From NCBI GenBank assembly GCA_947502405.1, contig CANMZT010000007.1, positions 62,001-126,000 of the forward strand: a stretch of 64,000 nt of DNA, in the 5' to 3' direction. Positions 1-64,000 of the stretch are shown piece by piece; position 1 is the stretch's first letter, and each line of letters begins with the position of its first letter. The position numbers and the translations under genes were made by a program. This DNA is from an uncultured Algibacter sp. GTDB lineage: Bacteria; Bacteroidota; Bacteroidia; Flavobacteriales; Flavobacteriaceae. The notes under the pieces were generated by a model that did not search any database, had not been told where the DNA came from, and saw only the letters and a list, made by a program, of their open reading frames with translations.

Positions 1-1
1 C

Positions 2-862
2 CCAAAAATTCCAGTTTGTATTCGTATTAATCCGCATGTTATGGCAGGTGGAAATGCCAATATTTCTGTTGGTCATATAGATTCTAAATTTGGTATTTCA
101 ATACATCAAATACCACATATTTTAAGAATTGTTGAAAACACTAAAATGACCATTAACGGCATACACATGCATACTGGTAGTGATATTTTAGATATTGAAG
201 TATTCTTATATGCGAGCGAAATATTATTTGATACGGCAAAACAATTTAAAAATTTAGATTTCATTGATTTCGGATCTGGTTTTAAAGTGCCATACAAAGC
301 AGGTGACATTGAAACTAATATTGAAGAATTAGGAAAAAAGCTATCATCTAGGTTTAATGCCTTTTGTAAAGAATATGGTAAAGAATTAACTCTAGCTTTT
401 GAACCTGGAAAATTCTTAGTAAGTGAGTCTGGTTTCTTTCTAACCAAAGTAAATGCAGTAAAGCAAACTACCTCAACAGTTTTTGCACAAGTTGATTCTG
501 GATTTAATCATTTAATACGCCCTATGCTTTATGGGTCTCATCATGATATTGTTAATATATCAAATCCAAAAGGTAGAGAACGCTTTTATACCGTAGTAGG
601 CTACATTTGTGAAACAGATACTTTTGGTAATAACAGACGCATTAATGAAATTACTGAGGAAGATATTTTATGCTTTAAAAATGCAGGAGCGTATTGTTTC
701 TCTATGGCAAGTAATTACAACTCAAGATACAGACCTGCTGAAGTATTGTGGTATAACAACAAGGCGCATTTAATAAGAAAAAGAGAGACTTTTGAAGATA
801 TTTTAAGTAATCAAATTGAAGTTGATTTTAATACAAAAAAGAAGGCTGCTTTAGTAAAATAG
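2..862 (+). CDS. lysA: Diaminopimelate/carboxynorspermidine-type PLP decarboxylase, 5' truncated by the window
   Basis: Frame is open upstream of the listed ATG (PKIPVCIRINPHVMAGG...); HMHTGSDI, EPGKFLVSESG and Y-R-P-A-E motifs of fold-III decarboxylases. Confidence 0.85.
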   Translation, partial: PKIPVCIRINPHVMAGGNANISVGHIDSKFGISIHQIPHILRIVENTKMTINGIHMHTGSDILDIEVFLYASEILFDTAKQFKNLDFIDFGSGFKVPYKAGDIETNIEELGKKLSSRFNAFCKEYGKELTLAFEPGKFLVSESGFFLTKVNAVKQTTSTVFAQVDSGFNHLIRPMLYGSHHDIVNISNPKGRERFYTVVGYICETDTFGNNRRINEITEEDILCFKNAGAYCFSMASNYNSRYRPAEVLWYNNKAHLIRKRETFEDILSNQIEVDFNTKKKAALVK

Positions 863-881
863 AGTTTTCTAAATAATTATG

Positions 882-925
882 AAGCCTCTTCAGAGCTAAA
901 TAAGTTCTAAAGAGGCTTTTTTTTT
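882..925 (+). terminator. Rho-independent terminator after lysA
   Basis: AAGCCTCTT...AAGAGGCTTTTTTTTT stem followed by T run. Confidence 0.7.
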
Positions 926-993
926 AAAATAACTCAACTTATTAAAGTTTAGTAATAAAATCGGTTTATTTTTGAGCAAACATATTTTTATTA

Positions 994-1932
994 ATGGATT
1001 TTACTAACCCGCTGGTTTATGGCGTACCTTGTTTTCTTGGTTTTATTTTATTGGAATTATCATACAGCAAACATCATAAAGAAAAAAAGGATCTGTATGA
1101 TTGGAAAGATTTAGCCGCAAGCCTTACCATGGGCATTGGCTCTACCATAATTGCGCCACTTACCAAAACTATTGCTGCAATTGTACTTTTTAATTTTGTT
1201 TACAATGTTTTTAATCCTGAAATTAATGGCATTCGCACAAATATTATGGGTTGGGAATCTTTCGGGTACGCATGGTATGTTTGGTTATTATGTCAATTGG
1301 CAGATGATTTTAGCTATTATTGGTTCCACAGACAAAACCATAATGTTCGGTTTTTATGGGCGGCACATGTGGTTCACCACTCATCAGACAAATTCAATTT
1401 GGGTACAGCAGTAAGAAACGGTTGGTTTACTATTTTTTACAAACCTTTCTTTTATATGTGGATTCCTGCTGTAGGCTTCCCTCCAGAGATGCTTGTGGTT
1501 TGTTTGGGCATCGAGGCGCTGTGGCAATTTCAACTGCACTCTGTTTACATTCCTAAAATGGGTATCATCGAAAAAGTTTTTAATACACATACCATGCATC
1601 AAGTACATCATGCTCAAAATATTGAGTACATGGACAAAAATCATGGAGGTTTTCTGAATATTTTCGATAAAATTTTTGGAACCTGGAAAGAGCTAGACGA
1701 AAATATCGATATAAAATACGGTGTAACCAAACCTCCAAACTCTTATAATCCATTAGTTATTCTCACTCACGAGTACAAAGATATCTGGAATGATATGAAA
1801 AAGTCAAAGAACTGGTATCATAAATTCATGTACGCTTTTGCACCTCCAGGTTGGAGTCACGATGGCAGTACACTTACTATAAAGCAACAGCAAAAGCTTT
1901 TAGATAAAGCAAAAAAGAAACAAAAGGTTTAG
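994..1932 (+). CDS. Sterol desaturase / fatty acid hydroxylase family membrane protein
   Basis: Histidine boxes HRQNH, HVVHHSS, HQVHHAQN; multiple TM segments. Confidence 0.85.
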   Translation: MDFTNPLVYGVPCFLGFILLELSYSKHHKEKKDLYDWKDLAASLTMGIGSTIIAPLTKTIAAIVLFNFVYNVFNPEINGIRTNIMGWESFGYAWYVWLLCQLADDFSYYWFHRQNHNVRFLWAAHVVHHSSDKFNLGTAVRNGWFTIFYKPFFYMWIPAVGFPPEMLVVCLGIEALWQFQLHSVYIPKMGIIEKVFNTHTMHQVHHAQNIEYMDKNHGGFLNIFDKIFGTWKELDENIDIKYGVTKPPNSYNPLVILTHEYKDIWNDMKKSKNWYHKFMYAFAPPGWSHDGSTLTIKQQQKLLDKAKKKQKV

Positions 1933-1940
1933 TATACTTT

Positions 1941-2042
1941 TTTGGGCGTTACCCTCAAGGGGTTGGGCTTTAAATTAAAAAGTCCTCGGTAGTACCTCCC
2001 TGTGGGCTTTCCATTGCTCCCGATAACTATAGGGACTAACGC
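1941..2042 (+). repeat. Dispersed element copy A
   Basis: GGGCGTTACCC...GTGGGCTTTCC...GGGACTAACGC; matches copies at 17956, 34518, 45079, 59671. Confidence 0.6.
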
Positions 2043-2221
2043 ACCTATTTGCTTTGGATTGCTACTAATAAGTTATTCTGTGCCTTTTTAAGAAAACTTA
2101 ACCTAAAGTAAATGCATTCAAATATATTTGCTTTTAGATGATTCTTTACATACATTTAAAATCCTTCAACCTAAAACCTGTTTTCATTTTAATTGTATTA
2201 TTAAAACATTAGTAAAGGCCT

Positions 2222-3400
2222 ATGAAAATAAAAACCAGTCGAATCGAATCCATAGACATTTTAAGAGGTGTTGTTATGGTAATTATGGCATTAGACCATG
2301 TTAGAGATTATTTTCATTACGGCGCGTTTTTTGGAGACCCAACAAATATAGAAACCACAACTCCATTTTTATTTTTCACACGTTTTATAACACACTATTG
2401 TGCGCCAGTTTTTATTTTTCTTGCAGGTACTTCTGCCTTTTTATATGGTAGCAAAAAAAGTAAGCCTAAACTTTTTAAATTCTTACTAACAAGAGGTTTA
2501 TGGTTAATTCTTTTATCTATAGTTCTAAATAACCTTGTATGGCAGTTTGATGTTACTTATAGTTTTATAGTGCTTCAAGTTATTTGGTCTATTGGACTTT
2601 GTATGGTATTATTATCATTTGCCGTTTATTTGCCTATAAAGGTGCTTTTAGCTATTGGAATAATTCTTATGGCAGGGCATAATTTACTAGATGGTATAGT
2701 GGTAAAAGGCACAAGTTTTTCATCCATCGTTTGGTACATTCTGCACCAACAACAATTTATTCAAATAGGCAGTAAAATGTTTGCTTTTGCATATCCAATT
2801 ATACCCTGGTTTGGTTTAATTCTTACTGGATATTGTTTTGGTAAACTTTATGCCAAAGACTTTAATCCTAAACTTAGAAAAAAATATTTAATTACAATTG
2901 GAGTTTCAGCAATAGCTTTATTCTTTATAATTAGAGGTATAAATGTATATGGAGATTTAACTCCTTGGTCAGTTCAAGATACAACCACCAAAACAATTTT
3001 GTCATTTTTTAAAGTTACTAAATATCCACCATCATTAGTTTATTTATTAATAACTATCGGACCATCCTTACTATTCTTGTATGCCATAGAAACTGTAAAG
3101 AATAAAATTACCGATTTCTTTTTAGTATTCGGTCGTGTACCATTATTCTACTATTTCCTTCATGTTTTGGTTATTCATGTTTTAGCCATATTAGGCATGA
3201 TGATTTTTGGAGGTAATTGGAAAAATATGATTTTAACAGCAGATGTTTTTATGAATGCAAAACTCTTAAATTATGGCTACTCACTTTTGGTTGTATATAT
3301 AGTTTGGATAGCTGTTATAGCACTACTTTACTATCCTTCCAAAAAGTACATGATTTATAAAGCTAACAATAAAGATAAATGGTGGTTGAGCTATCTTTAA
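2222..3400 (+). CDS. DUF1624/heparan-alpha-glucosaminide N-acetyltransferase-like membrane protein
   Basis: N-terminal RIESIDILRGVVMVIMALDHVRDY motif and multi-TM architecture. Confidence 0.8.
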   Translation: MKIKTSRIESIDILRGVVMVIMALDHVRDYFHYGAFFGDPTNIETTTPFLFFTRFITHYCAPVFIFLAGTSAFLYGSKKSKPKLFKFLLTRGLWLILLSIVLNNLVWQFDVTYSFIVLQVIWSIGLCMVLLSFAVYLPIKVLLAIGIILMAGHNLLDGIVVKGTSFSSIVWYILHQQQFIQIGSKMFAFAYPIIPWFGLILTGYCFGKLYAKDFNPKLRKKYLITIGVSAIALFFIIRGINVYGDLTPWSVQDTTTKTILSFFKVTKYPPSLVYLLITIGPSLLFLYAIETVKNKITDFFLVFGRVPLFYYFLHVLVIHVLAILGMMIFGGNWKNMILTADVFMNAKLLNYGYSLLVVYIVWIAVIALLYYPSKKYMIYKANNKDKWWLSYL

Positions 3401-3429
3401 GATGATTCAAAAAAAACACTAAAAGAAAA

Positions 3430-3984
3430 TTATTCCCTTAACTTCCCTTGAAAAACAGAAACTTTGGAGTTAAAGGGATTACCAGAAGCACGACGTAGCA
3501 TAACTATCTGCCCACAATGCCATAAAGCATCTGCGATTGGGCCGTTTATAACATTCCAAAACGGGTATCTATCATTATCAAATTGAGAGACATCATCTGT
3601 AGCTTTTAAAATATCTGAAGCTTTTTTAAAGTTGAATAGCGTTTGTGTTCTGATGCCTTCAAAGGTCATTTCAGAACCTTTTTGTTTACTTTCATTACTA
3701 GAAATTGATTTCAATATAAAATTTGAAAGCCCATATAAATGCTCTATAGTTTCAGAAGAAGTTCGTCCAGATTCACTTGGTCTATAACTTAAATCTTCTG
3801 GTCTCAAATCTTCAGTTGCCCAGTAATAACGAAAGCCTAAACCATCAACCATTCTAGCTACTACAGTACCTTGTGTGTAGGTTTCAGGATATTCTTCAAT
3901 ATTATGATATGGTAATTTATCTTCAGTTTGCGCCGTCATAATTGCTGTTAAAATTAAGGCATGTATTAATATTAAGCGTTTCAT
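3430..3984 (-). CDS. DinB-like protein with signal peptide
   Basis: GLGFRYYWATEDL...SSETIEHLYGLSNFIL...DALWHCGQIVMLRR resembles the DinB metal-binding fold. Confidence 0.65.
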   Translation of the reverse strand: MKRLILIHALILTAIMTAQTEDKLPYHNIEEYPETYTQGTVVARMVDGLGFRYYWATEDLRPEDLSYRPSESGRTSSETIEHLYGLSNFILKSISSNESKQKGSEMTFEGIRTQTLFNFKKASDILKATDDVSQFDNDRYPFWNVINGPIADALWHCGQIVMLRRASGNPFNSKVSVFQGKLRE

Positions 3985-3994
3985 TTATTATTTT

Positions 3995-5407
3995 CTAATT
4001 TTTTATTGGTGTTTTACTAGCAAGTGGATTTACACCATATTTATCAAACAAATACACTAAAGCCGTCATAGTTGCTGCTCCTAGCTCCAACTCGCGTTTA
4101 TTAATAGCATCAAAAGTATCATTACTGGCATGATGATGGTCAAAGTACCTCTGAGAATCTGGACGTAAACCAGCCAAAACATTTGAGTCTGTTTTTAGAG
4201 GCCCAACATCTGCTCCGCTTCCACCTTTTTCAAAATAATGAATAAGATAAGGCTTGAATAAGGGTTGCCAACTCAATACTTGATTAAAAGCAGCATCGTT
4301 ACAATCAAAACTAAAACCTCGTGGGGTAAATCCACCCGAATCACTTTCTAAAGCAAACACATGGTTTTCCCCTTTTTCCTTAGCCATTTTTGCATATTTT
4401 TTTCCACCACGTAAACCATTTTCTTCATTCATAAACAACACAACTCTGATGGTGCGCTTGGGTGTTATTCCAGATGCTTTTAAAAGTCTTAATACATCCA
4501 TAGATTGTACCACACCTGCGCCATCATCATGAGAGCCATCACCCAAATCCCAAGAATCTAAATGGCCTCCAACAATCATATATTCATTAGGATATTCACT
4601 TCCTGTTATTTCACCAATTACATTATAAGATTTTACATCTTTTAATTGCTTACAACTTTGCTTAAAAAAGAATTTTATACTGTTATTTAGCTTTAACATT
4701 GTGCTTAACAACTCTGCATCATTAGTGCTAATTGATGCAGAAGGAATACGTCTGCTTACAGGCAAATTATCGTAAGTCATACTTCCTGTATGTGGCAAAT
4801 CATCTAATCTTAAATTCATAGAACGAACGATAACACCAACTGCTCCATATTTTGTAGCTTCTAATGCGCCTTCATAACGTTGATTTACACAACCACCATA
4901 AGCTTCAAAAGTTTGAATTAAATCTGCTTGCATTGGACGATTATAAAACACTATTTTACCTTCAATATTTTCAGGACCAAGGGCTTCTAATTCTTCAAAG
5001 TTTTTTACCTCAACAACTTCTGCTTTTATTCCTAGTGCTGGTGTTGCTACAGAACCTCCTAGAGCACAAATATTTACGTTTGTGGTTTTCCCTGGTTCAC
5101 TTTCAATATAAGCGAATTCTTTACTACCTCTCACCCACTTTGGTACCATAACTGGTTGTAACCAAACTTTATCTAAGCCTAGTTTTCCCAATTCTTCTTT
5201 AGTGTAAGCTACGGCACGTTCTGCACCTAAAGACCCGGATAAACGACTCCCTATTTGATTGGATAAATGGTTTAACCAATCGTAACTTTTTCCATTAGTT
5301 AAGGATTGTTTATAAATAGCTTTTAAAACTTCTTTATCGGTTTGAGCAGTAAGATTAATTGTGAATATTATACAAACAACAAGTAATATTGACTTTAAAA
5401 TTTTCAT
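3995..5407 (-). CDS. Secreted M28-family metallopeptidase with PA domain
   Basis: GGHLDSWDLGDGSHDDGAGVV, FMNEENGLRGG, ESDSGGF motifs; signal peptide. Confidence 0.88.
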   Translation of the reverse strand: MKILKSILLVVCIIFTINLTAQTDKEVLKAIYKQSLTNGKSYDWLNHLSNQIGSRLSGSLGAERAVAYTKEELGKLGLDKVWLQPVMVPKWVRGSKEFAYIESEPGKTTNVNICALGGSVATPALGIKAEVVEVKNFEELEALGPENIEGKIVFYNRPMQADLIQTFEAYGGCVNQRYEGALEATKYGAVGVIVRSMNLRLDDLPHTGSMTYDNLPVSRRIPSASISTNDAELLSTMLKLNNSIKFFFKQSCKQLKDVKSYNVIGEITGSEYPNEYMIVGGHLDSWDLGDGSHDDGAGVVQSMDVLRLLKASGITPKRTIRVVLFMNEENGLRGGKKYAKMAKEKGENHVFALESDSGGFTPRGFSFDCNDAAFNQVLSWQPLFKPYLIHYFEKGGSGADVGPLKTDSNVLAGLRPDSQRYFDHHHASNDTFDAINKRELELGAATMTALVYLFDKYGVNPLASKTPIKN

Positions 5408-5494
5408 ATAATTTTTTTATGTTTAAAGATAGTATTTCTTTACTGTTGATTAGTAGCTCTGTATATAAATTTGTGTTAATATGATGAAGCTAGT

Positions 5495-5576
5495 GCGTTA
5501 ACGATTGAACGGCATGTCTGAAATCCTTTTTGCTTTTTCGCAAAAAGATTGAGTAGTGAAAGCGTGTTAAAACGCC
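5495..5576. repeat. Dispersed element, divergent copy F
   Basis: GCGTT...AACGC ends and a perfect inner hairpin CTTTTTGC-TTTTTC-GCAAAAAG. Confidence 0.45.
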
Positions 5577-5582
5577 AAAAAA

Positions 5583-6434
5583 CTATTCGTTATTAAGTTG
5601 TTGTTTATATAACTCTATATTGGCTTTTACATCATCATCTAGCTCAGGTTCTTTAATATCTTTGTATGCGCTTAAGGTATCCAGTATAATTTTGGCAACA
5701 ATGTATCGTGCAGAAGGTTTATCATCAGCGGGGATTGTATACCAAGGCGCGTGTGGTTTTGATGTTTTGTTAATAGCATCTTGGTAACACTCTTGGTATG
5801 TATCCCAAAGCTTACGTTCTTTTAAATCTCCTGGTGAGAATTTCCAATTTTTTTCTTGCTTATTTAAACGACGGAGTAATCTGTTTTTTTGTTCTTCCTT
5901 GGAAAGGTTTAAAAAGAATTTAAAAATAAGTGTTCCATTTTCTGCAATATGCTTTTCGAAATTATTAATCTGCTCGAAACGCTGTTTCCAAAAGTCATCA
6001 TTTACATCATCTACAGAATCTACACCTGGAATGTTTTCACCCATAATATATCCTGGATGTACTCGTGTAACTAATACATTTTCGTAATGCGTTCTGTTAA
6101 AAACTCCAAACTTTCCACGAGCAGGAAGTGCTATGTAATGTCGCCATAAATAATCGTGTTTTAATTCTAATTCTGTTGGCACTTTAAAACTATGTACCTC
6201 AACACCTCTTGCATTAAAATCTTTAAAAACCTCTCGAATTAGACTGTCTTTTCCTGCTGTATCCATACCTTGTAAACATACTAAAACAGCATACTTTCCG
6301 TGGGCATAAAGGGTGTCTTGAAGCTCTCCCAACTGTTTTCTTGTCTCTTTAAGTTTTTTCTTTGCACCGTCTATTACAACTTTGGTTTTAGTGTCTTTTA
6401 AGGCTATGTTAGAGGTGACTTTGTAGTTATCCAT
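5583..6434 (-). CDS. Polyphosphate kinase 2 family protein (polyphosphate:nucleotide phosphotransferase)
   Basis: LVCLQGMDTAGKDSLIREVF Walker A, HDYLWRHYIALPARGKFGVFNRTHYENVLVTRVHP motif. Confidence 0.92.
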   Translation of the reverse strand: MDNYKVTSNIALKDTKTKVVIDGAKKKLKETRKQLGELQDTLYAHGKYAVLVCLQGMDTAGKDSLIREVFKDFNARGVEVHSFKVPTELELKHDYLWRHYIALPARGKFGVFNRTHYENVLVTRVHPGYIMGENIPGVDSVDDVNDDFWKQRFEQINNFEKHIAENGTLIFKFFLNLSKEEQKNRLLRRLNKQEKNWKFSPGDLKERKLWDTYQECYQDAINKTSKPHAPWYTIPADDKPSARYIVAKIILDTLSAYKDIKEPELDDDVKANIELYKQQLNNE

Positions 6435-6553
6435 GGTTTAAATTTTATCTGGATTAAATATATAAAAATGCTATCGATTTTATCATACTTTGTATTATTT
6501 GTTTCTATCTGAAAATGGAATTCTGTAGAGCTTAAAATTTTAATTTTGCAATT

Positions 6554-7069
6554 ATGAATAGGACTGTAATTCTTCAAGGAAGCTCAAGAAGTAATGGTGA
6601 TACCAACAAAATTGTTAGTTATATAGCAAACCATACAAATTTTGATATTATTGATTTATCTACTAAAAATATTGGACACTACGATTATAATTATAAAAAC
6701 GAAAATGACGATTTTTTACCGTTAATAACTGATGTTATTAATAAATATGACACTATAATTTTTGCAACTCCCGTTTATTGGTATAGTATGAGTGGTATCC
6801 ATAAAGTGTTTTTTGATAGAATTTCTGATTTAATTCGAATACATAAAGATACCGGAAGGAAATTACGAGGCAAAAATATGGCTATGATTAGCACCAGTAA
6901 TCATGATGATTTAAAAACTGGTTTTACGATGCCTTTTATTGAATCTGCTAATTATTTAGGCATGAATTATTTAGGGGATGTGCATGCATACGTAGAAAAT
7001 AACGCAATTAATAATGAAGTAAAAAATAGGTTACACCAATTTGTTGAAACCATAAAAAAGGCAATATAA
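6554..7069 (+). CDS. Flavodoxin-fold NAD(P)H-dependent oxidoreductase
   Basis: ILQGSSRSNGDTNKI and ATPVYWYSMSGIHKVFFDR motifs. Confidence 0.85.
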   Translation: MNRTVILQGSSRSNGDTNKIVSYIANHTNFDIIDLSTKNIGHYDYNYKNENDDFLPLITDVINKYDTIIFATPVYWYSMSGIHKVFFDRISDLIRIHKDTGRKLRGKNMAMISTSNHDDLKTGFTMPFIESANYLGMNYLGDVHAYVENNAINNEVKNRLHQFVETIKKAI

Positions 7070-7086
7070 ATATTGCCTTTTTTATT
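7056..7086. terminator. Bidirectional terminator hairpin
   Basis: AAAAAAGGCAATATAAATATTGCCTTTTTT between convergent genes. Confidence 0.65.
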
Positions 7087-8250
7087 TTATTTTGAAGCGA
7101 ACAGTTTAACGTCTTGCTCGCTTACCTCTGCTCCGCCTAAGATAATTAAACGCTCAATAACGTTTCGGAGCTCTCTTATATTTCCTGTCCAGTCATATTC
7201 TTGTAACAACTTAACCGCTTTTGCAGAAAATGCTTTTTTTGCAGTGCCTTGTTCACTTGCAATTTTTCCTGAAAAGTGTTCTATTAATAACGGAATATCG
7301 TCTCTTCTATCATTTAAAGCTGGTACTTTTATTAAAATTACAGCCAAACGATGATATAAATCTTCACGAAAATTTCCTTCTTCAATTTCCTTTTTTAAGT
7401 TCTTATTTGTTGCTGCTACTACTCTAACATCTACTTTTATATCCTTATCACTACCAACACGCTGAATTCTACTTTCTTGCAATGCACGTAATACTTTGGC
7501 TTGTGCAGATAAGCTCATATCTCCTATTTCATCCAGAAAAATAGTTCCTCCATTAGCTGCTTCAAATTTACCAGCACGATCTTTATTTGCACTTGTAAAT
7601 GCGCCTTTTACATGACCAAACAATTCGCTTTCTATTAACTCGCTTGGGATTGCCGCACAGTTAACTTCTATTAAATTTCCTTTAGAGCGATCACTCTTTT
7701 CGTGTAACCAATGCGCTACTAATTCTTTTCCTGTACCATTTGGTCCTGTAATTAAAACTCTAGCGTCTGTAGGTGCTACTTTATCAATAATATCCTTAAT
7801 TTGAGAAATAGCATCACTTTCACCTATCATTTCATACTTCTTGCTAACCTTTTTCTTTAGAATTTTATTTTCTACAACTAGCTCTTTTCTATCAAGGGCA
7901 TTTCTAACAGTATTTAAAAGTCTATTTAAATCTGGTGGTTTTGAAATATAATCGAATGCTCCTAATCGCATCGTGTTTACAGCCGTATCTAAATCTCCAT
8001 GACCAGAAATCATGACTATAGGCGTTTCAGGTTTTATTTTTTTTACAGCCTCCAATACCTCAACACCATCCATTTTGGGCATTTTAATGTCACAAAGAAT
8101 TAAATCAAAATCATCATTTTTTATTTTCTCAATACCCGATAGTCCATCTTCTGCTTCATCAACTTTATAAGCATCATTTTCTTCTGAAAGAATTTTAACT
8201 AGCACACGTCTTATCGCTGCTTCATCCTCAATTACTAATATTTTTGACAT
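7087..8250 (-). CDS. Sigma-54-dependent response regulator (REC-AAA+)
   Basis: REC domain plus GTGKELVAHWLHEKS, GAFTSA, LDEIGDMSLSAQAKVLRALQE. Confidence 0.92.
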   Translation of the reverse strand: MSKILVIEDEAAIRRVLVKILSEENDAYKVDEAEDGLSGIEKIKNDDFDLILCDIKMPKMDGVEVLEAVKKIKPETPIVMISGHGDLDTAVNTMRLGAFDYISKPPDLNRLLNTVRNALDRKELVVENKILKKKVSKKYEMIGESDAISQIKDIIDKVAPTDARVLITGPNGTGKELVAHWLHEKSDRSKGNLIEVNCAAIPSELIESELFGHVKGAFTSANKDRAGKFEAANGGTIFLDEIGDMSLSAQAKVLRALQESRIQRVGSDKDIKVDVRVVAATNKNLKKEIEEGNFREDLYHRLAVILIKVPALNDRRDDIPLLIEHFSGKIASEQGTAKKAFSAKAVKLLQEYDWTGNIRELRNVIERLIILGGAEVSEQDVKLFASK

Positions 8251-8252
8251 AC

Positions 8253-9137
8253 TTAAATTTTAAATTTTATTCCTGTTCTTAAATAGAATGCATTTACGTC
8301 GTCTAATTTAAAAACTTCATCTCTATTTTCATTACGTAATACATTATTTAATCTGAATGTATAACCTGAATACAAATACCCTACCAAATGTTTAGTAAAC
8401 AAATATTCATACCCTAAACCGCCAATGGCTACAGATAGTGATATGTGGTCTACATTTTGTCCGTTTACAATAGAAGGCTCCTGTAAATGAGCTAAATATC
8501 CGTCTAAACCAACAAAAGCTTGAATATTATTTTTATCATTAATAGCATATTTTAAATTAGATTTTGGGACACCTAAATTAAAGCTCCAAATATCGTTAAC
8601 TTCTCTAAAATAGCTTATAAAGGGTAATGGAAAAGGCAATCCTGTTGTGGCATTATAAGTTAACCCCAAAATTAAACGATATGGACGTTTTAGATTTTCA
8701 TCTTTGGTTCTGTCATTTATAAAAAATGCGCCACCATTCATAAAATAATCATCAGAAGTTAATGATTTTGTAAGTGTTGAGGCAATTCTTGGGTTGAATT
8801 TAAATCCGAATCGCCATTTTGTATTCCATTTAAAGGTATAGCCAACATTCAAATCGATAACATTAATGGTGTTTAACTGAGAAACATCAAAAGGATAATC
8901 ATCTTCCAAATTTAGTATTATACGGTTATATTCTGCACCAATAATTAAATAAGATTCTTTTTTAGTTTTAATTGGGTAATTTATTGATGCCCTTAATCTG
9001 GTATACTGATCTTCGGAATTACTTTTTGGTATAAATGAATACTCTAATCGGGCTAAATCAGTTAATTGTGCATAAACTGAAAAATTAATACATAATAAAA
9101 CGCAAACAATACTCCACTTAAATTCTCTTATTATCAT
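8253..9137 (-). CDS. DUF6268-like outer-membrane beta-barrel protein
   Basis: Signal peptide, alternating beta-strand pattern, aromatic C-terminus. Confidence 0.55.
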   Translation of the reverse strand: MIIREFKWSIVCVLLCINFSVYAQLTDLARLEYSFIPKSNSEDQYTRLRASINYPIKTKKESYLIIGAEYNRIILNLEDDYPFDVSQLNTINVIDLNVGYTFKWNTKWRFGFKFNPRIASTLTKSLTSDDYFMNGGAFFINDRTKDENLKRPYRLILGLTYNATTGLPFPLPFISYFREVNDIWSFNLGVPKSNLKYAINDKNNIQAFVGLDGYLAHLQEPSIVNGQNVDHISLSVAIGGLGYEYLFTKHLVGYLYSGYTFRLNNVLRNENRDEVFKLDDVNAFYLRTGIKFKI

Positions 9138-9225
9138 TTTTAGGTATGGTTTACATCAATAACGTTTATTATTATAATTAAAATTAATCCAATAGAAATT
9201 ATATTTAGTTCGATTGCTACAAATC

Positions 9226-10158
9226 TTAATCTTTATTAGGCTGGATAATATGTATATCGCGTTGAGGAAAAGGTATAGTAATATTATGCTCCCTGAATAA
9301 TCTATCTATTTCAAATCGAATATCACTTTTAGGAAATGTAGCCCTAAAACTATCAGAGATTGTAAAAATCAGCTTAAAATCTAACGAACTATTACCAAAA
9401 TCTGAAAATACAACTACAGGCTCAGGACTACTTAAGACATTATCATGTGTGCTCGCCGCTTGCAATAAAAGTTTTTTTACAAGTTGAACATCACTTCCGT
9501 AAGCCACTCCTACGCTAACAGATTCTCTAGTTAACGTTCCGTTTTGAGTCCAATTATAGAGACTGTTAGTTAAATATAGATGATTTGGTATTATTAGTAC
9601 TTTATTATCGATTGTAACAGCCCGGGTGGTTCTTAATTTTATTTCTTCAACACGCCCAACCTTACCCTCTATTTCAATGATATCTCCCACATGAACTGAT
9701 TGATCAATCAAAATAAAAATACCTGAGATAATATCTTGAAAAAGTGTTTGAAGTGCTAAACCTACACCAATTAATAAAGCTGCAGATGCAGCAAATATTC
9801 CTGTAACATTAATTCCAATAGAGTCAAATACTATTAAAATTACTATCAAATATATAATCCATCTAGCAAAGGAAAATACTGTTATAAATTTTGCCTTGTT
9901 ATGCTCTGGCATGTTTTTAGTAATCAATCGCCTAGACCATCTAAGTATAAAACTTGTAACAATCATAACTAATGCTACAAGCAAAACATACTTTACTTTT
10001 AACACAATATGATGCGTTTCGTCAGCTGCACCATAGGTGAAATCTATGAGTCTAAACTCCAAAAAACTAACAAGCTTATCCCATAACGAACTTTCTGTTA
10101 TGACTTGCTCAACTTCATCTACTTTACTTTCTATATGATTTTTTATTCCTTCTTGCAT
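9226..10158 (-). CDS. MscS-family mechanosensitive ion channel
   Basis: GVGLALQTLFQDIISGIFILIDQSVHVGDIIEI and VLIIPNHLYLTN motifs. Confidence 0.9.
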   Translation of the reverse strand: MQEGIKNHIESKVDEVEQVITESSLWDKLVSFLEFRLIDFTYGAADETHHIVLKVKYVLLVALVMIVTSFILRWSRRLITKNMPEHNKAKFITVFSFARWIIYLIVILIVFDSIGINVTGIFAASAALLIGVGLALQTLFQDIISGIFILIDQSVHVGDIIEIEGKVGRVEEIKLRTTRAVTIDNKVLIIPNHLYLTNSLYNWTQNGTLTRESVSVGVAYGSDVQLVKKLLLQAASTHDNVLSSPEPVVVFSDFGNSSLDFKLIFTISDSFRATFPKSDIRFEIDRLFREHNITIPFPQRDIHIIQPNKD

Positions 10159-10159
10159 T

Positions 10160-11467
10160 TTAGTATTTAATCCATTTCATCAACTCTTTATAACTGGGTT
10201 TCTTTCCATACATTAAGATGCCTACACGATATATTTTTGCAGCAAACCAAACGGTAAACATAAACGATCCTACTAAGATAAGTAAAGATAGTGCTTGTTG
10301 CCAAAGCGGAACTCCAAACGGAATTCTCATAAGCATAACTACGGGAGATGTTAAAGGTATAAACGAAAACACTGTTGAAACCACACCATGCGGGTCTTCA
10401 ATAACTGTAAATATACCAATATAAACTGCCAGAATAAGTGGCATGATTATAGGTAACATAAACTGTTGTGTATCGGTTTCATTGTCTACTGCAGCTCCAA
10501 TAGCAGCATATAACGAACTATATAGTAAATAACCACTTATAAAAAATAAAATAAACGCAATAATTAAATTAACGAGTGGTAAACTCCAAAATGCAATTTT
10601 TAAAGATTCGATATCAAAATTGAATCCATTTAAAGATTGTTGCATAATTTCTTGTTGTGGCGTCTGAGTTTCAAACAAATTTATGCCAATAACTAAAGAG
10701 ACAATTAACATTAAAAAGCCACCAAGAATAATCCATATTACCAGTTGTGTAATTCCCGCTAATGAAGTTCCAATAATTTTACCAAGCATTAATTGTACAG
10801 GTTTTACAGAAGAAATAATAACCTCAATAATTCTACTTGTTTTCTCTTCAATAACACTACGCATAATCATATTACCATAAATAATGATGAACATAAATAG
10901 CAAATAACCGGCTGCACATCCAAAAATAAGTTTAAAAACACTACCTTCTTTTGATGTTTTTTCACCATCAAAACTCTCTTGAGCAATATCTATATTAACT
11001 TTAGTTGAATTTAGTGTTTCAACATCTATACCTTTGTTAGCTCTATTTCTTAAAGTTAATTCTGATTGAATATCATACTCTATATCTGAGATTAAAGTAA
11101 TTGATGGTGATTCTTCCGAATAAAAAGTAAAATCTTTTGAACTTGGTTTTCTTTCTGAAAAATTAAGAATATGCAATAACCCATAACCTTCAGATTCTTT
11201 AACCAATTCTTTAGCATCTTCCAGAGTCATTTCTGGCAATACATTATAAGAGGTGTTTTCAGATTTTTTTAATGAGTTTTCAATTAAACCTGACTCATCT
11301 AATACAGAAATCACTCTAACTTTATCACTATTTACTTGCGATAAATAGGCAACAACAGCTATTAGGGTAATAAATATTATAGGACTCAAAAAAGTCATTA
11401 TAATAAACGATTTGTTTTTAACTTTCGTTAAATATTCTCGTTTTATAATAAGTGGTAAATGGTTCAT
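10160..11467 (-). CDS. ABC transporter permease, NatB-like
   Basis: IKREYLTKVKNKSFIIMTFLSPI; EEKTSRIIEVIISSVKPVQLMLGKIIG. Confidence 0.88.
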   Translation of the reverse strand: MNHLPLIIKREYLTKVKNKSFIIMTFLSPIIFITLIAVVAYLSQVNSDKVRVISVLDESGLIENSLKKSENTSYNVLPEMTLEDAKELVKESEGYGLLHILNFSERKPSSKDFTFYSEESPSITLISDIEYDIQSELTLRNRANKGIDVETLNSTKVNIDIAQESFDGEKTSKEGSVFKLIFGCAAGYLLFMFIIIYGNMIMRSVIEEKTSRIIEVIISSVKPVQLMLGKIIGTSLAGITQLVIWIILGGFLMLIVSLVIGINLFETQTPQQEIMQQSLNGFNFDIESLKIAFWSLPLVNLIIAFILFFISGYLLYSSLYAAIGAAVDNETDTQQFMLPIIMPLILAVYIGIFTVIEDPHGVVSTVFSFIPLTSPVVMLMRIPFGVPLWQQALSLLILVGSFMFTVWFAAKIYRVGILMYGKKPSYKELMKWIKY

Positions 11468-11470
11468 AAA

Positions 11471-12397
11471 TTAATTATTCTTAACCGCTTGAATAAAGAT
11501 ATCGTTAACACTTGGTATGAGTTCAACAAAATGAGACACCTCACCTTTGTTAGTTAAATAATTTAATAATGCATTAGGACTTTCATTTTTTTGAAGCTTA
11601 ATATTTAGCTTCAACTCATCTTCTAAACTTTTAAAACTAGCTTTAGAAACATTAAATTTTTCAGATAGTTCTTTTTCTAGCTCAGAGTTATTATTGGTTC
11701 TAATTCCAACTTCATAAGTATTTATCTTGTATTGCCGTTTAACATCAACTAATTTACCGTCTAAGATTTTATTCGACTTATTTATTAGTGCAATATCATC
11801 ACATAATTCCTCTACAGACTCCATTCTATGTGTAGAGAATATAACCGTAGCTCCATTTTCTCGCAAACGTAAAATTTCATCTTTAATTAAATTGGCATTA
11901 ATAGGATCAAACCCTGAAAAAGGTTCATCAAAAATCAATAATTTGGGCTCATGAAGTACGGTAACAACAAATTGTATTTTTTGAGCCATCCCTTTGGAGA
12001 GCTCTTGAATTTTTTTGTTCCACCAGTCTCCTATTTCAAGTCGCTCAAACCAATATTTTAAACGTATTTTTGCTTCTGCTTTACTTAACCCTTTTAATTG
12101 CGCCAAATAAATAGCCTGTTCCCCTACCTTCATAGACTTGTATAAACCGCGTTCTTCAGGTAAATATCCAATATCTTTAATATGATTTTGATTCAGCAAT
12201 TCACCAGCTAATCGTACTGATCCAGAATCTGGAATTGTAATTTGGTTTATAATTCGAATAAGTGTTGTTTTACCTGCGCCATTAGGCCCTAATAGCCCAA
12301 AAATACTGCCTTGCGGTATATCTATAGAAACATCATTTAAAGCTCTAAAATCTCCAAAATATTTTGAAACATTTTTAACTTCAAGTAGGTTATTCAT
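11471..12397 (-). CDS. ABC transporter ATP-binding protein, NatA-like
   Basis: GPNGAGKTTLIR Walker A, LSKGMAQK signature, LLIFDEPFSGFDP Walker B. Confidence 0.92.
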   Translation of the reverse strand: MNNLLEVKNVSKYFGDFRALNDVSIDIPQGSIFGLLGPNGAGKTTLIRIINQITIPDSGSVRLAGELLNQNHIKDIGYLPEERGLYKSMKVGEQAIYLAQLKGLSKAEAKIRLKYWFERLEIGDWWNKKIQELSKGMAQKIQFVVTVLHEPKLLIFDEPFSGFDPINANLIKDEILRLRENGATVIFSTHRMESVEELCDDIALINKSNKILDGKLVDVKRQYKINTYEVGIRTNNNSELEKELSEKFNVSKASFKSLEDELKLNIKLQKNESPNALLNYLTNKGEVSHFVELIPSVNDIFIQAVKNN

Positions 12398-12746
12398 ACT
12401 CTATTTTTATTTCACTACTAATTTGTAAATATATTAAATGTTTAAGGTAGATACTTAACGCATTGATAATAAATATAATTTATAATCTAGATTAAACAGT
12501 TAGAATATTAAAGCATTTCCTTGTATAAATTTTGGATGATACCGACTTACAATTTGAAATTCGTCCGAAAGCTTTAAAATAACGGATTACTCTAAAAACA
12601 AAACCCACCCTTAATAAATTAAGGATGGGAAAAAAATTGCTATGAAAAAGAAAAATTACCACTAATATAAATTAGTGATATTCAAATATAGTTTTTTTTT
12701 CAATACTAATAGCAAAACTATTACATATCTTATCATTTTAAATCAA

Positions 12747-12775
12747 AAAATCCGCCTTTAAAAGCGGATTTCTCA
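12747..12775 (-). terminator. Terminator 3' of dnaJ
   Basis: AAATCCGCCTTTAAAAGCGGATTT hairpin. Confidence 0.5.
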
Positions 12776-12792
12776 TTTTTAGTATCTTCTTT

Positions 12793-13908
12793 TTACGAAA
12801 ACATGTCTTTTACTTTCTCAAAGAAAGACTTATCAGAACTTTCTGGCTTTGGTGAGAAATGCTCATCTTCTTGCATGGATTCAAAGAATTCTTTTTGTTG
12901 TTTATTTAACGTTTTGGGTGTCCAAACATTAACATGAACCAATAAATCTCCTTTTCCGTAACCATTTATACTTGGTATTCCTTTTCCGCGTAAGCGCAAA
13001 ATTTTACCAGACTGAACTCCAGCTTCAACCTTAATGCGTACTTTTCCAGTTACAGTATCAATTTCTTTTGATGTTCCTAAAACAGCTTCAGGGAAACTCA
13101 CATATAAATCGTAGTGTAAATTATCACCTTCACGTTGTAACTTATCGTGTTCTTCCTCTTCTATAACCACTATTAAATCTCCAGAAATCCCATTTCCAGG
13201 AGCTTCATTCCCTTTTCCTGATACTTTAAGTTGCATACCATCAACAACACCCGCAGGTATTTTAATAGATACAGTTTCTTCAGCAACTTTTAAACCTTGT
13301 GCATCGGCGTCACTTGGTTTTTTATCAATAGTTTGTCCTGCTCCTCCACAAACATTACACGGAGAAGATGTTTGCATTCTACCCAAAATGGTGTTAGCCA
13401 CACGAGTTACTTGTCCGGATCCGTTACAGGTAGAACATGTTTTATAAGTAGTTCCTGGAGCTTGAACTTTACGTTTTACTTTAACTTTCTTTTCAATACC
13501 ATTGGCAATTTCTTCCAAAGTAAGTTTAACACGAATACGAAGGTTGCTTCCCTTTACACGACGTTGGCCACCGCCACCGCCAAAACCTGAGAAACCACCA
13601 CCAAAGCCTCCGCCAAAGATATCTCCAAATTGGCTAAAGATATCATCCATATTCATGCCGCCGCCGCCAAAACCACCGCCATTCTCAAAGGCTTGGTGAC
13701 CATATTGATCGTAACGAGCTTTTTTATTATCATCGCTTAAAACCTCGTAAGCTTCAGCCGCTTCTTTAAATTTTGCTTCGGCCTCTTTATTATCAGGGTT
13801 TTTATCCGGATGAAACTCTATAGCCTTTTTTCTGTAAGCCTTTTTTATTTCAGCAGCACTTGCCCCTTTGCTAATCCCTAATACTTCGTAATAATCTCTT
13901 TTAGCCAT
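12793..13908 (-). CDS. dnaJ: Molecular chaperone DnaJ
   Basis: J domain with HPDKNPD, G/F region, CxxCxGxG zinc motifs, C-terminal domain. Confidence 0.97.
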
Positions 13909-13917
13909 AACTTAGAT

Positions 13918-14466
13918 TTATTGACCTATAACTACTTTTGGAAAACGAATAATTTTTTCGCCCAAAACATATCCTTTTTCAACAATATCGATAATTTTAC
14001 CTTTCATATCATCACTTGGCGCTGGTATTTGCGTAATAGCTTCATGATTGTCGGCATTAAATACATCCCCTTTGTTAACCTCCATTGGCTTCAAGCCTTT
14101 TTGCTCTAAAGTTTTTATTAATTTTTGATAAATTAATAACACGCCTTTACGCAACTCTTCGGCTTCTTTATCTTCTTCAATATGCATTAACGCCCGCTCA
14201 AAATCATCAAGCACTGGAAGTAATGTTTTCATAACATCTTCACTGGCTGTTGAGAATAATTCGATACGTTCTTTAGCTGTACGCCTTTTATAATTTTCAA
14301 ACTCTGCAAACAAGCGTAAAAACTTATCCTTTTCCTGTTTTAACTCAGTTTCAAGTTTTTCCTCTTTAGTTTGTTCTTCTATAACTTGTTCTTCAACTTC
14401 AACAGTTTCTGCTTGTGTTGCTTCTGCTTGTTCTTGTTCTATATCTTTTTTATCTTTTTTACTCAT
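13918..14466 (-). CDS. grpE: Nucleotide exchange factor GrpE (likely start MSKKDKKD)
   Basis: RLFAEFENYKRRTAKER...LLPVLDDFERA; adjacent to dnaJ. Confidence 0.95.
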   Translation of the reverse strand: MSKKDKKDIEQEQAEATQAETVEVEEQVIEEQTKEEKLETELKQEKDKFLRLFAEFENYKRRTAKERIELFSTASEDVMKTLLPVLDDFERALMHIEEDKEAEELRKGVLLIYQKLIKTLEQKGLKPMEVNKGDVFNADNHEAITQIPAPSDDMKGKIIDIVEKGYVLGEKIIRFPKVVIGQ

Positions 14467-14635
14467 GGTAAATCCAATTTTTTTCAATCTCATTTTAAGT
14501 TGGCAAAAGTACTGCCAATATTATAAAAATGTCATAATGTCATTAAAATAATTTTAATTTTTTTTTTGATAGCTAATCCCTAATTTTACGACACAGTATT
14601 TAATAATTTTAATTATAAACACTAAAACATTTAAA

Positions 14636-15289
14636 ATGAAAAAGAATTTTTTAAAAATTTTATTTATTACAGCATTAACGGTTTCTTTTACAAGTTGTAA
14701 AGACAAAGCAAAAGAAGCTGAAACTACTGCTGCTGAAGCTGTTGAAGAAACTACAAATTCTGAAAGCTTTTCTGTTAACACTGAAGCATCATCTATTGAA
14801 TGGAAAGGTTTTAAACCCACAGGGTCTCACAATGGAACTATTGCAATTGAAAACGGTGTATTAGATGTAGCCAACGGAAAAATTGTTGGTGGTACTTTTT
14901 TAATTGACATGAATTCTATTGTAGTAACAGATATTCCTGCGGAAGAAGAAGGAAATGCAAAGCTTGCTGGACATTTAAAAAGTGCTGACTTTTTTGATGT
15001 TGAAAACCACCCAAGTGCTGGTTTTACCATTACAGGTCTGGAAGTTGTTGAAGGTAAAACAATGCTTTCTGGCAACTTATCGCTAAAGGATGCTAAAAAT
15101 AACGTAACATTTCCTGTAACTGTTTCAAATGAAAATGGTGTTATAACACTTACCAGCGAAACGTTTACTATTGACAGAAGTAAATGGAATATTAAATATG
15201 GATCAAAATCTTTCTTTGATAATTTAGGTGATAAATTTATTAATGATGATATGGAATTAAAAGTTATGGTTAAGGCTGCTAAGGCTTAA
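14636..15289 (+). CDS. YceI-family lipoprotein
   Basis: Lipobox FTSCK; SIEWKGFKPTGSHNGTI, FTIDRSKWNIKYGSKSFFD. Confidence 0.9.
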   Translation: MKKNFLKILFITALTVSFTSCKDKAKEAETTAAEAVEETTNSESFSVNTEASSIEWKGFKPTGSHNGTIAIENGVLDVANGKIVGGTFLIDMNSIVVTDIPAEEEGNAKLAGHLKSADFFDVENHPSAGFTITGLEVVEGKTMLSGNLSLKDAKNNVTFPVTVSNENGVITLTSETFTIDRSKWNIKYGSKSFFDNLGDKFINDDMELKVMVKAAKA

Positions 15290-15310
15290 TTGATAAATTA
15301 TATTTTTTAA

Positions 15311-15340
15311 AAAAACCACCTTAAAAATAAGGTGGTTTTT
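15311..15340 (+). terminator. Terminator after yceI-like gene
   Basis: AAAAACCACCTTA-AAAA-TAAGGTGGTTTTT. Confidence 0.75.
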
Positions 15341-15352
15341 ATTTTAATAAAC

Positions 15353-15425
15353 TTGACTTTGTAAAAATTTTCTACTAACTTCGTTTAACGGGGAATATAA
15401 GCCATTACATAATGGTGCATATCCA
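15353..15425 (+). promoter_or_regulatory. Cassette-like upstream module, copy L1
   Basis: TTGACTTTG-N14-TAACTTCGTTTAACGGGGAATATAAGCCATTACATAATGGTGCATATCC; aligns with 32979 and 57176. Confidence 0.6.
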
Positions 15426-15462
15426 GAAATATGTAAGCAACAAGCTAAAAATACAGAACCCT

Positions 15463-15966
15463 ATGATACATTTAATTTGGTCAATAATAAACGGAATAAT
15501 TTTTTTGTACTTTTTATATTTGATTGTGGGTTTTATAGCAAAAGGAAGACGAATTTTTAAACCTCAATTTAAAGTTGTTTCTATTTTTATAATGGTAATC
15601 GGTATTATCCAAATAATTTCTGCTTCAAACTCGAAAAAAAACACAAATCGAATAATAATAAATGACGAGTATAAGAAAACAAATAACTCAAAAATTAAAA
15701 ACGTAATTCTTGAAGATAATTTGACTTTCGACATAAATATGCTCGTAAAATATTCAATTGACAATAAAGAATTTATACCAATAGAAAGCAATAGTTTTTT
15801 GACTGGATTAGTTAGTGGCTATATTTGGGAATTTAAGTCCATTCAAATAAACAATCACAAACCGAATGAAAAATCGAAATATATCGCTAACGGAATTTTG
15901 AAATGGAATCTATTCGGAATTAATATTTATAGTGAATCGAAAACATTTAGTGGAATTATGGAATAG
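15463..15966 (+). CDS. Hypothetical membrane protein, single gene of putative cassette L1
   Basis: ORF 15412-15966; the first ATG lies inside the repeated module, so MIHLIWSIINGIIF is the likelier start. Two TM segments. Confidence 0.55.
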   Translation: MIHLIWSIINGIIFLYFLYLIVGFIAKGRRIFKPQFKVVSIFIMVIGIIQIISASNSKKNTNRIIINDEYKKTNNSKIKNVILEDNLTFDINMLVKYSIDNKEFIPIESNSFLTGLVSGYIWEFKSIQINNHKPNEKSKYIANGILKWNLFGINIYSESKTFSGIME

Positions 15967-16099
15967 TAAAAGCCTGTTGATAACAGCTTAAATAGCTCAT
16001 AGCTAATTATTAGAGGTTGAGCATATATGGAAAGTCGTCAAATTTAAAAATCTGGCTTGTGCTAAATCCGAAAATAATCGCTAATTAAATCGTAACTGA

Positions 16100-16111
16100 C
16101 CGTTAAACGAA
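16100..16111. repeat. 12-bp inverted partner of the L1 upstream site
   Basis: CCGTTAAACGAA is the exact reverse complement of TTCGTTTAACGG at 15380-15391. Confidence 0.55.
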
Positions 16112-16120
16112 CCAAAAAAA

Positions 16121-17026
16121 TCACTGCAACAAACTCTTTAAAGCAGGTTCTAAACAATTATACTCAAAATGGAATCCTTTATTCTCAATGGTTTTAGAGC
16201 TTACACGCTGACTTTCAAACAATATTATATGCATTTCGCCTAAAATAAGTTTCATTAAAAACTTTGGAATATTGGGCATAAATAAGGGTTTATTTAAAAC
16301 ACTTGCAGCGGTTTTTGTTAACTCTGTATTTGTTACAGGGTTTGGAGCAACGCCATTATAAACACCTTCAATCTTATTTTGTAATACATAAACAAACATG
16401 TTTGATAAATCTTGAATATGAATCCACGATTGCCATTGCTTACCAGTGCCAAAAGCAGCTCCAACGCCCAACTTAATGGGTTTTACAATTTCTTTTAGTG
16501 CACCACCTTTTTCAGATAAAACTAAACCAATTCTTATTTTAGTAATGGTTATATTTAGTTTAGAAAATTCGTCTACAGCTTGCTCCCAAACGGAAACGAC
16601 CTGACCCAAAAAGGAGGAACTAATTTCGTTATGTGTTTGGTCGTAATAATTAGTTAATGAATCAGGATAAATTCCAATGGCACTTGCTGAAACTACTTGT
16701 TTTACTTTATGCTCTATGTTTTTAAGCGTATTAATTAATAAAGCTGTGGTTTCAGTTCTGCTCGAAATAACAACTTTTTTATAACTAGGAGTCCATCGTT
16801 TTGAAATTGTAGCTCCTGCTAAATGAATTATAGCATCAACATCTTTAAAACAGTTTTTGTCAATTTCATTATTTTTAGGATTCCAATAAAACCCTTTATA
16901 ATTTTCTTGTTGAGATATTTTAGATTTCCTAGTGCTTAAGTAATTAACTTCAATATCTTTTTCATGGCAGCGTTTAACAATTTCTTGCCCAATTAAACCG
17001 GTTGCTCCTGTTATTAAAACTCGCAT
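16121..17026 (-). CDS. TIGR01777-family epimerase
   Basis: MRVLITGATGLIGQEIV; HLAGATISKRWTPSYK; SASAIGIYP. Confidence 0.9.
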   Translation of the reverse strand: MRVLITGATGLIGQEIVKRCHEKDIEVNYLSTRKSKISQQENYKGFYWNPKNNEIDKNCFKDVDAIIHLAGATISKRWTPSYKKVVISSRTETTALLINTLKNIEHKVKQVVSASAIGIYPDSLTNYYDQTHNEISSSFLGQVVSVWEQAVDEFSKLNITITKIRIGLVLSEKGGALKEIVKPIKLGVGAAFGTGKQWQSWIHIQDLSNMFVYVLQNKIEGVYNGVAPNPVTNTELTKTAASVLNKPLFMPNIPKFLMKLILGEMHIILFESQRVSSKTIENKGFHFEYNCLEPALKSLLQ

Positions 17027-17161
17027 TTTCTTTTTTTTTATAAAGTTACGGAATGATAAATAGCCTTACTAAGATTTTAGCTAAGGTTTAACAGATTCTT
17101 TAAAACAAAAATGGACATATGAATATAAGTTAATCAAACTTCTTTGATAGCTCTAAGCATT

Positions 17162-17890
17162 TTATTTCTTTAGAGTATCTGAATGTTTAGTTGCCCGCAA
17201 CATTTCTCGTTTACCTGGTGGCCCTGGTAGCCTTTCTACAGTAAAACCAACTGCTTGCATTGCTCTACGGACACTACCTTTTGCTGAATAGGTTACTAGT
17301 ATGCCGTTTGGTTTTAACGCTCTAAACATGATTTTAAATATAGCCTCAGTCCATAACTCGGGTTGTACTCTGGCTCCAAAGGCATCAAAATATATAATAT
17401 GATGCACTTCTGAATCTTTGATTTCTGAAAAGAAATGCTTTTGTTTTGTTAATATAAAGTTGTTATTTATTTGATGCTTTTCTTCCCATGATACATTGTG
17501 AAGTTTTTGAAAGTCTGTTTCATTTTTTTGTGCTTTTAGAGCATCAATATAATTTAAGGCTTTAATCTCTTCTTCTGAAACAGGATAGGCTTCTACACCT
17601 TTATAGTTTATACCTAATTTTAGCTTTTGTGCTTCTAAAAGAGTTATGAAAGCGTTGAGACCTGTACCGAAACCGATTTCTAGGATGCATGTATTTTTAT
17701 GAGACTTCTCGACTACACTCGAAGTGACATCAAGAGTAGATTTTTGTTTGTAGAAGTAATGCAACCCGTGTTTTATAAAAACATGATATGCTTCTTGAAT
17801 AGCACCATGTTTGGAATGGTATTGTTCATTCCAGTCTGGGAGGTGTATGGTTGTAGAACCGTCTGCGGTTTTAATTATTTCGCGTTTCAT
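17162..17890 (-). CDS. mnmD: tRNA (5-methylaminomethyl-2-thiouridine)(34)-methyltransferase MnmD
   Basis: EYHSKHGAIQEAYHVFIKHGL-like N-terminus, EIGFGTGLNAF, YFDAFGARVQPELWT, TYSAKGSVRRAMQAVGFTVERLPGPPGKREMLRA. Confidence 0.92.
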   Translation of the reverse strand: MKREIIKTADGSTTIHLPDWNEQYHSKHGAIQEAYHVFIKHGLHYFYKQKSTLDVTSSVVEKSHKNTCILEIGFGTGLNAFITLLEAQKLKLGINYKGVEAYPVSEEEIKALNYIDALKAQKNETDFQKLHNVSWEEKHQINNNFILTKQKHFFSEIKDSEVHHIIYFDAFGARVQPELWTEAIFKIMFRALKPNGILVTYSAKGSVRRAMQAVGFTVERLPGPPGKREMLRATKHSDTLKK

Positions 17891-17955
17891 TAATTTTTAA
17901 TTGCTTTTGCAAATGACCCCAAGCGCTGTTTAGTGTTTGACTTTGGCGTATGTGC

Positions 17956-18050
17956 GCGCTAGGGATTGTAGTGGATAGCTTTTGGCGAGGCGTGCATCGA
18001 GCCAAAACTTGTAACGGAAAGCCCGACCCTTGGGTAGCGCCCAAATAATT
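17956..18050 (-). repeat. Dispersed element copy B
   Basis: Ends GCGCTA/TAGCGC; inner hairpin TTTTGGC...GCCAAAA (17980-18007). Confidence 0.6.
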
Positions 18051-18554
18051 TTATTGTGCTACCAAAACACCATCGGCCTCAAAAGAATACGTACGTTTAG
18101 GTTGCGTAATTGCAGCAATTTCTTCGGGAGATTTTCCTGCATCTTCTGCGTAATGTTGCTGCTCATCAACCGAAACCTCTTTTACATAGGCTTTACCATT
18201 TATAATTACTTCTTTGCCAGCGATATATTTGGGTACAAAAAAACCATAGTCCTTAAATTTAACCATAACCTCGCTACTATCGTCTAAACTTAAACGCATC
18301 CAGCAGCCTTTAGCTTGACATACACTATTCACTTTGGCTATCATTTTAGAATTTATGCTATCCCCTGATTGCATGGTTTTGTAATGAGCTGCCATAGATT
18401 TGGCTTCAATAGCATCATGGGCAACTATTTCTTTACCGAACGAGGCGTATTTTGTTTTCTCTGTTTCTGTTTGGTTTGTAGTTACTTCTTGACTTTTGTT
18501 TTTACAAGAATTTAACATCAAAACACATATTATTGCTAAGCTTATTGACTTCAT
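18051..18554 (-). CDS. DUF4920-like lipoprotein
   Basis: Lipobox LNSCK; CQAKGCWMRLSLDDSSEVMVKFKDYGFFVPKYIAGKEVIINGKAY. Confidence 0.8.
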   Translation of the reverse strand: MKSISLAIICVLMLNSCKNKSQEVTTNQTETEKTKYASFGKEIVAHDAIEAKSMAAHYKTMQSGDSINSKMIAKVNSVCQAKGCWMRLSLDDSSEVMVKFKDYGFFVPKYIAGKEVIINGKAYVKEVSVDEQQHYAEDAGKSPEEIAAITQPKRTYSFEADGVLVAQ

Positions 18555-18648
18555 GGTATAAATATTTCAATTTTAATCGATTTATGTAAATATACCGCTT
18601 TTTTAAAAACGTTTTTAGTTAAATTTGTAGTGTAAAATAACGAGACTT

Positions 18649-19716
18649 ATGAACGCTATAATCAATGATATTGAGATTGTAAGGGCTAAAACCTCGAAAA
18701 TCAACGACGTAGATTTTGATAATTTGAAATTTGGGCATGTTTTCTCTGATCATATGCTAGAATGTAATTTTAAAAATGGTAAGTGGGAAGCACCAAAAGT
18801 GATTCCTTATCAACCCATTACTTTAGAACCTTCTGCCAAAATTTTTCACTATGGGCAGTCAGTTTTTGAAGGTATGAAGGCTTACAAAGATACTGATGAG
18901 AATGTCTGGTTATTTCGTCCGTTAGAGAATTTTAAACGCTTGAATATTTCTTCGAAGCGTTTGGCAATTCCTGAGTTACCAGAAAACTACTTTATGGATG
19001 GTTTAAAGGCTTTATTGGAAGTTGATAAAGATTGGATTCCAAAAAAAGATGGAAGTTCTCTATACATAAGACCGTTTGTTTTTGCTTCTGGCCAAGGATT
19101 CCATGCGTCTCCCGCAGATGAATATAAATTTATTATATGCACAGCACCTTCTGGAGCTTATTTTGCAGGTGAAGTTCGGGTTTTAATTGAAGAAAAATAT
19201 TCGCGTTCTGCAAATGGTGGTGTTGGTTTTGCTAAAGCTGGAGGAAATTACGCTGGACAATTTTATCCTACGCAATTGGCTATTGAAAAAGGCTACCAAC
19301 AAGTAATTTGGACTGACGATAATACACATGAGTATATTGAAGAGGCTGGCGCTATGAATATTTTTGTTCGTATTAATGATACACTAATTACAGGGCCAAC
19401 TAGTGATAGAATTCTTGATGGTATTACTCGAAAAAGTATTATAGAATTAGCTAAAGCTGAAGGTATTGCTGTTGAAGTTAGAAAAATAACGGTTAGTGAA
19501 GTTGTAGAAGCTGCTAAAAACGGATCGCTTAAAGAGATGTTTGGAGCAGGAACTGCTGCTGTGATTTCACCTATTTCTGGTTTTGGTTTTAAGGATGCCG
19601 ATTATGAGTTACCAAAACTTGATGATACCTTTGCTAGTTATTTGAAAAAACGCATTACTGATATACAAACTAATAAGTGTGAAGATCCTTTTGGTTGGCG
19701 TTATCAGGTAAAATAG
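18649..19716 (+). CDS. ilvE: Branched-chain amino acid aminotransferase
   Basis: HYGQSVFEGMKAY, YIEEAGAMNIFV, GAGTAAVISPI motifs. Confidence 0.93.
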   Translation: MNAIINDIEIVRAKTSKINDVDFDNLKFGHVFSDHMLECNFKNGKWEAPKVIPYQPITLEPSAKIFHYGQSVFEGMKAYKDTDENVWLFRPLENFKRLNISSKRLAIPELPENYFMDGLKALLEVDKDWIPKKDGSSLYIRPFVFASGQGFHASPADEYKFIICTAPSGAYFAGEVRVLIEEKYSRSANGGVGFAKAGGNYAGQFYPTQLAIEKGYQQVIWTDDNTHEYIEEAGAMNIFVRINDTLITGPTSDRILDGITRKSIIELAKAEGIAVEVRKITVSEVVEAAKNGSLKEMFGAGTAAVISPISGFGFKDADYELPKLDDTFASYLKKRITDIQTNKCEDPFGWRYQVK

Positions 19717-19968
19717 AATACTCAGAAAAAAGAGAGCTAGTAAGATAGTTCTCTTTTTAGTTTTATTAAAGCACATTGACGTTTCTTAACATTTGTGTTA
19801 CATTCTAAATATTTATTTTGTACTTAAATACTACAAACAGTAATAGCAAATAGTATTGTTTTTTATCGATAATCTGCCTAATTCTATTCTAAATAGTTAG
19901 AAACTAAGACAATTCATTCATTTATTTACAATTTTTTTTAAGTTTGCGTATTAACAAAAATCAAACTT

Positions 19969-21045
19969 ATGAAATTTTTTAAAAGTACTATTTTAATTGC
20001 TACTCTTGCTTGTTTTACATTTTCATGTAGCAGTAATGATGATAGCTCATCTGACTCTAAAGATGATGATCTAGCTCAAGAACAAAATGAAACTGAAAAC
20101 AGAGTAATCCCAACTTCTGAATTAGAAAGCGGTATTCGAATTGATGGTTCAACATCTAAACCAGGAACACCTCCATCTCCAAACGGGAAATTAGATTTTC
20201 AAATAAATACTGAAAAACAAGAAGCTTTTCAAGAAGCTGGATTGGATATTAAATTTTCAACTTTAGATAATATTCAAGGGGTTTACATCTTATTTCAAGA
20301 TAGTGATGGTAATAAACTGGACAGCTATCTAGACGTTCCATTATCAGCATTAGAAGGTAAAACAGCTTCAAAAAAACACAAAAAAGTATTGCAACAAAAC
20401 AAAACATTTACTGAAAATGAATATACTATTGATGTAGATTTTGATAATATTTTACCTGGAACATTTTGTTATGAAATTTGTCTTTATGATGAAAATAATA
20501 ATATAAGTGCTATAGAAGAGATATGTATAGAGGTAGAAGCTTGGGGAGGAAACTCTGATATTGTTGGTGAATGGATCTTTGACAGATATGATGGTGAAGG
20601 CTCTGATGAAAACGATGATACTGATATTGACTGTGAAAATGGAGATACCATAATTGTAAGTTATGTTGGCGAAGAAGATGAAACTTGGGTTTTAGTTTTA
20701 AATGCCGATGGTAGTTACTATGAAACCTATAAAGGCTCAGAAGAATACTTGAATTATGAAGCTACTCAAGCTAATTGTTCTGCTGTTTATGATGAATCAA
20801 ATTATGACGATAAATACTCTGGAAAATGGGCATACAATGAAGATAAACAAACGCTAACTATTATAGATTTTAAATATGAGAACCTATTAGACTCCTCTGA
20901 TAACGAGACCTATGAAAACGGATCAGTTTATTTTGATGGTACTAATACAAAAGCAAGAGTTATTTCTGGCGAGTTAGTTATAACGGATAGTTACTCTGAA
21001 GGTGATGATAGTTATTCTGACACTTACATCTTTAAAAGAAATTAA
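19969..21045 (+). CDS. Lipoprotein with acidic linker and C-terminal lipocalin-like region
   Basis: Lipobox FSCSSNDD; VGEWIFDRYDGEG and ADGSYYETY reminiscent of lipocalin-like domains. Confidence 0.55.
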   Translation: MKFFKSTILIATLACFTFSCSSNDDSSSDSKDDDLAQEQNETENRVIPTSELESGIRIDGSTSKPGTPPSPNGKLDFQINTEKQEAFQEAGLDIKFSTLDNIQGVYILFQDSDGNKLDSYLDVPLSALEGKTASKKHKKVLQQNKTFTENEYTIDVDFDNILPGTFCYEICLYDENNNISAIEEICIEVEAWGGNSDIVGEWIFDRYDGEGSDENDDTDIDCENGDTIIVSYVGEEDETWVLVLNADGSYYETYKGSEEYLNYEATQANCSAVYDESNYDDKYSGKWAYNEDKQTLTIIDFKYENLLDSSDNETYENGSVYFDGTNTKARVISGELVITDSYSEGDDSYSDTYIFKRN

Positions 21046-21066
21046 AATTATTTTAAATTAATTAAT

Positions 21067-21098
21067 AAAAAAGAGAAGCAAATTGCTTCTCTTTTTTT
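21067..21098. terminator. Bidirectional terminator
   Basis: AAAAAGAGAAGCAAATTGCTTCTCTTTTT. Confidence 0.7.
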
Positions 21099-21106
21099 AT
21101 GCTCTT

Positions 21107-21493
21107 TTATTTATCTAAAATAGATTTAATATTTGGTTTAAAATAGTTGGGACCTTTTAAAACTTTACCATCTTCTCTATAAATAGGTTCTCCGTCTTCT
21201 CCTAATTTACTCATATTGCTACGTTGAATTTCTTCAAAAACTTCTTCTATTTTGTGTTGCATACCATGCTCTATAATGGTGCCACATAATATATAAAGCA
21301 TATCACCCAAAGCATCTGCCACCTCAACTAAGTCGTTATTATTTGCGGCTTCTAGATATTCCTCATTTTCTTCTCGCATTAGTTTATAACGCAGCATATT
21401 TTTTTCTAGTCCTAAATCTGCTTTTGGTGTTTCTCTGTGTCCTATTTTAAAAGCAGTATGAAATGCCTTTACAGCTTCAATTTTATTTTTCAT
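21107..21493 (-). CDS. MazG-like all-alpha NTP pyrophosphohydrolase
   Basis: MREENEEYLEAANNNDLVEVADALGDMLYI metal-binding motif. Confidence 0.85.
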   Translation of the reverse strand: MKNKIEAVKAFHTAFKIGHRETPKADLGLEKNMLRYKLMREENEEYLEAANNNDLVEVADALGDMLYILCGTIIEHGMQHKIEEVFEEIQRSNMSKLGEDGEPIYREDGKVLKGPNYFKPNIKSILDK

Positions 21494-21549
21494 TGTAATT
21501 TATTTTGTTATAATTTAGAAGATGAGATTCTCATGAATATTATATAAAT

Positions 21550-21753
21550 TTGTATAAAAGTAACTATATGTTTAGTAAAGGTCAAATCATTTTTGGGATA
21601 ATATTTTTTATAGTCTTTTCAATAATTATAGCTTATACTTACCGCAAAGATTTAAAACTCCATAAACGTTTTTATGCTGGTAGTGTTTGGATTTTAATTG
21701 CCTTTATTTCCTTCATCTTATTTATTTCTGCTATTAAGTTTTTTTTTAAGTAA
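21550..21753 (+). CDS. Small two-TM membrane protein
   Basis: Two hydrophobic segments; YRKDLKLHKRFYAGS loop. Confidence 0.55.
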   Translation: MYKSNYMFSKGQIIFGIIFFIVFSIIIAYTYRKDLKLHKRFYAGSVWILIAFISFILFISAIKFFFK

Positions 21754-21859
21754 GAGGCACTTCATACAACTTTCAGACTTAAAAAGACAAACCATACTTC
21801 GTTTTTTTTTGCTTTTTGTCTAGGTTTTGATTTTTAGGACATTGGTTTTTCTAAATTAA

Positions 21860-21885
21860 TAGGTAAATATACCTAGTAATGGGTA
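21860..21885. promoter_or_regulatory. Operator-like cluster of three half sites at 10-bp period
   Basis: TAGGTA-aata-TACCTA-gtaa-TGGGTA upstream of the 21946 gene. Confidence 0.5.
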
Positions 21886-21945
21886 TTTATTTGATGTTAT
21901 AAACCAACCATCTTTGTATTATTAATTAACTAATCCAACTCAATT

Positions 21946-22284
21946 ATGAAAAAATTTGTAACCCCAGTGGTGATGTTCTTGTTTGGTGTCTTTGCATTTA
22001 TAATAATAATGTTGACTACACATAAAATGAATCTTAGTTTTGAAAACGATCCTCATTTTTGGTTTTATCGTGTTTTGACTGCTCTTGCAGCTGCAGCAAT
22101 AAGTATTTCTATTCCTGGAATGCTAAAAGTTGATTACACCCCTAAAGGAGATGAAATAAAAACCTTTTCAGATGCAGATAAGAATCCTGTTAAAATGTCT
22201 CTCTTAGAAAAAGAGCCTACTATAAGCGCATCTGGTGCTATAGCAGTTTTCGTATTAGTTTATTTATTTAATCCTATAATTTAA
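21946..22284 (+). CDS. Small membrane protein of unknown function
   Basis: 113-codon ORF with TM segments, upstream of histidine kinase locus. Confidence 0.6.
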   Translation: MKKFVTPVVMFLFGVFAFIIIMLTTHKMNLSFENDPHFWFYRVLTALAAAAISISIPGMLKVDYTPKGDEIKTFSDADKNPVKMSLLEKEPTISASGAIAVFVLVYLFNPII

Positions 22285-22302
22285 AAACCAAAATTTAGAA
22301 TT

Positions 22303-22788
22303 ATGAAATTACCTTTCCATTTTTATCCAGAGCCTAATGTAGCTCTAACGCTTCCAATTGGGGAAGACCCAAGCACACTAAATATTGTTATACCAATAAT
22401 AGCAACTGACTTCATTGATATTAAAAAAATCAGAACAAATTTGTTTGGGCAAGATAAACTCCTTTTACTCGAATTCAATTTAGACAGTAAAAAAACTTCA
22501 AATAAGCATTTTAAATTTGTTCACTTAAGGATTGTTGGCCTTCCAAAAGTAAAATTAGTTCAACTCAAAGTTGAACATGATACTACAAATGACACACTTG
22601 AAGACCAGCTTATTCCAACTTTGCATATTAATGTTGAAAAACCTAATGCTCAATATAAATATGTTGGTGAAGATCAAGATCTTAAGCTTGATGGCATATT
22701 TAATTTAACAGAAGAAGATAAATTTGAAGCTGGTGCAGCCGCTCCTCCACCTTCTGATAGTTGTACTATACCACCTAGTGGAGACTAA
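22303..22788 (+). CDS. Hypothetical protein
   Basis: ORF 18 nt downstream of the previous gene; no recognisable family. Confidence 0.55.
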   Translation: MKLPFHFYPEPNVALTLPIGEDPSTLNIVIPIIATDFIDIKKIRTNLFGQDKLLLLEFNLDSKKTSNKHFKFVHLRIVGLPKVKLVQLKVEHDTTNDTLEDQLIPTLHINVEKPNAQYKYVGEDQDLKLDGIFNLTEEDKFEAGAAAPPPSDSCTIPPSGD

Positions 22789-22824
22789 AATTCAATTCCA
22801 ACTAAACACTAGAAATATAGGCAT

Positions 22825-24741
22825 ATGTTTCTAGTGTTTTATATTAAAAAAAACAGTTTGAGAATAAATATTCTATTAATTCTTTTTTTAATTATATCAG
22901 TATTAAAAGTGTTTTCGCAAGATAGTCTTAAACAATTAAAGCTAGCTGAAGCATTTTTTAAAGATAACACATACAAGAAAGCTAAAAGAATATCCTTTAG
23001 TGAAATCAAAAAGGATTCTAAACAGATTGATTTTAATATTTTTTTAGGCAAAATATATGCCAAATCCTTTAAAATGGACTCTTCCACCTTATGGTTAAAT
23101 AAAGCTAAAAACCTAATAAATTATAAGACTTCTAATAACCAGTTATTCCAATATTTTTTGTGGACAGCTTATAACTTTGAAGTAAATAAAAATTATGACA
23201 AAGCTTTAGAAAATTATTTTTTAGCAAAAAAAAAGTCTAAAACAATAAATGACATCTATTATCTTGACTTGTTATACAATAGAGTTTTACTAATTTACAG
23301 TGAAAACGAATACAAACAAGATGTTAATAATTGGATTTTAACTTATACAAAATTTAAGGACTCTTTAAACAATAACTTTATTACAAACAATTATCACAAT
23401 ACATTAGGAAAACATTTCCATTATAACGAAGACACAAAGAATGCCCTTTTTCATTTTGATCAAAACATTTATTATTCAAAAAAAAATAATGATAGTGTAA
23501 TGCTGAGTAACGCATACTTTCATAAAGGCATTATTTATTCTGAATATACTAAATATCAAGATAGTGCCAGATTTTATTTCGCCAAAGGGAAAGACATATG
23601 TGCCTGTGATAATAACATACTTTTTCAAGCAACATACAAATACAATGTAGCTCAAACCTATATACATCAAAAAAATAATATAATGTCAAAAGCATGGCTT
23701 TTTTCAACACTACAGGACTCAGTCAGTTCTAGAAAAACGCATATTAAAAACAATGTTTTAAAGGATCTATATAAAATTTATAAATCTGAAAAAAATATTG
23801 ATTCTGCATTTTATTATTTGGAATTACATAAAATATTTAGTGATAGTTTAAAAATTTCAGAAAGAAATAACACGCTTGCAGAATTACAAACCAAATATGA
23901 CACCGAAAAAAAAGAGAAAGAAAATTTACTATTAAAAACAAATATCGAAAAGGAACAACAACAGAAAAAGATTCTTTTCATCAGTGCCTTAGCTTTAATA
24001 CTTTTTGGAACCATTACCGCTTTCCTAATTCAAAAAAACACCAGAAAAAAACAAAAGCTAGCTGAACAAGAAAAAGCTTTGGAAACCCAAAAACTCGAAA
24101 CCGTTTTAAAAGAACAAGAATTAGTGAGTATTGACGCCATGATAGAAGGTCAAGAAAAAGAACGTCAACGCATTGCAAATGATTTACATGATGATTTAGG
24201 GGGACTTATGGCTACTGTAAAACTTCATTTTAATGTTTTAAAAGATAAACAAACCCCAGAGCTATTTGACAAAACCACTAACCTTCTTGATGAGGCTTAT
24301 AATAAAATACGTGGTATAGCTCATGCTAAAAACTCTGGTGTTATTGCAAAACAAGGTTTACTAAAAGCTGTACAAAATATGGCTGATAAAATATCTGTTT
24401 CTAATAAAATTACTGTTGATGTTATTGATCATGGATTAGAGAACAGACTAGAAAATAGTTTAGAGCTTACCATTTTTAGAATTATACAGGAATTGATAAC
24501 CAACGTTATAAAACACGCAGATGCAAGCGAAGCAACTATCCATTTAACAAATCATGATGACACATTAAATATTATGATTGAAGATAATGGTGTAGGCTTT
24601 AATCCAAATCAGGTTACCACAAAAAACAAAGGTATGGGTATTAGCAGTATTGATAAACGTATTGAACACTTAAATGGCAAAATGACCATTGAATCTGAAC
24701 ACAACAAAGGAACAACTATAATAATTGACTTACCAATATGA
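22825..24741 (+). CDS. TPR-containing sensor histidine kinase (HisKA_3/HATPase)
   Basis: EGQEKERQRIANDLHDDLGGLMATVK H box; DNGVGFNP; KGMGISSIDKRIEHLNGKM; TM segment before kinase core. Confidence 0.9.
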   Translation: MFLVFYIKKNSLRINILLILFLIISVLKVFSQDSLKQLKLAEAFFKDNTYKKAKRISFSEIKKDSKQIDFNIFLGKIYAKSFKMDSSTLWLNKAKNLINYKTSNNQLFQYFLWTAYNFEVNKNYDKALENYFLAKKKSKTINDIYYLDLLYNRVLLIYSENEYKQDVNNWILTYTKFKDSLNNNFITNNYHNTLGKHFHYNEDTKNALFHFDQNIYYSKKNNDSVMLSNAYFHKGIIYSEYTKYQDSARFYFAKGKDICACDNNILFQATYKYNVAQTYIHQKNNIMSKAWLFSTLQDSVSSRKTHIKNNVLKDLYKIYKSEKNIDSAFYYLELHKIFSDSLKISERNNTLAELQTKYDTEKKEKENLLLKTNIEKEQQQKKILFISALALILFGTITAFLIQKNTRKKQKLAEQEKALETQKLETVLKEQELVSIDAMIEGQEKERQRIANDLHDDLGGLMATVKLHFNVLKDKQTPELFDKTTNLLDEAYNKIRGIAHAKNSGVIAKQGLLKAVQNMADKISVSNKITVDVIDHGLENRLENSLELTIFRIIQELITNVIKHADASEATIHLTNHDDTLNIMIEDNGVGFNPNQVTTKNKGMGISSIDKRIEHLNGKMTIESEHNKGTTIIIDLPI

Positions 24742-25361
24742 TACGATTAGCCATAGCCGAAGATCATCAGTCATTAATTGATGGTATTAAACTTTTATTA
24801 GAATATGAAGATGACATTTCTATTGTTGGAACAGCAAATGATGGAAAAGATTTACTAGAAATCGTAGAAAAGAAGGAACCTAATGTTGTGCTAACTGATA
24901 TACGAATGCCAAAAATGGATGGTATTCAAGCTACTAAACAAATCAAAAAAAAATATCCAAAAATTAATATTCTAGCTTTTACCATGTTTGAGCAAGTCGA
25001 TGCTATAGAACAAATGATAGATGCTGGTGCTTCTGGATATATTTTAAAGAACTCATCACTTGAAGAGGTACACAAAGCCATATTAACTGTTGCAAAAGGT
25101 GAAACATACTTTGATGCCGATATAAATACGAATGTGTTAAATTCTAAATCTAAAAATAAGACCAAAGGCATTTTAACAAAACGGCAAATAGAAATTTTAG
25201 AACTTATTGGCCAAGGAAAAACATCAAGAGAAATTGCTGATTTATTGTTTATTGGAATTCACACAGTAGATACTCACCGAAAAAACATGGTTCGTATTCT
25301 GGGGCTACAGGGTAAAGGCGAACTCTTAAGGTATGCTTTGGATAGAAAATATAAGTTTTGA
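24738..25361 (+). CDS. NarL/LuxR-family response regulator
   Basis: REC (VVLTDIRMPKMDGIQ) and LuxR HTH (LTKRQIEILELIGQGKTSREIADLLFIGIHTVDTHRKN); ATGA overlap with kinase. Confidence 0.93.
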   Translation: MIRLAIAEDHQSLIDGIKLLLEYEDDISIVGTANDGKDLLEIVEKKEPNVVLTDIRMPKMDGIQATKQIKKKYPKINILAFTMFEQVDAIEQMIDAGASGYILKNSSLEEVHKAILTVAKGETYFDADINTNVLNSKSKNKTKGILTKRQIEILELIGQGKTSREIADLLFIGIHTVDTHRKNMVRILGLQGKGELLRYALDRKYKF

Positions 25362-25364
25362 TTT

Positions 25365-25380
25365 TACCTAGTAATAGGTA
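25365..25380. promoter_or_regulatory. Operator-like palindrome
   Basis: TACCTA-gtaa-TAGGTA, same core as 21870-21885. Confidence 0.5.
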
Positions 25381-25431
25381 TGGATTAATTATTAAAAAAA
25401 AACAATTTTTAAAGAATTAAATAAAAATATT

Positions 25432-26280
25432 ATGAAAACCAAAATTTTTACTCTACTGCTTCTAAGTTGTTTTATAGGGCTTGGACAAAACAATCAAGAA
25501 AAACGTATTGACATAGATGTTGAGTCAACTGTTTTTAATAAGAAAACAATTGTAAATCCGGGAAAGTTCAAAATTGTTCTACTCAATTATAATCCCAACA
25601 AAAGCTATAATGTAGATATTCAAAAGGATAATCATAAATACGAACCCCTTAATTTTCCAGCTGATACAACTGCAAACAAAATCTTAAACATAACAGAAGA
25701 TGAAAAAGTTATTGAAACAATAACAATCAATCAAGGACAAGATTTGTCAGTCAAAATTGAAGTTTTCGTTACAAGTGAAAACAGTGATAAAAAGAAAGAG
25801 ACAATAAAAGAAAAAACGTATAGCTATAAGTTTAAAACTGAACGAAAAGGTTCATGGCAAACCAACTTTGGATTTAATTTTATTTCTTTAGGAAATAAAG
25901 ATTCTTTTTTTTCTAAGCAGATAGATAGTACTTATACAATTACCAAAGGTACAAATCAAAACAAATTAGATTTTCATCCATCCATAATGTTTACATGGGT
26001 ACCTAACACCTTAAAAAATATTAAAGTTGGTTATTCTGGAGGGTTTGGCTATGATTTAGACAATAGTCTTTCAGCTTTTGCAGGAATTTCAGTCATTTTT
26101 AGTCAAAATATAACTTTTTCTACGGGTTTAGCTTTCCATAATCAAAAACTATTAAACTCTAAATATAAGGAAGGAGATGTGTTAAAAGAAAACTTAACTT
26201 TCGACCAACTTCATACAGATTACATTCGGTTTAACCCGTTCGTATCGATTGCTTTTAGATTAGATAAAAGCCCTTTTTAA
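25432..26280 (+). CDS. Secreted/outer-membrane hypothetical protein
   Basis: Signal peptide, beta-barrel-like C-terminal half. Confidence 0.55.
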   Translation: MKTKIFTLLLLSCFIGLGQNNQEKRIDIDVESTVFNKKTIVNPGKFKIVLLNYNPNKSYNVDIQKDNHKYEPLNFPADTTANKILNITEDEKVIETITINQGQDLSVKIEVFVTSENSDKKKETIKEKTYSYKFKTERKGSWQTNFGFNFISLGNKDSFFSKQIDSTYTITKGTNQNKLDFHPSIMFTWVPNTLKNIKVGYSGGFGYDLDNSLSAFAGISVIFSQNITFSTGLAFHNQKLLNSKYKEGDVLKENLTFDQLHTDYIRFNPFVSIAFRLDKSPF

Positions 26281-26410
26281 ATTAAGAAACTTTGATATTG
26301 AGATACATTAAACAGTTGACAACAATATCAAAATAATTCTTTTTCAATAATTATTGCGACATTATTACTATTCTGCATTTCAACGATAAACTTTTTCGAC
26401 CAACAGCCTT

Positions 26411-26437
26411 AAAATCCCCAGTATTGGGGATTTTTTT
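26411..26437 (+). terminator. Terminator
   Basis: AAAATCCCCA-GTAT-TGGGGATTTTTTT. Confidence 0.7.
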
Positions 26438-26662
26438 CACTCCCATATTTAGCTATGTTTACAGTAGCTATTAACAATAATTCTTTACTCTCATGGAAAA
26501 CACCTCTTAAATCAATTTTTCTAAAACATTATAGATAAGCTTCACTCATCTATAATTAACAAACTCCTCTATTTTACTGTTAGATGGCTTTTAAGCCATT
26601 ACTAATGCAACCTACCTATGCTATGTTTTAAATAAATTATTTAATCTTATAAAGCCAAAATC

Positions 26663-27712
26663 ATGAAAAATTTTATTTTAAAAACTAGCAAACCCATTTT
26701 ACTATTCATTTTGTTTTTTACATCTTTTGCTATAGCACAAACTACTCATATTGTAAATAACAATACTGGTACTGATGCAGACTTTACCGATTTACAAGCC
26801 GCAATTGATGCTGCGGCTAATGGCGATATTATCCATATACAACAATCTTCAACCAGTTATGGAAACATTACATTAGATAAGGAGCTAACATTAATTGGGC
26901 GCTCGCACAGTGATGCCTCTTACACTTCGCAAGTTGGCACAATAAATTTAGCTGACGGATGCTCTAAAAGTACCATAAAAGGTTTACGAACTGGCACTAT
27001 TACAGAACCTTTTGTTTCTGGTGCCACACATATTATTGAAGATTTAGTGTTACAAGACAATAGAATAAGTAATATTTCTAATTTAGGTATTTATGGCACT
27101 TTTAATAATATGCTTATACAAGGTAATCTTATTGAAAGCGGCATAGCTATTGGCCAAAAAACATCAAACTTACTAATTACAAACAATTTAATTAACGGGA
27201 GCAGTGTTTCATTGAGTTCGGTAAGCACTTTACTTTTTACCAACAACGTACTAAGTTATTGGAATGGAGTAAGTATTAGCAATAATTCTTCAGATTTATT
27301 AAACATTAGTAACTGTATTTTTATTATGGAAAGGACAGTTGATAGAACCATAAACCTTTCAACTAGCAGTGGAACCATACAGGTTACTAACTGTGTTACC
27401 TATAATTATAATAGCCCAAACAACTATACGTTTGTAACAGGTGCTAATATCACCTTAACCAATAACCAAGAAAATATAGATCCGCTATTTGTGGATAGAG
27501 GTGGCTTAGGCGATAGTACTTTTAACCCTGAGCAGTACGACCTAAGCCTACAGGCTGCTTCCACTGTGATAGACAATGGGCTGTACCAAAACTACAACTT
27601 TAAGGAAGTTGGTACACCAACTGGCTTGCCAAGTATAAAAATAGATACCTACAGCCCAACGGTTCCTAAAAATAGTGATATAACAGTAACCGTTTCAGCT
27701 AAAACCAACTAA
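26663..27712 (+). CDS. Secreted right-handed beta-helix protein
   Basis: Signal peptide; DLQAAIDAAANGDIIHI and repeated NxLI/NNLI turns. Confidence 0.65.
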   Translation: MKNFILKTSKPILLFILFFTSFAIAQTTHIVNNNTGTDADFTDLQAAIDAAANGDIIHIQQSSTSYGNITLDKELTLIGRSHSDASYTSQVGTINLADGCSKSTIKGLRTGTITEPFVSGATHIIEDLVLQDNRISNISNLGIYGTFNNMLIQGNLIESGIAIGQKTSNLLITNNLINGSSVSLSSVSTLLFTNNVLSYWNGVSISNNSSDLLNISNCIFIMERTVDRTINLSTSSGTIQVTNCVTYNYNSPNNYTFVTGANITLTNNQENIDPLFVDRGGLGDSTFNPEQYDLSLQAASTVIDNGLYQNYNFKEVGTPTGLPSIKIDTYSPTVPKNSDITVTVSAKTN

Positions 27713-27723
27713 AAAGCACCACT

Positions 27724-30636
27724 ATGAAAACACATATAACAACATGGTTGTGTTGCTTGTGTTGTGCTTTAATGTTGAGTCAGTCTATTACTGAGTTAGA
27801 ACATTTTTATAATTCAGATCCTGGGTTTGGTAACGCTACAAGCGTAACACCAAATGCCAACTCTGGAAACTTAACACAAAGCATAACAATTGCTACACCA
27901 ACAGGCGCAACTGGGTTTAATACCCTTTACATAAGAGCAAAAGATGATAATAACATTTGGAGCTTGTATTCTAATGCTATTTTTTACATTATTGATAATG
28001 AAGTTGGCACTAGTGCAACACAAATTACAAACGCTGAGTATTTTATAAATACCGATCCTGGATTTGGTAATGCAAACCCAATAACCATAAGTGTAAACAC
28101 AGGAAGTATAACAGAAAATCTAACAATACCTATCGGCTCTAATCTTAATGGTTTTAACTCTTTATATATAAGAACAAAAGACGATTTAGGTAACTGGAGT
28201 TTGTATGATACTGTAAAATTCTTTGTGATTGATGAGGTTGGTAGCGGTGCTTCAAATATAACCGCTATGGAATATTTTATAGATACGGATCCTGGTTTTG
28301 GCAATGCCAACCCTATAAGTACTAATAGCAATACTGGAAGTGTTAGTCAAAATGTTACAATACCGTTAGGAACCTTAGAAGTTGGATTTCATAATTTATA
28401 CGTTAGAGCTCAGGACGATTTAGGAGCGTGGAGCCTGTATGATAAGCGTACATTTTTTGTGACACCAGAACAAAACGTTTCGCCTATAGTTTCTGCAGAA
28501 TACTTTTATGATTCTGACCCAGGTTTTGGCAATGGCACAGCAGTAAACTTAACACCAACTGGCAACACCGATGAGTTTACTATAGATTTAAGCACCACCA
28601 ATATAAGCTGTGATTTTCATGATTTCTACATCAGACTTATAAATGAAGATGGCTCGTGGTCACTTTACGATTATGGTTTACAAGTTGAAGTCTATGACAA
28701 TGCAAATCCAACAATTGTAACCTTTCCCAACATTACTGCAGAGTTAGACGCATCAGGAAATGCTAGTATTACTATTGCAGATGTAGATAATGGTACTTTT
28801 GATGATTGTGAGTTAGTCTCAGTAGTTTTAAACCAAACCCAGTTTGATTACACCTGTACCGATTTAGGAGCCAATACGGTTACAATTACTGCAACAGATG
28901 CAGAATCTAAAGTAAGTACAGAAGATGTTACGATTACTGTTGTTGATAAAATAAACCCTGTGGCAGCAACACAGAATATCACTGTACAATTAGATGCTAG
29001 TGGCAATGCTTCGATTACACCAGCACAAATTGAAAATGGTTCAACGGACAACTGTTCCGTAACAGATTTTAGTTTAGATGTATCTAATTTTACCTGTGAG
29101 AATCTTGGAGCAAACACAGTTAATTTAACAGTAACAGATGAAAGCGGAAACTCAAATACCGCTAGTGCAACTGTTACAGTTGTAGACAATGTAAAACCAA
29201 CGGTTAACACACAAGCTATTACGGTGCAATTGGATGCTTCTGGAAATGCAACAATTGTAGCTAGTGATATTGATAATGGCTCCACAGATAATTGCACTAT
29301 AGCAAACAGAAGTTTGGATATTACTGGGTTTACTTGTGCTAATCTTGGAGCTAACACGGTTTCGCTAACGGTTACAGATCAGAGTGGTAATTCTGAGTCA
29401 GCTACTGCAACTGTTACCGTTGAAGACAAGATTAATCCAACTGTAGTTACTCAAAATATTACGGTGCAATTAGATGCTTCTGGAAGTGCAGCTATAACCG
29501 CTGCTCAAATTGAAAATGGATCATCTGATAATTGTAGTATTACTAGCAGAAGCTTAGATATTACATCTTTTGATTGTAGTGATTTAGGTGCAAATACTGT
29601 TACCCTGTCAGTTACCGACCAAAGTGGAAATACTGGCACAAATACTGCTACAGTTACTGTGGTGGATAACATAAACCCTGTTGCTATCACTCAGAATATT
29701 ACTGTACAATTAGATGCATCTGGTAGTGTTTCAATTAACGGGGATGATGTAGATAATAGTTCTACGGATAACTGCGGAGTTACTTCAAAATCGCTGGATG
29801 TTTCAAACTTTACCTGTGCTAACCTTGGTGCTAACTCAGTAATGTTAACGGTTGAAGATGCTAGCGGAAATACCAATGCTGCTTCGGCTAACGTAACAGT
29901 AGAAGATAATATTAATCCAACTGTAGCTACACAAAATATTACTGCGCAATTGGATGCTTCAGGAAATGCTACAATAACTGCTGCTCAGATTGAAAATGGC
30001 TCAACTGACAATTGTAGTATTGTTAATAGTAGTTTAGATATTACATCTTTTGATTGTGATGATTTAGGTGCAAATACTGTTACACTATCGGTTACCGACC
30101 AAAGTGGAAATACTGGCACAAATACTGCTACAGTTACTGTTCAAGATTTGATAAATCCTGTAGCTTTAGGGAAAGACATTACTGTAGATTTAGCAGGAAA
30201 TGCTTCAGTTACCATTTTAGCTAGTGATGTTGATAACGGATCTTCAGATAATTGTAATGTTAACTTGAGTATAGATATAAACAGTTTTAATACACCAGGA
30301 GAATATCCTGTGCTTCTAACTGCAACAGATAATGCTTCTAACTCAAATTCAGTTAGTGTTACTGTTACTGTTACAGATACTACACTTAACGTTAAGGATA
30401 ATAACGTTCCTAATTTGGAAATAAAATTGTTTCCAATTCCAGTTGAAGATCATGTAAATATTTCAACAGAACTCATTTTAGATGCCTTAGAAGTATATGA
30501 TATTAATGGCAAAATATTAATAGAAATAAAACGGCCTAACAATAAAATAAACTTAAGGCATTTTAAATCTGGTGTTTATTTTTTTAGATTTAAATCTAAT
30601 AATACATTGATTACTAAACGTGTTTTGAAAAAATAA
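27724..30636 (+). CDS. Large secreted repeat protein with HYR-like repeats and T9SS C-terminal sorting domain
   Basis: About 4 DPGFGNA repeats, about 6-7 TVQLDASGNA...NGSTDNC...LGANTVTLTVTDQSGN repeats, C-terminal FPIPVEDHVNI...VYDINGK...GVYFFRF...KRVLKK. Confidence 0.85.
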   Translation: MKTHITTWLCCLCCALMLSQSITELEHFYNSDPGFGNATSVTPNANSGNLTQSITIATPTGATGFNTLYIRAKDDNNIWSLYSNAIFYIIDNEVGTSATQITNAEYFINTDPGFGNANPITISVNTGSITENLTIPIGSNLNGFNSLYIRTKDDLGNWSLYDTVKFFVIDEVGSGASNITAMEYFIDTDPGFGNANPISTNSNTGSVSQNVTIPLGTLEVGFHNLYVRAQDDLGAWSLYDKRTFFVTPEQNVSPIVSAEYFYDSDPGFGNGTAVNLTPTGNTDEFTIDLSTTNISCDFHDFYIRLINEDGSWSLYDYGLQVEVYDNANPTIVTFPNITAELDASGNASITIADVDNGTFDDCELVSVVLNQTQFDYTCTDLGANTVTITATDAESKVSTEDVTITVVDKINPVAATQNITVQLDASGNASITPAQIENGSTDNCSVTDFSLDVSNFTCENLGANTVNLTVTDESGNSNTASATVTVVDNVKPTVNTQAITVQLDASGNATIVASDIDNGSTDNCTIANRSLDITGFTCANLGANTVSLTVTDQSGNSESATATVTVEDKINPTVVTQNITVQLDASGSAAITAAQIENGSSDNCSITSRSLDITSFDCSDLGANTVTLSVTDQSGNTGTNTATVTVVDNINPVAITQNITVQLDASGSVSINGDDVDNSSTDNCGVTSKSLDVSNFTCANLGANSVMLTVEDASGNTNAASANVTVEDNINPTVATQNITAQLDASGNATITAAQIENGSTDNCSIVNSSLDITSFDCDDLGANTVTLSVTDQSGNTGTNTATVTVQDLINPVALGKDITVDLAGNASVTILASDVDNGSSDNCNVNLSIDINSFNTPGEYPVLLTATDNASNSNSVSVTVTVTDTTLNVKDNNVPNLEIKLFPIPVEDHVNISTELILDALEVYDINGKILIEIKRPNNKINLRHFKSGVYFFRFKSNNTLITKRVLKK

Positions 30637-30656
30637 CAAAACGAAACTAAGATGAT

Positions 30657-30684
30657 AAAAATCCCCAATCTTGGGGATTTTTTG
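30657..30684 (+). terminator. Terminator
   Basis: AAAAATCCCCAA-TC-TTGGGGATTTTTT; nearly the same stem as 26411-26437. Confidence 0.7.
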
Positions 30685-30729
30685 CCTTATAACAAAGCTT
30701 TAAATTGCTGTTAAACTTTAAAAACCTAA

Positions 30730-31128
30730 ATGACACCACTTGAAAAGATATTGAATACAATTACATCAATAAAAAAAAAGGGAAAACTAGTTTCAGATAA
30801 CGATATTTTAGAAATATTAAAAGCAACTAAAACTATAAGTATTAATCAAGGAGCAATAAACGCTTACATTGCATTTTTCAAAAAGGTAGATAAAAACAAA
30901 CTCAATAAAATTAGTACACTTACTTCTAGAGAATTACAAATACTTCAGTGTATTGGTGATGGAGAAAGCTCAACAAATATTGCAAAAAAATTAAACTTAA
31001 GTATATCTACAATTGAAACACACAGAAAAAATATACGAAAAAAACTAGACTTAATTGGTAAAGGAAAATTAACCGATTATGCTCTAATAAGTAAAACGCA
31101 TTCTGTTAATACTAATAATTCTAAATAA
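30730..31128 (+). CDS. Orphan LuxR-type HTH protein without REC domain
   Basis: LTSRELQILQCIGDGESSTNIAKKLNLSISTIETHRKNIRKKL. Confidence 0.8.
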   Translation: MTPLEKILNTITSIKKKGKLVSDNDILEILKATKTISINQGAINAYIAFFKKVDKNKLNKISTLTSRELQILQCIGDGESSTNIAKKLNLSISTIETHRKNIRKKLDLIGKGKLTDYALISKTHSVNTNNSK

Positions 31129-31222
31129 TTAAGCCAATATTCATTTGAAAAATAATTTTACTTTTCTCACGCAACCTTTTCAAAACTCTTGCATCTAACT
31201 AGTAACTAATCCAAACTAGAAA

Positions 31223-31309
31223 ATGAATTTTATATTAATTATAGGCACTCTCATTGTGATTAATCTGATACTTTTAACATTTAGTGTAAACAAAAAAACA
31301 GACCCCTGA
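31223..31309 (+). CDS. 28-aa single-TM microprotein MNFILIIGTLIVINLILLTFSVNKKTDP
   Basis: Own translation; paralogous to the ORF at 31375. Confidence 0.4.
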   Translation: MNFILIIGTLIVINLILLTFSVNKKTDP

Positions 31310-31374
31310 ATAATTATTAAGATGACATTTTGATGTTTTTATGATGTATAAGTGTAAACTAAAACATAAGCATC

Positions 31375-31461
31375 ATGAGTGTTTTTCTAATTATCATTTT
31401 TCTAATTGCCATTAATGGCTTTCTTCTATTATTTAGTGTAAATAAAAAATCTGAATCTTAA
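31375..31461 (+). CDS. 28-aa single-TM microprotein MSVFLIIIFLIAINGFLLLFSVNKKSES
   Basis: Own translation; same length and FSVNKK C-terminal motif as the ORF at 31223. Confidence 0.4.
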   Translation: MSVFLIIIFLIAINGFLLLFSVNKKSES

Positions 31462-31577
31462 TTTTTTAGCACTACTCATATTATTTACTTCTCAATTTTC
31501 TTCCAAAAATATTACTGCACGTAATGAAATTTAAAATTGATTATCTTTGATTTCAATAATTCATTAAAATATTTTTC

Positions 31578-32600
31578 ATGAAAGCCTTTAAATATATTTT
31601 ATTTTTATTGTTGATTCTAATTATAGGTTTATCCATATATATTGCGGTGCAACCAAACGAATTTGAAGTAAGCCGAACTCGTACTATAAATGCTCCTGCT
31701 CCTGTGATTTACGAGAATGTTATTGACTTTAAAAATTGGGAAGCTTGGTCGTCTTGGGCAGAAGCAGATCCAGAAATGACAATTACGCTTTCAAACAAAA
31801 CTAAAGGTATTGATGGTTCATATTCATGGGAAGATAAAGATGGTGTTGGAACTATGAAAACTATTGAAGCGACTCCAAATAAATCTATAAAGCAACAAAT
31901 GCAATTTGCAGAGTTTCCTACTTCTGATGTTACTTGGGAGTTTACTCCAAACGATGATGGTTCTACTGATGCTAAATGGACTATTTCTGGTAAAGATTTA
32001 CCATTTGGGTTTAAAGCATTCGCCACTTTTATGGGGGGAATGGAAAACCAAATTGGTCCTCATTATGAGCGTAGTCTTGAGAAATTAGATAGTATTGTTG
32101 TGGCAGAAATGAAAAAATATAGCATTACTGTTAATGGTATTACGCAACACGGTGGTGGTTATTACATTTACAATACAGCATCATGCAAAATATCTGATTT
32201 ATCTAATAAGATGCAAGAGATGATGCCAAAAGTTGGTATGTATGCTATGAATAATAATATAAAAATGGCTGGTGCACCTTTTACCAACTACCACAAATGG
32301 GATGTAGAAAATAACGCTGTAATGTTTTCATGTTGTGTACCCACAACTGAAAAAGTAATTTCTTCTGAGCCTGATATTTTAACTGGACAATTAAAACCTT
32401 TTAAAGCAGTTAAAACAACTTTAAAAGGTGATTATGATAATTTGAAAGAAGCTTGGGAAACGGCAGCTAAATATATAAAAGACAATAACCTTGAAGAGTT
32501 GCATGATGCTTCTGCCCTAGAGGTTTACCAAACTGACCCCATGAGCGAACCAAACCCTGCAAATTGGATTACTGAAATTTATATTCCAATAAAAGAATAG
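31578..32600 (+). CDS. SRPBCC (polyketide cyclase-like) plus GyrI-like/AraC effector-binding protein
   Basis: FEVSRTRTINAPAPVIYENVIDFKNWEAWSSW; C-terminal GyrI-like region. Confidence 0.8.
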   Translation: MKAFKYILFLLLILIIGLSIYIAVQPNEFEVSRTRTINAPAPVIYENVIDFKNWEAWSSWAEADPEMTITLSNKTKGIDGSYSWEDKDGVGTMKTIEATPNKSIKQQMQFAEFPTSDVTWEFTPNDDGSTDAKWTISGKDLPFGFKAFATFMGGMENQIGPHYERSLEKLDSIVVAEMKKYSITVNGITQHGGGYYIYNTASCKISDLSNKMQEMMPKVGMYAMNNNIKMAGAPFTNYHKWDVENNAVMFSCCVPTTEKVISSEPDILTGQLKPFKAVKTTLKGDYDNLKEAWETAAKYIKDNNLEELHDASALEVYQTDPMSEPNPANWITEIYIPIKE

Positions 32601-32608
32601 AAGCATAA

Positions 32609-32974
32609 ATGAAGCAACTTTTATTAGTTTTTGTTGGTGGTGGTTTTGGTAGTGTTTTACGTTATGTTATTGGAAAATATTTAAATAGTGCTGAAAACGG
32701 GATTCCTTACGGCACTTTTGCTGCAAACATATTAGGAAGTTTATTAATTGGAATTATTTTAGGTTTAGCTGCAAAAAATGATGCACTTTCGCAGAACCAA
32801 ACGTTACTTCTTGCTACTGGATTTTGTGGTGGCTTCACCACTTTTTCAACATTTGCTTACGAGAATCATGTGTTTTTAAAATCGGGTGATTTTATGAGTT
32901 TTGCAGTTTACACTATTGCGAGTTTTGTTATTGGATTTTTGGCTGTTTTTGCTGGGATTTATTTTGTAAAATAA
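32609..32974 (+). CDS. crcB: Fluoride exporter CrcB/Fluc
   Basis: GGGFGSVLRYVIG, GTFAANILGSLLIG, GFCGGFTTFSTF. Confidence 0.95.
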   Translation: MKQLLLVFVGGGFGSVLRYVIGKYLNSAENGIPYGTFAANILGSLLIGIILGLAAKNDALSQNQTLLLATGFCGGFTTFSTFAYENHVFLKSGDFMSFAVYTIASFVIGFLAVFAGIYFVK

Positions 32975-32978
32975 TGAC

Positions 32979-33050
32979 TCGACTTTGCTAAAAATTCAAC
33001 TAAATTCCTTTAACGCAGGGTATAACTCATTAAAAACACATATATCTGTA
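32979..33050 (+). promoter_or_regulatory. Cassette-like upstream module, copy L2
   Basis: TCGACTTTG...CTAAATTCCTTTAACGCAGGGTATAACTCATTAAAAACACATAT; aligns with L1 and L3. Confidence 0.55.
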
Positions 33051-33085
33051 AAACATTGTGCTTCATTATAACCAACCATTAACCA

Positions 33086-33829
33086 ATGATAAAATTCTTT
33101 AGAACAATCCGCAAAAAAATGCTGACTGAAAACAAATTCAGTAAATATCTGATTTATGCGATTGGTGAAATTGTACTTGTTGTAATTGGAATTTTGATTG
33201 CATTATCAATCAATAATTGGAACCAAGAACGAATCCAGAAAAATGAAGAACAAACCATTGTAAAGAACATTCATACTGAATATTTGCAAAACAAAACGAT
33301 TATAAAAAAAAGAATTGAGGAAGCTGAATTATGTGAAGCAGCCCTTAAACAATTAATGAACATTATGGGTAAAGACGAAGATTATCTTAAAAAGCAAAAT
33401 GTCGACAGTTTACTTTTTATTGCCTTTGACCCTCCTATATTCAGACCCTCGGAAAACACCATTTCTGGTCTCATACAATCAGGACGTTTGGATTTGCTCC
33501 AAAATAAGGAATTAGTTAATTTAATATATAGTTGGGGACGAACGATGAAGTCGTTGACAGATAGAACAGCAAGATTTACTACATTAATGGATAACGATAT
33601 TTTTCCCTACTTAACAAAAAAATATTCCTATAAAGATATCGATACCTATGGCCTATTAAATTGGAAAGAAAAATCGAACCTGAAGGTGGATAAACTTCAA
33701 ATTTTTAAAGAAATTGAATTCGAAAATCTTACTGACGGGTTTTTATACTGGATGGTAGATAACAAAAACCTATTTATTGAATTAGACCTTTTGATTGATA
33801 AAATTCTTAAGGAAACTCAGTATGATTAA
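33086..33829 (+). CDS. DUF6090-family protein
   Basis: MIKFFRTIRKKML...KYLIYAIGEIVLVVIGILIALSINNWNQ. Confidence 0.85.
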   Translation: MIKFFRTIRKKMLTENKFSKYLIYAIGEIVLVVIGILIALSINNWNQERIQKNEEQTIVKNIHTEYLQNKTIIKKRIEEAELCEAALKQLMNIMGKDEDYLKKQNVDSLLFIAFDPPIFRPSENTISGLIQSGRLDLLQNKELVNLIYSWGRTMKSLTDRTARFTTLMDNDIFPYLTKKYSYKDIDTYGLLNWKEKSNLKVDKLQIFKEIEFENLTDGFLYWMVDNKNLFIELDLLIDKILKETQYD

Positions 33830-33854
33830 ATTATAAATGGCGTAAGCACAAAAA

Positions 33855-33863
33855 CGCTAAACG
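33855..33863. repeat. Downstream boundary site of putative cassette L2
   Basis: CGCTAAACG(ACG)AACC, compare CGTTAAACG-AACC at 16101. Confidence 0.4.
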
Positions 33864-33890
33864 ACGAACCTATTAAAACTTACACAGAAA

Positions 33891-34631
33891 TCATTGCTTA
33901 TTAAAAGCCTTAACTCCAGCCTCTATTCTGGTTTTTAAATAATTTTTACGCGGTACAATTGGACAAGAGTATTTATCATTATATGCACAATAGGGATTGT
34001 AGGCTTTATTAAAATCGATAATCATAGTACTGCCTTCTGGGATTCTAGCATCTATATAGCGTCCGCCACCGTAGCTTTCTAGTCCGTTGGTTTCATCTAA
34101 AAATGGTAAAAACAAATAGTTTTCATAGCCTTCTTTTTCTATTAGTCCTTGGTTTTGGTAAATATTCAACTTAAACGATTCTCCTTTTAAATTGAATGTT
34201 AACTCACCGTATTTTACATATATTGGCCTTCTAGCGGTAGTAGTTTTCATTTTAAAAGGCTTTTCGTTGGGTGTTCTTTTAAAATTGGCTGTAACTACAT
34301 AGGCTGAATCGAATTTAAAAAAATCTAAGCCTTCAAAGTTTTTCCTATCCTTTTCTTTTAATGGAGATTTGCTAGCATCTTTATAATCGGCATTTATTTC
34401 CTTTTGGAACTCAGTTTTGCCTTGTATTGGGCGTTTTTTTTGTGCGCAACTTGTGCTTACTATTACCAAAGCAAGTATTACTGAAAAAAAACCTTTACCT
34501 ATTGCTAGCTGATATGCCCGCGTTAGGGATTGTAGAGGAAAGCCCACAGCGACGCAGGAGCGAGGACTTGGAACGGAAAGCCCGACCCCTTGTGGGTAAC
34601 GCCCAAATAATTTTATAGCTAGTTTTCTCAT
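33891..34631 (-). CDS. DUF1684-family lipoprotein with dispersed element C in its signal region
   Basis: PIYVKYGELTFNLKGESFKLNIYQNQGL...FLPFLDETNGLESYGGGRYIDARIPEGSTMIIDFNKAYNPYCAYNDKYSCPIVPRKN. Confidence 0.85.
   Translation of the reverse strand: MRKLAIKLFGRYPQGVGLSVPSPRSCVAVGFPLQSLTRAYQLAIGKGFFSVILALVIVSTSCAQKKRPIQGKTEFQKEINADYKDASKSPLKEKDRKNFEGLDFFKFDSAYVVTANFKRTPNEKPFKMKTTTARRPIYVKYGELTFNLKGESFKLNIYQNQGLIEKEGYENYLFLPFLDETNGLESYGGGRYIDARIPEGSTMIIDFNKAYNPYCAYNDKYSCPIVPRKNYLKTRIEAGVKAFNKQ
34518..34612 (-). repeat. Dispersed element copy C
   Basis: GCGTTA (34520-34525) / TAACGC (34597-34602) ends, two GGAAAGCCC direct repeats. Confidence 0.65.
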
Positions 34632-35158
34632 TAGTTCTCTGGATGAAAAGATGGGTTTAAATTGTTTTGATAAATCTGTAATAAATCGTTTGAAAAGGTA
34701 TCAAAAGTTTCTTCATTAGCAAATGATTTTATTTTTTCTGGATCGAAATTGCCTTGTAGGTAATAGGCTGTGGTTTCGGTTTCTGAGCTGGCAAAAATAA
34801 TAACGTCTGTAACGACTACGCCTACCTCGCCAACTGAAATGATTCGCGTATTGGTTACATCGTTTTTTCTGAAAACATCTGTAAATCCGTTGTTAGTTAC
34901 AGCATTCATTTCTGTGATAAGACTCTGGCGCTTAAATGTATTTATGTTTTCGAATTTTATGTATTTAAAATCTGAAATGTTGCCAATAGCATGTTTAACT
35001 TCTGGCGAAATATTGCTTAAAACCGCTTTCATGAAATTAGGTACTTGGAATGCTGTTACACCCAAGTCTGCCTTATGGTTATTATAGAAACTTTGAAAGC
35101 TGCTTCCGCAGGAAAACATTAAAAAACATAGGCTTAATACAATTATTATTTTCTTCAT
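34631..35158 (-). CDS. Hypothetical lipoprotein, possibly DUF6567
   Basis: Start MKKIIIVLSLCFLMFSCGSS gives a lipobox. Confidence 0.6.
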   Translation of the reverse strand: MKKIIIVLSLCFLMFSCGSSFQSFYNNHKADLGVTAFQVPNFMKAVLSNISPEVKHAIGNISDFKYIKFENINTFKRQSLITEMNAVTNNGFTDVFRKNDVTNTRIISVGEVGVVVTDVIIFASSETETTAYYLQGNFDPEKIKSFANEETFDTFSNDLLQIYQNNLNPSFHPEN

Positions 35159-35347
35159 TTTAAAAAAATTACATTTCAAAAATACAACTTACGATTATTT
35201 TATCTAGCTTTGAAAAATCAAAATAAACAAAAATGCATAATAACGTCACTATTTATAGAAAGCAATGGACCTCTTGTTTAAAGACAAGTTGTTGGGCTAT
35301 TTATTTATTGTGGTGATATAGATATAAAATATTGCAATAATTTAAAA

Positions 35348-35378
35348 AGTCCGACTTCGCAGTCGGATTTTTTTTTTT
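35348..35378 (+). terminator. Terminator-like hairpin
   Basis: AGTCCGACTTCGCAGTCGGATTTTTTTTTT. Confidence 0.65.
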
Positions 35379-35432
35379 GAAAAAAATTCAAATTAATTAT
35401 CAACTATGTAGAAAACTGAACAACTAGAACTC

Positions 35433-36638
35433 ATGAAAACTTTATTTAACAATTACCTAAATACCTTTAAAGGATTATCAAAAGAAGTATGGTGGCTTGC
35501 CTTAATTACACTTATTAATAGAGCTGGTACCATGGTAATTCCTTTTTTATCACTATACCTAACAGAAGATTTGCAATTTACTTTAGGAAATGTTGGTACC
35601 ATTATGATGTGTTTTGGTTTGGGTTCTGTGGCTGGTTCTTGGCTTGGAGGTAAACTTACTGATACTATAGGTTATTATAAAGTTATGGTTAGAAGCCTTG
35701 TGAGTACGGGCATTCTATTTATTGCTTTGCAATTTCTTAATACCTTTTATGCGCTTTGTTTGGGTATATTTCTAGTAATGCTTGTAGCAGATATGTTTCG
35801 CCCTGCTATGTTTGTAGCGCTTAGCGCCTATAGTAAACCTGAAAATAAAACACGTAGTGTAACCCTAATTAGATTAGCTATAAACCTTGGGTTTTCTGCT
35901 GGACCTGCTGTAGGTGGGCTAATTATTACCACGCTTGGTTATAGTGGCCTATTCTGGGTAGATGGCATTACTTGTATATTGGCTACTGTAGTACTTTTTA
36001 TAGTTTTAAACCCTAAAAAATCAACTGTTTTAGATGATGTTGTAGTGACTAATCCAGACTCAGCATATAAAGACAAAGCCTTTACTATATTTTTAGTTGC
36101 TATGTTTTTATTTGGGGTTATCTTTTTACAATATTTCTCTACTATGCCTATATATTACAGAGAAGTACATACTTTATCTGAATTACAAATAGGGTTACTC
36201 TTGGGCGCCAATGGGTTTATTATTTTCCTTATGGAAATGCCTTTAATAAAATGGTTGGAGAACAGTAGATTTTCTAAAACAGAACTCATGCTATTTGGAG
36301 CGGTTTTAACTGCGGCAAGTTTTATTATATTGAATATAACTACCTGGTCTGGAATATTAATAATTGGTATGTTTTTAATGACTGTAGGTGAAATGATTGC
36401 TTTTCCGTTTTCTAATGCCTTTGCTATGGAACGTGCTAAAAAAGGAAATCAAGGGGAATATATGGCATTGTATTCTATTGCATTTTCTATGGCGCATATT
36501 TTTGGACACAAAGCTGGTATGCAAATGGTTGATGGCTGGGGCTTTGAGAATACATGGTATATGGTTACACTTATAGGTGGTTTTTGTGTACTTTTATTAC
36601 TTATTTTAAAAGCACACTTAAACTTAAAACGTAGTTAG
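35433..36638 (+). CDS. MFS transporter
   Basis: 12-TM pattern; GSWLGGKLTDTIGYYKVMV motif between TM2 and TM3. Confidence 0.9.
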   Translation: MKTLFNNYLNTFKGLSKEVWWLALITLINRAGTMVIPFLSLYLTEDLQFTLGNVGTIMMCFGLGSVAGSWLGGKLTDTIGYYKVMVRSLVSTGILFIALQFLNTFYALCLGIFLVMLVADMFRPAMFVALSAYSKPENKTRSVTLIRLAINLGFSAGPAVGGLIITTLGYSGLFWVDGITCILATVVLFIVLNPKKSTVLDDVVVTNPDSAYKDKAFTIFLVAMFLFGVIFLQYFSTMPIYYREVHTLSELQIGLLLGANGFIIFLMEMPLIKWLENSRFSKTELMLFGAVLTAASFIILNITTWSGILIIGMFLMTVGEMIAFPFSNAFAMERAKKGNQGEYMALYSIAFSMAHIFGHKAGMQMVDGWGFENTWYMVTLIGGFCVLLLLILKAHLNLKRS

Positions 36639-36639
36639 A

Positions 36640-37611
36640 TTGAAAATGATAGACGTACTAATTGTTGGCGGTGGCCCTATTGGAATTGCTTGTGCACTAG
36701 AGTGCAAAAAACGTCATTGGAATTATATAATTATTGAAAAGGGAGCGTTAACTAACTCCCTTTTTAACTACCCGAAGCATATGACGTTTTTTTCAACTTC
36801 AGAAAAATTAGAAATTGATAGTATACCGTTTATAAGTAACAGCCCTAAGCCTAACAGAGATGAAGCTTTAGAGTATTATAGGCGTGTAGCTACATCAAAT
36901 GAAATTAATATTAATTTATTTGAAACTGTAGAGCACTTACAAAAAGTACAGGATACATTTACTGTAAAAACAAACAAATCATCTTATACCTCTAGAAAGG
37001 TAGTACTAGCCACGGGGTTTTACGATATTCCAAATTTATTGAATGTACCTGGAGAAGCTTTACCTAAAGTTACGCATTATTATAAGGAAGCACATCCGTA
37101 TAGTATGCAACATGTTGCTATTGTTGGGGCTAGCAATTCATCTGTTGATGCTGCATTAGAAATTTGGAGAAAAGGTGGTTATGTAACCATGATTATCCGT
37201 GGTGAAAATATTGGAGAACGTGTTAAATATTGGGTGCGTCCAGATATTATAAACCGAATCAAAGAAGGTAGTATAAAAGCCTATTACCATTCTGAAATTA
37301 CCGAAATAAAAGAAAACGAAATAACTTTTAATTCGCCTGATGGTAAAAAAACAATCGCCAATGATTTTGTAATAGCTCTAACAGGTTATAAACCGAATTT
37401 TGAATTATTAAATCAAGTAGGAATCTCACTTTCTAAAGATGATAAAAAATTACCACAGTACAACCCAGAAACTATGGAAAGCAACGTTAAAGGTGTATAT
37501 CTAGCTGGTGTAATTTGCGGTGGTATGGAAACACACAAATGGTTTATTGAAAATAGTAGGATTCATGCTAAATTGATTGCTGAACATATTGAAAAGACCT
37601 TAATAATTTAA
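36640..37611 (+). CDS. ypdA: YpdA-like putative bacillithiol disulfide reductase
   Basis: DVLIVGGGPIGIACALECKKR; IVGASNSSVDAALEIWRKG; overall YpdA pattern. Confidence 0.85.
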   Translation: MKMIDVLIVGGGPIGIACALECKKRHWNYIIIEKGALTNSLFNYPKHMTFFSTSEKLEIDSIPFISNSPKPNRDEALEYYRRVATSNEININLFETVEHLQKVQDTFTVKTNKSSYTSRKVVLATGFYDIPNLLNVPGEALPKVTHYYKEAHPYSMQHVAIVGASNSSVDAALEIWRKGGYVTMIIRGENIGERVKYWVRPDIINRIKEGSIKAYYHSEITEIKENEITFNSPDGKKTIANDFVIALTGYKPNFELLNQVGISLSKDDKKLPQYNPETMESNVKGVYLAGVICGGMETHKWFIENSRIHAKLIAEHIEKTLII

Positions 37612-37648
37612 AATGAAATTGTTTTTTATTAATCCGATATTTATAACA

Positions 37649-38092
37649 TTATTTTATAGGAATAACTTCTTTTTGCTTAACTACTCTAGATAAAACAATC
37701 TGTGTTTTTGATTCTCCATAAATAATTAAATTATCAATAAAAGCTTCTAAGTGTTTGTTATTTTTTAAAACCACTTCCATGACTATATTTTCATCTCCAG
37801 TAATTCTGTAACAGTTAATTACCTCATCAAAAGTTTTTACTTTTTCTAAAAATGGTTTTAATTTCCCCATAAAAGCGCGTAATGTAATAATAGCCTTTAG
37901 TTGGTATCCCATTTCAAATGGTGAAACAAGCGCTTTAAATCCTTCAATAACACCCATATCTTCCATTTTTTTTATGCGCTCTGATACTGCTGGAGAGCTT
38001 ATACCAACTTGCCTACCTATTTCAGCATTAGATAGTCTAGCATTTTGCTGTAAGCACTTTAAAATCTTACTGTTAATCGAATCCAAATTCAT
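37649..38092 (-). CDS. Lrp/AsnC-family regulator
   Basis: LDSINSKILKCLQQNARLSNAEIGRQVGISSPAVSERIKKMEDMGVI. Confidence 0.92.
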   Translation of the reverse strand: MNLDSINSKILKCLQQNARLSNAEIGRQVGISSPAVSERIKKMEDMGVIEGFKALVSPFEMGYQLKAIITLRAFMGKLKPFLEKVKTFDEVINCYRITGDENIVMEVVLKNNKHLEAFIDNLIIYGESKTQIVLSRVVKQKEVIPIK

Positions 38093-38214
38093 TTAAATAA
38101 TTTTAATACAAAATATTTAATTATTAAAGCAAATATACGTTTTTACTTTAAAATCTAAAGAGGAGTCTCATTACTTGTGAGTAATTTTGATAAAATTGCT
38201 TATTGATTTAGAAC

Positions 38215-38610
38215 ATGTTACACAATACCCCACCAAATCTATCGGATTTACCGGTTTATCAAAAAGCCTTAGAGATTTTTGCGTTATCGCAAAACATATC
38301 TACATACCTAAATCATGACCTATCTGATTTAAAATCAGACGGATCAGAAGATTCCAATATTTATTTTTCTGGTGATATTGTACAACAATCGGTATCATTA
38401 GTTCCAGAAATTCTGAATGCAGAAATGGAACGCTCCTCTGAAAAAAAACATAAACATTTGGCTTCTCTTAGGAAACTTACAAATAAACTATACAAAAATT
38501 CGTATCGTTTAGAGAAATCGAATAGTAATGGTAAAGACTTTTTACCTATTCTTAGAAGTGAGCTAAAAAAGTTTAAAAAGCTTCAAAGTACTTGGATGCT
38601 TACTTTGTAA
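38215..38610 (+). CDS. Hypothetical four-helix-bundle-like protein
   Basis: ORF with amphipathic helical pattern. Confidence 0.5.
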   Translation: MLHNTPPNLSDLPVYQKALEIFALSQNISTYLNHDLSDLKSDGSEDSNIYFSGDIVQQSVSLVPEILNAEMERSSEKKHKHLASLRKLTNKLYKNSYRLEKSNSNGKDFLPILRSELKKFKKLQSTWMLTL

Positions 38611-38616
38611 AATCTT

Positions 38617-39045
38617 CTATATTTTTTTAAATTTTTGTCCACACCCTTCTATACATTGATACCATAAAATTAAATTACCACTTACAGGTAAATCAAAATA
38701 CACTTTGGCTGAACGCGAACTGCATGTATTTGGAAGAATTTCACCATCATATTGAAAATCATTGTTAGAATCTGTATTCAGCATATAACTTCCAGTCTCT
38801 TTAGTTCCAACTTCAGAAGACATAAAACATAATTCACCATTTATTACAACAGTACTATCACTAAAAAACTCAATAATTCTTTCACTATCTATAGGTTGAA
38901 AATCACCACTGCCATCACCAGGATCTAGATATTGTTCAATGAGTTGCCATTTTCCAACTAAATCAACTTCATTTGACGGTTTAGTATCGTCTGATGAACA
39001 ACTTAAAAACACTAAGGTTAAAATAGTAATTAGTAGCTTTTTCAT
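38617..39045 (-). CDS. Lipocalin-like lipoprotein
   Basis: Lipobox LSCSSD; LVGKWQLIEQYLDPGDGSGDFQPI. Confidence 0.75.
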   Translation of the reverse strand: MKKLLITILTLVFLSCSSDDTKPSNEVDLVGKWQLIEQYLDPGDGSGDFQPIDSERIIEFFSDSTVVINGELCFMSSEVGTKETGSYMLNTDSNNDFQYDGEILPNTCSSRSAKVYFDLPVSGNLILWYQCIEGCGQKFKKI

Positions 39046-39144
39046 TTAAATAGATTTGCTTTTACTTATAGATGAATAAAATTGATAATGGTTGCGTATT
39101 TTGAATAACAAAACCAAAATCTAACTTATTTTGCATTTATTGAT

Positions 39145-39273
39145 ATCCTGAGAGTGTCCTAGTAATAAGTGATTCACTCACTTTTTTTAAAGCAAAAAAG
39201 CACTAATAATCTTAACTTACATCTAACAGATCCCAAGACTATGCTCGGGATAAGCGATTCACTCACTTTTTCT
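39145..39273. repeat. Tandem 44-nt repeat pair, period 85 nt
   Basis: 39145-39188 and 39230-39273 match at 34/44 positions, sharing GATTCACTCACTTTTT. Confidence 0.6.
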
Positions 39274-39297
39274 GAAATAGAAAAAGTGGTTCTCTGC

Positions 39298-42200
39298 TTA
39301 CATGTTTCTACGATATTGCCCTCCAACTTCGAACAAAGCTTTAGTAATTTGCCCTAAAGAGCACACTTTACATACTTCCATTAATACCTCAAAAATATTT
39401 TCGTTATTAACCGCTTTTTTCTGTAAATCTTTTAACAACTGAGAAGTATCATTTGCTTCATGAAGGTTTTCAAGTGTTTTTATTTGGAACTCTTTTTCCT
39501 CTTCCGTAGCTCGTATAACTTCCGCAGGTAAAACTGTTGGTGACCCTTTACTACTTAAAAAAGTGTTAACTCCTATAATTGGGAACTGCCCATTATGTTT
39601 TAAGGTTTCATAATACAAACTCTCTTCTTGAATTTTAGAGCGTTGATACATGGTTTCCATGGCTCCTAAAACACCACCACGTTCTGTAATTCTATCAAAT
39701 TCAATGAGTACAGCTTCTTCAACCAAATCGGTTAATTCTTCAATAATAAATGAACCTTGTATAGGATTTTCATTCTTAGCTAAGCCTAATTCCTTATTAA
39801 TGATAAGTTGAATAGCCATCGCACGACGCACAGACTCTTCTGTAGGTGTAGTTATAGCCTCATCATAAGCATTGGTGTGTAATGAATTACAATTATCGTA
39901 TATGGCATAAAGCGCTTGAAGTGTGGTTCTTATATCATTAAAATTAATTTCTTGAGCGTGTAAACTTCTACCAGAAGTCTGAATATGATATTTAAGCATT
40001 TGTGCCCTTGCATTTGCACCATATTTATGCTTCATGGCCTTTGCCCAAATTTTACGAGCAACACGACCAATAACAGCATATTCTGGGTCTATACCGTTAG
40101 AAAAGAAAAACGATAAGTTGGGGCCGAATTTATTAATATCCATACCTCGGCTTAAATAGTATTCCACATATGTGAAACCATTTGACAACGTCAACGCTAA
40201 TTGTGTGATTGGGTTTGCGCCAGCTTCAGCAATATGATATCCAGAAATAGAAACTGAATAAAAATTACGTACATTATTTTCTATAAAATACTCCTGAACG
40301 TCTCCCATTAAACGTAAAGCGAATTCAGTAGAAAAAATACAGGTATTTTGAGCCTGATCTTCTTTTAAAATATCGGCTTGAACTGTCCCTCTAACCTGAG
40401 CAATCGTTTTTGTTTTTATGTCTTGATAAGTAGCATCAGGCAATACTTGATTTCCAGTTACACCTAAAAGCATCAACCCTAAGCCATTGTTTCCTTCAGG
40501 TAAATCACCATTATACTTTGGGCGCTCTTTTCCTTTATAAATCTTAACGATTTTAGCTTCAACTTCTTTTTCTAAACCATTTTCTTTGATGTAAATTTCA
40601 CATTGCTGATCTATGGCAGCATTCATAAAAAAGCCTAACAACATTGGTGCAGGACCATTAATCGTCATACTTACCGAAGTCATTGGGTTAGCTAAATCAA
40701 AACCAGAATACAGCTTTTTTGCATCGTCTAGACAACAGATAGAAACACCGGCATTACCAATTTTACCATAAATATCGGGGCGGTAATCAGGATCGTTTCC
40801 ATAAAGCGTTACACTATCAAAAGCTGTAGATAAACGCTTTGCCGGTAATCCTGCACTCACATAATGAAAACGTTTATTGGTACGCTCTGGCCCACCTTCA
40901 CCTGCAAACATTCTTGCTGGGTCTTCTCCTGTTCTTTTAAAAGGGTATAATCCTGATGCATATGGAAATTCTCCAGGAACGTTTTCTTGTAAACACCATT
41001 TAAGAATATCTCCCCAAGCTTGATATTTTGGAAGTGCAACCTTAGGGATTTGCGTATGTGATAAGGATTCGGTTTGCGTTTCAATTTTGATTTCCTTGTC
41101 TCTTACCTTAAAAGTATAAATAGGGTTCTTGTATTTATTTACTTTTTCATTCCAGCTTGAAATAATTTCCCAATTGTATGGGTCTAAGTCAAGTTTCATT
41201 CTATCAAATTCTCCTAATAAGAGTTTTATAAAATCTTTATTATCATCATCAACTTGTTTTAATATTTCATCATTATTTAAAGCTAATTTTCCAATAAAAG
41301 ACCTTTCTACTGTGCCCAAGGTAACATTAGCGACAGAACAAATTGTTTTAAAAACTCCATACAGCTTTTGAGCAACTTCTGCTTGTTCTGAAGCTTTTTT
41401 ATCATAAGCACGATTATTCTCAGCAATCTCAGATAAATATCGTGTTCTAGCTGGCGGAATAACGAAAATCTTTTCACTCATTTCATTTGAAATAGTGAAT
41501 GTTGATTTCAAATCTGTATCCGTTTTTTCAACCAACTTATCCATAACCGCTTTGTAAAGCGTATTCATTCCTGGATCATTAAACTGAGATGCAATAGTTC
41601 CAAAAACAGGAAGCTCATCTTGTGGAATATCCCAAAGATTGTTGTTACGCATATACTGCTTTTTTACATCGCGTAAAGCATCAAGTGATCCTCTTTTATC
41701 AAACTTGTTAATAGCTACTAAATCAGCAAAATCTAACATATCGATTTTTTCTAACTGAGTAGCAGCACCAAACTCAGGAGTCATAACATATAGAGATACA
41801 TCTGAATGTTCTATAATTTCGGTATCACTTTGCCCGATTCCAGAAGTTTCCAAAATAATTAAATCATATTCTGCTGCTTTTAAAACTTCAACAGCTTCGT
41901 TAACATGTTTTGACAAAGCCAAATTGGATTGACGTGTGGCTAAACTTCGCATATAAACCCTAGAATTATTAATAGAATTCATTCTAATCCTATCGCCTAA
42001 CAAAGCTCCTCCTGTTTTTCTTTTAGAAGGGTCTACTGAGATAATACCAACGGTTTTATCAGGAAAATCAATTAAAAAACGTCTCACCAACTCATCAACC
42101 AAACTAGATTTCCCTGCACCTCCTGTTCCTGTAATTCCAAGAACTGGAGTTTTTGAATTTTGGTTTTTTAAATGAATTTCTTCTAAAATAGTGTGCGCTA

Positions 42201-42735
42201 TTTCAGGAAAATTTTCAGCAGAAGAAATCACTCTTGCAATAGATTTAGGGTTTTTATTTTTTAGAGTATCTAGTTTAATATTTAGCTTATCACCTATTGC
42301 AAAGTCAGATTGCTCAACCAAATCGTTAATCATTCCTTGTAATCCCATTTCACGTCCATCGTCTGGGGAATAAATTCGAGAAATTCCATAATTCATTAAA
42401 TCTTTGATCTCAGAAGGCAAAATAACACCTCCACCACCGCCAAAAATCTTAATATGCTCCGCGCCTCTTTCTTTTAAAAGATCGTACATATACTTAAAAT
42501 ACTCATTATGCCCACCTTGGTAAGAAGTTAAACATATAGCGTTCACATCTTCCTGAATAGCTGTATTTACTACCTCATCAACACTTCTATCATGTCCCAA
42601 ATGAATAACCTCAACCCCTGTAGCTTGAATAATTCGTCTCATGATATTTATAGAGGCATCATGCCCATCAAAAAGGGACGCTGCAGTTACTATTCTAACT
42701 TTATGCTTTGGCTTATAAATATCTTGTTGATTCAT
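39298..42735 (-). CDS. icmF: Fused isobutyryl-CoA mutase (B12-binding, MeaB/G3E GTPase, mutase large domain)
   Basis: [46 protein letters not shown]; long mutase domain in one 1145-aa chain. Confidence 0.93.
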
Positions 42736-42879
42736 TCGTAAAAATTCTCAGTTTTAAGTATTGCAATTTACGAAATATTCAAAAAAATTAATCAATTACA
42801 AATGATTATATAAAATTTAAATCACCCCAACCTTAAACGTCATTTTTAAACTAATTTTAGCTCCGAATAATTACTTCTT

Positions 42880-43734
42880 ATGAATAAGATTACCATTTTA
42901 ATTCACTGCAAAGACAGACCAAATATAATTGCATCTGTAACTAATTTTATAGCCAAAAAAGGTGGAAATATAGTTTACATAGACCAGCATGTTGATAGAG
43001 AACAAGATATTTTCTTTATGCGTTTAGAAAGTGAATTTACGTCTGAAATTTTCTCAACTGAAAGTTTCAAGTTGGCGTTTAAAAGTGATTTAGCTGATAC
43101 TTTTAAAATGAAATGGCGTATCTATTCATCTGAGAAGAAACCAAAAATGGCACTATTTATCTCAAAATACGATCATTGTTTATATGATTTATTGGGACGT
43201 TATAATTCAGGTGAGCTAAATTTAGAAATCCCTTTCATTATAAGTAATCATAAAGATTTAAAACCTATTGCAGATAGTTTCAAAATACCCTTTTACCACA
43301 TACCAGTTTCTAAAGACACTAAACAACAGGCAGAAGACAAACAATTAGAGTTATTACAAAAGCATAATATAGATTTTATTGTGTTGGCTAGATACATGCA
43401 AATAGTATCTAGTAAACTCATAAATGAGTATCCTAATAAGATTATTAACATTCATCATTCTTTTTTACCAGCCTTTGTTGGTGCAAAACCTTACCATTCT
43501 GCTTACAAGAGAGGTGTTAAAATTATTGGTGCAACAAGTCATTACGTTACAGAAGAACTAGATGCAGGCCCTATAATTGAGCAAGATGTTACCCGAGTAA
43601 CACATGCGCATGCTATTTCAGACTTAATTGCAAAAGGACGTGATTTAGAAAAAATTGTTTTAGCAAATGCCGTTAAGCTTCATGCTAACAGAAAAGTAAT
43701 GGTTTTTAACAACAAGACAGTGATATTTTCCTAA
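42880..43734 (+). CDS. purU: Formyltetrahydrofolate deformylase
   Basis: ACT domain then INIHHSFLPAFVGAKPYHSAYKRGVKIIGATSHYVTEELDAGPIIEQDV. Confidence 0.95.
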   Translation: MNKITILIHCKDRPNIIASVTNFIAKKGGNIVYIDQHVDREQDIFFMRLESEFTSEIFSTESFKLAFKSDLADTFKMKWRIYSSEKKPKMALFISKYDHCLYDLLGRYNSGELNLEIPFIISNHKDLKPIADSFKIPFYHIPVSKDTKQQAEDKQLELLQKHNIDFIVLARYMQIVSSKLINEYPNKIINIHHSFLPAFVGAKPYHSAYKRGVKIIGATSHYVTEELDAGPIIEQDVTRVTHAHAISDLIAKGRDLEKIVLANAVKLHANRKVMVFNNKTVIFS

Positions 43735-43863
43735 CAAAACGTTAAAAAAAAAACACCATTTTAGCTTAACAAATGTTAATTATAGTTATTTTTGTGACCT
43801 ATCCATTTTTTGTGTGTCTCACAGATGTGGAAATATTAACCATTAACTAAATTTTAATTTTTT

Positions 43864-44961
43864 ATGAAAACAAATTTATTTTTATGCCTAACTTTTTTAT
43901 TAGGCTTAGGTTTTGCTCAAGCTCAAAACTTACCCTCGAACCCAGAACCTGGGAAGTGTTATGTAAAATGTATTACTAAGGATGAATTCAAAGAAGTTTC
44001 TGAAACTATTGAAGTGTATCCTGCTTACACAAAATTAGAAGTTGTTCCTGCTACATACAAAACTGTTGAAGACAGAGTGTTAGTAAAAGAAGCTTCAAAA
44101 AAATTCGTTTATGTACCTGCAGTTTATGAAACAGTAGATGTACCTTACACTAAAAAAGATGGAAGAAGTGATTTAAGCATTAGTCCAGCTACTTTTGGAT
44201 CAAACTCAAGAACTTTTGAAGTATACCCTGCAACATCTGGATGGGAATACAAAGAAACTGCTTGTGATTCTCCTAACAAAGAAGATTGTATGGTAGCTTG
44301 TTACGTTGGGTATCCTGCACAATTTAGAGATGTAAGCTTTACTACTTTAGCTAAGGATGCAACTGTAAGCAATGTACCAGTTCCAGAACAAGGAGCAACA
44401 TATAAAAAACGTGTTGTAAAAACTCCTGCTAGAATGGATCAGATTGAAATTCCTGCTGAGTACAAAACTATTACACGTCAAGTTGTAGCTACACCAGCTA
44501 GCACAAGAAGCATAACTGTTCCTGCTAAATCTCAAACAGTTACTAGAACAGTACTGGCTAAAAAAGGAGGAATCACTACTTGGGAAGAAGTTGATTGTGG
44601 ATTATTTGATGCTAACGTTTTACCAATCTTTTACGAGTTAGGTAGCGCACGTATTACGCCTGCTTCTAAGAAAATCATTGATGAAACTTTATTACCATTA
44701 TTAAACAGCAAGCCTGTAAACATCGAATTAATGTCTCATACAGATTCTAGAGGTAATGATGATTTCAATATGTCTTTATCACAACAACGTGCTAATTCTG
44801 TTGTAAACTATTTAGTATCTAAAGGTATTAACAGAAGTCGTTTATCTGCTAGAGGATATGGTGAAACTAGATTAGTAAACCGTTGTTCTAATGGTGTAGA
44901 TTGTTCAGAAAACGAGCACCAAAGAAACAGAAGAACAGAGTTTAGAGTATTAAACAACTAA
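43864..44961 (+). CDS. OmpA-family protein with repetitive N-terminal half
   Basis: C-terminal NIELMSHTDSRGNDDFNMSLSQQRANSVVNYLVSKGI...NRRTEF; repeated PAxYKT/VxxPA units. Confidence 0.9.
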   Translation: MKTNLFLCLTFLLGLGFAQAQNLPSNPEPGKCYVKCITKDEFKEVSETIEVYPAYTKLEVVPATYKTVEDRVLVKEASKKFVYVPAVYETVDVPYTKKDGRSDLSISPATFGSNSRTFEVYPATSGWEYKETACDSPNKEDCMVACYVGYPAQFRDVSFTTLAKDATVSNVPVPEQGATYKKRVVKTPARMDQIEIPAEYKTITRQVVATPASTRSITVPAKSQTVTRTVLAKKGGITTWEEVDCGLFDANVLPIFYELGSARITPASKKIIDETLLPLLNSKPVNIELMSHTDSRGNDDFNMSLSQQRANSVVNYLVSKGINRSRLSARGYGETRLVNRCSNGVDCSENEHQRNRRTEFRVLNN

Positions 44962-44979
44962 TACTTAAACCATTATAAT

Positions 44980-45009
44980 AAAAAAGGCATCCATATGGAT
45001 GCCTTTTTT
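44980..45009 (+). terminator. Terminator
   Basis: AAAAAAGGCATCCATATGGATGCCTTTTTT. Confidence 0.75.
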
Positions 45010-45078
45010 ATTACCTTCTATATTGATAAAAATTAATAAACACCTTAGTTTTTACCCCATACATATCATCTAAATTTA

Positions 45079-45230
45079 TTTGGGCGTTACCACAAGTGGT
45101 CAGGCTTTTATTCATGCATTTCTATTCTATTTTTTTGAATTCATGAACATAAATGTTTCAATACAAGTCCTCACTCCGACCCTACGCTGCTGGCATTCCT
45201 TTACTCCCGATAGCTATCGGGACTGACGTT
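45079..45230 (+). repeat. Dispersed element copy D, degenerate
   Basis: TTTGGGCGTTACC...AAGTCCTCACTCC...GGCATTCC...TCCCGATAGCTATCGGGA...TGACGTT. Confidence 0.5.
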
Positions 45231-45514
45231 GGATTAATCTGGTAACGTAAAAGCTATAAACAAAACATAAAGCCAATTTGCTATAACCCATTTTTCTAGA
45301 AGTAATTTAATAAACGTATCCAAATAAACTAAAAAGATGTTTAGTATGACTTAAAAAAGATACATTTATCAGAAGAATATATTTTTTCTTTTTGCAATAA
45401 AAAAAATTTGAATAATAAACTTAAACGCGAGTTCGATTTAAAATTTCTAACCTAAAACAAAACTATCCTTTTAACGCTTAAAGTTTAGTAATAACGAAGT
45501 ATATTAAAATACTA

Positions 45515-46645
45515 TTAGCGCCCTCGCTTAGTAATAATGTATTCAGGATATTCTAAAACTTTCTTGCTAATATCAATTCCGTAGCTATCCTTCATTGCAG
45601 AAACCATCAAATCGTAATACTTGTAATGTATATCCCAATCATGTATCGTATTATCAATACCATTTTGAACCAGTATAATCGGGGTTTCTAATACATTTGA
45701 AAGCTGATATTTAACTTGGTTAAGTGTTACATTATCCGCCTTAATCTCAGAATCTCCAATTAAAAAATGCTGCGTATCTTGTCCCCAATCTATTTGATTC
45801 GTATCCCAAAATCTTGGGGTATTAACATCAAACACTATGACTTCTCCTCGTTTATCTTGGTTTGCTTTTTTTAGCTTAAGTGCTTTCAAAATATACTTCG
45901 ATTTATCATCAGAGGCTTTCGTGTTATTTTTAATTCTAACACGGTAAGCATTATTTAATTCAGAAGGTATATTAATTTGGCTCTTATGGCTATCTAAAGT
46001 ATAAGCTAAAATATCTTGAAGCCTTCCTTTTAACTCTAAATGAGTGTCTTTTTGGATAAATTGTAAACTATTATCCCAATTCTCGTTCAATTTTTCAACT
46101 AAAAAATCCTTCTTTGGAAGTACTTCTAAGTTTTGAATAGTCTCTACTTTTTGATAAGCTTGAGTAACAATCATTTTATGTTTAGCAATAGTACTTCTAT
46201 TATCACGTAAGTATTGATCAACATGGTAAGACTTAAAATCTGCGGGATGCCCTTCCCAAAGTTTTACACCTTGTGCATTGTATAGAATACTATATGGCAA
46301 ACTCATTACTTTATTTTTTGAGAATGTTTCGCCTTCATAATCTATAGCAGTAGCTAGTCCATTTTTATGTTTCAGCATAAAGCGTTTTACAACATCTGGA
46401 CTCTCCTGTGATAATGAGAGTACATAAAAATTTTCTGGGTACTGTTTTTGAAGCGACTCAATGTATTTTGAGGCATGAATACAAGGTCCGCACCATGTTG
46501 CCCAAAAATCAATAAAATACAACTGATTGTCAGTTGTTTTTGATATTGCTGAAGGCTGAATGTATTCTGAAACTCTTATTTGTCCGTAAATAATTGACGA
46601 ACATAAAAAACAAAAGAGATAAAGTATTGACTTATTAAATTTCAT
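45515..46645 (-). CDS. Thioredoxin/TlpA-family secreted protein
   Basis: Signal peptide; FIDFWATWCGPCIHASKYI. Confidence 0.88.
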   Translation of the reverse strand: MKFNKSILYLFCFLCSSIIYGQIRVSEYIQPSAISKTTDNQLYFIDFWATWCGPCIHASKYIESLQKQYPENFYVLSLSQESPDVVKRFMLKHKNGLATAIDYEGETFSKNKVMSLPYSILYNAQGVKLWEGHPADFKSYHVDQYLRDNRSTIAKHKMIVTQAYQKVETIQNLEVLPKKDFLVEKLNENWDNSLQFIQKDTHLELKGRLQDILAYTLDSHKSQINIPSELNNAYRVRIKNNTKASDDKSKYILKALKLKKANQDKRGEVIVFDVNTPRFWDTNQIDWGQDTQHFLIGDSEIKADNVTLNQVKYQLSNVLETPIILVQNGIDNTIHDWDIHYKYYDLMVSAMKDSYGIDISKKVLEYPEYIITKRGR

Positions 46646-46793
46646 GTTGATATATTCTTAAACTTTATATATGTTATACGATAATATACATAACAAACAT
46701 TGTGCTAAAATAATATTTTATTAAATATAGTTTTGATAATATACCATAATCAAAAGGAAAAATTATCTTTGTTTAAATAGAAAACCCAAAATC

Positions 46794-47498
46794 ATGACAC
46801 GAAAATTATTAGTGCTTTTTTTAATATTCAACCTCTCTTCATGTGCTGAATTACAACAAGTTGTTAATCAATTACCTCAAGGTGGTGTACTCGGTAACGC
46901 AGAAATAGCATCAGGTTTAAGACAAGCATTAGACTTTGGTATTGATAAACAAGTAACCAAGCTTACTCAAAAGGACGGATTCTTTAAAAATGAATTGGTT
47001 AAAATTTTATTACCACAAGAACTTAGAAAAGTTGACATAGCATTACGAGATATAGGGTTAGATAATTTAGCAGATGAAGGCTTAAAAGTACTTAATAGAG
47101 CTGCTGAAGATGCCGTAAAAGAGGCAACACCCATTTTTGTTGATGCGGTTAAAGGTATAACCTTTGATGATGCAAAAAACATATTACTAGGAAGTGATAA
47201 TGCAGCTACACAATACTTAACTACTAAAACACAAACAGCTCTTTATGCTAAATTTAATCCTGTTATTAAAAACTCTTTTAGTAAAGTTGGGGCAGATGAA
47301 ATCTGGAACAATTTAATAAACAAGTATAATAGTATTCCTTTTACAAATAATGTAAATCCTGATTTAACTGATTACGTTACAGGTGAAGCCTTAAAAGGTG
47401 TTTATACGATGATTGCTGTTGAAGAAAAAGATATAAGAACTAAAATATCTTCAAGAACTACAGATTTATTGAGAAAAGTTTTTGCGCTTCAAGATTAA
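46794..47498 (+). CDS. DUF4197-family lipoprotein
   Basis: SSCAELQQVV; ASGLRQALDFGIDKQVTKLTQKDGFFKNELVKILLPQELRKV. Confidence 0.88.
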   Translation: MTRKLLVLFLIFNLSSCAELQQVVNQLPQGGVLGNAEIASGLRQALDFGIDKQVTKLTQKDGFFKNELVKILLPQELRKVDIALRDIGLDNLADEGLKVLNRAAEDAVKEATPIFVDAVKGITFDDAKNILLGSDNAATQYLTTKTQTALYAKFNPVIKNSFSKVGADEIWNNLINKYNSIPFTNNVNPDLTDYVTGEALKGVYTMIAVEEKDIRTKISSRTTDLLRKVFALQD

Positions 47499-47522
47499 AC
47501 TAAAACACCATAATAAAATATT

Positions 47523-47552
47523 AAAAACCGAATACTTGCTATTCGGTTTTTT
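47523..47552 (+). terminator. Terminator
   Basis: AAAAACCGAATACTTGCTATTCGGTTTTTT. Confidence 0.7.
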
Positions 47553-47750
47553 TATACCATACAACAAGGCTTAAAGCTGCTATCATGTCATTAGGCATGA
47601 TGTTTCAATAATCTTAACAAACTGGTACAATCATTTAATATTTTTAATAAATAACACCTAAAAGTAGATAAGATCATTCAAAATTTAATAATATTTTTTA
47701 AACCATATAAATAAAATATGTATATTTAAGTACTTGTTTATCAAACACTC

Positions 47751-47945
47751 ATGGATCGAATTACAGATATTAAAAATCAAGAAATAAAAATTTATAATAA
47801 GTACAAGGCATTAATAGAACAAGCCTACAATTTTAAACAAACCGATTCTGCATTAAGTGATATTTCTGAGTTTAAAGCTATTAAATTACTCAACAAACTA
47901 AATAGATTAAAATACCTGAAAAGAGAGCAGCTTGAGTCTGCATAA
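47751..47945 (+). CDS. Small hypothetical protein
   Basis: 64-aa charged helical ORF on the + strand; no family recognised. Confidence 0.4.
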   Translation: MDRITDIKNQEIKIYNKYKALIEQAYNFKQTDSALSDISEFKAIKLLNKLNRLKYLKREQLESA

Positions 47946-48023
47946 TTATTTAGTATTTTTTTAACCTTTGCATAACATCTAAAACCTTCATTTCCACGTA
48001 CTTTATATATAAAAAGAACGGAA

Positions 48024-48170
48024 ATGAACACGCAATTTTGTAGAGTTGGTAAAATTAAACCCAATCTAAGTAAATCAATTAGTTTAAAGGAATTGGAAAA
48101 AAGAATAGCAAACTTTGTAGATGACACTACTAAAGTGCAATATTCTGAAGACTTAAACGGAGCGTTTTAA
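48024..48170 (+). CDS. Putative 48-aa protein MNTQFCRVGKIKPNLSKSISLKELEKRIANFVDDTTKVQYSEDLNGAF
   Basis: Own translation; overlaps 3' end of the opposite-strand gene by 41 nt. Confidence 0.3.
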   Translation: MNTQFCRVGKIKPNLSKSISLKELEKRIANFVDDTTKVQYSEDLNGAF

Positions 48171-48939
48171 AATAAGCAAACGCTTTTACTAGTCTAGATC
48201 CATACCAAGAAAACATTTCACCATCAACTAATACAATAGTTGCATTGGGGTAAAATTCTTGTAGCTCTTTTTTATGGATTTCTTTGAATGGAAAAGGCTC
48301 TGATGAAAGCATAACAACATCTACACTTTTACTTTCTTTAGTATTATTTATTGTGATTTCGGGATAGCGCGATTTATGAGAATATATATTTTCGAACTTA
48401 TTTAACTGTAATAAGTGATTAATAAAAGTATTACTTCCTGCTACCATCCATGGATTCTTCCAAATAAAATAACTAACTTTTAAAACGGGCTTATCTTTAA
48501 TAAAATCTCTTTTAAAAGACTCTAATTCTGTCTTTATTCTGTTTGCTATTAATTCTGATTTAGTTGTACAGTCAAAAATCTCACCATACTGCATAATCAA
48601 CCCTAAACTATCATCAATATCATAAATATCTGAGATATGAACAGTACAAATAGATTCGCATAATTCAACAATAGCTTTTGTGTTTTCTTCTTTATTACAA
48701 AGAATAATATCTGGCTTTAGTGCTTTTATTTTTTCAATATGAATTTGCTTTGTTCCGCCAACTACAGCTGCATCTGATTTTATATGATGCGGATGAACAC
48801 AAAATTTTGTCACACCAACTATATTAGTTTCCAATCCTAAATCACAAAGTAATTCAGTTTGACTTGGCACTAATGAAATAATACGACTAGGAGTTTCTGT
48901 AAAATGAATCTCTCTTTTAAGTTGGTCTTTGAATATCAT
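48130..48939 (-). CDS. BtuF/helical-backbone metal-receptor family substrate-binding protein
   Basis: RIISLVPSQTELLCDLGLETNIVGVTKFCVHP. Confidence 0.85.
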   Translation of the reverse strand: MIFKDQLKREIHFTETPSRIISLVPSQTELLCDLGLETNIVGVTKFCVHPHHIKSDAAVVGGTKQIHIEKIKALKPDIILCNKEENTKAIVELCESICTVHISDIYDIDDSLGLIMQYGEIFDCTTKSELIANRIKTELESFKRDFIKDKPVLKVSYFIWKNPWMVAGSNTFINHLLQLNKFENIYSHKSRYPEITINNTKESKSVDVVMLSSEPFPFKEIHKKELQEFYPNATIVLVDGEMFSWYGSRLVKAFAYFKTLRLSLQNIAL

Positions 48940-48974
48940 AAAAAGAGACTCTTACGTCATTATTACAATGGTTT

Positions 48975-49796
48975 CTATGAATGATGTTTCAATTCAATTG
49001 CCATAGCTTGCTGCAAATCTTCAGCCTTTTTAGCTGCAGCTTTTGCAAAGTTTGTATCATTTGAAGCATAGATAATTCCTCTAGAAGAGTTTATCAATAA
49101 ACCTATGTTCTCACTCATTCCATACTTACAAACATCTTGTAAATTACCACCTTGAGCTCCAACACCTGGAACTAGAAGAAAACTATCAGGTATGATAGCT
49201 CTGATATCTGCAAGGTATTCAGCTTTTGTAGCCCCAACAACGTACATCAAATTTTCAGAATTTTTCCAGGATTTAGAAGTTTCTAAAACATGCTTGTAAA
49301 CTTCTTTACCATCAATGCTTTTAGTTTGAAAATCAAAAGCGCCTTGGTTTGATGTAAGTGCTAAAAGGATAGTATGTTTATTTTCGAAAGCTAAAAAAGG
49401 TTCTACAGAATCTTTTCCCATATAAGGTGCAACGGTAACAGAATCAAAAGATAAATCTTCAAAAAAGGCCTTAGCATACATGGTACTTGTGTTACCAATA
49501 TCACCACGTTTAGCATCAGCAATAGTAAAAATATCAGGGTGATTTACATTTAGATAATTAATGGTTTTTTCAAGGGCCTTCCAACCTTTTATGCCATAAG
49601 CTTCGTAAAATGCCGTATTCGGTTTGTAGGCAACACACAAGTGATGCGTAGCGTCAATAATAGCTTTATTAAAAGCAAAAATAGGATCATCTTCTTTTAA
49701 AAGATGCTCCGGTATTTTATTTAAATCGACATCTAATCCAATACAAAGAAAGGATTTCTTTTTTTTGATTTGCTGAACGAGTTGATTTGTTGTCAA
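48975..49796 (-). CDS. pyrF: Orotidine 5'-phosphate decarboxylase
   Basis: [43 protein letters not shown]. Confidence 0.95.
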
Positions 49797-49810
49797 TTTT
49801 AAAAAGGATT

Positions 49811-49888
49811 TGTCATTCCTGCTAAGGCAGGAATCTAATTTTATCTTGATTTAAACTATATGGATTCCTGTTTTCTCAGGAATGACAG
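49811..49888. repeat. Nested inverted-repeat (REP/MITE-like) element
   Basis: TGTCATTCCTG (49811-49821) / CAGGAATGACA (49878-49888) perfect; inner CAGGAATC/GATTCCTG. Confidence 0.7.
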
Positions 49889-49889
49889 A

Positions 49890-50966
49890 TTATATCACAT
49901 CACTATTAGCCTTTAACTTCTCAGTATTTTCAGCTAATTGTAATTCATCAATAATTTTTTGAATATCACCATTAACAATATTTTGCAAATCGTAAAGTGT
50001 TAAACCTATTCTGTGGTCTGTAACGCGACCTTGGGGATAATTATACGTTCTAATCTTAGCACTTCTATCACCAGAAGACACCATACTACCACGTTTAGCA
50101 GCGTCTTCTTCCTGTTTTTTTGCAAGCTCTAAATCGTATAGTCGAGAACGTAATACTTTAAATGCTTTTTCTTTGTTTTTATGCTGCGATTTCTGGTCTT
50201 GACATTGAGCTACTAATCCTGTAGGCTCGTGTGTTAACCTTACCGCAGAATAAGTAGTATTTACAGATTGCCCACCAGGACCTGATGAACAGAAAAAATC
50301 AATTCTTACATCTTTAGGATTTATCTCTACATCAAACTCTTCAGCTTCAGGAAATACCATCACGGTTGCAGCACTGGTATGTACACGTCCTTGAGTTTCC
50401 GTTTGCGGTACACGCTGTACACGATGCACACCTGCTTCAAATTTTAAAGTTCCATAAACATCTTCACCCGAAACTTCAAATTGTATTTCTTTAAAACCTC
50501 CGTTAGTACCTTCGCTAAAATCTACGGTATCTACTCGCCAACCTCTACCTTCGCAATATTTAGTATACATTCTAAACAAGTCTCCTGCAAAAATACTAGC
50601 TTCATCACCACCAGTTCCTGCACGTAATTCTACCACGGCGTTTTTAGCATCCTCTGGATCTTTAGGTATCAATAGCACCTTAATTTCTTCCTCCAAAGCT
50701 GGTATACCCTCTTTGGCTTCATCATATTGCATTTTAGCCATTTCAACCATTTCAGCATCACTCCCATCTGCGATAATCTCTTCAGCTTCAGCTAAATTAT
50801 TAGTAAGCTCTATATACTGCTCGCGTTTATCCATAAGGATTCGCAAGTCTTTGTATTCTCTATTTAGAGCAATATATCGTTTTTGATCTGTTATAATATC
50901 AGGTTGAATAATTAAATCACTAACCTCATCAAAACGCTGTTTTACTATCTGTAATTTCTCTAACAT
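49890..50966 (-). CDS. prfA: Peptide chain release factor 1 (likely start MLEKLQIV)
   Basis: [37 protein letters not shown]; conserved RF1 N-terminus. Confidence 0.96.
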
Positions 50967-51083
50967 CTGCCTTTTTGTTGGAAACCAAAAATACGATAAT
51001 TTATGAATTTGCAATAGCTTTAAGACATTGTAATAATTCGATTTTGAAAATATTTATTCATTTACATCGTTATTTACAATAAC

Positions 51084-51371
51084 ATGCAACAATTATCATC
51101 CATATTCCTTTTTTACAGACCATTCATTTTGTGGTCTTTTGGTGTGAATATATTTCTATCTGTTATTGGGTTCACACTATTTCCAATATGTTTTGTTAAA
51201 GTATTTTTAACTATTTTTTTGTGGTATATTTTGAGCGAAACAACAGCTAAAAGAAAACTCATTTTCTATAAAAACTTAGGAATTTCAACATTTAAATTAT
51301 TTTCATTTTTATATTTAATTGACCTATTTTTAAGCATTCCTTTTCTTTTAATTCTTAAAGAATTTGTATGA
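51084..51371 (+). CDS. Small (95-aa) membrane protein coupled to ABC ATPase
   Basis: Multiple TM helices; ATGA overlap with next gene. Confidence 0.6.
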   Translation: MQQLSSIFLFYRPFILWSFGVNIFLSVIGFTLFPICFVKVFLTIFLWYILSETTAKRKLIFYKNLGISTFKLFSFLYLIDLFLSIPFLLILKEFV

Positions 51372-52030
51372 TTTTTGAAATAGATAACGTTGAACTTTAC
51401 TTTAAAGAGAAACGAATTTTAAACGGTATTTACTTAAAAGCTGAAACTGGAGAGGTTACAGGAATTCTTGGAAGTAATGGCTCTGGAAAAAGTTGCTTAT
51501 TAAACATTGCTTTTGGAAATTTAAAACCTAAATACAAACTTACTAGAATTGATGGTAAACCCATTTTAAAGCCTTTATACCTAACAAATCTAGTGGCTTA
51601 TTTACCTCAGTATAATTTTATACCAAATGGATTAAAACTAAAATCGGCATTCAGCCTTTTCAAGGTATCTTGGGATGATTTCATTACAATTTTTGATGAC
51701 TTTTCTGTTTACAAAAACCAAAAAATCAATAAATTATCTGGTGGAGAACGACGTATTATTGAAACGTATCTTATTTTAATGAATAATAAGAAAATTATAT
51801 TTCTAGACGAACCTTTTTCTCATATAGCACCTTTACATATTGAAAAAATAAAAGCATTAATCTCTGAAGAAAAAAAACACAAAGCCATAATAATTACAGA
51901 CCATATGTATCGGCATATTATAGACATATCTGATGCTATATATTTAATAAAGAACGGAAGTACCAAACTCATTAACAACATAAAAGAACTTGAAGACTAT
52001 AAGTATTTAAGTGCTGGTGGCTTAGATTAA
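51368..52030 (+). CDS. ABC transporter ATP-binding protein
   Basis: GSNGSGKSCLLN, LSGGERRIIE, IIFLDEPFSHI. Confidence 0.9.
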   Translation: MIFEIDNVELYFKEKRILNGIYLKAETGEVTGILGSNGSGKSCLLNIAFGNLKPKYKLTRIDGKPILKPLYLTNLVAYLPQYNFIPNGLKLKSAFSLFKVSWDDFITIFDDFSVYKNQKINKLSGGERRIIETYLILMNNKKIIFLDEPFSHIAPLHIEKIKALISEEKKHKAIIITDHMYRHIIDISDAIYLIKNGSTKLINNIKELEDYKYLSAGGLD

Positions 52031-52033
52031 AAC

Positions 52034-52070
52034 AAAAAAAAGGAAGCTTTTTTTTAAGCTTCCTTTTTTT
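52034..52070. terminator. Bidirectional terminator
   Basis: AAAAAAAGGAAGCTT...AAGCTTCCTTTTTTT. Confidence 0.75.
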
Positions 52071-52087
52071 ACAACTTATTTTATGTG

Positions 52088-54643
52088 CTAACCACACTTG
52101 GAAGACCCACAATCTTTACAAGTTAAGCAACCTTCTTGATAAATTAAATTTTCAGATTCACAATTAGTACAAGTTTGTCCTTTTGCTTTTGTACCATCTG
52201 CAACGTAACGCTTTAAGGCTCTACCAACACCATTTTTCCAAGTGTTTATAGACTCACTATCCAATTGTAAACTGTTTATTAAATCTACAATTTTATCAAT
52301 TGGCATATCGTGGCGTAGTGTACTTGAAATCAGTTTTGCATAATTCCAAAACTCCGGATTAAACTTATGGGATAAGCCTTCAATAGTGGTTTTATAACCT
52401 CTTGTATTCTTGTATTGAAAATCGTAGCGTGAAGTACCATCTTCATTTCGATTCTTAATGATGACACCTTTATTAACCCATCTTGGTATTAATATACCAT
52501 CTTCATCATCTGCTAAACCGGTAAATATCTCGTAGGGTTTATCATTTATTAAACCAATAAAGGCAATCCATTTTTCTTTGCTATTTTGAAAACGAACCAC
52601 ATCGGCTTCTAATATTTGAGGGCGCTTCTTTGGGAATCCAGCTTCCTTTTCTTCTTCCTTTTCTTCTTTCTTGTCATCATTAGAAATAAGCACCCCAGAA
52701 CGTGAGCCATCTCTATAAACCGTAACACCTTTACAACCAACTTCCCAAGCTTTTAAGTAAAGTTCGCCTACCAAATCTTCAGTAACATCATTAGGCAAGT
52801 TAATAGTAACACTTATGGAATGATCTACCCATTTCTGGATAGCACCTTGCATACTCACTTTACTCAACCAATCTACGTCATTAGAAGTCGCTTTGTAGTA
52901 AGGCGATTTTTTAATTAACTCATTAATTTCTTCTTGAGAGAAATTCTGTGTTGTATCAATACCGTTTACTTCCATCCATTGCTTAAACCTGTGATGGAAT
53001 ACGACATACTCTTCCCATGAATCGCCAACTTCATCAACAAAATCAACACGTACCTCTTTATCGTTAGGATTCACTTTTCTTCTACGCTTATATACTGGCA
53101 TAAAAACAGGTTCTATTCCAGAGGTAGTTTGCGTCATTAAACTTGTGGTACCTGTTGGAGCAATAGTTAATAACGCAATATTTCGTCTGCCATACTCTAA
53201 CATTTCATAGTATAATTGACTATCAGCTTCTTTCAATCTTTGAATAAACGGATTATTCTTTTCGCGTTCTGCATCAAAAATTGAAAATGCCCCTCGCTCT
53301 TTAGCCAAATGTACTGACGCACGGTAAGCTTCAATAGCTATAGTTTTATGAACTTCTAAAGAAAAAGCATTACCTGCTTCACTACCATATTGAATACCCA
53401 ATGCAGCCAACATATCACCTTCTGCGGTAATACCAACTCCAGTTCTTCTTCCTTCCTCTGCTTTACGCTGTATGTTTAACCATAAATTATGCTCGGTAGC
53501 TTTAACTTCATCAGTTTCTGGATCTTCATCAATTTTCTTTAATATTTTATCAATCTTCTCTAGCTCCAAATCAATTATATCATCCATAATACGTTGTGCG
53601 TAGGCTACATGCTTTTTAAACAAGTCGAAGTTAAATTTAGCATGTGATGTAAAAGGGTTTTCTACATATGAAAACAGATTAATTGCCAACAATCTACAAG
53701 AGTCGTAAGGACATAATGGAATTTCTCCACATGGATTGGTTGATACCGTTTTATAACCTAAATCTGCATAACAATCTGGAACCGACTCGTTAATAATGGT
53801 ATCCCAAAATAAAATTCCAGGTTCTGCTGATTTCCATGCATTATGCACTATTTTTTTCCAAAGTGCATTGGCATCTACAGATTTAGACACTTTAGGATTA
53901 TCACTAAAAATCGGATATTTTTGAGTGTAATCTGTACCGTTTTTTACAGCTTTCATAAAGCTATCGTCAATTCTAACTGATACGTTAGCACCTGTAACTT
54001 TTCCTTGCTCTAATTTTGCATTAATAAAATCTTCCGAATCTGGATGATTTATTGAAACTGAAAGCATTAGTGCACCACGTCTGCCATCTTGTGCAACCTC
54101 TCTTGTAGAATTAGAGTAACGCTCCATAAAAGGCACTAAACCTGTTGATGTTAAAGCTGAATTTTTAACTGCTGAACCTTTAGGGCGTACATGAGATAAA
54201 TCATGACCTACACCACCTCTACGCTTCATGAGCTGAACCTGCTCTTGATCAATCTTCATGATACCACCATAGGAATCTGAATCTCCTGAATTACCAATTA
54301 CAAAACAATTAGATAACGAGCCTATTTGATAAGGGTTACCAATTCCAGCCATAGGACTTCCTTGAGGCACAATGTATTTAAAATTCTTTATTAAATCGAA
54401 AATTTCATCTTCGCTTAACGGATTGCTATATTTTGTTTCAATCCTTGAAATTTCTTTAGCAATTCGCCTATGCATATCGTTAGGTGTTTGCTCATAAATG
54501 TTTCCTTCAGAATCTTTAAGCGCATATTTATTTAGCCATACGCGTGCAGCAAGATCATCATTTTTAAAATATTCTAGTGAAGCATTAAAGGCATCATCTG
54601 AAGTAAATGTTTTGGATGAAGATTTGGCAAGTTCAGTGTTCAT
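52088..54643 (-). CDS. nrdJ: Adenosylcobalamin-dependent (class II) ribonucleoside-diphosphate reductase
   Basis: Ribonucleotide reductase large domain (STNPCGEIPLCPYDSCRLLAINL) and C-terminal CxxC zinc ribbon. Confidence 0.9.
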   Translation of the reverse strand: MNTELAKSSSKTFTSDDAFNASLEYFKNDDLAARVWLNKYALKDSEGNIYEQTPNDMHRRIAKEISRIETKYSNPLSEDEIFDLIKNFKYIVPQGSPMAGIGNPYQIGSLSNCFVIGNSGDSDSYGGIMKIDQEQVQLMKRRGGVGHDLSHVRPKGSAVKNSALTSTGLVPFMERYSNSTREVAQDGRRGALMLSVSINHPDSEDFINAKLEQGKVTGANVSVRIDDSFMKAVKNGTDYTQKYPIFSDNPKVSKSVDANALWKKIVHNAWKSAEPGILFWDTIINESVPDCYADLGYKTVSTNPCGEIPLCPYDSCRLLAINLFSYVENPFTSHAKFNFDLFKKHVAYAQRIMDDIIDLELEKIDKILKKIDEDPETDEVKATEHNLWLNIQRKAEEGRRTGVGITAEGDMLAALGIQYGSEAGNAFSLEVHKTIAIEAYRASVHLAKERGAFSIFDAEREKNNPFIQRLKEADSQLYYEMLEYGRRNIALLTIAPTGTTSLMTQTTSGIEPVFMPVYKRRRKVNPNDKEVRVDFVDEVGDSWEEYVVFHHRFKQWMEVNGIDTTQNFSQEEINELIKKSPYYKATSNDVDWLSKVSMQGAIQKWVDHSISVTINLPNDVTEDLVGELYLKAWEVGCKGVTVYRDGSRSGVLISNDDKKEEKEEEKEAGFPKKRPQILEADVVRFQNSKEKWIAFIGLINDKPYEIFTGLADDEDGILIPRWVNKGVIIKNRNEDGTSRYDFQYKNTRGYKTTIEGLSHKFNPEFWNYAKLISSTLRHDMPIDKIVDLINSLQLDSESINTWKNGVGRALKRYVADGTKAKGQTCTNCESENLIYQEGCLTCKDCGSSKCG

Positions 54644-54838
54644 TGATACTTTTAGGTTTTAAGTTAAATAGATTAATTAATACAATGTATAAAGAAACTA
54701 TAAAGGTACAACTTAAAACATGATAAAAATCATAAAGTTTACAACAAAAACATGTTAATTAACTGATTTTTAAATGTTTAAAAATTTATTAACATCAAAA
54801 AGTTAACAAATTTTTTGAATAAATATTAACTTTAAATT

Positions 54839-55798
54839 TTAAAAATCCATAGCAAAACCTACACCTAAAAACTGTTTCCATTGCACCTTAGCACCAGATT
54901 CATCAAACTCGCCTTCAATATCTGTAGGTTGAATAATTTTTACATCATCGTCGTATCTTAAATGCGAGCCTAAAGTAGCTCTTACAAATGAGTTTACTTT
55001 AAAATCAAAATCCAATCTCCAATCTATATCCACATTACCAAAATTATTAATGTAATCTGAGTATAAACTTACTTGTTGTTTTACATTAATATTCTCTACT
55101 ATTTCCATTTCGTAACTATTGGTAATTAACATCCCAAACTCTCTTCTTATACGCTCACCAGGAACAACAACATTACCTTCGTTATCCAAAACTGCAGGTT
55201 TAACACCAAAAGAACCAGCATTTGCTAAATCTTCATCTAAAACAAAAGTGGCTTTTAATGTTATTGGAGAAAAATAGAATGATAACTTATCGATATTTTT
55301 TCCATACTCCATTCCACCTCCAAAAAACAAATAACCAGGTGCAAGTAATCTTGAAATAGGATCATCCGTATTGGGATAATTGTATCCATTGGTTAATTGT
55401 GTCCTGAAATTAAGTCTTGCAGAATAAAACCAATCTGAAGAGCTGTTAGGTTTATACCCTAAGTTAGAGTTTAATTCAAATAAATCATCTGTTTTTCTTA
55501 GTTCTCTAGACTCTTGCTTATTAATACCATATCTGATGGAGGCATTATTTTTCCAATTAAAAAACTTGTCTTTATAATTTATTGATGAAATTAAACCCAG
55601 TAAACCCGAGATAGAACTACTTCCTCCTGCATTCCAATTCGTAAAAGATACTTGACTAATATCTACCGAACCTTTATTTTTTTGTATCCATTGCGGCCCT
55701 TTATATTTTTGTATCTCTTCTTTTATAAATAGAGAATCAGGTTGAGCAAAACTTAAATTAAATAGTAGACAAACAAAAATTATTTGCAGATGTTTCAT
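54839..55798 (-). CDS. DUF3078-family outer-membrane protein
   Basis: Signal peptide; VDISQVSFTNWNAGGSSSISGLLGL motif. Confidence 0.88.
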   Translation of the reverse strand: MKHLQIIFVCLLFNLSFAQPDSLFIKEEIQKYKGPQWIQKNKGSVDISQVSFTNWNAGGSSSISGLLGLISSINYKDKFFNWKNNASIRYGINKQESRELRKTDDLFELNSNLGYKPNSSSDWFYSARLNFRTQLTNGYNYPNTDDPISRLLAPGYLFFGGGMEYGKNIDKLSFYFSPITLKATFVLDEDLANAGSFGVKPAVLDNEGNVVVPGERIRREFGMLITNSYEMEIVENINVKQQVSLYSDYINNFGNVDIDWRLDFDFKVNSFVRATLGSHLRYDDDVKIIQPTDIEGEFDESGAKVQWKQFLGVGFAMDF

Positions 55799-55870
55799 GG
55801 CTATGTTAGGTTATTTTTAAGTTTCAAGATTCATCAAAAATTGTTCCATTAAGATGAAAAATAAAAAGAT

Positions 55871-57049
55871 TTAATAACTAAACTCTCCGTATTCTGATTT
55901 TATTGTAAGCTTTTTAGTTTCTGAAGCCTCTACTCTACCAATAATTTGTGCATTTACATTAAATGATTTTGAGATTTCAATAATATTTTCAGCAATTTCT
56001 GGAGAGACATATATTTCCATTCTGTGCCCACAATTAAACACCTGGTACATTTCTTTCCAATCGGTTTTAGATTGCTCTTGTATTAATTTAAATAGCGGCG
56101 GAACAGGAAACATATTGTCTTTTACAATATGAAACTCATCTACAAAATGAAGAATTTTTGTTTGAGCACCTCCAGAACAATGTACCATACCGTGGATGGT
56201 ATCGCTTTTATATTTGGATAGTATTTCTTTAATAATTGGCGCGTAAGTTCTTGTTGGAGATAAAACGAGCTTACCAGCATCAATTGGAGCGCCCTCAACA
56301 GCGTCAGTTAATTTTACACCTCCTGAATACACAAGATTTTCTGGAACAGCAGCATCAAAACTTTCTGGGTATTTTTCAGCTAGATATTTACTAAATACAT
56401 CGTGACGAGCCGAAGTTAATCCGTTACTCCCCATACCACCATTATATTCTTTTTCGTAAGTAGCTTGCCCAAAGCTTTCTAAACCAACAATAACATCACC
56501 AGCTTTTATATTGGCATTATCTATAACGTCACTGCGTTTCATTCTGGCTGTAACTGTAGAATCTACAATTATAGTTCTTACTAAATCACCAACATCTGCA
56601 GTTTCACCACCTGTAGAATGGATGGTTACTCCAAACGATTTTAAGTCTTCAAGCAATTCTTCAGTACCATTAATAATAGCCGAAAGCACTTCACCAGGAA
56701 TTAAACTTTTATTTCTTCCAATGGTTGAAGAGAGCATGATATTATCTGTAGCACCAACACACAATAAATCGTCGATATTCATGATTAACGCATCTTGCGC
56801 GATGCCTTTCCAAACGGAAACATCACCCGTTTCCTTCCAATACATATACGCTAAAGATGATTTTGTTCCAGCGCCATCTGCATGCATAATCAAGCAATAA
56901 TCATCATCATTGGTTAAATAATCCGGAACTATTTTACAAAATGCTTTAGGGAATAATCCTTTATCAATATTTTTTATAGCATTGTGTACATCCTCTTTTG
57001 ATGCCGAAACACCACGTTGCGCATAACGTTTTGAAACTTCTTGACTCAT
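55871..57049 (-). CDS. purM: Phosphoribosylformylglycinamidine cyclo-ligase (likely start MSQEVSKRY)
   Basis: RYAQRGVSASKEDV; GGETADVGDLVRT; the upstream 64 codons of the ORF extend into the L3 module and are unlikely to be coding. Confidence 0.92.
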   Translation of the reverse strand: MSQEVSKRYAQRGVSASKEDVHNAIKNIDKGLFPKAFCKIVPDYLTNDDDYCLIMHADGAGTKSSLAYMYWKETGDVSVWKGIAQDALIMNIDDLLCVGATDNIMLSSTIGRNKSLIPGEVLSAIINGTEELLEDLKSFGVTIHSTGGETADVGDLVRTIIVDSTVTARMKRSDVIDNANIKAGDVIVGLESFGQATYEKEYNGGMGSNGLTSARHDVFSKYLAEKYPESFDAAVPENLVYSGGVKLTDAVEGAPIDAGKLVLSPTRTYAPIIKEILSKYKSDTIHGMVHCSGGAQTKILHFVDEFHIVKDNMFPVPPLFKLIQEQSKTDWKEMYQVFNCGHRMEIYVSPEIAENIIEISKSFNVNAQIIGRVEASETKKLTIKSEYGEFSY

Positions 57050-57175
57050 AATGTTGTATTGTAATGCAAAGAAAAGGAATATTTTAAAAATTAATTGATT
57101 TAAATGGAAATATGAAACAGGTTTTATTAACGAGTTTTCACCAAATTTTAAATGATTAATACTAGCTTTATTGAC

Positions 57176-57245
57176 TTGACTTTGTGAGAAAAAAATGATA
57201 ACTTCGTTTAGCGTTGGATGTAGGTCATTAAAACGACGCATAGCC
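57176..57245 (+). promoter_or_regulatory. Cassette-like upstream module, copy L3
   Basis: TTGACTTTG...TAACTTCGTTTAGCGTTGGATGTAGGTCATTAAAACGACGCATAG; aligns with L1 and L2. Confidence 0.6.
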
Positions 57246-57294
57246 GCGGAACTTTAGCTGTAATTTCAAGGAACACTACTCACCTATTGAATAA

Positions 57295-59628
57295 ATGAAT
57301 TTAAGAAGTACTGAAGAAATTATTCAAGAAATTAAATCCTTGGTTTATACAACAGGATTCATTTATACTTTGTGCTTAATCTTAGTAGAAGATTTTCATC
57401 TCAATGCAGAAGAAATGCACGAGGTTGATTTTAGAGCAAGACTTAACAAAAATGAAATATCTCTATTAATTGGTTTTCTAATCCAGAAAGAAATTTCTTT
57501 AGAGAAGCCTAAACATCCTCTTGACCTAATTAACCTCAAGAAAAAAACAAGAAAAATAATGGATGAACTTCATTCATCCACAATGATTCCTTCAATTAAT
57601 AAATTCAGACCTATAATTGATAACTTAAAAGAAGGAAATGATATAAGCCCGAGTAAAGAAGATTTTTTTGGAGGCGAAGATATGTTTATTGAACCCATTT
57701 TTTATTCAGGAGATGGAATATATGATTTTCAATACTTAGAGTACTTAGATAAAAAATACAAGTATGATGAAAAATGGTTAAATGAAAACACAAATTTCTA
57801 TTTTGATGAAGTAATTGAAATTGCAAATAGAATCAAATCAATTCATAAAGAAAAATTTCAAAAAGTCAATTTCTTAAGTCTACAAGAGAATAAGGATAAA
57901 TTTAAAAAAAAATTAAAAGAGAGTAAATCCGTTTCTAATAGACAAATTGAGCAAAACTTTGAAGAACTAATTTCAATGTTAGAGTTTTATCAGTTTTTTG
58001 AACTATTCGATTCTGAATCTGACTTAATGGAAAAACTTACTAAAAAAGAAGTTTCAGAAAAAGGGTGGAATTCTTTTTATAAAGGTCTTCTTAATATTTT
58101 TTGCATAAAAAAAACAGATTTTAGTGATAATGAAAAAATATCAAATTTTATTGAAAATTTTGCTATTCCAATAGATGCTGATGGCAGAAATTCTCAATTT
58201 CAGAATATCGGAGATTTTAATCTTTTTTCAGCAAAACCAATTATTCCATTAGGTGCTGAATTATTCTTTATCCCTATTTCTTTTTCATTACTTGAAGCTA
58301 TTTATGAAAGTCCTTATTATTGGATGTTAACAGATAAAAAATACAAAGATAGTCTAGCGTTAAATCGAGGTAAAGTTGGAGAAGAAATAACTTATGAAAT
58401 TCTAGAGAAAATATTTGGAAAAGATCGTGTTTTTAAATCAGTTCGAATCGAATCTAAAAAAGGCTATGATGATACTGACATAGACGTTTTATGCATACTA
58501 GGCAGTATCGCATTATGTGTTCAGGTCAAATCAAAGAAACTCACTCAATTATCTAGGCAAGGAAATTTTGAGCAATTGCGAAAAGATTTTAAAGGTGCTG
58601 TACAAGATGCATACAATCAAGGTCTAGTGTGTAGAGAACGAATCTTAGAAAAAAAAGCGACTTTTTATAATGAACAGAATGAGAAAATTGATTTATTAGA
58701 AGATATTGAAGATGTGTATCTTCTAGTAGTCACAACAGAAAACTATCCTACTTTAGCACATCAATCATTTACTTTATTAGACAAAAAAGAGAATAATCCC
58801 TTTCCGCTAGTAGTAACAATTTTTGATTTAGAGTTGATTGGTCATTATCTAGATAAACCATACGATTTTCTATACTACGTACGTCAAAGAATTGATTTAA
58901 TGGAATCTTACTACGCAGAAGAGGAAATGCATTTTTTAGGATATCATCTAATCAATAAATTATGGAAAAACCCTGAATATGGTTATGTTATGATAACTTC
59001 AGAATATGGTCAATTAATTGATAGAAATTATTACCCTTTTAAAATAGGTTTAGAGACTTCTGCAAAAAGTGATAAAATTAGAAACAGATGGAAAAATGAT
59101 GATTTTGATATTTTATGTAGAGAAATTGAATTATTAAAAACACCCAAAACTACTGATGTAATTTTCCATCTACTTGACTTGTCACAAGAGTCAAGAGAAA
59201 ACATAATAACACATATCAAACTTGCAAAATCAAAAACAAGTAAAGATTACAAACAACATAATTTTTCCATTATATCAGGCCCAGTTAGGTCTTCTTTTGG
59301 AATGACATATATTTCTTGGAAGAATAATGATATCGAATCGCTTTCCAATAGGCTTTATATTCAAAGCCGAGGAAGAAAATACAAAAGCAAAGCGGATTTC
59401 TGGGTTGGATTTGGTTCACTCAAAGACAGTGGTAAAATGGTTGACACTTTAGTGTTCAGTAATGAAAAATGGAAATATGACAAGGAATTAGAAGAAGAAG
59501 TTCAAGTTCTATTTGGAGGCAAGAATAACGGAACACCAATAAAGCTCGGTAAAAAAGTAGGAAGAAATGAATTTTGTCCTTGTGGTAGTGGAATAAAATA
59601 TAAAAAATGCTGTGGAAGAAAATATTAA
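57295..59628 (+). CDS. PD-(D/E)XK-like nuclease candidate with C-terminal SEC-C zinc motif
   Basis: RGKVGEEITYEILEKIFG...DDTDIDVLCILGSIALCVQVKSKK; C-terminal GRNEFCPCGSGIKYKKCCG. Confidence 0.75.
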   Translation: MNLRSTEEIIQEIKSLVYTTGFIYTLCLILVEDFHLNAEEMHEVDFRARLNKNEISLLIGFLIQKEISLEKPKHPLDLINLKKKTRKIMDELHSSTMIPSINKFRPIIDNLKEGNDISPSKEDFFGGEDMFIEPIFYSGDGIYDFQYLEYLDKKYKYDEKWLNENTNFYFDEVIEIANRIKSIHKEKFQKVNFLSLQENKDKFKKKLKESKSVSNRQIEQNFEELISMLEFYQFFELFDSESDLMEKLTKKEVSEKGWNSFYKGLLNIFCIKKTDFSDNEKISNFIENFAIPIDADGRNSQFQNIGDFNLFSAKPIIPLGAELFFIPISFSLLEAIYESPYYWMLTDKKYKDSLALNRGKVGEEITYEILEKIFGKDRVFKSVRIESKKGYDDTDIDVLCILGSIALCVQVKSKKLTQLSRQGNFEQLRKDFKGAVQDAYNQGLVCRERILEKKATFYNEQNEKIDLLEDIEDVYLLVVTTENYPTLAHQSFTLLDKKENNPFPLVVTIFDLELIGHYLDKPYDFLYYVRQRIDLMESYYAEEEMHFLGYHLINKLWKNPEYGYVMITSEYGQLIDRNYYPFKIGLETSAKSDKIRNRWKNDDFDILCREIELLKTPKTTDVIFHLLDLSQESRENIITHIKLAKSKTSKDYKQHNFSIISGPVRSSFGMTYISWKNNDIESLSNRLYIQSRGRKYKSKADFWVGFGSLKDSGKMVDTLVFSNEKWKYDKELEEEVQVLFGGKNNGTPIKLGKKVGRNEFCPCGSGIKYKKCCGRKY

Positions 59629-59670
59629 AAAAAATACAGCTCAATACAAGAAACCAAGCTAGCAAATACC

Positions 59671-59774
59671 CCCGCGTTAGTGATTGCAGAGGAAAGCCCA
59701 CAGCTTTTGCGCCTTAGCGCAGAAGCGAGGACTTGGAACGGAAAGCGCGACCTGCAGGGTAACGCCCAAATAAT
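59671..59774 (-). repeat. Dispersed element copy E
   Basis: GCGTTA (59674-59679) / TAACGC (59760-59765); inner hairpin TGCGC-CTTA-GCGCA (59708-59721). Confidence 0.6.
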
Positions 59775-59858
59775 TAACAAAAAACATAACATTTTATTAA
59801 GAATGATACCTATTATATTTTTCTATCTTTAAGACTAAATCAAACAAAATAAAATATT

Positions 59859-60221
59859 ATGAATACGCAAGATGTAGCAAACAAGTGGGCACAAATGTGT
59901 CGCGAAGGTAAAAATCTAGAATGTATAGAGGAATTATACGGCGATAATGTAACGAGTAAAGAAATGCCTGGGGTACCTTATGGCGAGGTGCTTACTGGGA
60001 AACAACAGGTTTACGACAAGAGTAAACAATGGCTGGATAATGTAGTGGAGTTTCATAGCGGGGAGATTAGCGACCCCATGGTAGCTGACAACCACTTTAC
60101 TAGTAAAATGAGCTTTGACGTGACTTTTAAAGACCGAGGTAGACAGCAAATGGAAGAGATATGTGTGTTTGAGGTTAATGATGGTAAAATTGTAAATGAG
60201 CAGTTTTTTTATACCATGTAG
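59859..60221 (+). CDS. SnoaL/NTF2-like protein
   Basis: Short NTF2-like ORF; KEMPGVPYGEVLTGKQQVYDKSKQWLD. Confidence 0.75.
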   Translation: MNTQDVANKWAQMCREGKNLECIEELYGDNVTSKEMPGVPYGEVLTGKQQVYDKSKQWLDNVVEFHSGEISDPMVADNHFTSKMSFDVTFKDRGRQQMEEICVFEVNDGKIVNEQFFYTM

Positions 60222-60245
60222 CATTATCATAGATTAAAAATATTT

Positions 60246-60275
60246 AAAACCTCAATTTTAATTGAGGTTTTATTT
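60246..60275 (+). terminator. Terminator
   Basis: AAAACCTCAATTTTAATTGAGGTTTTATTTTTT. Confidence 0.65.
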
Positions 60276-60375
60276 TTTTATGCAACGCTATTTACATGAC
60301 TAAAATCACGATTTAAAATCTTGAAATTTTATACTTTTAAAATTGTTTGTTTTTGCTAACTAAATTTTATGCTTT

Positions 60376-62043
60376 ATGACCGATATACAAATTGCTAAAA
60401 CCATTACCCTTAAGCACATTACAAAAATTGCTAAGAAATTTGGAATTGACGATAATGAAATAGAAATGTATGGCAAATATAAAGCAAAAATCCCCCTAAG
60501 TTTTATTGATAAAAAAAAGGCTGAATCAAGTAACCTTATTTTGGTTTCGGCTATTTCTCCCACACCTGCTGGCGAAGGCAAAACCACCATGTCTATTGGA
60601 TTATCTGAGGGTTTAAATCGTTTGAATAAAAAAACAACTGTGGTTTTACGCGAGCCTTCTTTGGGACCTGTTTTTGGAATTAAAGGTGGAGCAACCGGTG
60701 GTGGATACTCACAAGTGCTACCCATGGAAGACATAAATTTGCACTTTACTGGAGATTTTTCTGCTATTGAAAAAGCCCATAATTTGCTTGCTGCTATTAT
60801 TGATAACAACATACAGAGCAAAACAAAATCACTACACATAGACCCCAGAACCATTGGTTGGAAGCGTGTAGTTGACTTAAATGACAGGGCTTTAAGACGG
60901 GTTATTGTTGGCTTAGGAGGCACAACATCTGGAGTACCGAGAGAGACTGGATTTGATATTACTGCGGCTTCGGAAATTATGGCTATACTTTGTTTAGCTG
61001 AAAATGTATTGGATTTAAAAGATAGACTTGGTAAAATTTTTATTGGTTATACTTTTGACAAACAACCCATTTATGCCAAAGACTTAAAGGCTCAAGGCGC
61101 TATGACTGCACTTTTAAAAGATGCTATTAAACCTAATTTGGTGCAGACTATTGAAGGAAACCCTGCAATAATTCATGGCGGGCCTTTTGCTAACATTGCC
61201 CAAGGAACCAATTCAGTAATTGCTACATTGATGGGTATGTCGCATTCTGAATATACCGTTACCGAAGCTGGTTTTGGCTTTGACTTGGGTGCCGAAAAAT
61301 TCTTTGACATTAAATGCCAAAGTGCTAATTTAAAACCCAAAGCTGTGGTACTCACTACTACCATTCGTGCTTTAAAATATCATGGCGGCGCAGATTTAAA
61401 ATTACTTACAGATGAAAATATAGAAGCCTTAAAAAAAGGGTTACCCAACCTAGAAAAACATTTAGAGAATATTACTAAGTTTAATGTAGCGCCTATAATT
61501 GCTATTAATAAATTTGTATCTGATACCTATGCAGAGATTGAGATAATAAAACAATTTGCCGCATCAAAAGGTATTAAAGTGGCACTAGCCAATGTTTGGG
61601 CTAAAGGTGGTGAAGGTGCTTTAGAATTAGCACAACAAGTTATTAATGTTGTTGAAACTGATGTTTCGAACTTTAAACCTTTGTATGAATGGGAAACCGA
61701 TGTTGAGAAAAAAATTGCGACCATAGCCACTGAAATTTATGGTGCAGAACATGTAGATTATACTTCTAAAGCCAAAGCACATCTTAGAAAAATCTCTAAT
61801 CTAGGTTTAAACCATCTTCCCGTTTGTATTGCTAAAACACAAAAATCGTTGTCCGACAACCCCAAGCTACTTGGCAGACCTAAGGATTTTATTATTACGG
61901 TGCGAGAAATAGAAATTGCTGCTGGTGCTGGGTTTTTAATTCCTATTACAGGAGATATTATGCGTATGCCAGGGTTACCTGCACAACCAGCTTCTGAACA
62001 GATAGACATCAATGAAGATGGTGAGATTACAGGATTATTTTAA
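60376..62043 (+). CDS. fhs: Formate-tetrahydrofolate ligase
   Basis: SPTPAGEGKTTMSIGLSEGLNRLNKKTTVVLREPSLGPVFGIKGGATGGGYSQV. Confidence 0.97.
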   Translation: MTDIQIAKTITLKHITKIAKKFGIDDNEIEMYGKYKAKIPLSFIDKKKAESSNLILVSAISPTPAGEGKTTMSIGLSEGLNRLNKKTTVVLREPSLGPVFGIKGGATGGGYSQVLPMEDINLHFTGDFSAIEKAHNLLAAIIDNNIQSKTKSLHIDPRTIGWKRVVDLNDRALRRVIVGLGGTTSGVPRETGFDITAASEIMAILCLAENVLDLKDRLGKIFIGYTFDKQPIYAKDLKAQGAMTALLKDAIKPNLVQTIEGNPAIIHGGPFANIAQGTNSVIATLMGMSHSEYTVTEAGFGFDLGAEKFFDIKCQSANLKPKAVVLTTTIRALKYHGGADLKLLTDENIEALKKGLPNLEKHLENITKFNVAPIIAINKFVSDTYAEIEIIKQFAASKGIKVALANVWAKGGEGALELAQQVINVVETDVSNFKPLYEWETDVEKKIATIATEIYGAEHVDYTSKAKAHLRKISNLGLNHLPVCIAKTQKSLSDNPKLLGRPKDFIITVREIEIAAGAGFLIPITGDIMRMPGLPAQPASEQIDINEDGEITGLF

Positions 62044-62087
62044 CTATATTTCAACTTGATAATTCCAAGTACAAAAGAATAAGCAAA

Positions 62088-62660
62088 ATGGCCCAACACT
62101 TCATTGATGAAGAAACCTTTGAAAACAAAACATTCTCGAAGTACGAATTTGAAAAAGGAGACTATGAGTTATGCACGTTTGTAAATTGTAATTTCTCTAA
62201 TGCTGATGTATCTAATACACGTTTTATAGAATGTGAGTTTTATGATTGCAACTTAAGTTCGGTTAACGTTTTTGATACCGGTTTTCAAGATGTATTATTT
62301 AAAAATTGTAAAATACTAGGTGTAGATTTTGAAAAGTGTAGCGATTTTGCTTTTGAAATAAAACTTGATAATTGCCAGTTGAACTACGCATCGTTTTACA
62401 AGAAAAATCTATCTAAAATGATGTTTATAGACACAAAAATGGAAGGTGTTGATTTTACAGAAAGTGATTTAAGTGCAACAACTTTTAATAATTGCGATTT
62501 ACTAAATGCTACGTTTTTTAATACTAATTTGGAAGACGCTGATTTTAGAAACTCCTTTAACTTTAACATAGACCCTGAAAATAATAACATGAAAGGCGCT
62601 AAGTTTTCTTTAAAAACTATTGAAGGGCTTTTAAGTAAATACAATATCATCATTGAATGA
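62088..62660 (+). CDS. Pentapeptide-repeat protein
   Basis: Repeated A(D/N)LxN-type units such as CNFSNADVSNTRFIECEFYDCNL. Confidence 0.85.
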   Translation: MAQHFIDEETFENKTFSKYEFEKGDYELCTFVNCNFSNADVSNTRFIECEFYDCNLSSVNVFDTGFQDVLFKNCKILGVDFEKCSDFAFEIKLDNCQLNYASFYKKNLSKMMFIDTKMEGVDFTESDLSATTFNNCDLLNATFFNTNLEDADFRNSFNFNIDPENNNMKGAKFSLKTIEGLLSKYNIIIE

Positions 62661-62734
62661 CGAAAACTATATTTTTATAATAATCTTGATTTAGATAAAT
62701 GAGGTGTAACTGTTAAAATAAATAATTCAAAACC

Positions 62735-63334
62735 ATGAAAAAGATTTATTCGGTTGAAGAGTATATTGAAGAACACAAAAACTACAGTGAAGCTTTAATA
62801 CGTCTTAGAAATATTATAAACTCCACTGAGGTTGAAGAAACTGTAAAATGGAGCGCTCCTGTTTACATGGTAAATGGAAAAAATGTTTTAGGGCTTGGGG
62901 CTTTTAAAAACCATTTTGGTATTAGGTTTTTTAATGGTGTTTTCTTGAAAGATGAACACAATTTGCTGATAAACGCGCAAGAAAGTAAAACAAAAGCGTT
63001 GAGACAAATGCGTTTTAAAACAATTGAAGATATTGACAAAAACATTGTTTTAAGTTATGTAAAAGAAGCTATTGAAAACCAAAAACTAGGTAAAGAAATT
63101 AAGCCCGATAGAAAGAAAAAAGAAACTATTATCCCAGATGAATTAAACAATATTCTAAAAACTAATAAAGATTTAAAATCGGCTTTTAAAAGCTTATCAC
63201 CTTATAAACAGCGCGAATATTGTGAGTATATAAGTTCTGCAAAACGAGACACTACAAAACAAACACGCTTAGAAAAAATTACACCTATGATTTTACAAGG
63301 TATTGGATTAAATGACAAATATAAAAACTGCTAA
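62735..63334 (+). CDS. YdeI/DUF1801-like protein
   Basis: EETVKWSAPVYMVNGKNVLGLGAFKNHFGIRFFNG; C-terminal FKSLSPYKQREYCEYISSAKRDTTKQTRLEKITPMILQG. Confidence 0.85.
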   Translation: MKKIYSVEEYIEEHKNYSEALIRLRNIINSTEVEETVKWSAPVYMVNGKNVLGLGAFKNHFGIRFFNGVFLKDEHNLLINAQESKTKALRQMRFKTIEDIDKNIVLSYVKEAIENQKLGKEIKPDRKKKETIIPDELNNILKTNKDLKSAFKSLSPYKQREYCEYISSAKRDTTKQTRLEKITPMILQGIGLNDKYKNC

Positions 63335-63367
63335 GTTCACCTTTTACATTATTCAATTATAATCCAT

Positions 63368-63400
63368 AAAAAAAGCTTCCATAATCTGGAAGCTTTTTTT
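63368..63400. terminator. Bidirectional terminator
   Basis: AAAAAAGCTTCC-ATAATCT-GGAAGCTTTTTTT. Confidence 0.7.
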
Positions 63401-63424
63401 ATTATCATACAACTAAATGCTAAT

Positions 63425-63721
63425 CTATTTAACTTTAGCAGGCGTATTAAGCTTTGTGCTCATTTCCATAGAAATAGCGGATCTATCAAACTTTAACTTT
63501 CCAGCCATAGTTTCAATAACGCAGCTATTATCTTTATCATTTAGTTCAGCAACTTTTCCGTGTAAACCACTTTTGGTAATAACGCGATCACCACGTTTTA
63601 GTTCTGCTGCAAATTTCTTTTCTTTCTTAGCACGTTTCATTTGTGGCGCAATCATAAAGAAATACACAACCACAAACATTAATACAAATGGCAGTAAACT
63701 ACCGAATCCTCCTTCTCCCAT
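63425..63721 (-). CDS. yajC: Preprotein translocase subunit YajC
   Basis: VVYFFMIAPQMKRAKKEKKFAAELKRGDRVITKSGLHGKV. Confidence 0.95.
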   Translation of the reverse strand: MGEGGFGSLLPFVLMFVVVYFFMIAPQMKRAKKEKKFAAELKRGDRVITKSGLHGKVAELNDKDNSCVIETMAGKLKFDRSAISMEMSTKLNTPAKVK

Positions 63722-63731
63722 TATAATTTAT

Positions 63732-64000
63732 TTAACTTTTAGCTGGTACAACAGTTTTATTAACTTTGTTTGGGTCTGGCTTCACAAAAGCTGTAATCTT
63801 TACAGTTTCAGTCCCTTTTTCTGTATTAGCTGTTACTGTTATTGTTTTAGAAACTTTGTTAGTACCACTACCATTAAACTTTACCGTAAACTCACCCTTA
63901 TCACCTGGTAATAAAGGCTCTCTACTCCAATTTTGAGGCACTGTACACCCACAAGAACTTTTAATATCTGTAATTACTAAAGGTGCATCACCAGTATTTG
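63732..64000 (-). CDS. DUF1573-family protein, truncated by window end
   Basis: Frame continues past the listed Met: NTGDAPLVITDIKSSCGCTVPQNWSREPLLPGDKGEFTVKFN. Confidence 0.85.
   Translation of the reverse strand, partial: NTGDAPLVITDIKSSCGCTVPQNWSREPLLPGDKGEFTVKFNGSGTNKVSKTITVTANTEKGTETVKITAFVKPDPNKVNKTVVPAKS

Follow-up and report, generated by a model that had tools for sequence, protein, structure and literature searches.

Promoter-equipped sites scattered over Flavobacteriaceae chromosomes as probable single-cassette landing pads of an integron-type system

Between a yceI-like gene and an epimerase gene, the chromosome of an uncultured Algibacter carries one gene that is preceded by a promoter-like module and enclosed by 12-bp inverted repeats. 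The question that this locus raises is whether such a gene is a mobile unit and, if so, which of its parts move and which stay in place. The window, i.e., the whole stretch of DNA analyzed, comprises 64,000 nucleotides (contig C7:62001-126000) of a 3.79 Mb genome in 81 contigs (G000). A scan of the window located the module TTGACTTTG-N14-TAACTTCGTTTAACG exactly at 15353-15390 and with one mismatch at 57176-57213, and shuffled sequences yielded none. The third copy listed in the preliminary description, at 32979, has diverged further (TCGACTTTG..TAAATTCCTTTAACGC) and was recovered at C7:94976 by a covariance model, so the module does occur at three sites. Throughout the genome, the 38-bp pattern has 14 copies at ≤3 mismatches, and the reversed control has 0. 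The sequence TTCGTTTAACGG at 15380-15391 and its exact reverse complement at 16100-16111 are the sole perfect copies within the window; at ≤2 mismatches the 12-mer is present there 12 times versus 5.4 expected. The 12-mer is weak by itself and real in its context. The components of this first site, called pad 1, are as follows:

15353..15383, + strand: pad 1 promoter, TTG (15353) N20 TAACTTCG (15376-15383), a fixed part of the site with 14 copies in the genome
15380..15391, + strand: 5' arm of the pad 1 hairpin, R''-like, CGTTTAAC, exact reverse complement of 16100-16111
15391..15426, + strand: inner hairpin arms and loop, AATATAAGCC-ATTACATAA-TGGTGCATATCC, eroded, identified by alignment with other pads
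15427..16101, + strand: degenerate pad 1 cassette, an insert flanked by the two arms, its left end at ~15432, delimited by locus comparison
15463..15966, + strand: cassette gene, an open reading frame for a membrane-type protein, probably of 167 aa (184 aa if started at 15412)
16100..16111, + strand: 3' arm, R'-like, CCG^TTAAACGAA, defined by the junctions compared across G000, G002, G007 and G008

The ATG at 15463 is the more likely start of the cassette gene because 15412 sits within the hairpin. The protein had no match in Pfam or NCBIfam, and the hairpin folds weakly (z -1.5). The yceI-like–epimerase gap was compared across the genus relatives of the window genome. The preliminary description had proposed that relatives might possess an empty site joining the two genes, and one exists in G002 (L016/L173), where the gap contains no gene but, besides the promoter, one unbroken site, GTTTAACGTCGGATATAAGTCATTAAAACGACGCATATCCGTAAAAACATTAAACGAACC. 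The left part of the G008 gap is as in G002 and is followed by a different gene of 248 aa and then by ACCG^TTAAACGAACC; the gap of G007 contains yet another insert, and that of G000 contains the window's own gene. The cassette is therefore missing in one relative and replaced in two at the same locus, with homology back at R' (pad +752). These four gap states indicate that the 12-bp inverted repeats, which are real, are the two arms of one site split by an insert; in empty pads, the 5' and 3' arms are one continuous hairpin. The crossover would be located before the TT of the 3' arm. The promoter is kept at the empty site L173, and its spacer is locus-specific. The yceI gaps of G005 and G009 have no pad, which is compatible with a slow gain or loss of whole pads. 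In our assessment, such sites probably serve as chromosomal landing pads, some 20-40 in number, for an integron system whose integrase is of a non-IntI kind; each pad is vertically inherited, is equipped with a promoter and accommodates a single cassette.

Empty pads have a defined architecture. A sigma-A-type promoter is directly followed by a ~58-bp hairpin, TTCGTTTAACG..CATTAAAACG..CG^TTAAACGAA, in which the arms vary and the loop CATTAAAACG is constant. All pads include a promoter-like sequence. The pad promoter has the form TTG-N20-TAnnTTCG; the flavobacterial -7 box is TAnnTTTG (PMC9723704). The best preserved empty pad, L220, has a perfect 23-bp stem and an 11-nt loop (z -7.6), and L200 is nearly equal in stability (z -7.5). 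No Rfam family was found at the pads. The covariance model has 83 positions, and model R1 was built on 8 sequences of one hairpin sub-type; a structure-aware alignment across all pads was impossible because the two sub-types are shifted by one base, and R1 probably undercounts the pads. The profile scan that had been suggested at the outset identified 27 pads in the window genome, 31 in G002, 34 in G007, 42 in G008 and 0 to 23 in the six other genomes of the ten analyzed from the genus. With stricter filters, pads were detected in 26 of 151 genomes of the family, representing 25 of 150 genera. A known structured RNA, Flavo-1 (RF01705), was recognized in the window at 17953-18032 (43.5 bits) and again in L173 and L220, with no copies at the pads themselves. 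These Flavo-1 matches and the gene content agree with an assignment of the genome to Flavobacteriaceae.

The cargo of different pads has little in common except for the last ~125 bp. This segment terminates in CG^TTA at R' and includes a stem (GTGTAT..ATACAC; GTATAT..ATATAC; GGCTAT..ATAGCC). The stem exhibits 18 two-sided changes, a number reached by 0 of 500 shuffles, and sliding the partner destroys the pairing. Furthermore, the beginning of a cassette is reverse-complementary to the bases that precede its own AAC (R''); 26 of 40 pad cassettes matched at 6-7 of the 7 positions, compared with 37 of 1560 cross pairs. Such complementarity between the two ends of one cassette is what would be expected as a trace of circular molecules with a closed attC. 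The segment thus has the matched R''/R' arms and covarying stem of an integron attC, features that are eroded in the window's own cassettes. A cassette usually consists of a single gene and such an attC. In cleanly delimited cassettes the longest frame is co-directional with the pad promoter, and the accessory cargo includes nuclease-domain, ATPase, lipoprotein and unfamiliar genes. Four G007 pads hold a gene-less cassette of ~125 bp (93-100% identity), and a second one, of ~225 bp, is shared by three G002 pads and one G000 pad (87-98% identity); judging from these identities, the repeats are copies of one cassette at several sites. Loci L194 (G008) and L211 (G007) share a 369-aa cassette gene; their cargo is 99.7% identical and their flanks are only ~91% identical, which looks like a recent interspecies transfer.

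A strong candidate for the shared recombinase that the preliminary description had suggested looking for is encoded in the same genome. It is a tyrosine integrase of 368-378 aa, at C7:198435-199571, located after secA and 72 kb to the right of the window. The gene is followed by ..GTTATACAATTG^TTGTGCCTAATTTG, which is how an attI joined to its first cassette would look; the array is visible for only 128 bp, at which point the contig ends. Many relatives also have the integrase <3 kb from a contig end, a location that explains how short-read assemblies hide arrays. Arrays directly 3' of the integrase include ~12 cassettes in 20 kb in G007, 8 in G001, 6 in G002 and >20 in the complete genome G049, and an integrase with adjacent attI and tandem array is therefore present in these four genomes. 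An integrase of this kind was found in each of the ten genus members; the G002 copy is split by a frameshift. Its C-terminus includes an SPLD-type motif, like that of IntI, and there is an N-terminal extension. The G000-type integrase lacks the IntI-specific insertion and misses the cut-off of the TIGR02249 integron-integrase model (181.7 vs 265 bits). In a quick tree, which carries a long-branch warning, its clade (91) is placed beside IntI (100), and both are apart from XerC/XerD (98). The sub-cut-off score, the missing insertion and the separate clade place this integron-type system outside the IntI integron class. True IntI proteins above the cut-off were found in 0 of 31 genomes of the family and in 85 of 299 genomes of the phylum, nearly all from other classes. 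Another complete genome, G109, has eight near-identical copies of a tyrosine recombinase with a 304-aa frame, probably a tyrosine-recombinase transposon.

The IntI-related integrase, encoded beside an apparently conventional array, is the likely recombinase for the pads of the same genome. Alternatively, XerC/XerD or another recombinase could work the pads while the integrase serves only its array. XerC/D occur in the whole genus, an integrase match better than 1e-40 is missing from 4 of 26 pad-bearing family genomes, and G006 possesses the integrase and has 0 pads, all of which would suit such a division of labor. However, the attCs of pads and of integrase arrays are homologous, belong to the same types and share the junction, and pad cargo families are found in the arrays of other genera, as is the case for L178 (67%, L083) and L194 (45%, L071). 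We consider the participation of a different recombinase unlikely on these grounds. Proximity between pad L014 and xerC (L031) was considered as a recombinase link and rejected; this is the rpsU-xerC-hpf locus of the housekeeping enzyme, and the vicinity was taken as a coincidence.

The comparison of pad loci tells what is exchanged. The loci read were 76 fetched ones and the three in the window, and 11 of them were empty pads that retained the promoter. Three others, L166, L205 and L221, were rejected as empty, since the R'-like bases seen there are the beginning of a cassette. Orthologous pad sets were sorted by their upstream flanks, and 21 were left after discarding one (L165/L177/L210, with offset flanks and the hairpin missing in L165). 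In 19 of the 21 the content differed between species, and 8 of those include an empty site; one of the remaining sets had the same cassette and the other had both sites empty. These locus states demonstrate, at the level of sequence, that cassettes have been exchanged, and the idea of a family of mobile single-gene units was borne out. The upstream homology mostly takes in both promoter and hairpin, ending at ~+60 to +95 relative to the pad start. For about a dozen pairs, the return of homology downstream coincides with R' to within ~5 bp (for example, L173 +83 / L190 +966 and L161 +1170 / L216 +206). Comparison of empty and occupied sites placed the crossover before the TT of the core with exact junctions.

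The same loci tell what stays. Promoter, gene and boundaries could in principle travel as one mobile unit, as the repetition of the promoter-hairpin module before unrelated genes had suggested. However, empty sites retain the promoter, and the homology break is found 3' of the hairpin rather than 5' of the promoter. Identity of the spacer between the promoter boxes was 0.86 for orthologous pads and 0.71 for both same-genome and unrelated pads; therefore, the promoter belongs to the locus, and it does not move with the unit as in a MITE or a mobile promoter. Transfer of the whole as one unit is thus quite improbable. The preliminary description, in which the module might carry both a promoter and a boundary, was correct about these two components and incorrect in that the promoter would move, because what moves begins 3' of the hairpin. 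It had also considered that the motif could mark vertically inherited promoters, and this proved true of the promoter and not of the genes behind it.

Hairpins appear homogenised within genomes. In G002 their identity is 0.88 within the genome versus 0.80 between orthologues, despite the locus-specific spacer; the tendency was seen in the pads of G002, G007 and G000, with G000 the most scattered (0.65). Either conversion between pads or co-evolution with the resident integrase could account for this. Since the G002 value suggests conversion, cargo could be proposed to be swapped by homologous recombination, with conserved pad sequences and attC copies as its substrates, but the constant TT junction, the complementarity of each cassette to its own R'' and the covarying attC stems point to cassette circles and a structure-specific recombination, and we regard this explanation as very improbable. 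That these are ordinary, immobile vertical genes behind a common promoter motif has practically no chance of being correct: although the pads themselves are inherited vertically even across genera (L260 of G079 is behind the same gene as pad 1, and the L256 pad of G026 corresponds to the L154 locus), the differing contents and empty sites of the orthologous sets refute it.

The following pathway is proposed for the landing pads. A cassette circle would recombine, by way of its attC, with the attC-like hairpin of a pad, the exchange taking place at the TT of R'. By analogy with integrons, the integrase would act on the pad via a folded strand. Insertion would put the gene directly behind the pad promoter, which presumably expresses the cargo, and would split the hairpin, whose arms would be left over as the 12-bp inverted boundaries; excision would restore the hairpin. 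The array by the integrase would serve as a store and the pads as expression slots. Pads and promoters are inherited vertically at fixed loci, and the cassettes are replaced. It is likely, if somewhat less so than the landing-pad reading of the sites, that the whole constitutes a decentralised integron widespread in the family, in which an array and dozens of one-slot promoter sites are combined with an integrase without the IntI insertion, and many cassettes are expressed singly. In large chromosomal integrons, expression is limited to the first few cassettes (PMC11023631). If the proposal is true, dispersed promoter slots let a genome express dozens of cassettes independently, and integrons occupy a central place in the gene turnover of a major environmental family that, according to surveys, has almost none of them (PMC9024848).

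The system has much in common with sedentary chromosomal integrons (IntI, attI, attC, Pc), including single-gene cassettes with 3' attC hairpins and R''/R' arms, a crossover before TT and tandem arrays adjoining a tyrosine integrase. It differs from them in that the integrase has no IntI-specific insertion and forms its own clade, and in that dozens of dispersed, promoter-equipped single slots are added to the array. For Bacteroidetes proper, IntegronFinder 2.0 detected a single complete integron, which belongs to Salinibacter (PMC9024848). Cassettes inserted in the genome outside arrays are also known from attG sites, which, to the extent that their description covers them, are unlike classical att sites in sequence and structure (PMC12901181). 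Within that description, attG sites resemble pads as places of integron cassettes integrated in the genome outside arrays, whereas pads are set apart as conserved promoter-hairpin sites that are vertically kept and undergo repeated turnover; with their matched arms and sequence conservation, pads are not divergent, non-classical sites. CALINs or lone attC sites (IntegronFinder, PMC9024848) are also attC cassettes remote from an integrase gene. In contrast, a pad is a fixed, promoter-bearing acceptor with defined empty and occupied states and not a leftover array. An integron-like subgroup of simple tyrosine recombinases includes members without the insertion, which was held to be essential (PMC8138268). 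The integrase described here is similar to that subgroup in its grouping with IntI against XerC/D (98) and differs in that the insertion-less enzymes adjoin clear cassette arrays. If the proposed system is real, a natural lineage can do without a domain regarded as essential for integron recombination. In the literature, subscription papers and preprints aside, no report was found of integrons with such an enzyme in Flavobacteriaceae or of promoter-equipped dispersed sites, and we provisionally consider the combination of scattered one-slot sites and an insertion-less integrase to be novel.

The other two modules of the window are pads of the same kind:

32979..33055, + strand: pad 2, promoter and eroded hairpin, matched by the covariance model at C7:94976-95057; orthologous pads L170 and L204
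33056..33870, + strand: pad 2 cassette with a DUF6090 gene (33086-33829), assigned by Pfam DUF6090 and 5'/3' complementarity
57176..57252, + strand: pad 3, promoter and eroded hairpin, found by pattern scan; orthologous pad L192 in G008, with another gene
57253..59641, + strand: pad 3 cassette, encoding a 777-aa NERD + SEC-C protein (57295-59628), assigned by domain match

The 3' end of the pad 2 cassette consists of the complement TAAGCACAA and then a truncated attC joined to cGCTAAACGACGAACC. The same gene is found at this locus in G008 and another cassette in G002, and the DUF6090 protein of the window has a relative in the integrase array L078 (39% over 150 aa). The pad 3 cassette has the 3' complement ACAGCT at ~59636, with neither attC nor R' recognisable. 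Neither pad has a stable fold. For each of the three modules in the window, the orthologous pad of some relative differs in content. The window's pads look old and, because they are eroded, with a weak fold or none, may no longer be active. Pads provide a handle for locating accessory genes by position. A repeat, GCGTTAGGGATTG..GGTAACGCC, is present some tens of bases downstream of several pads (L150, L160, L161 and, in the window, ~59670-59800).
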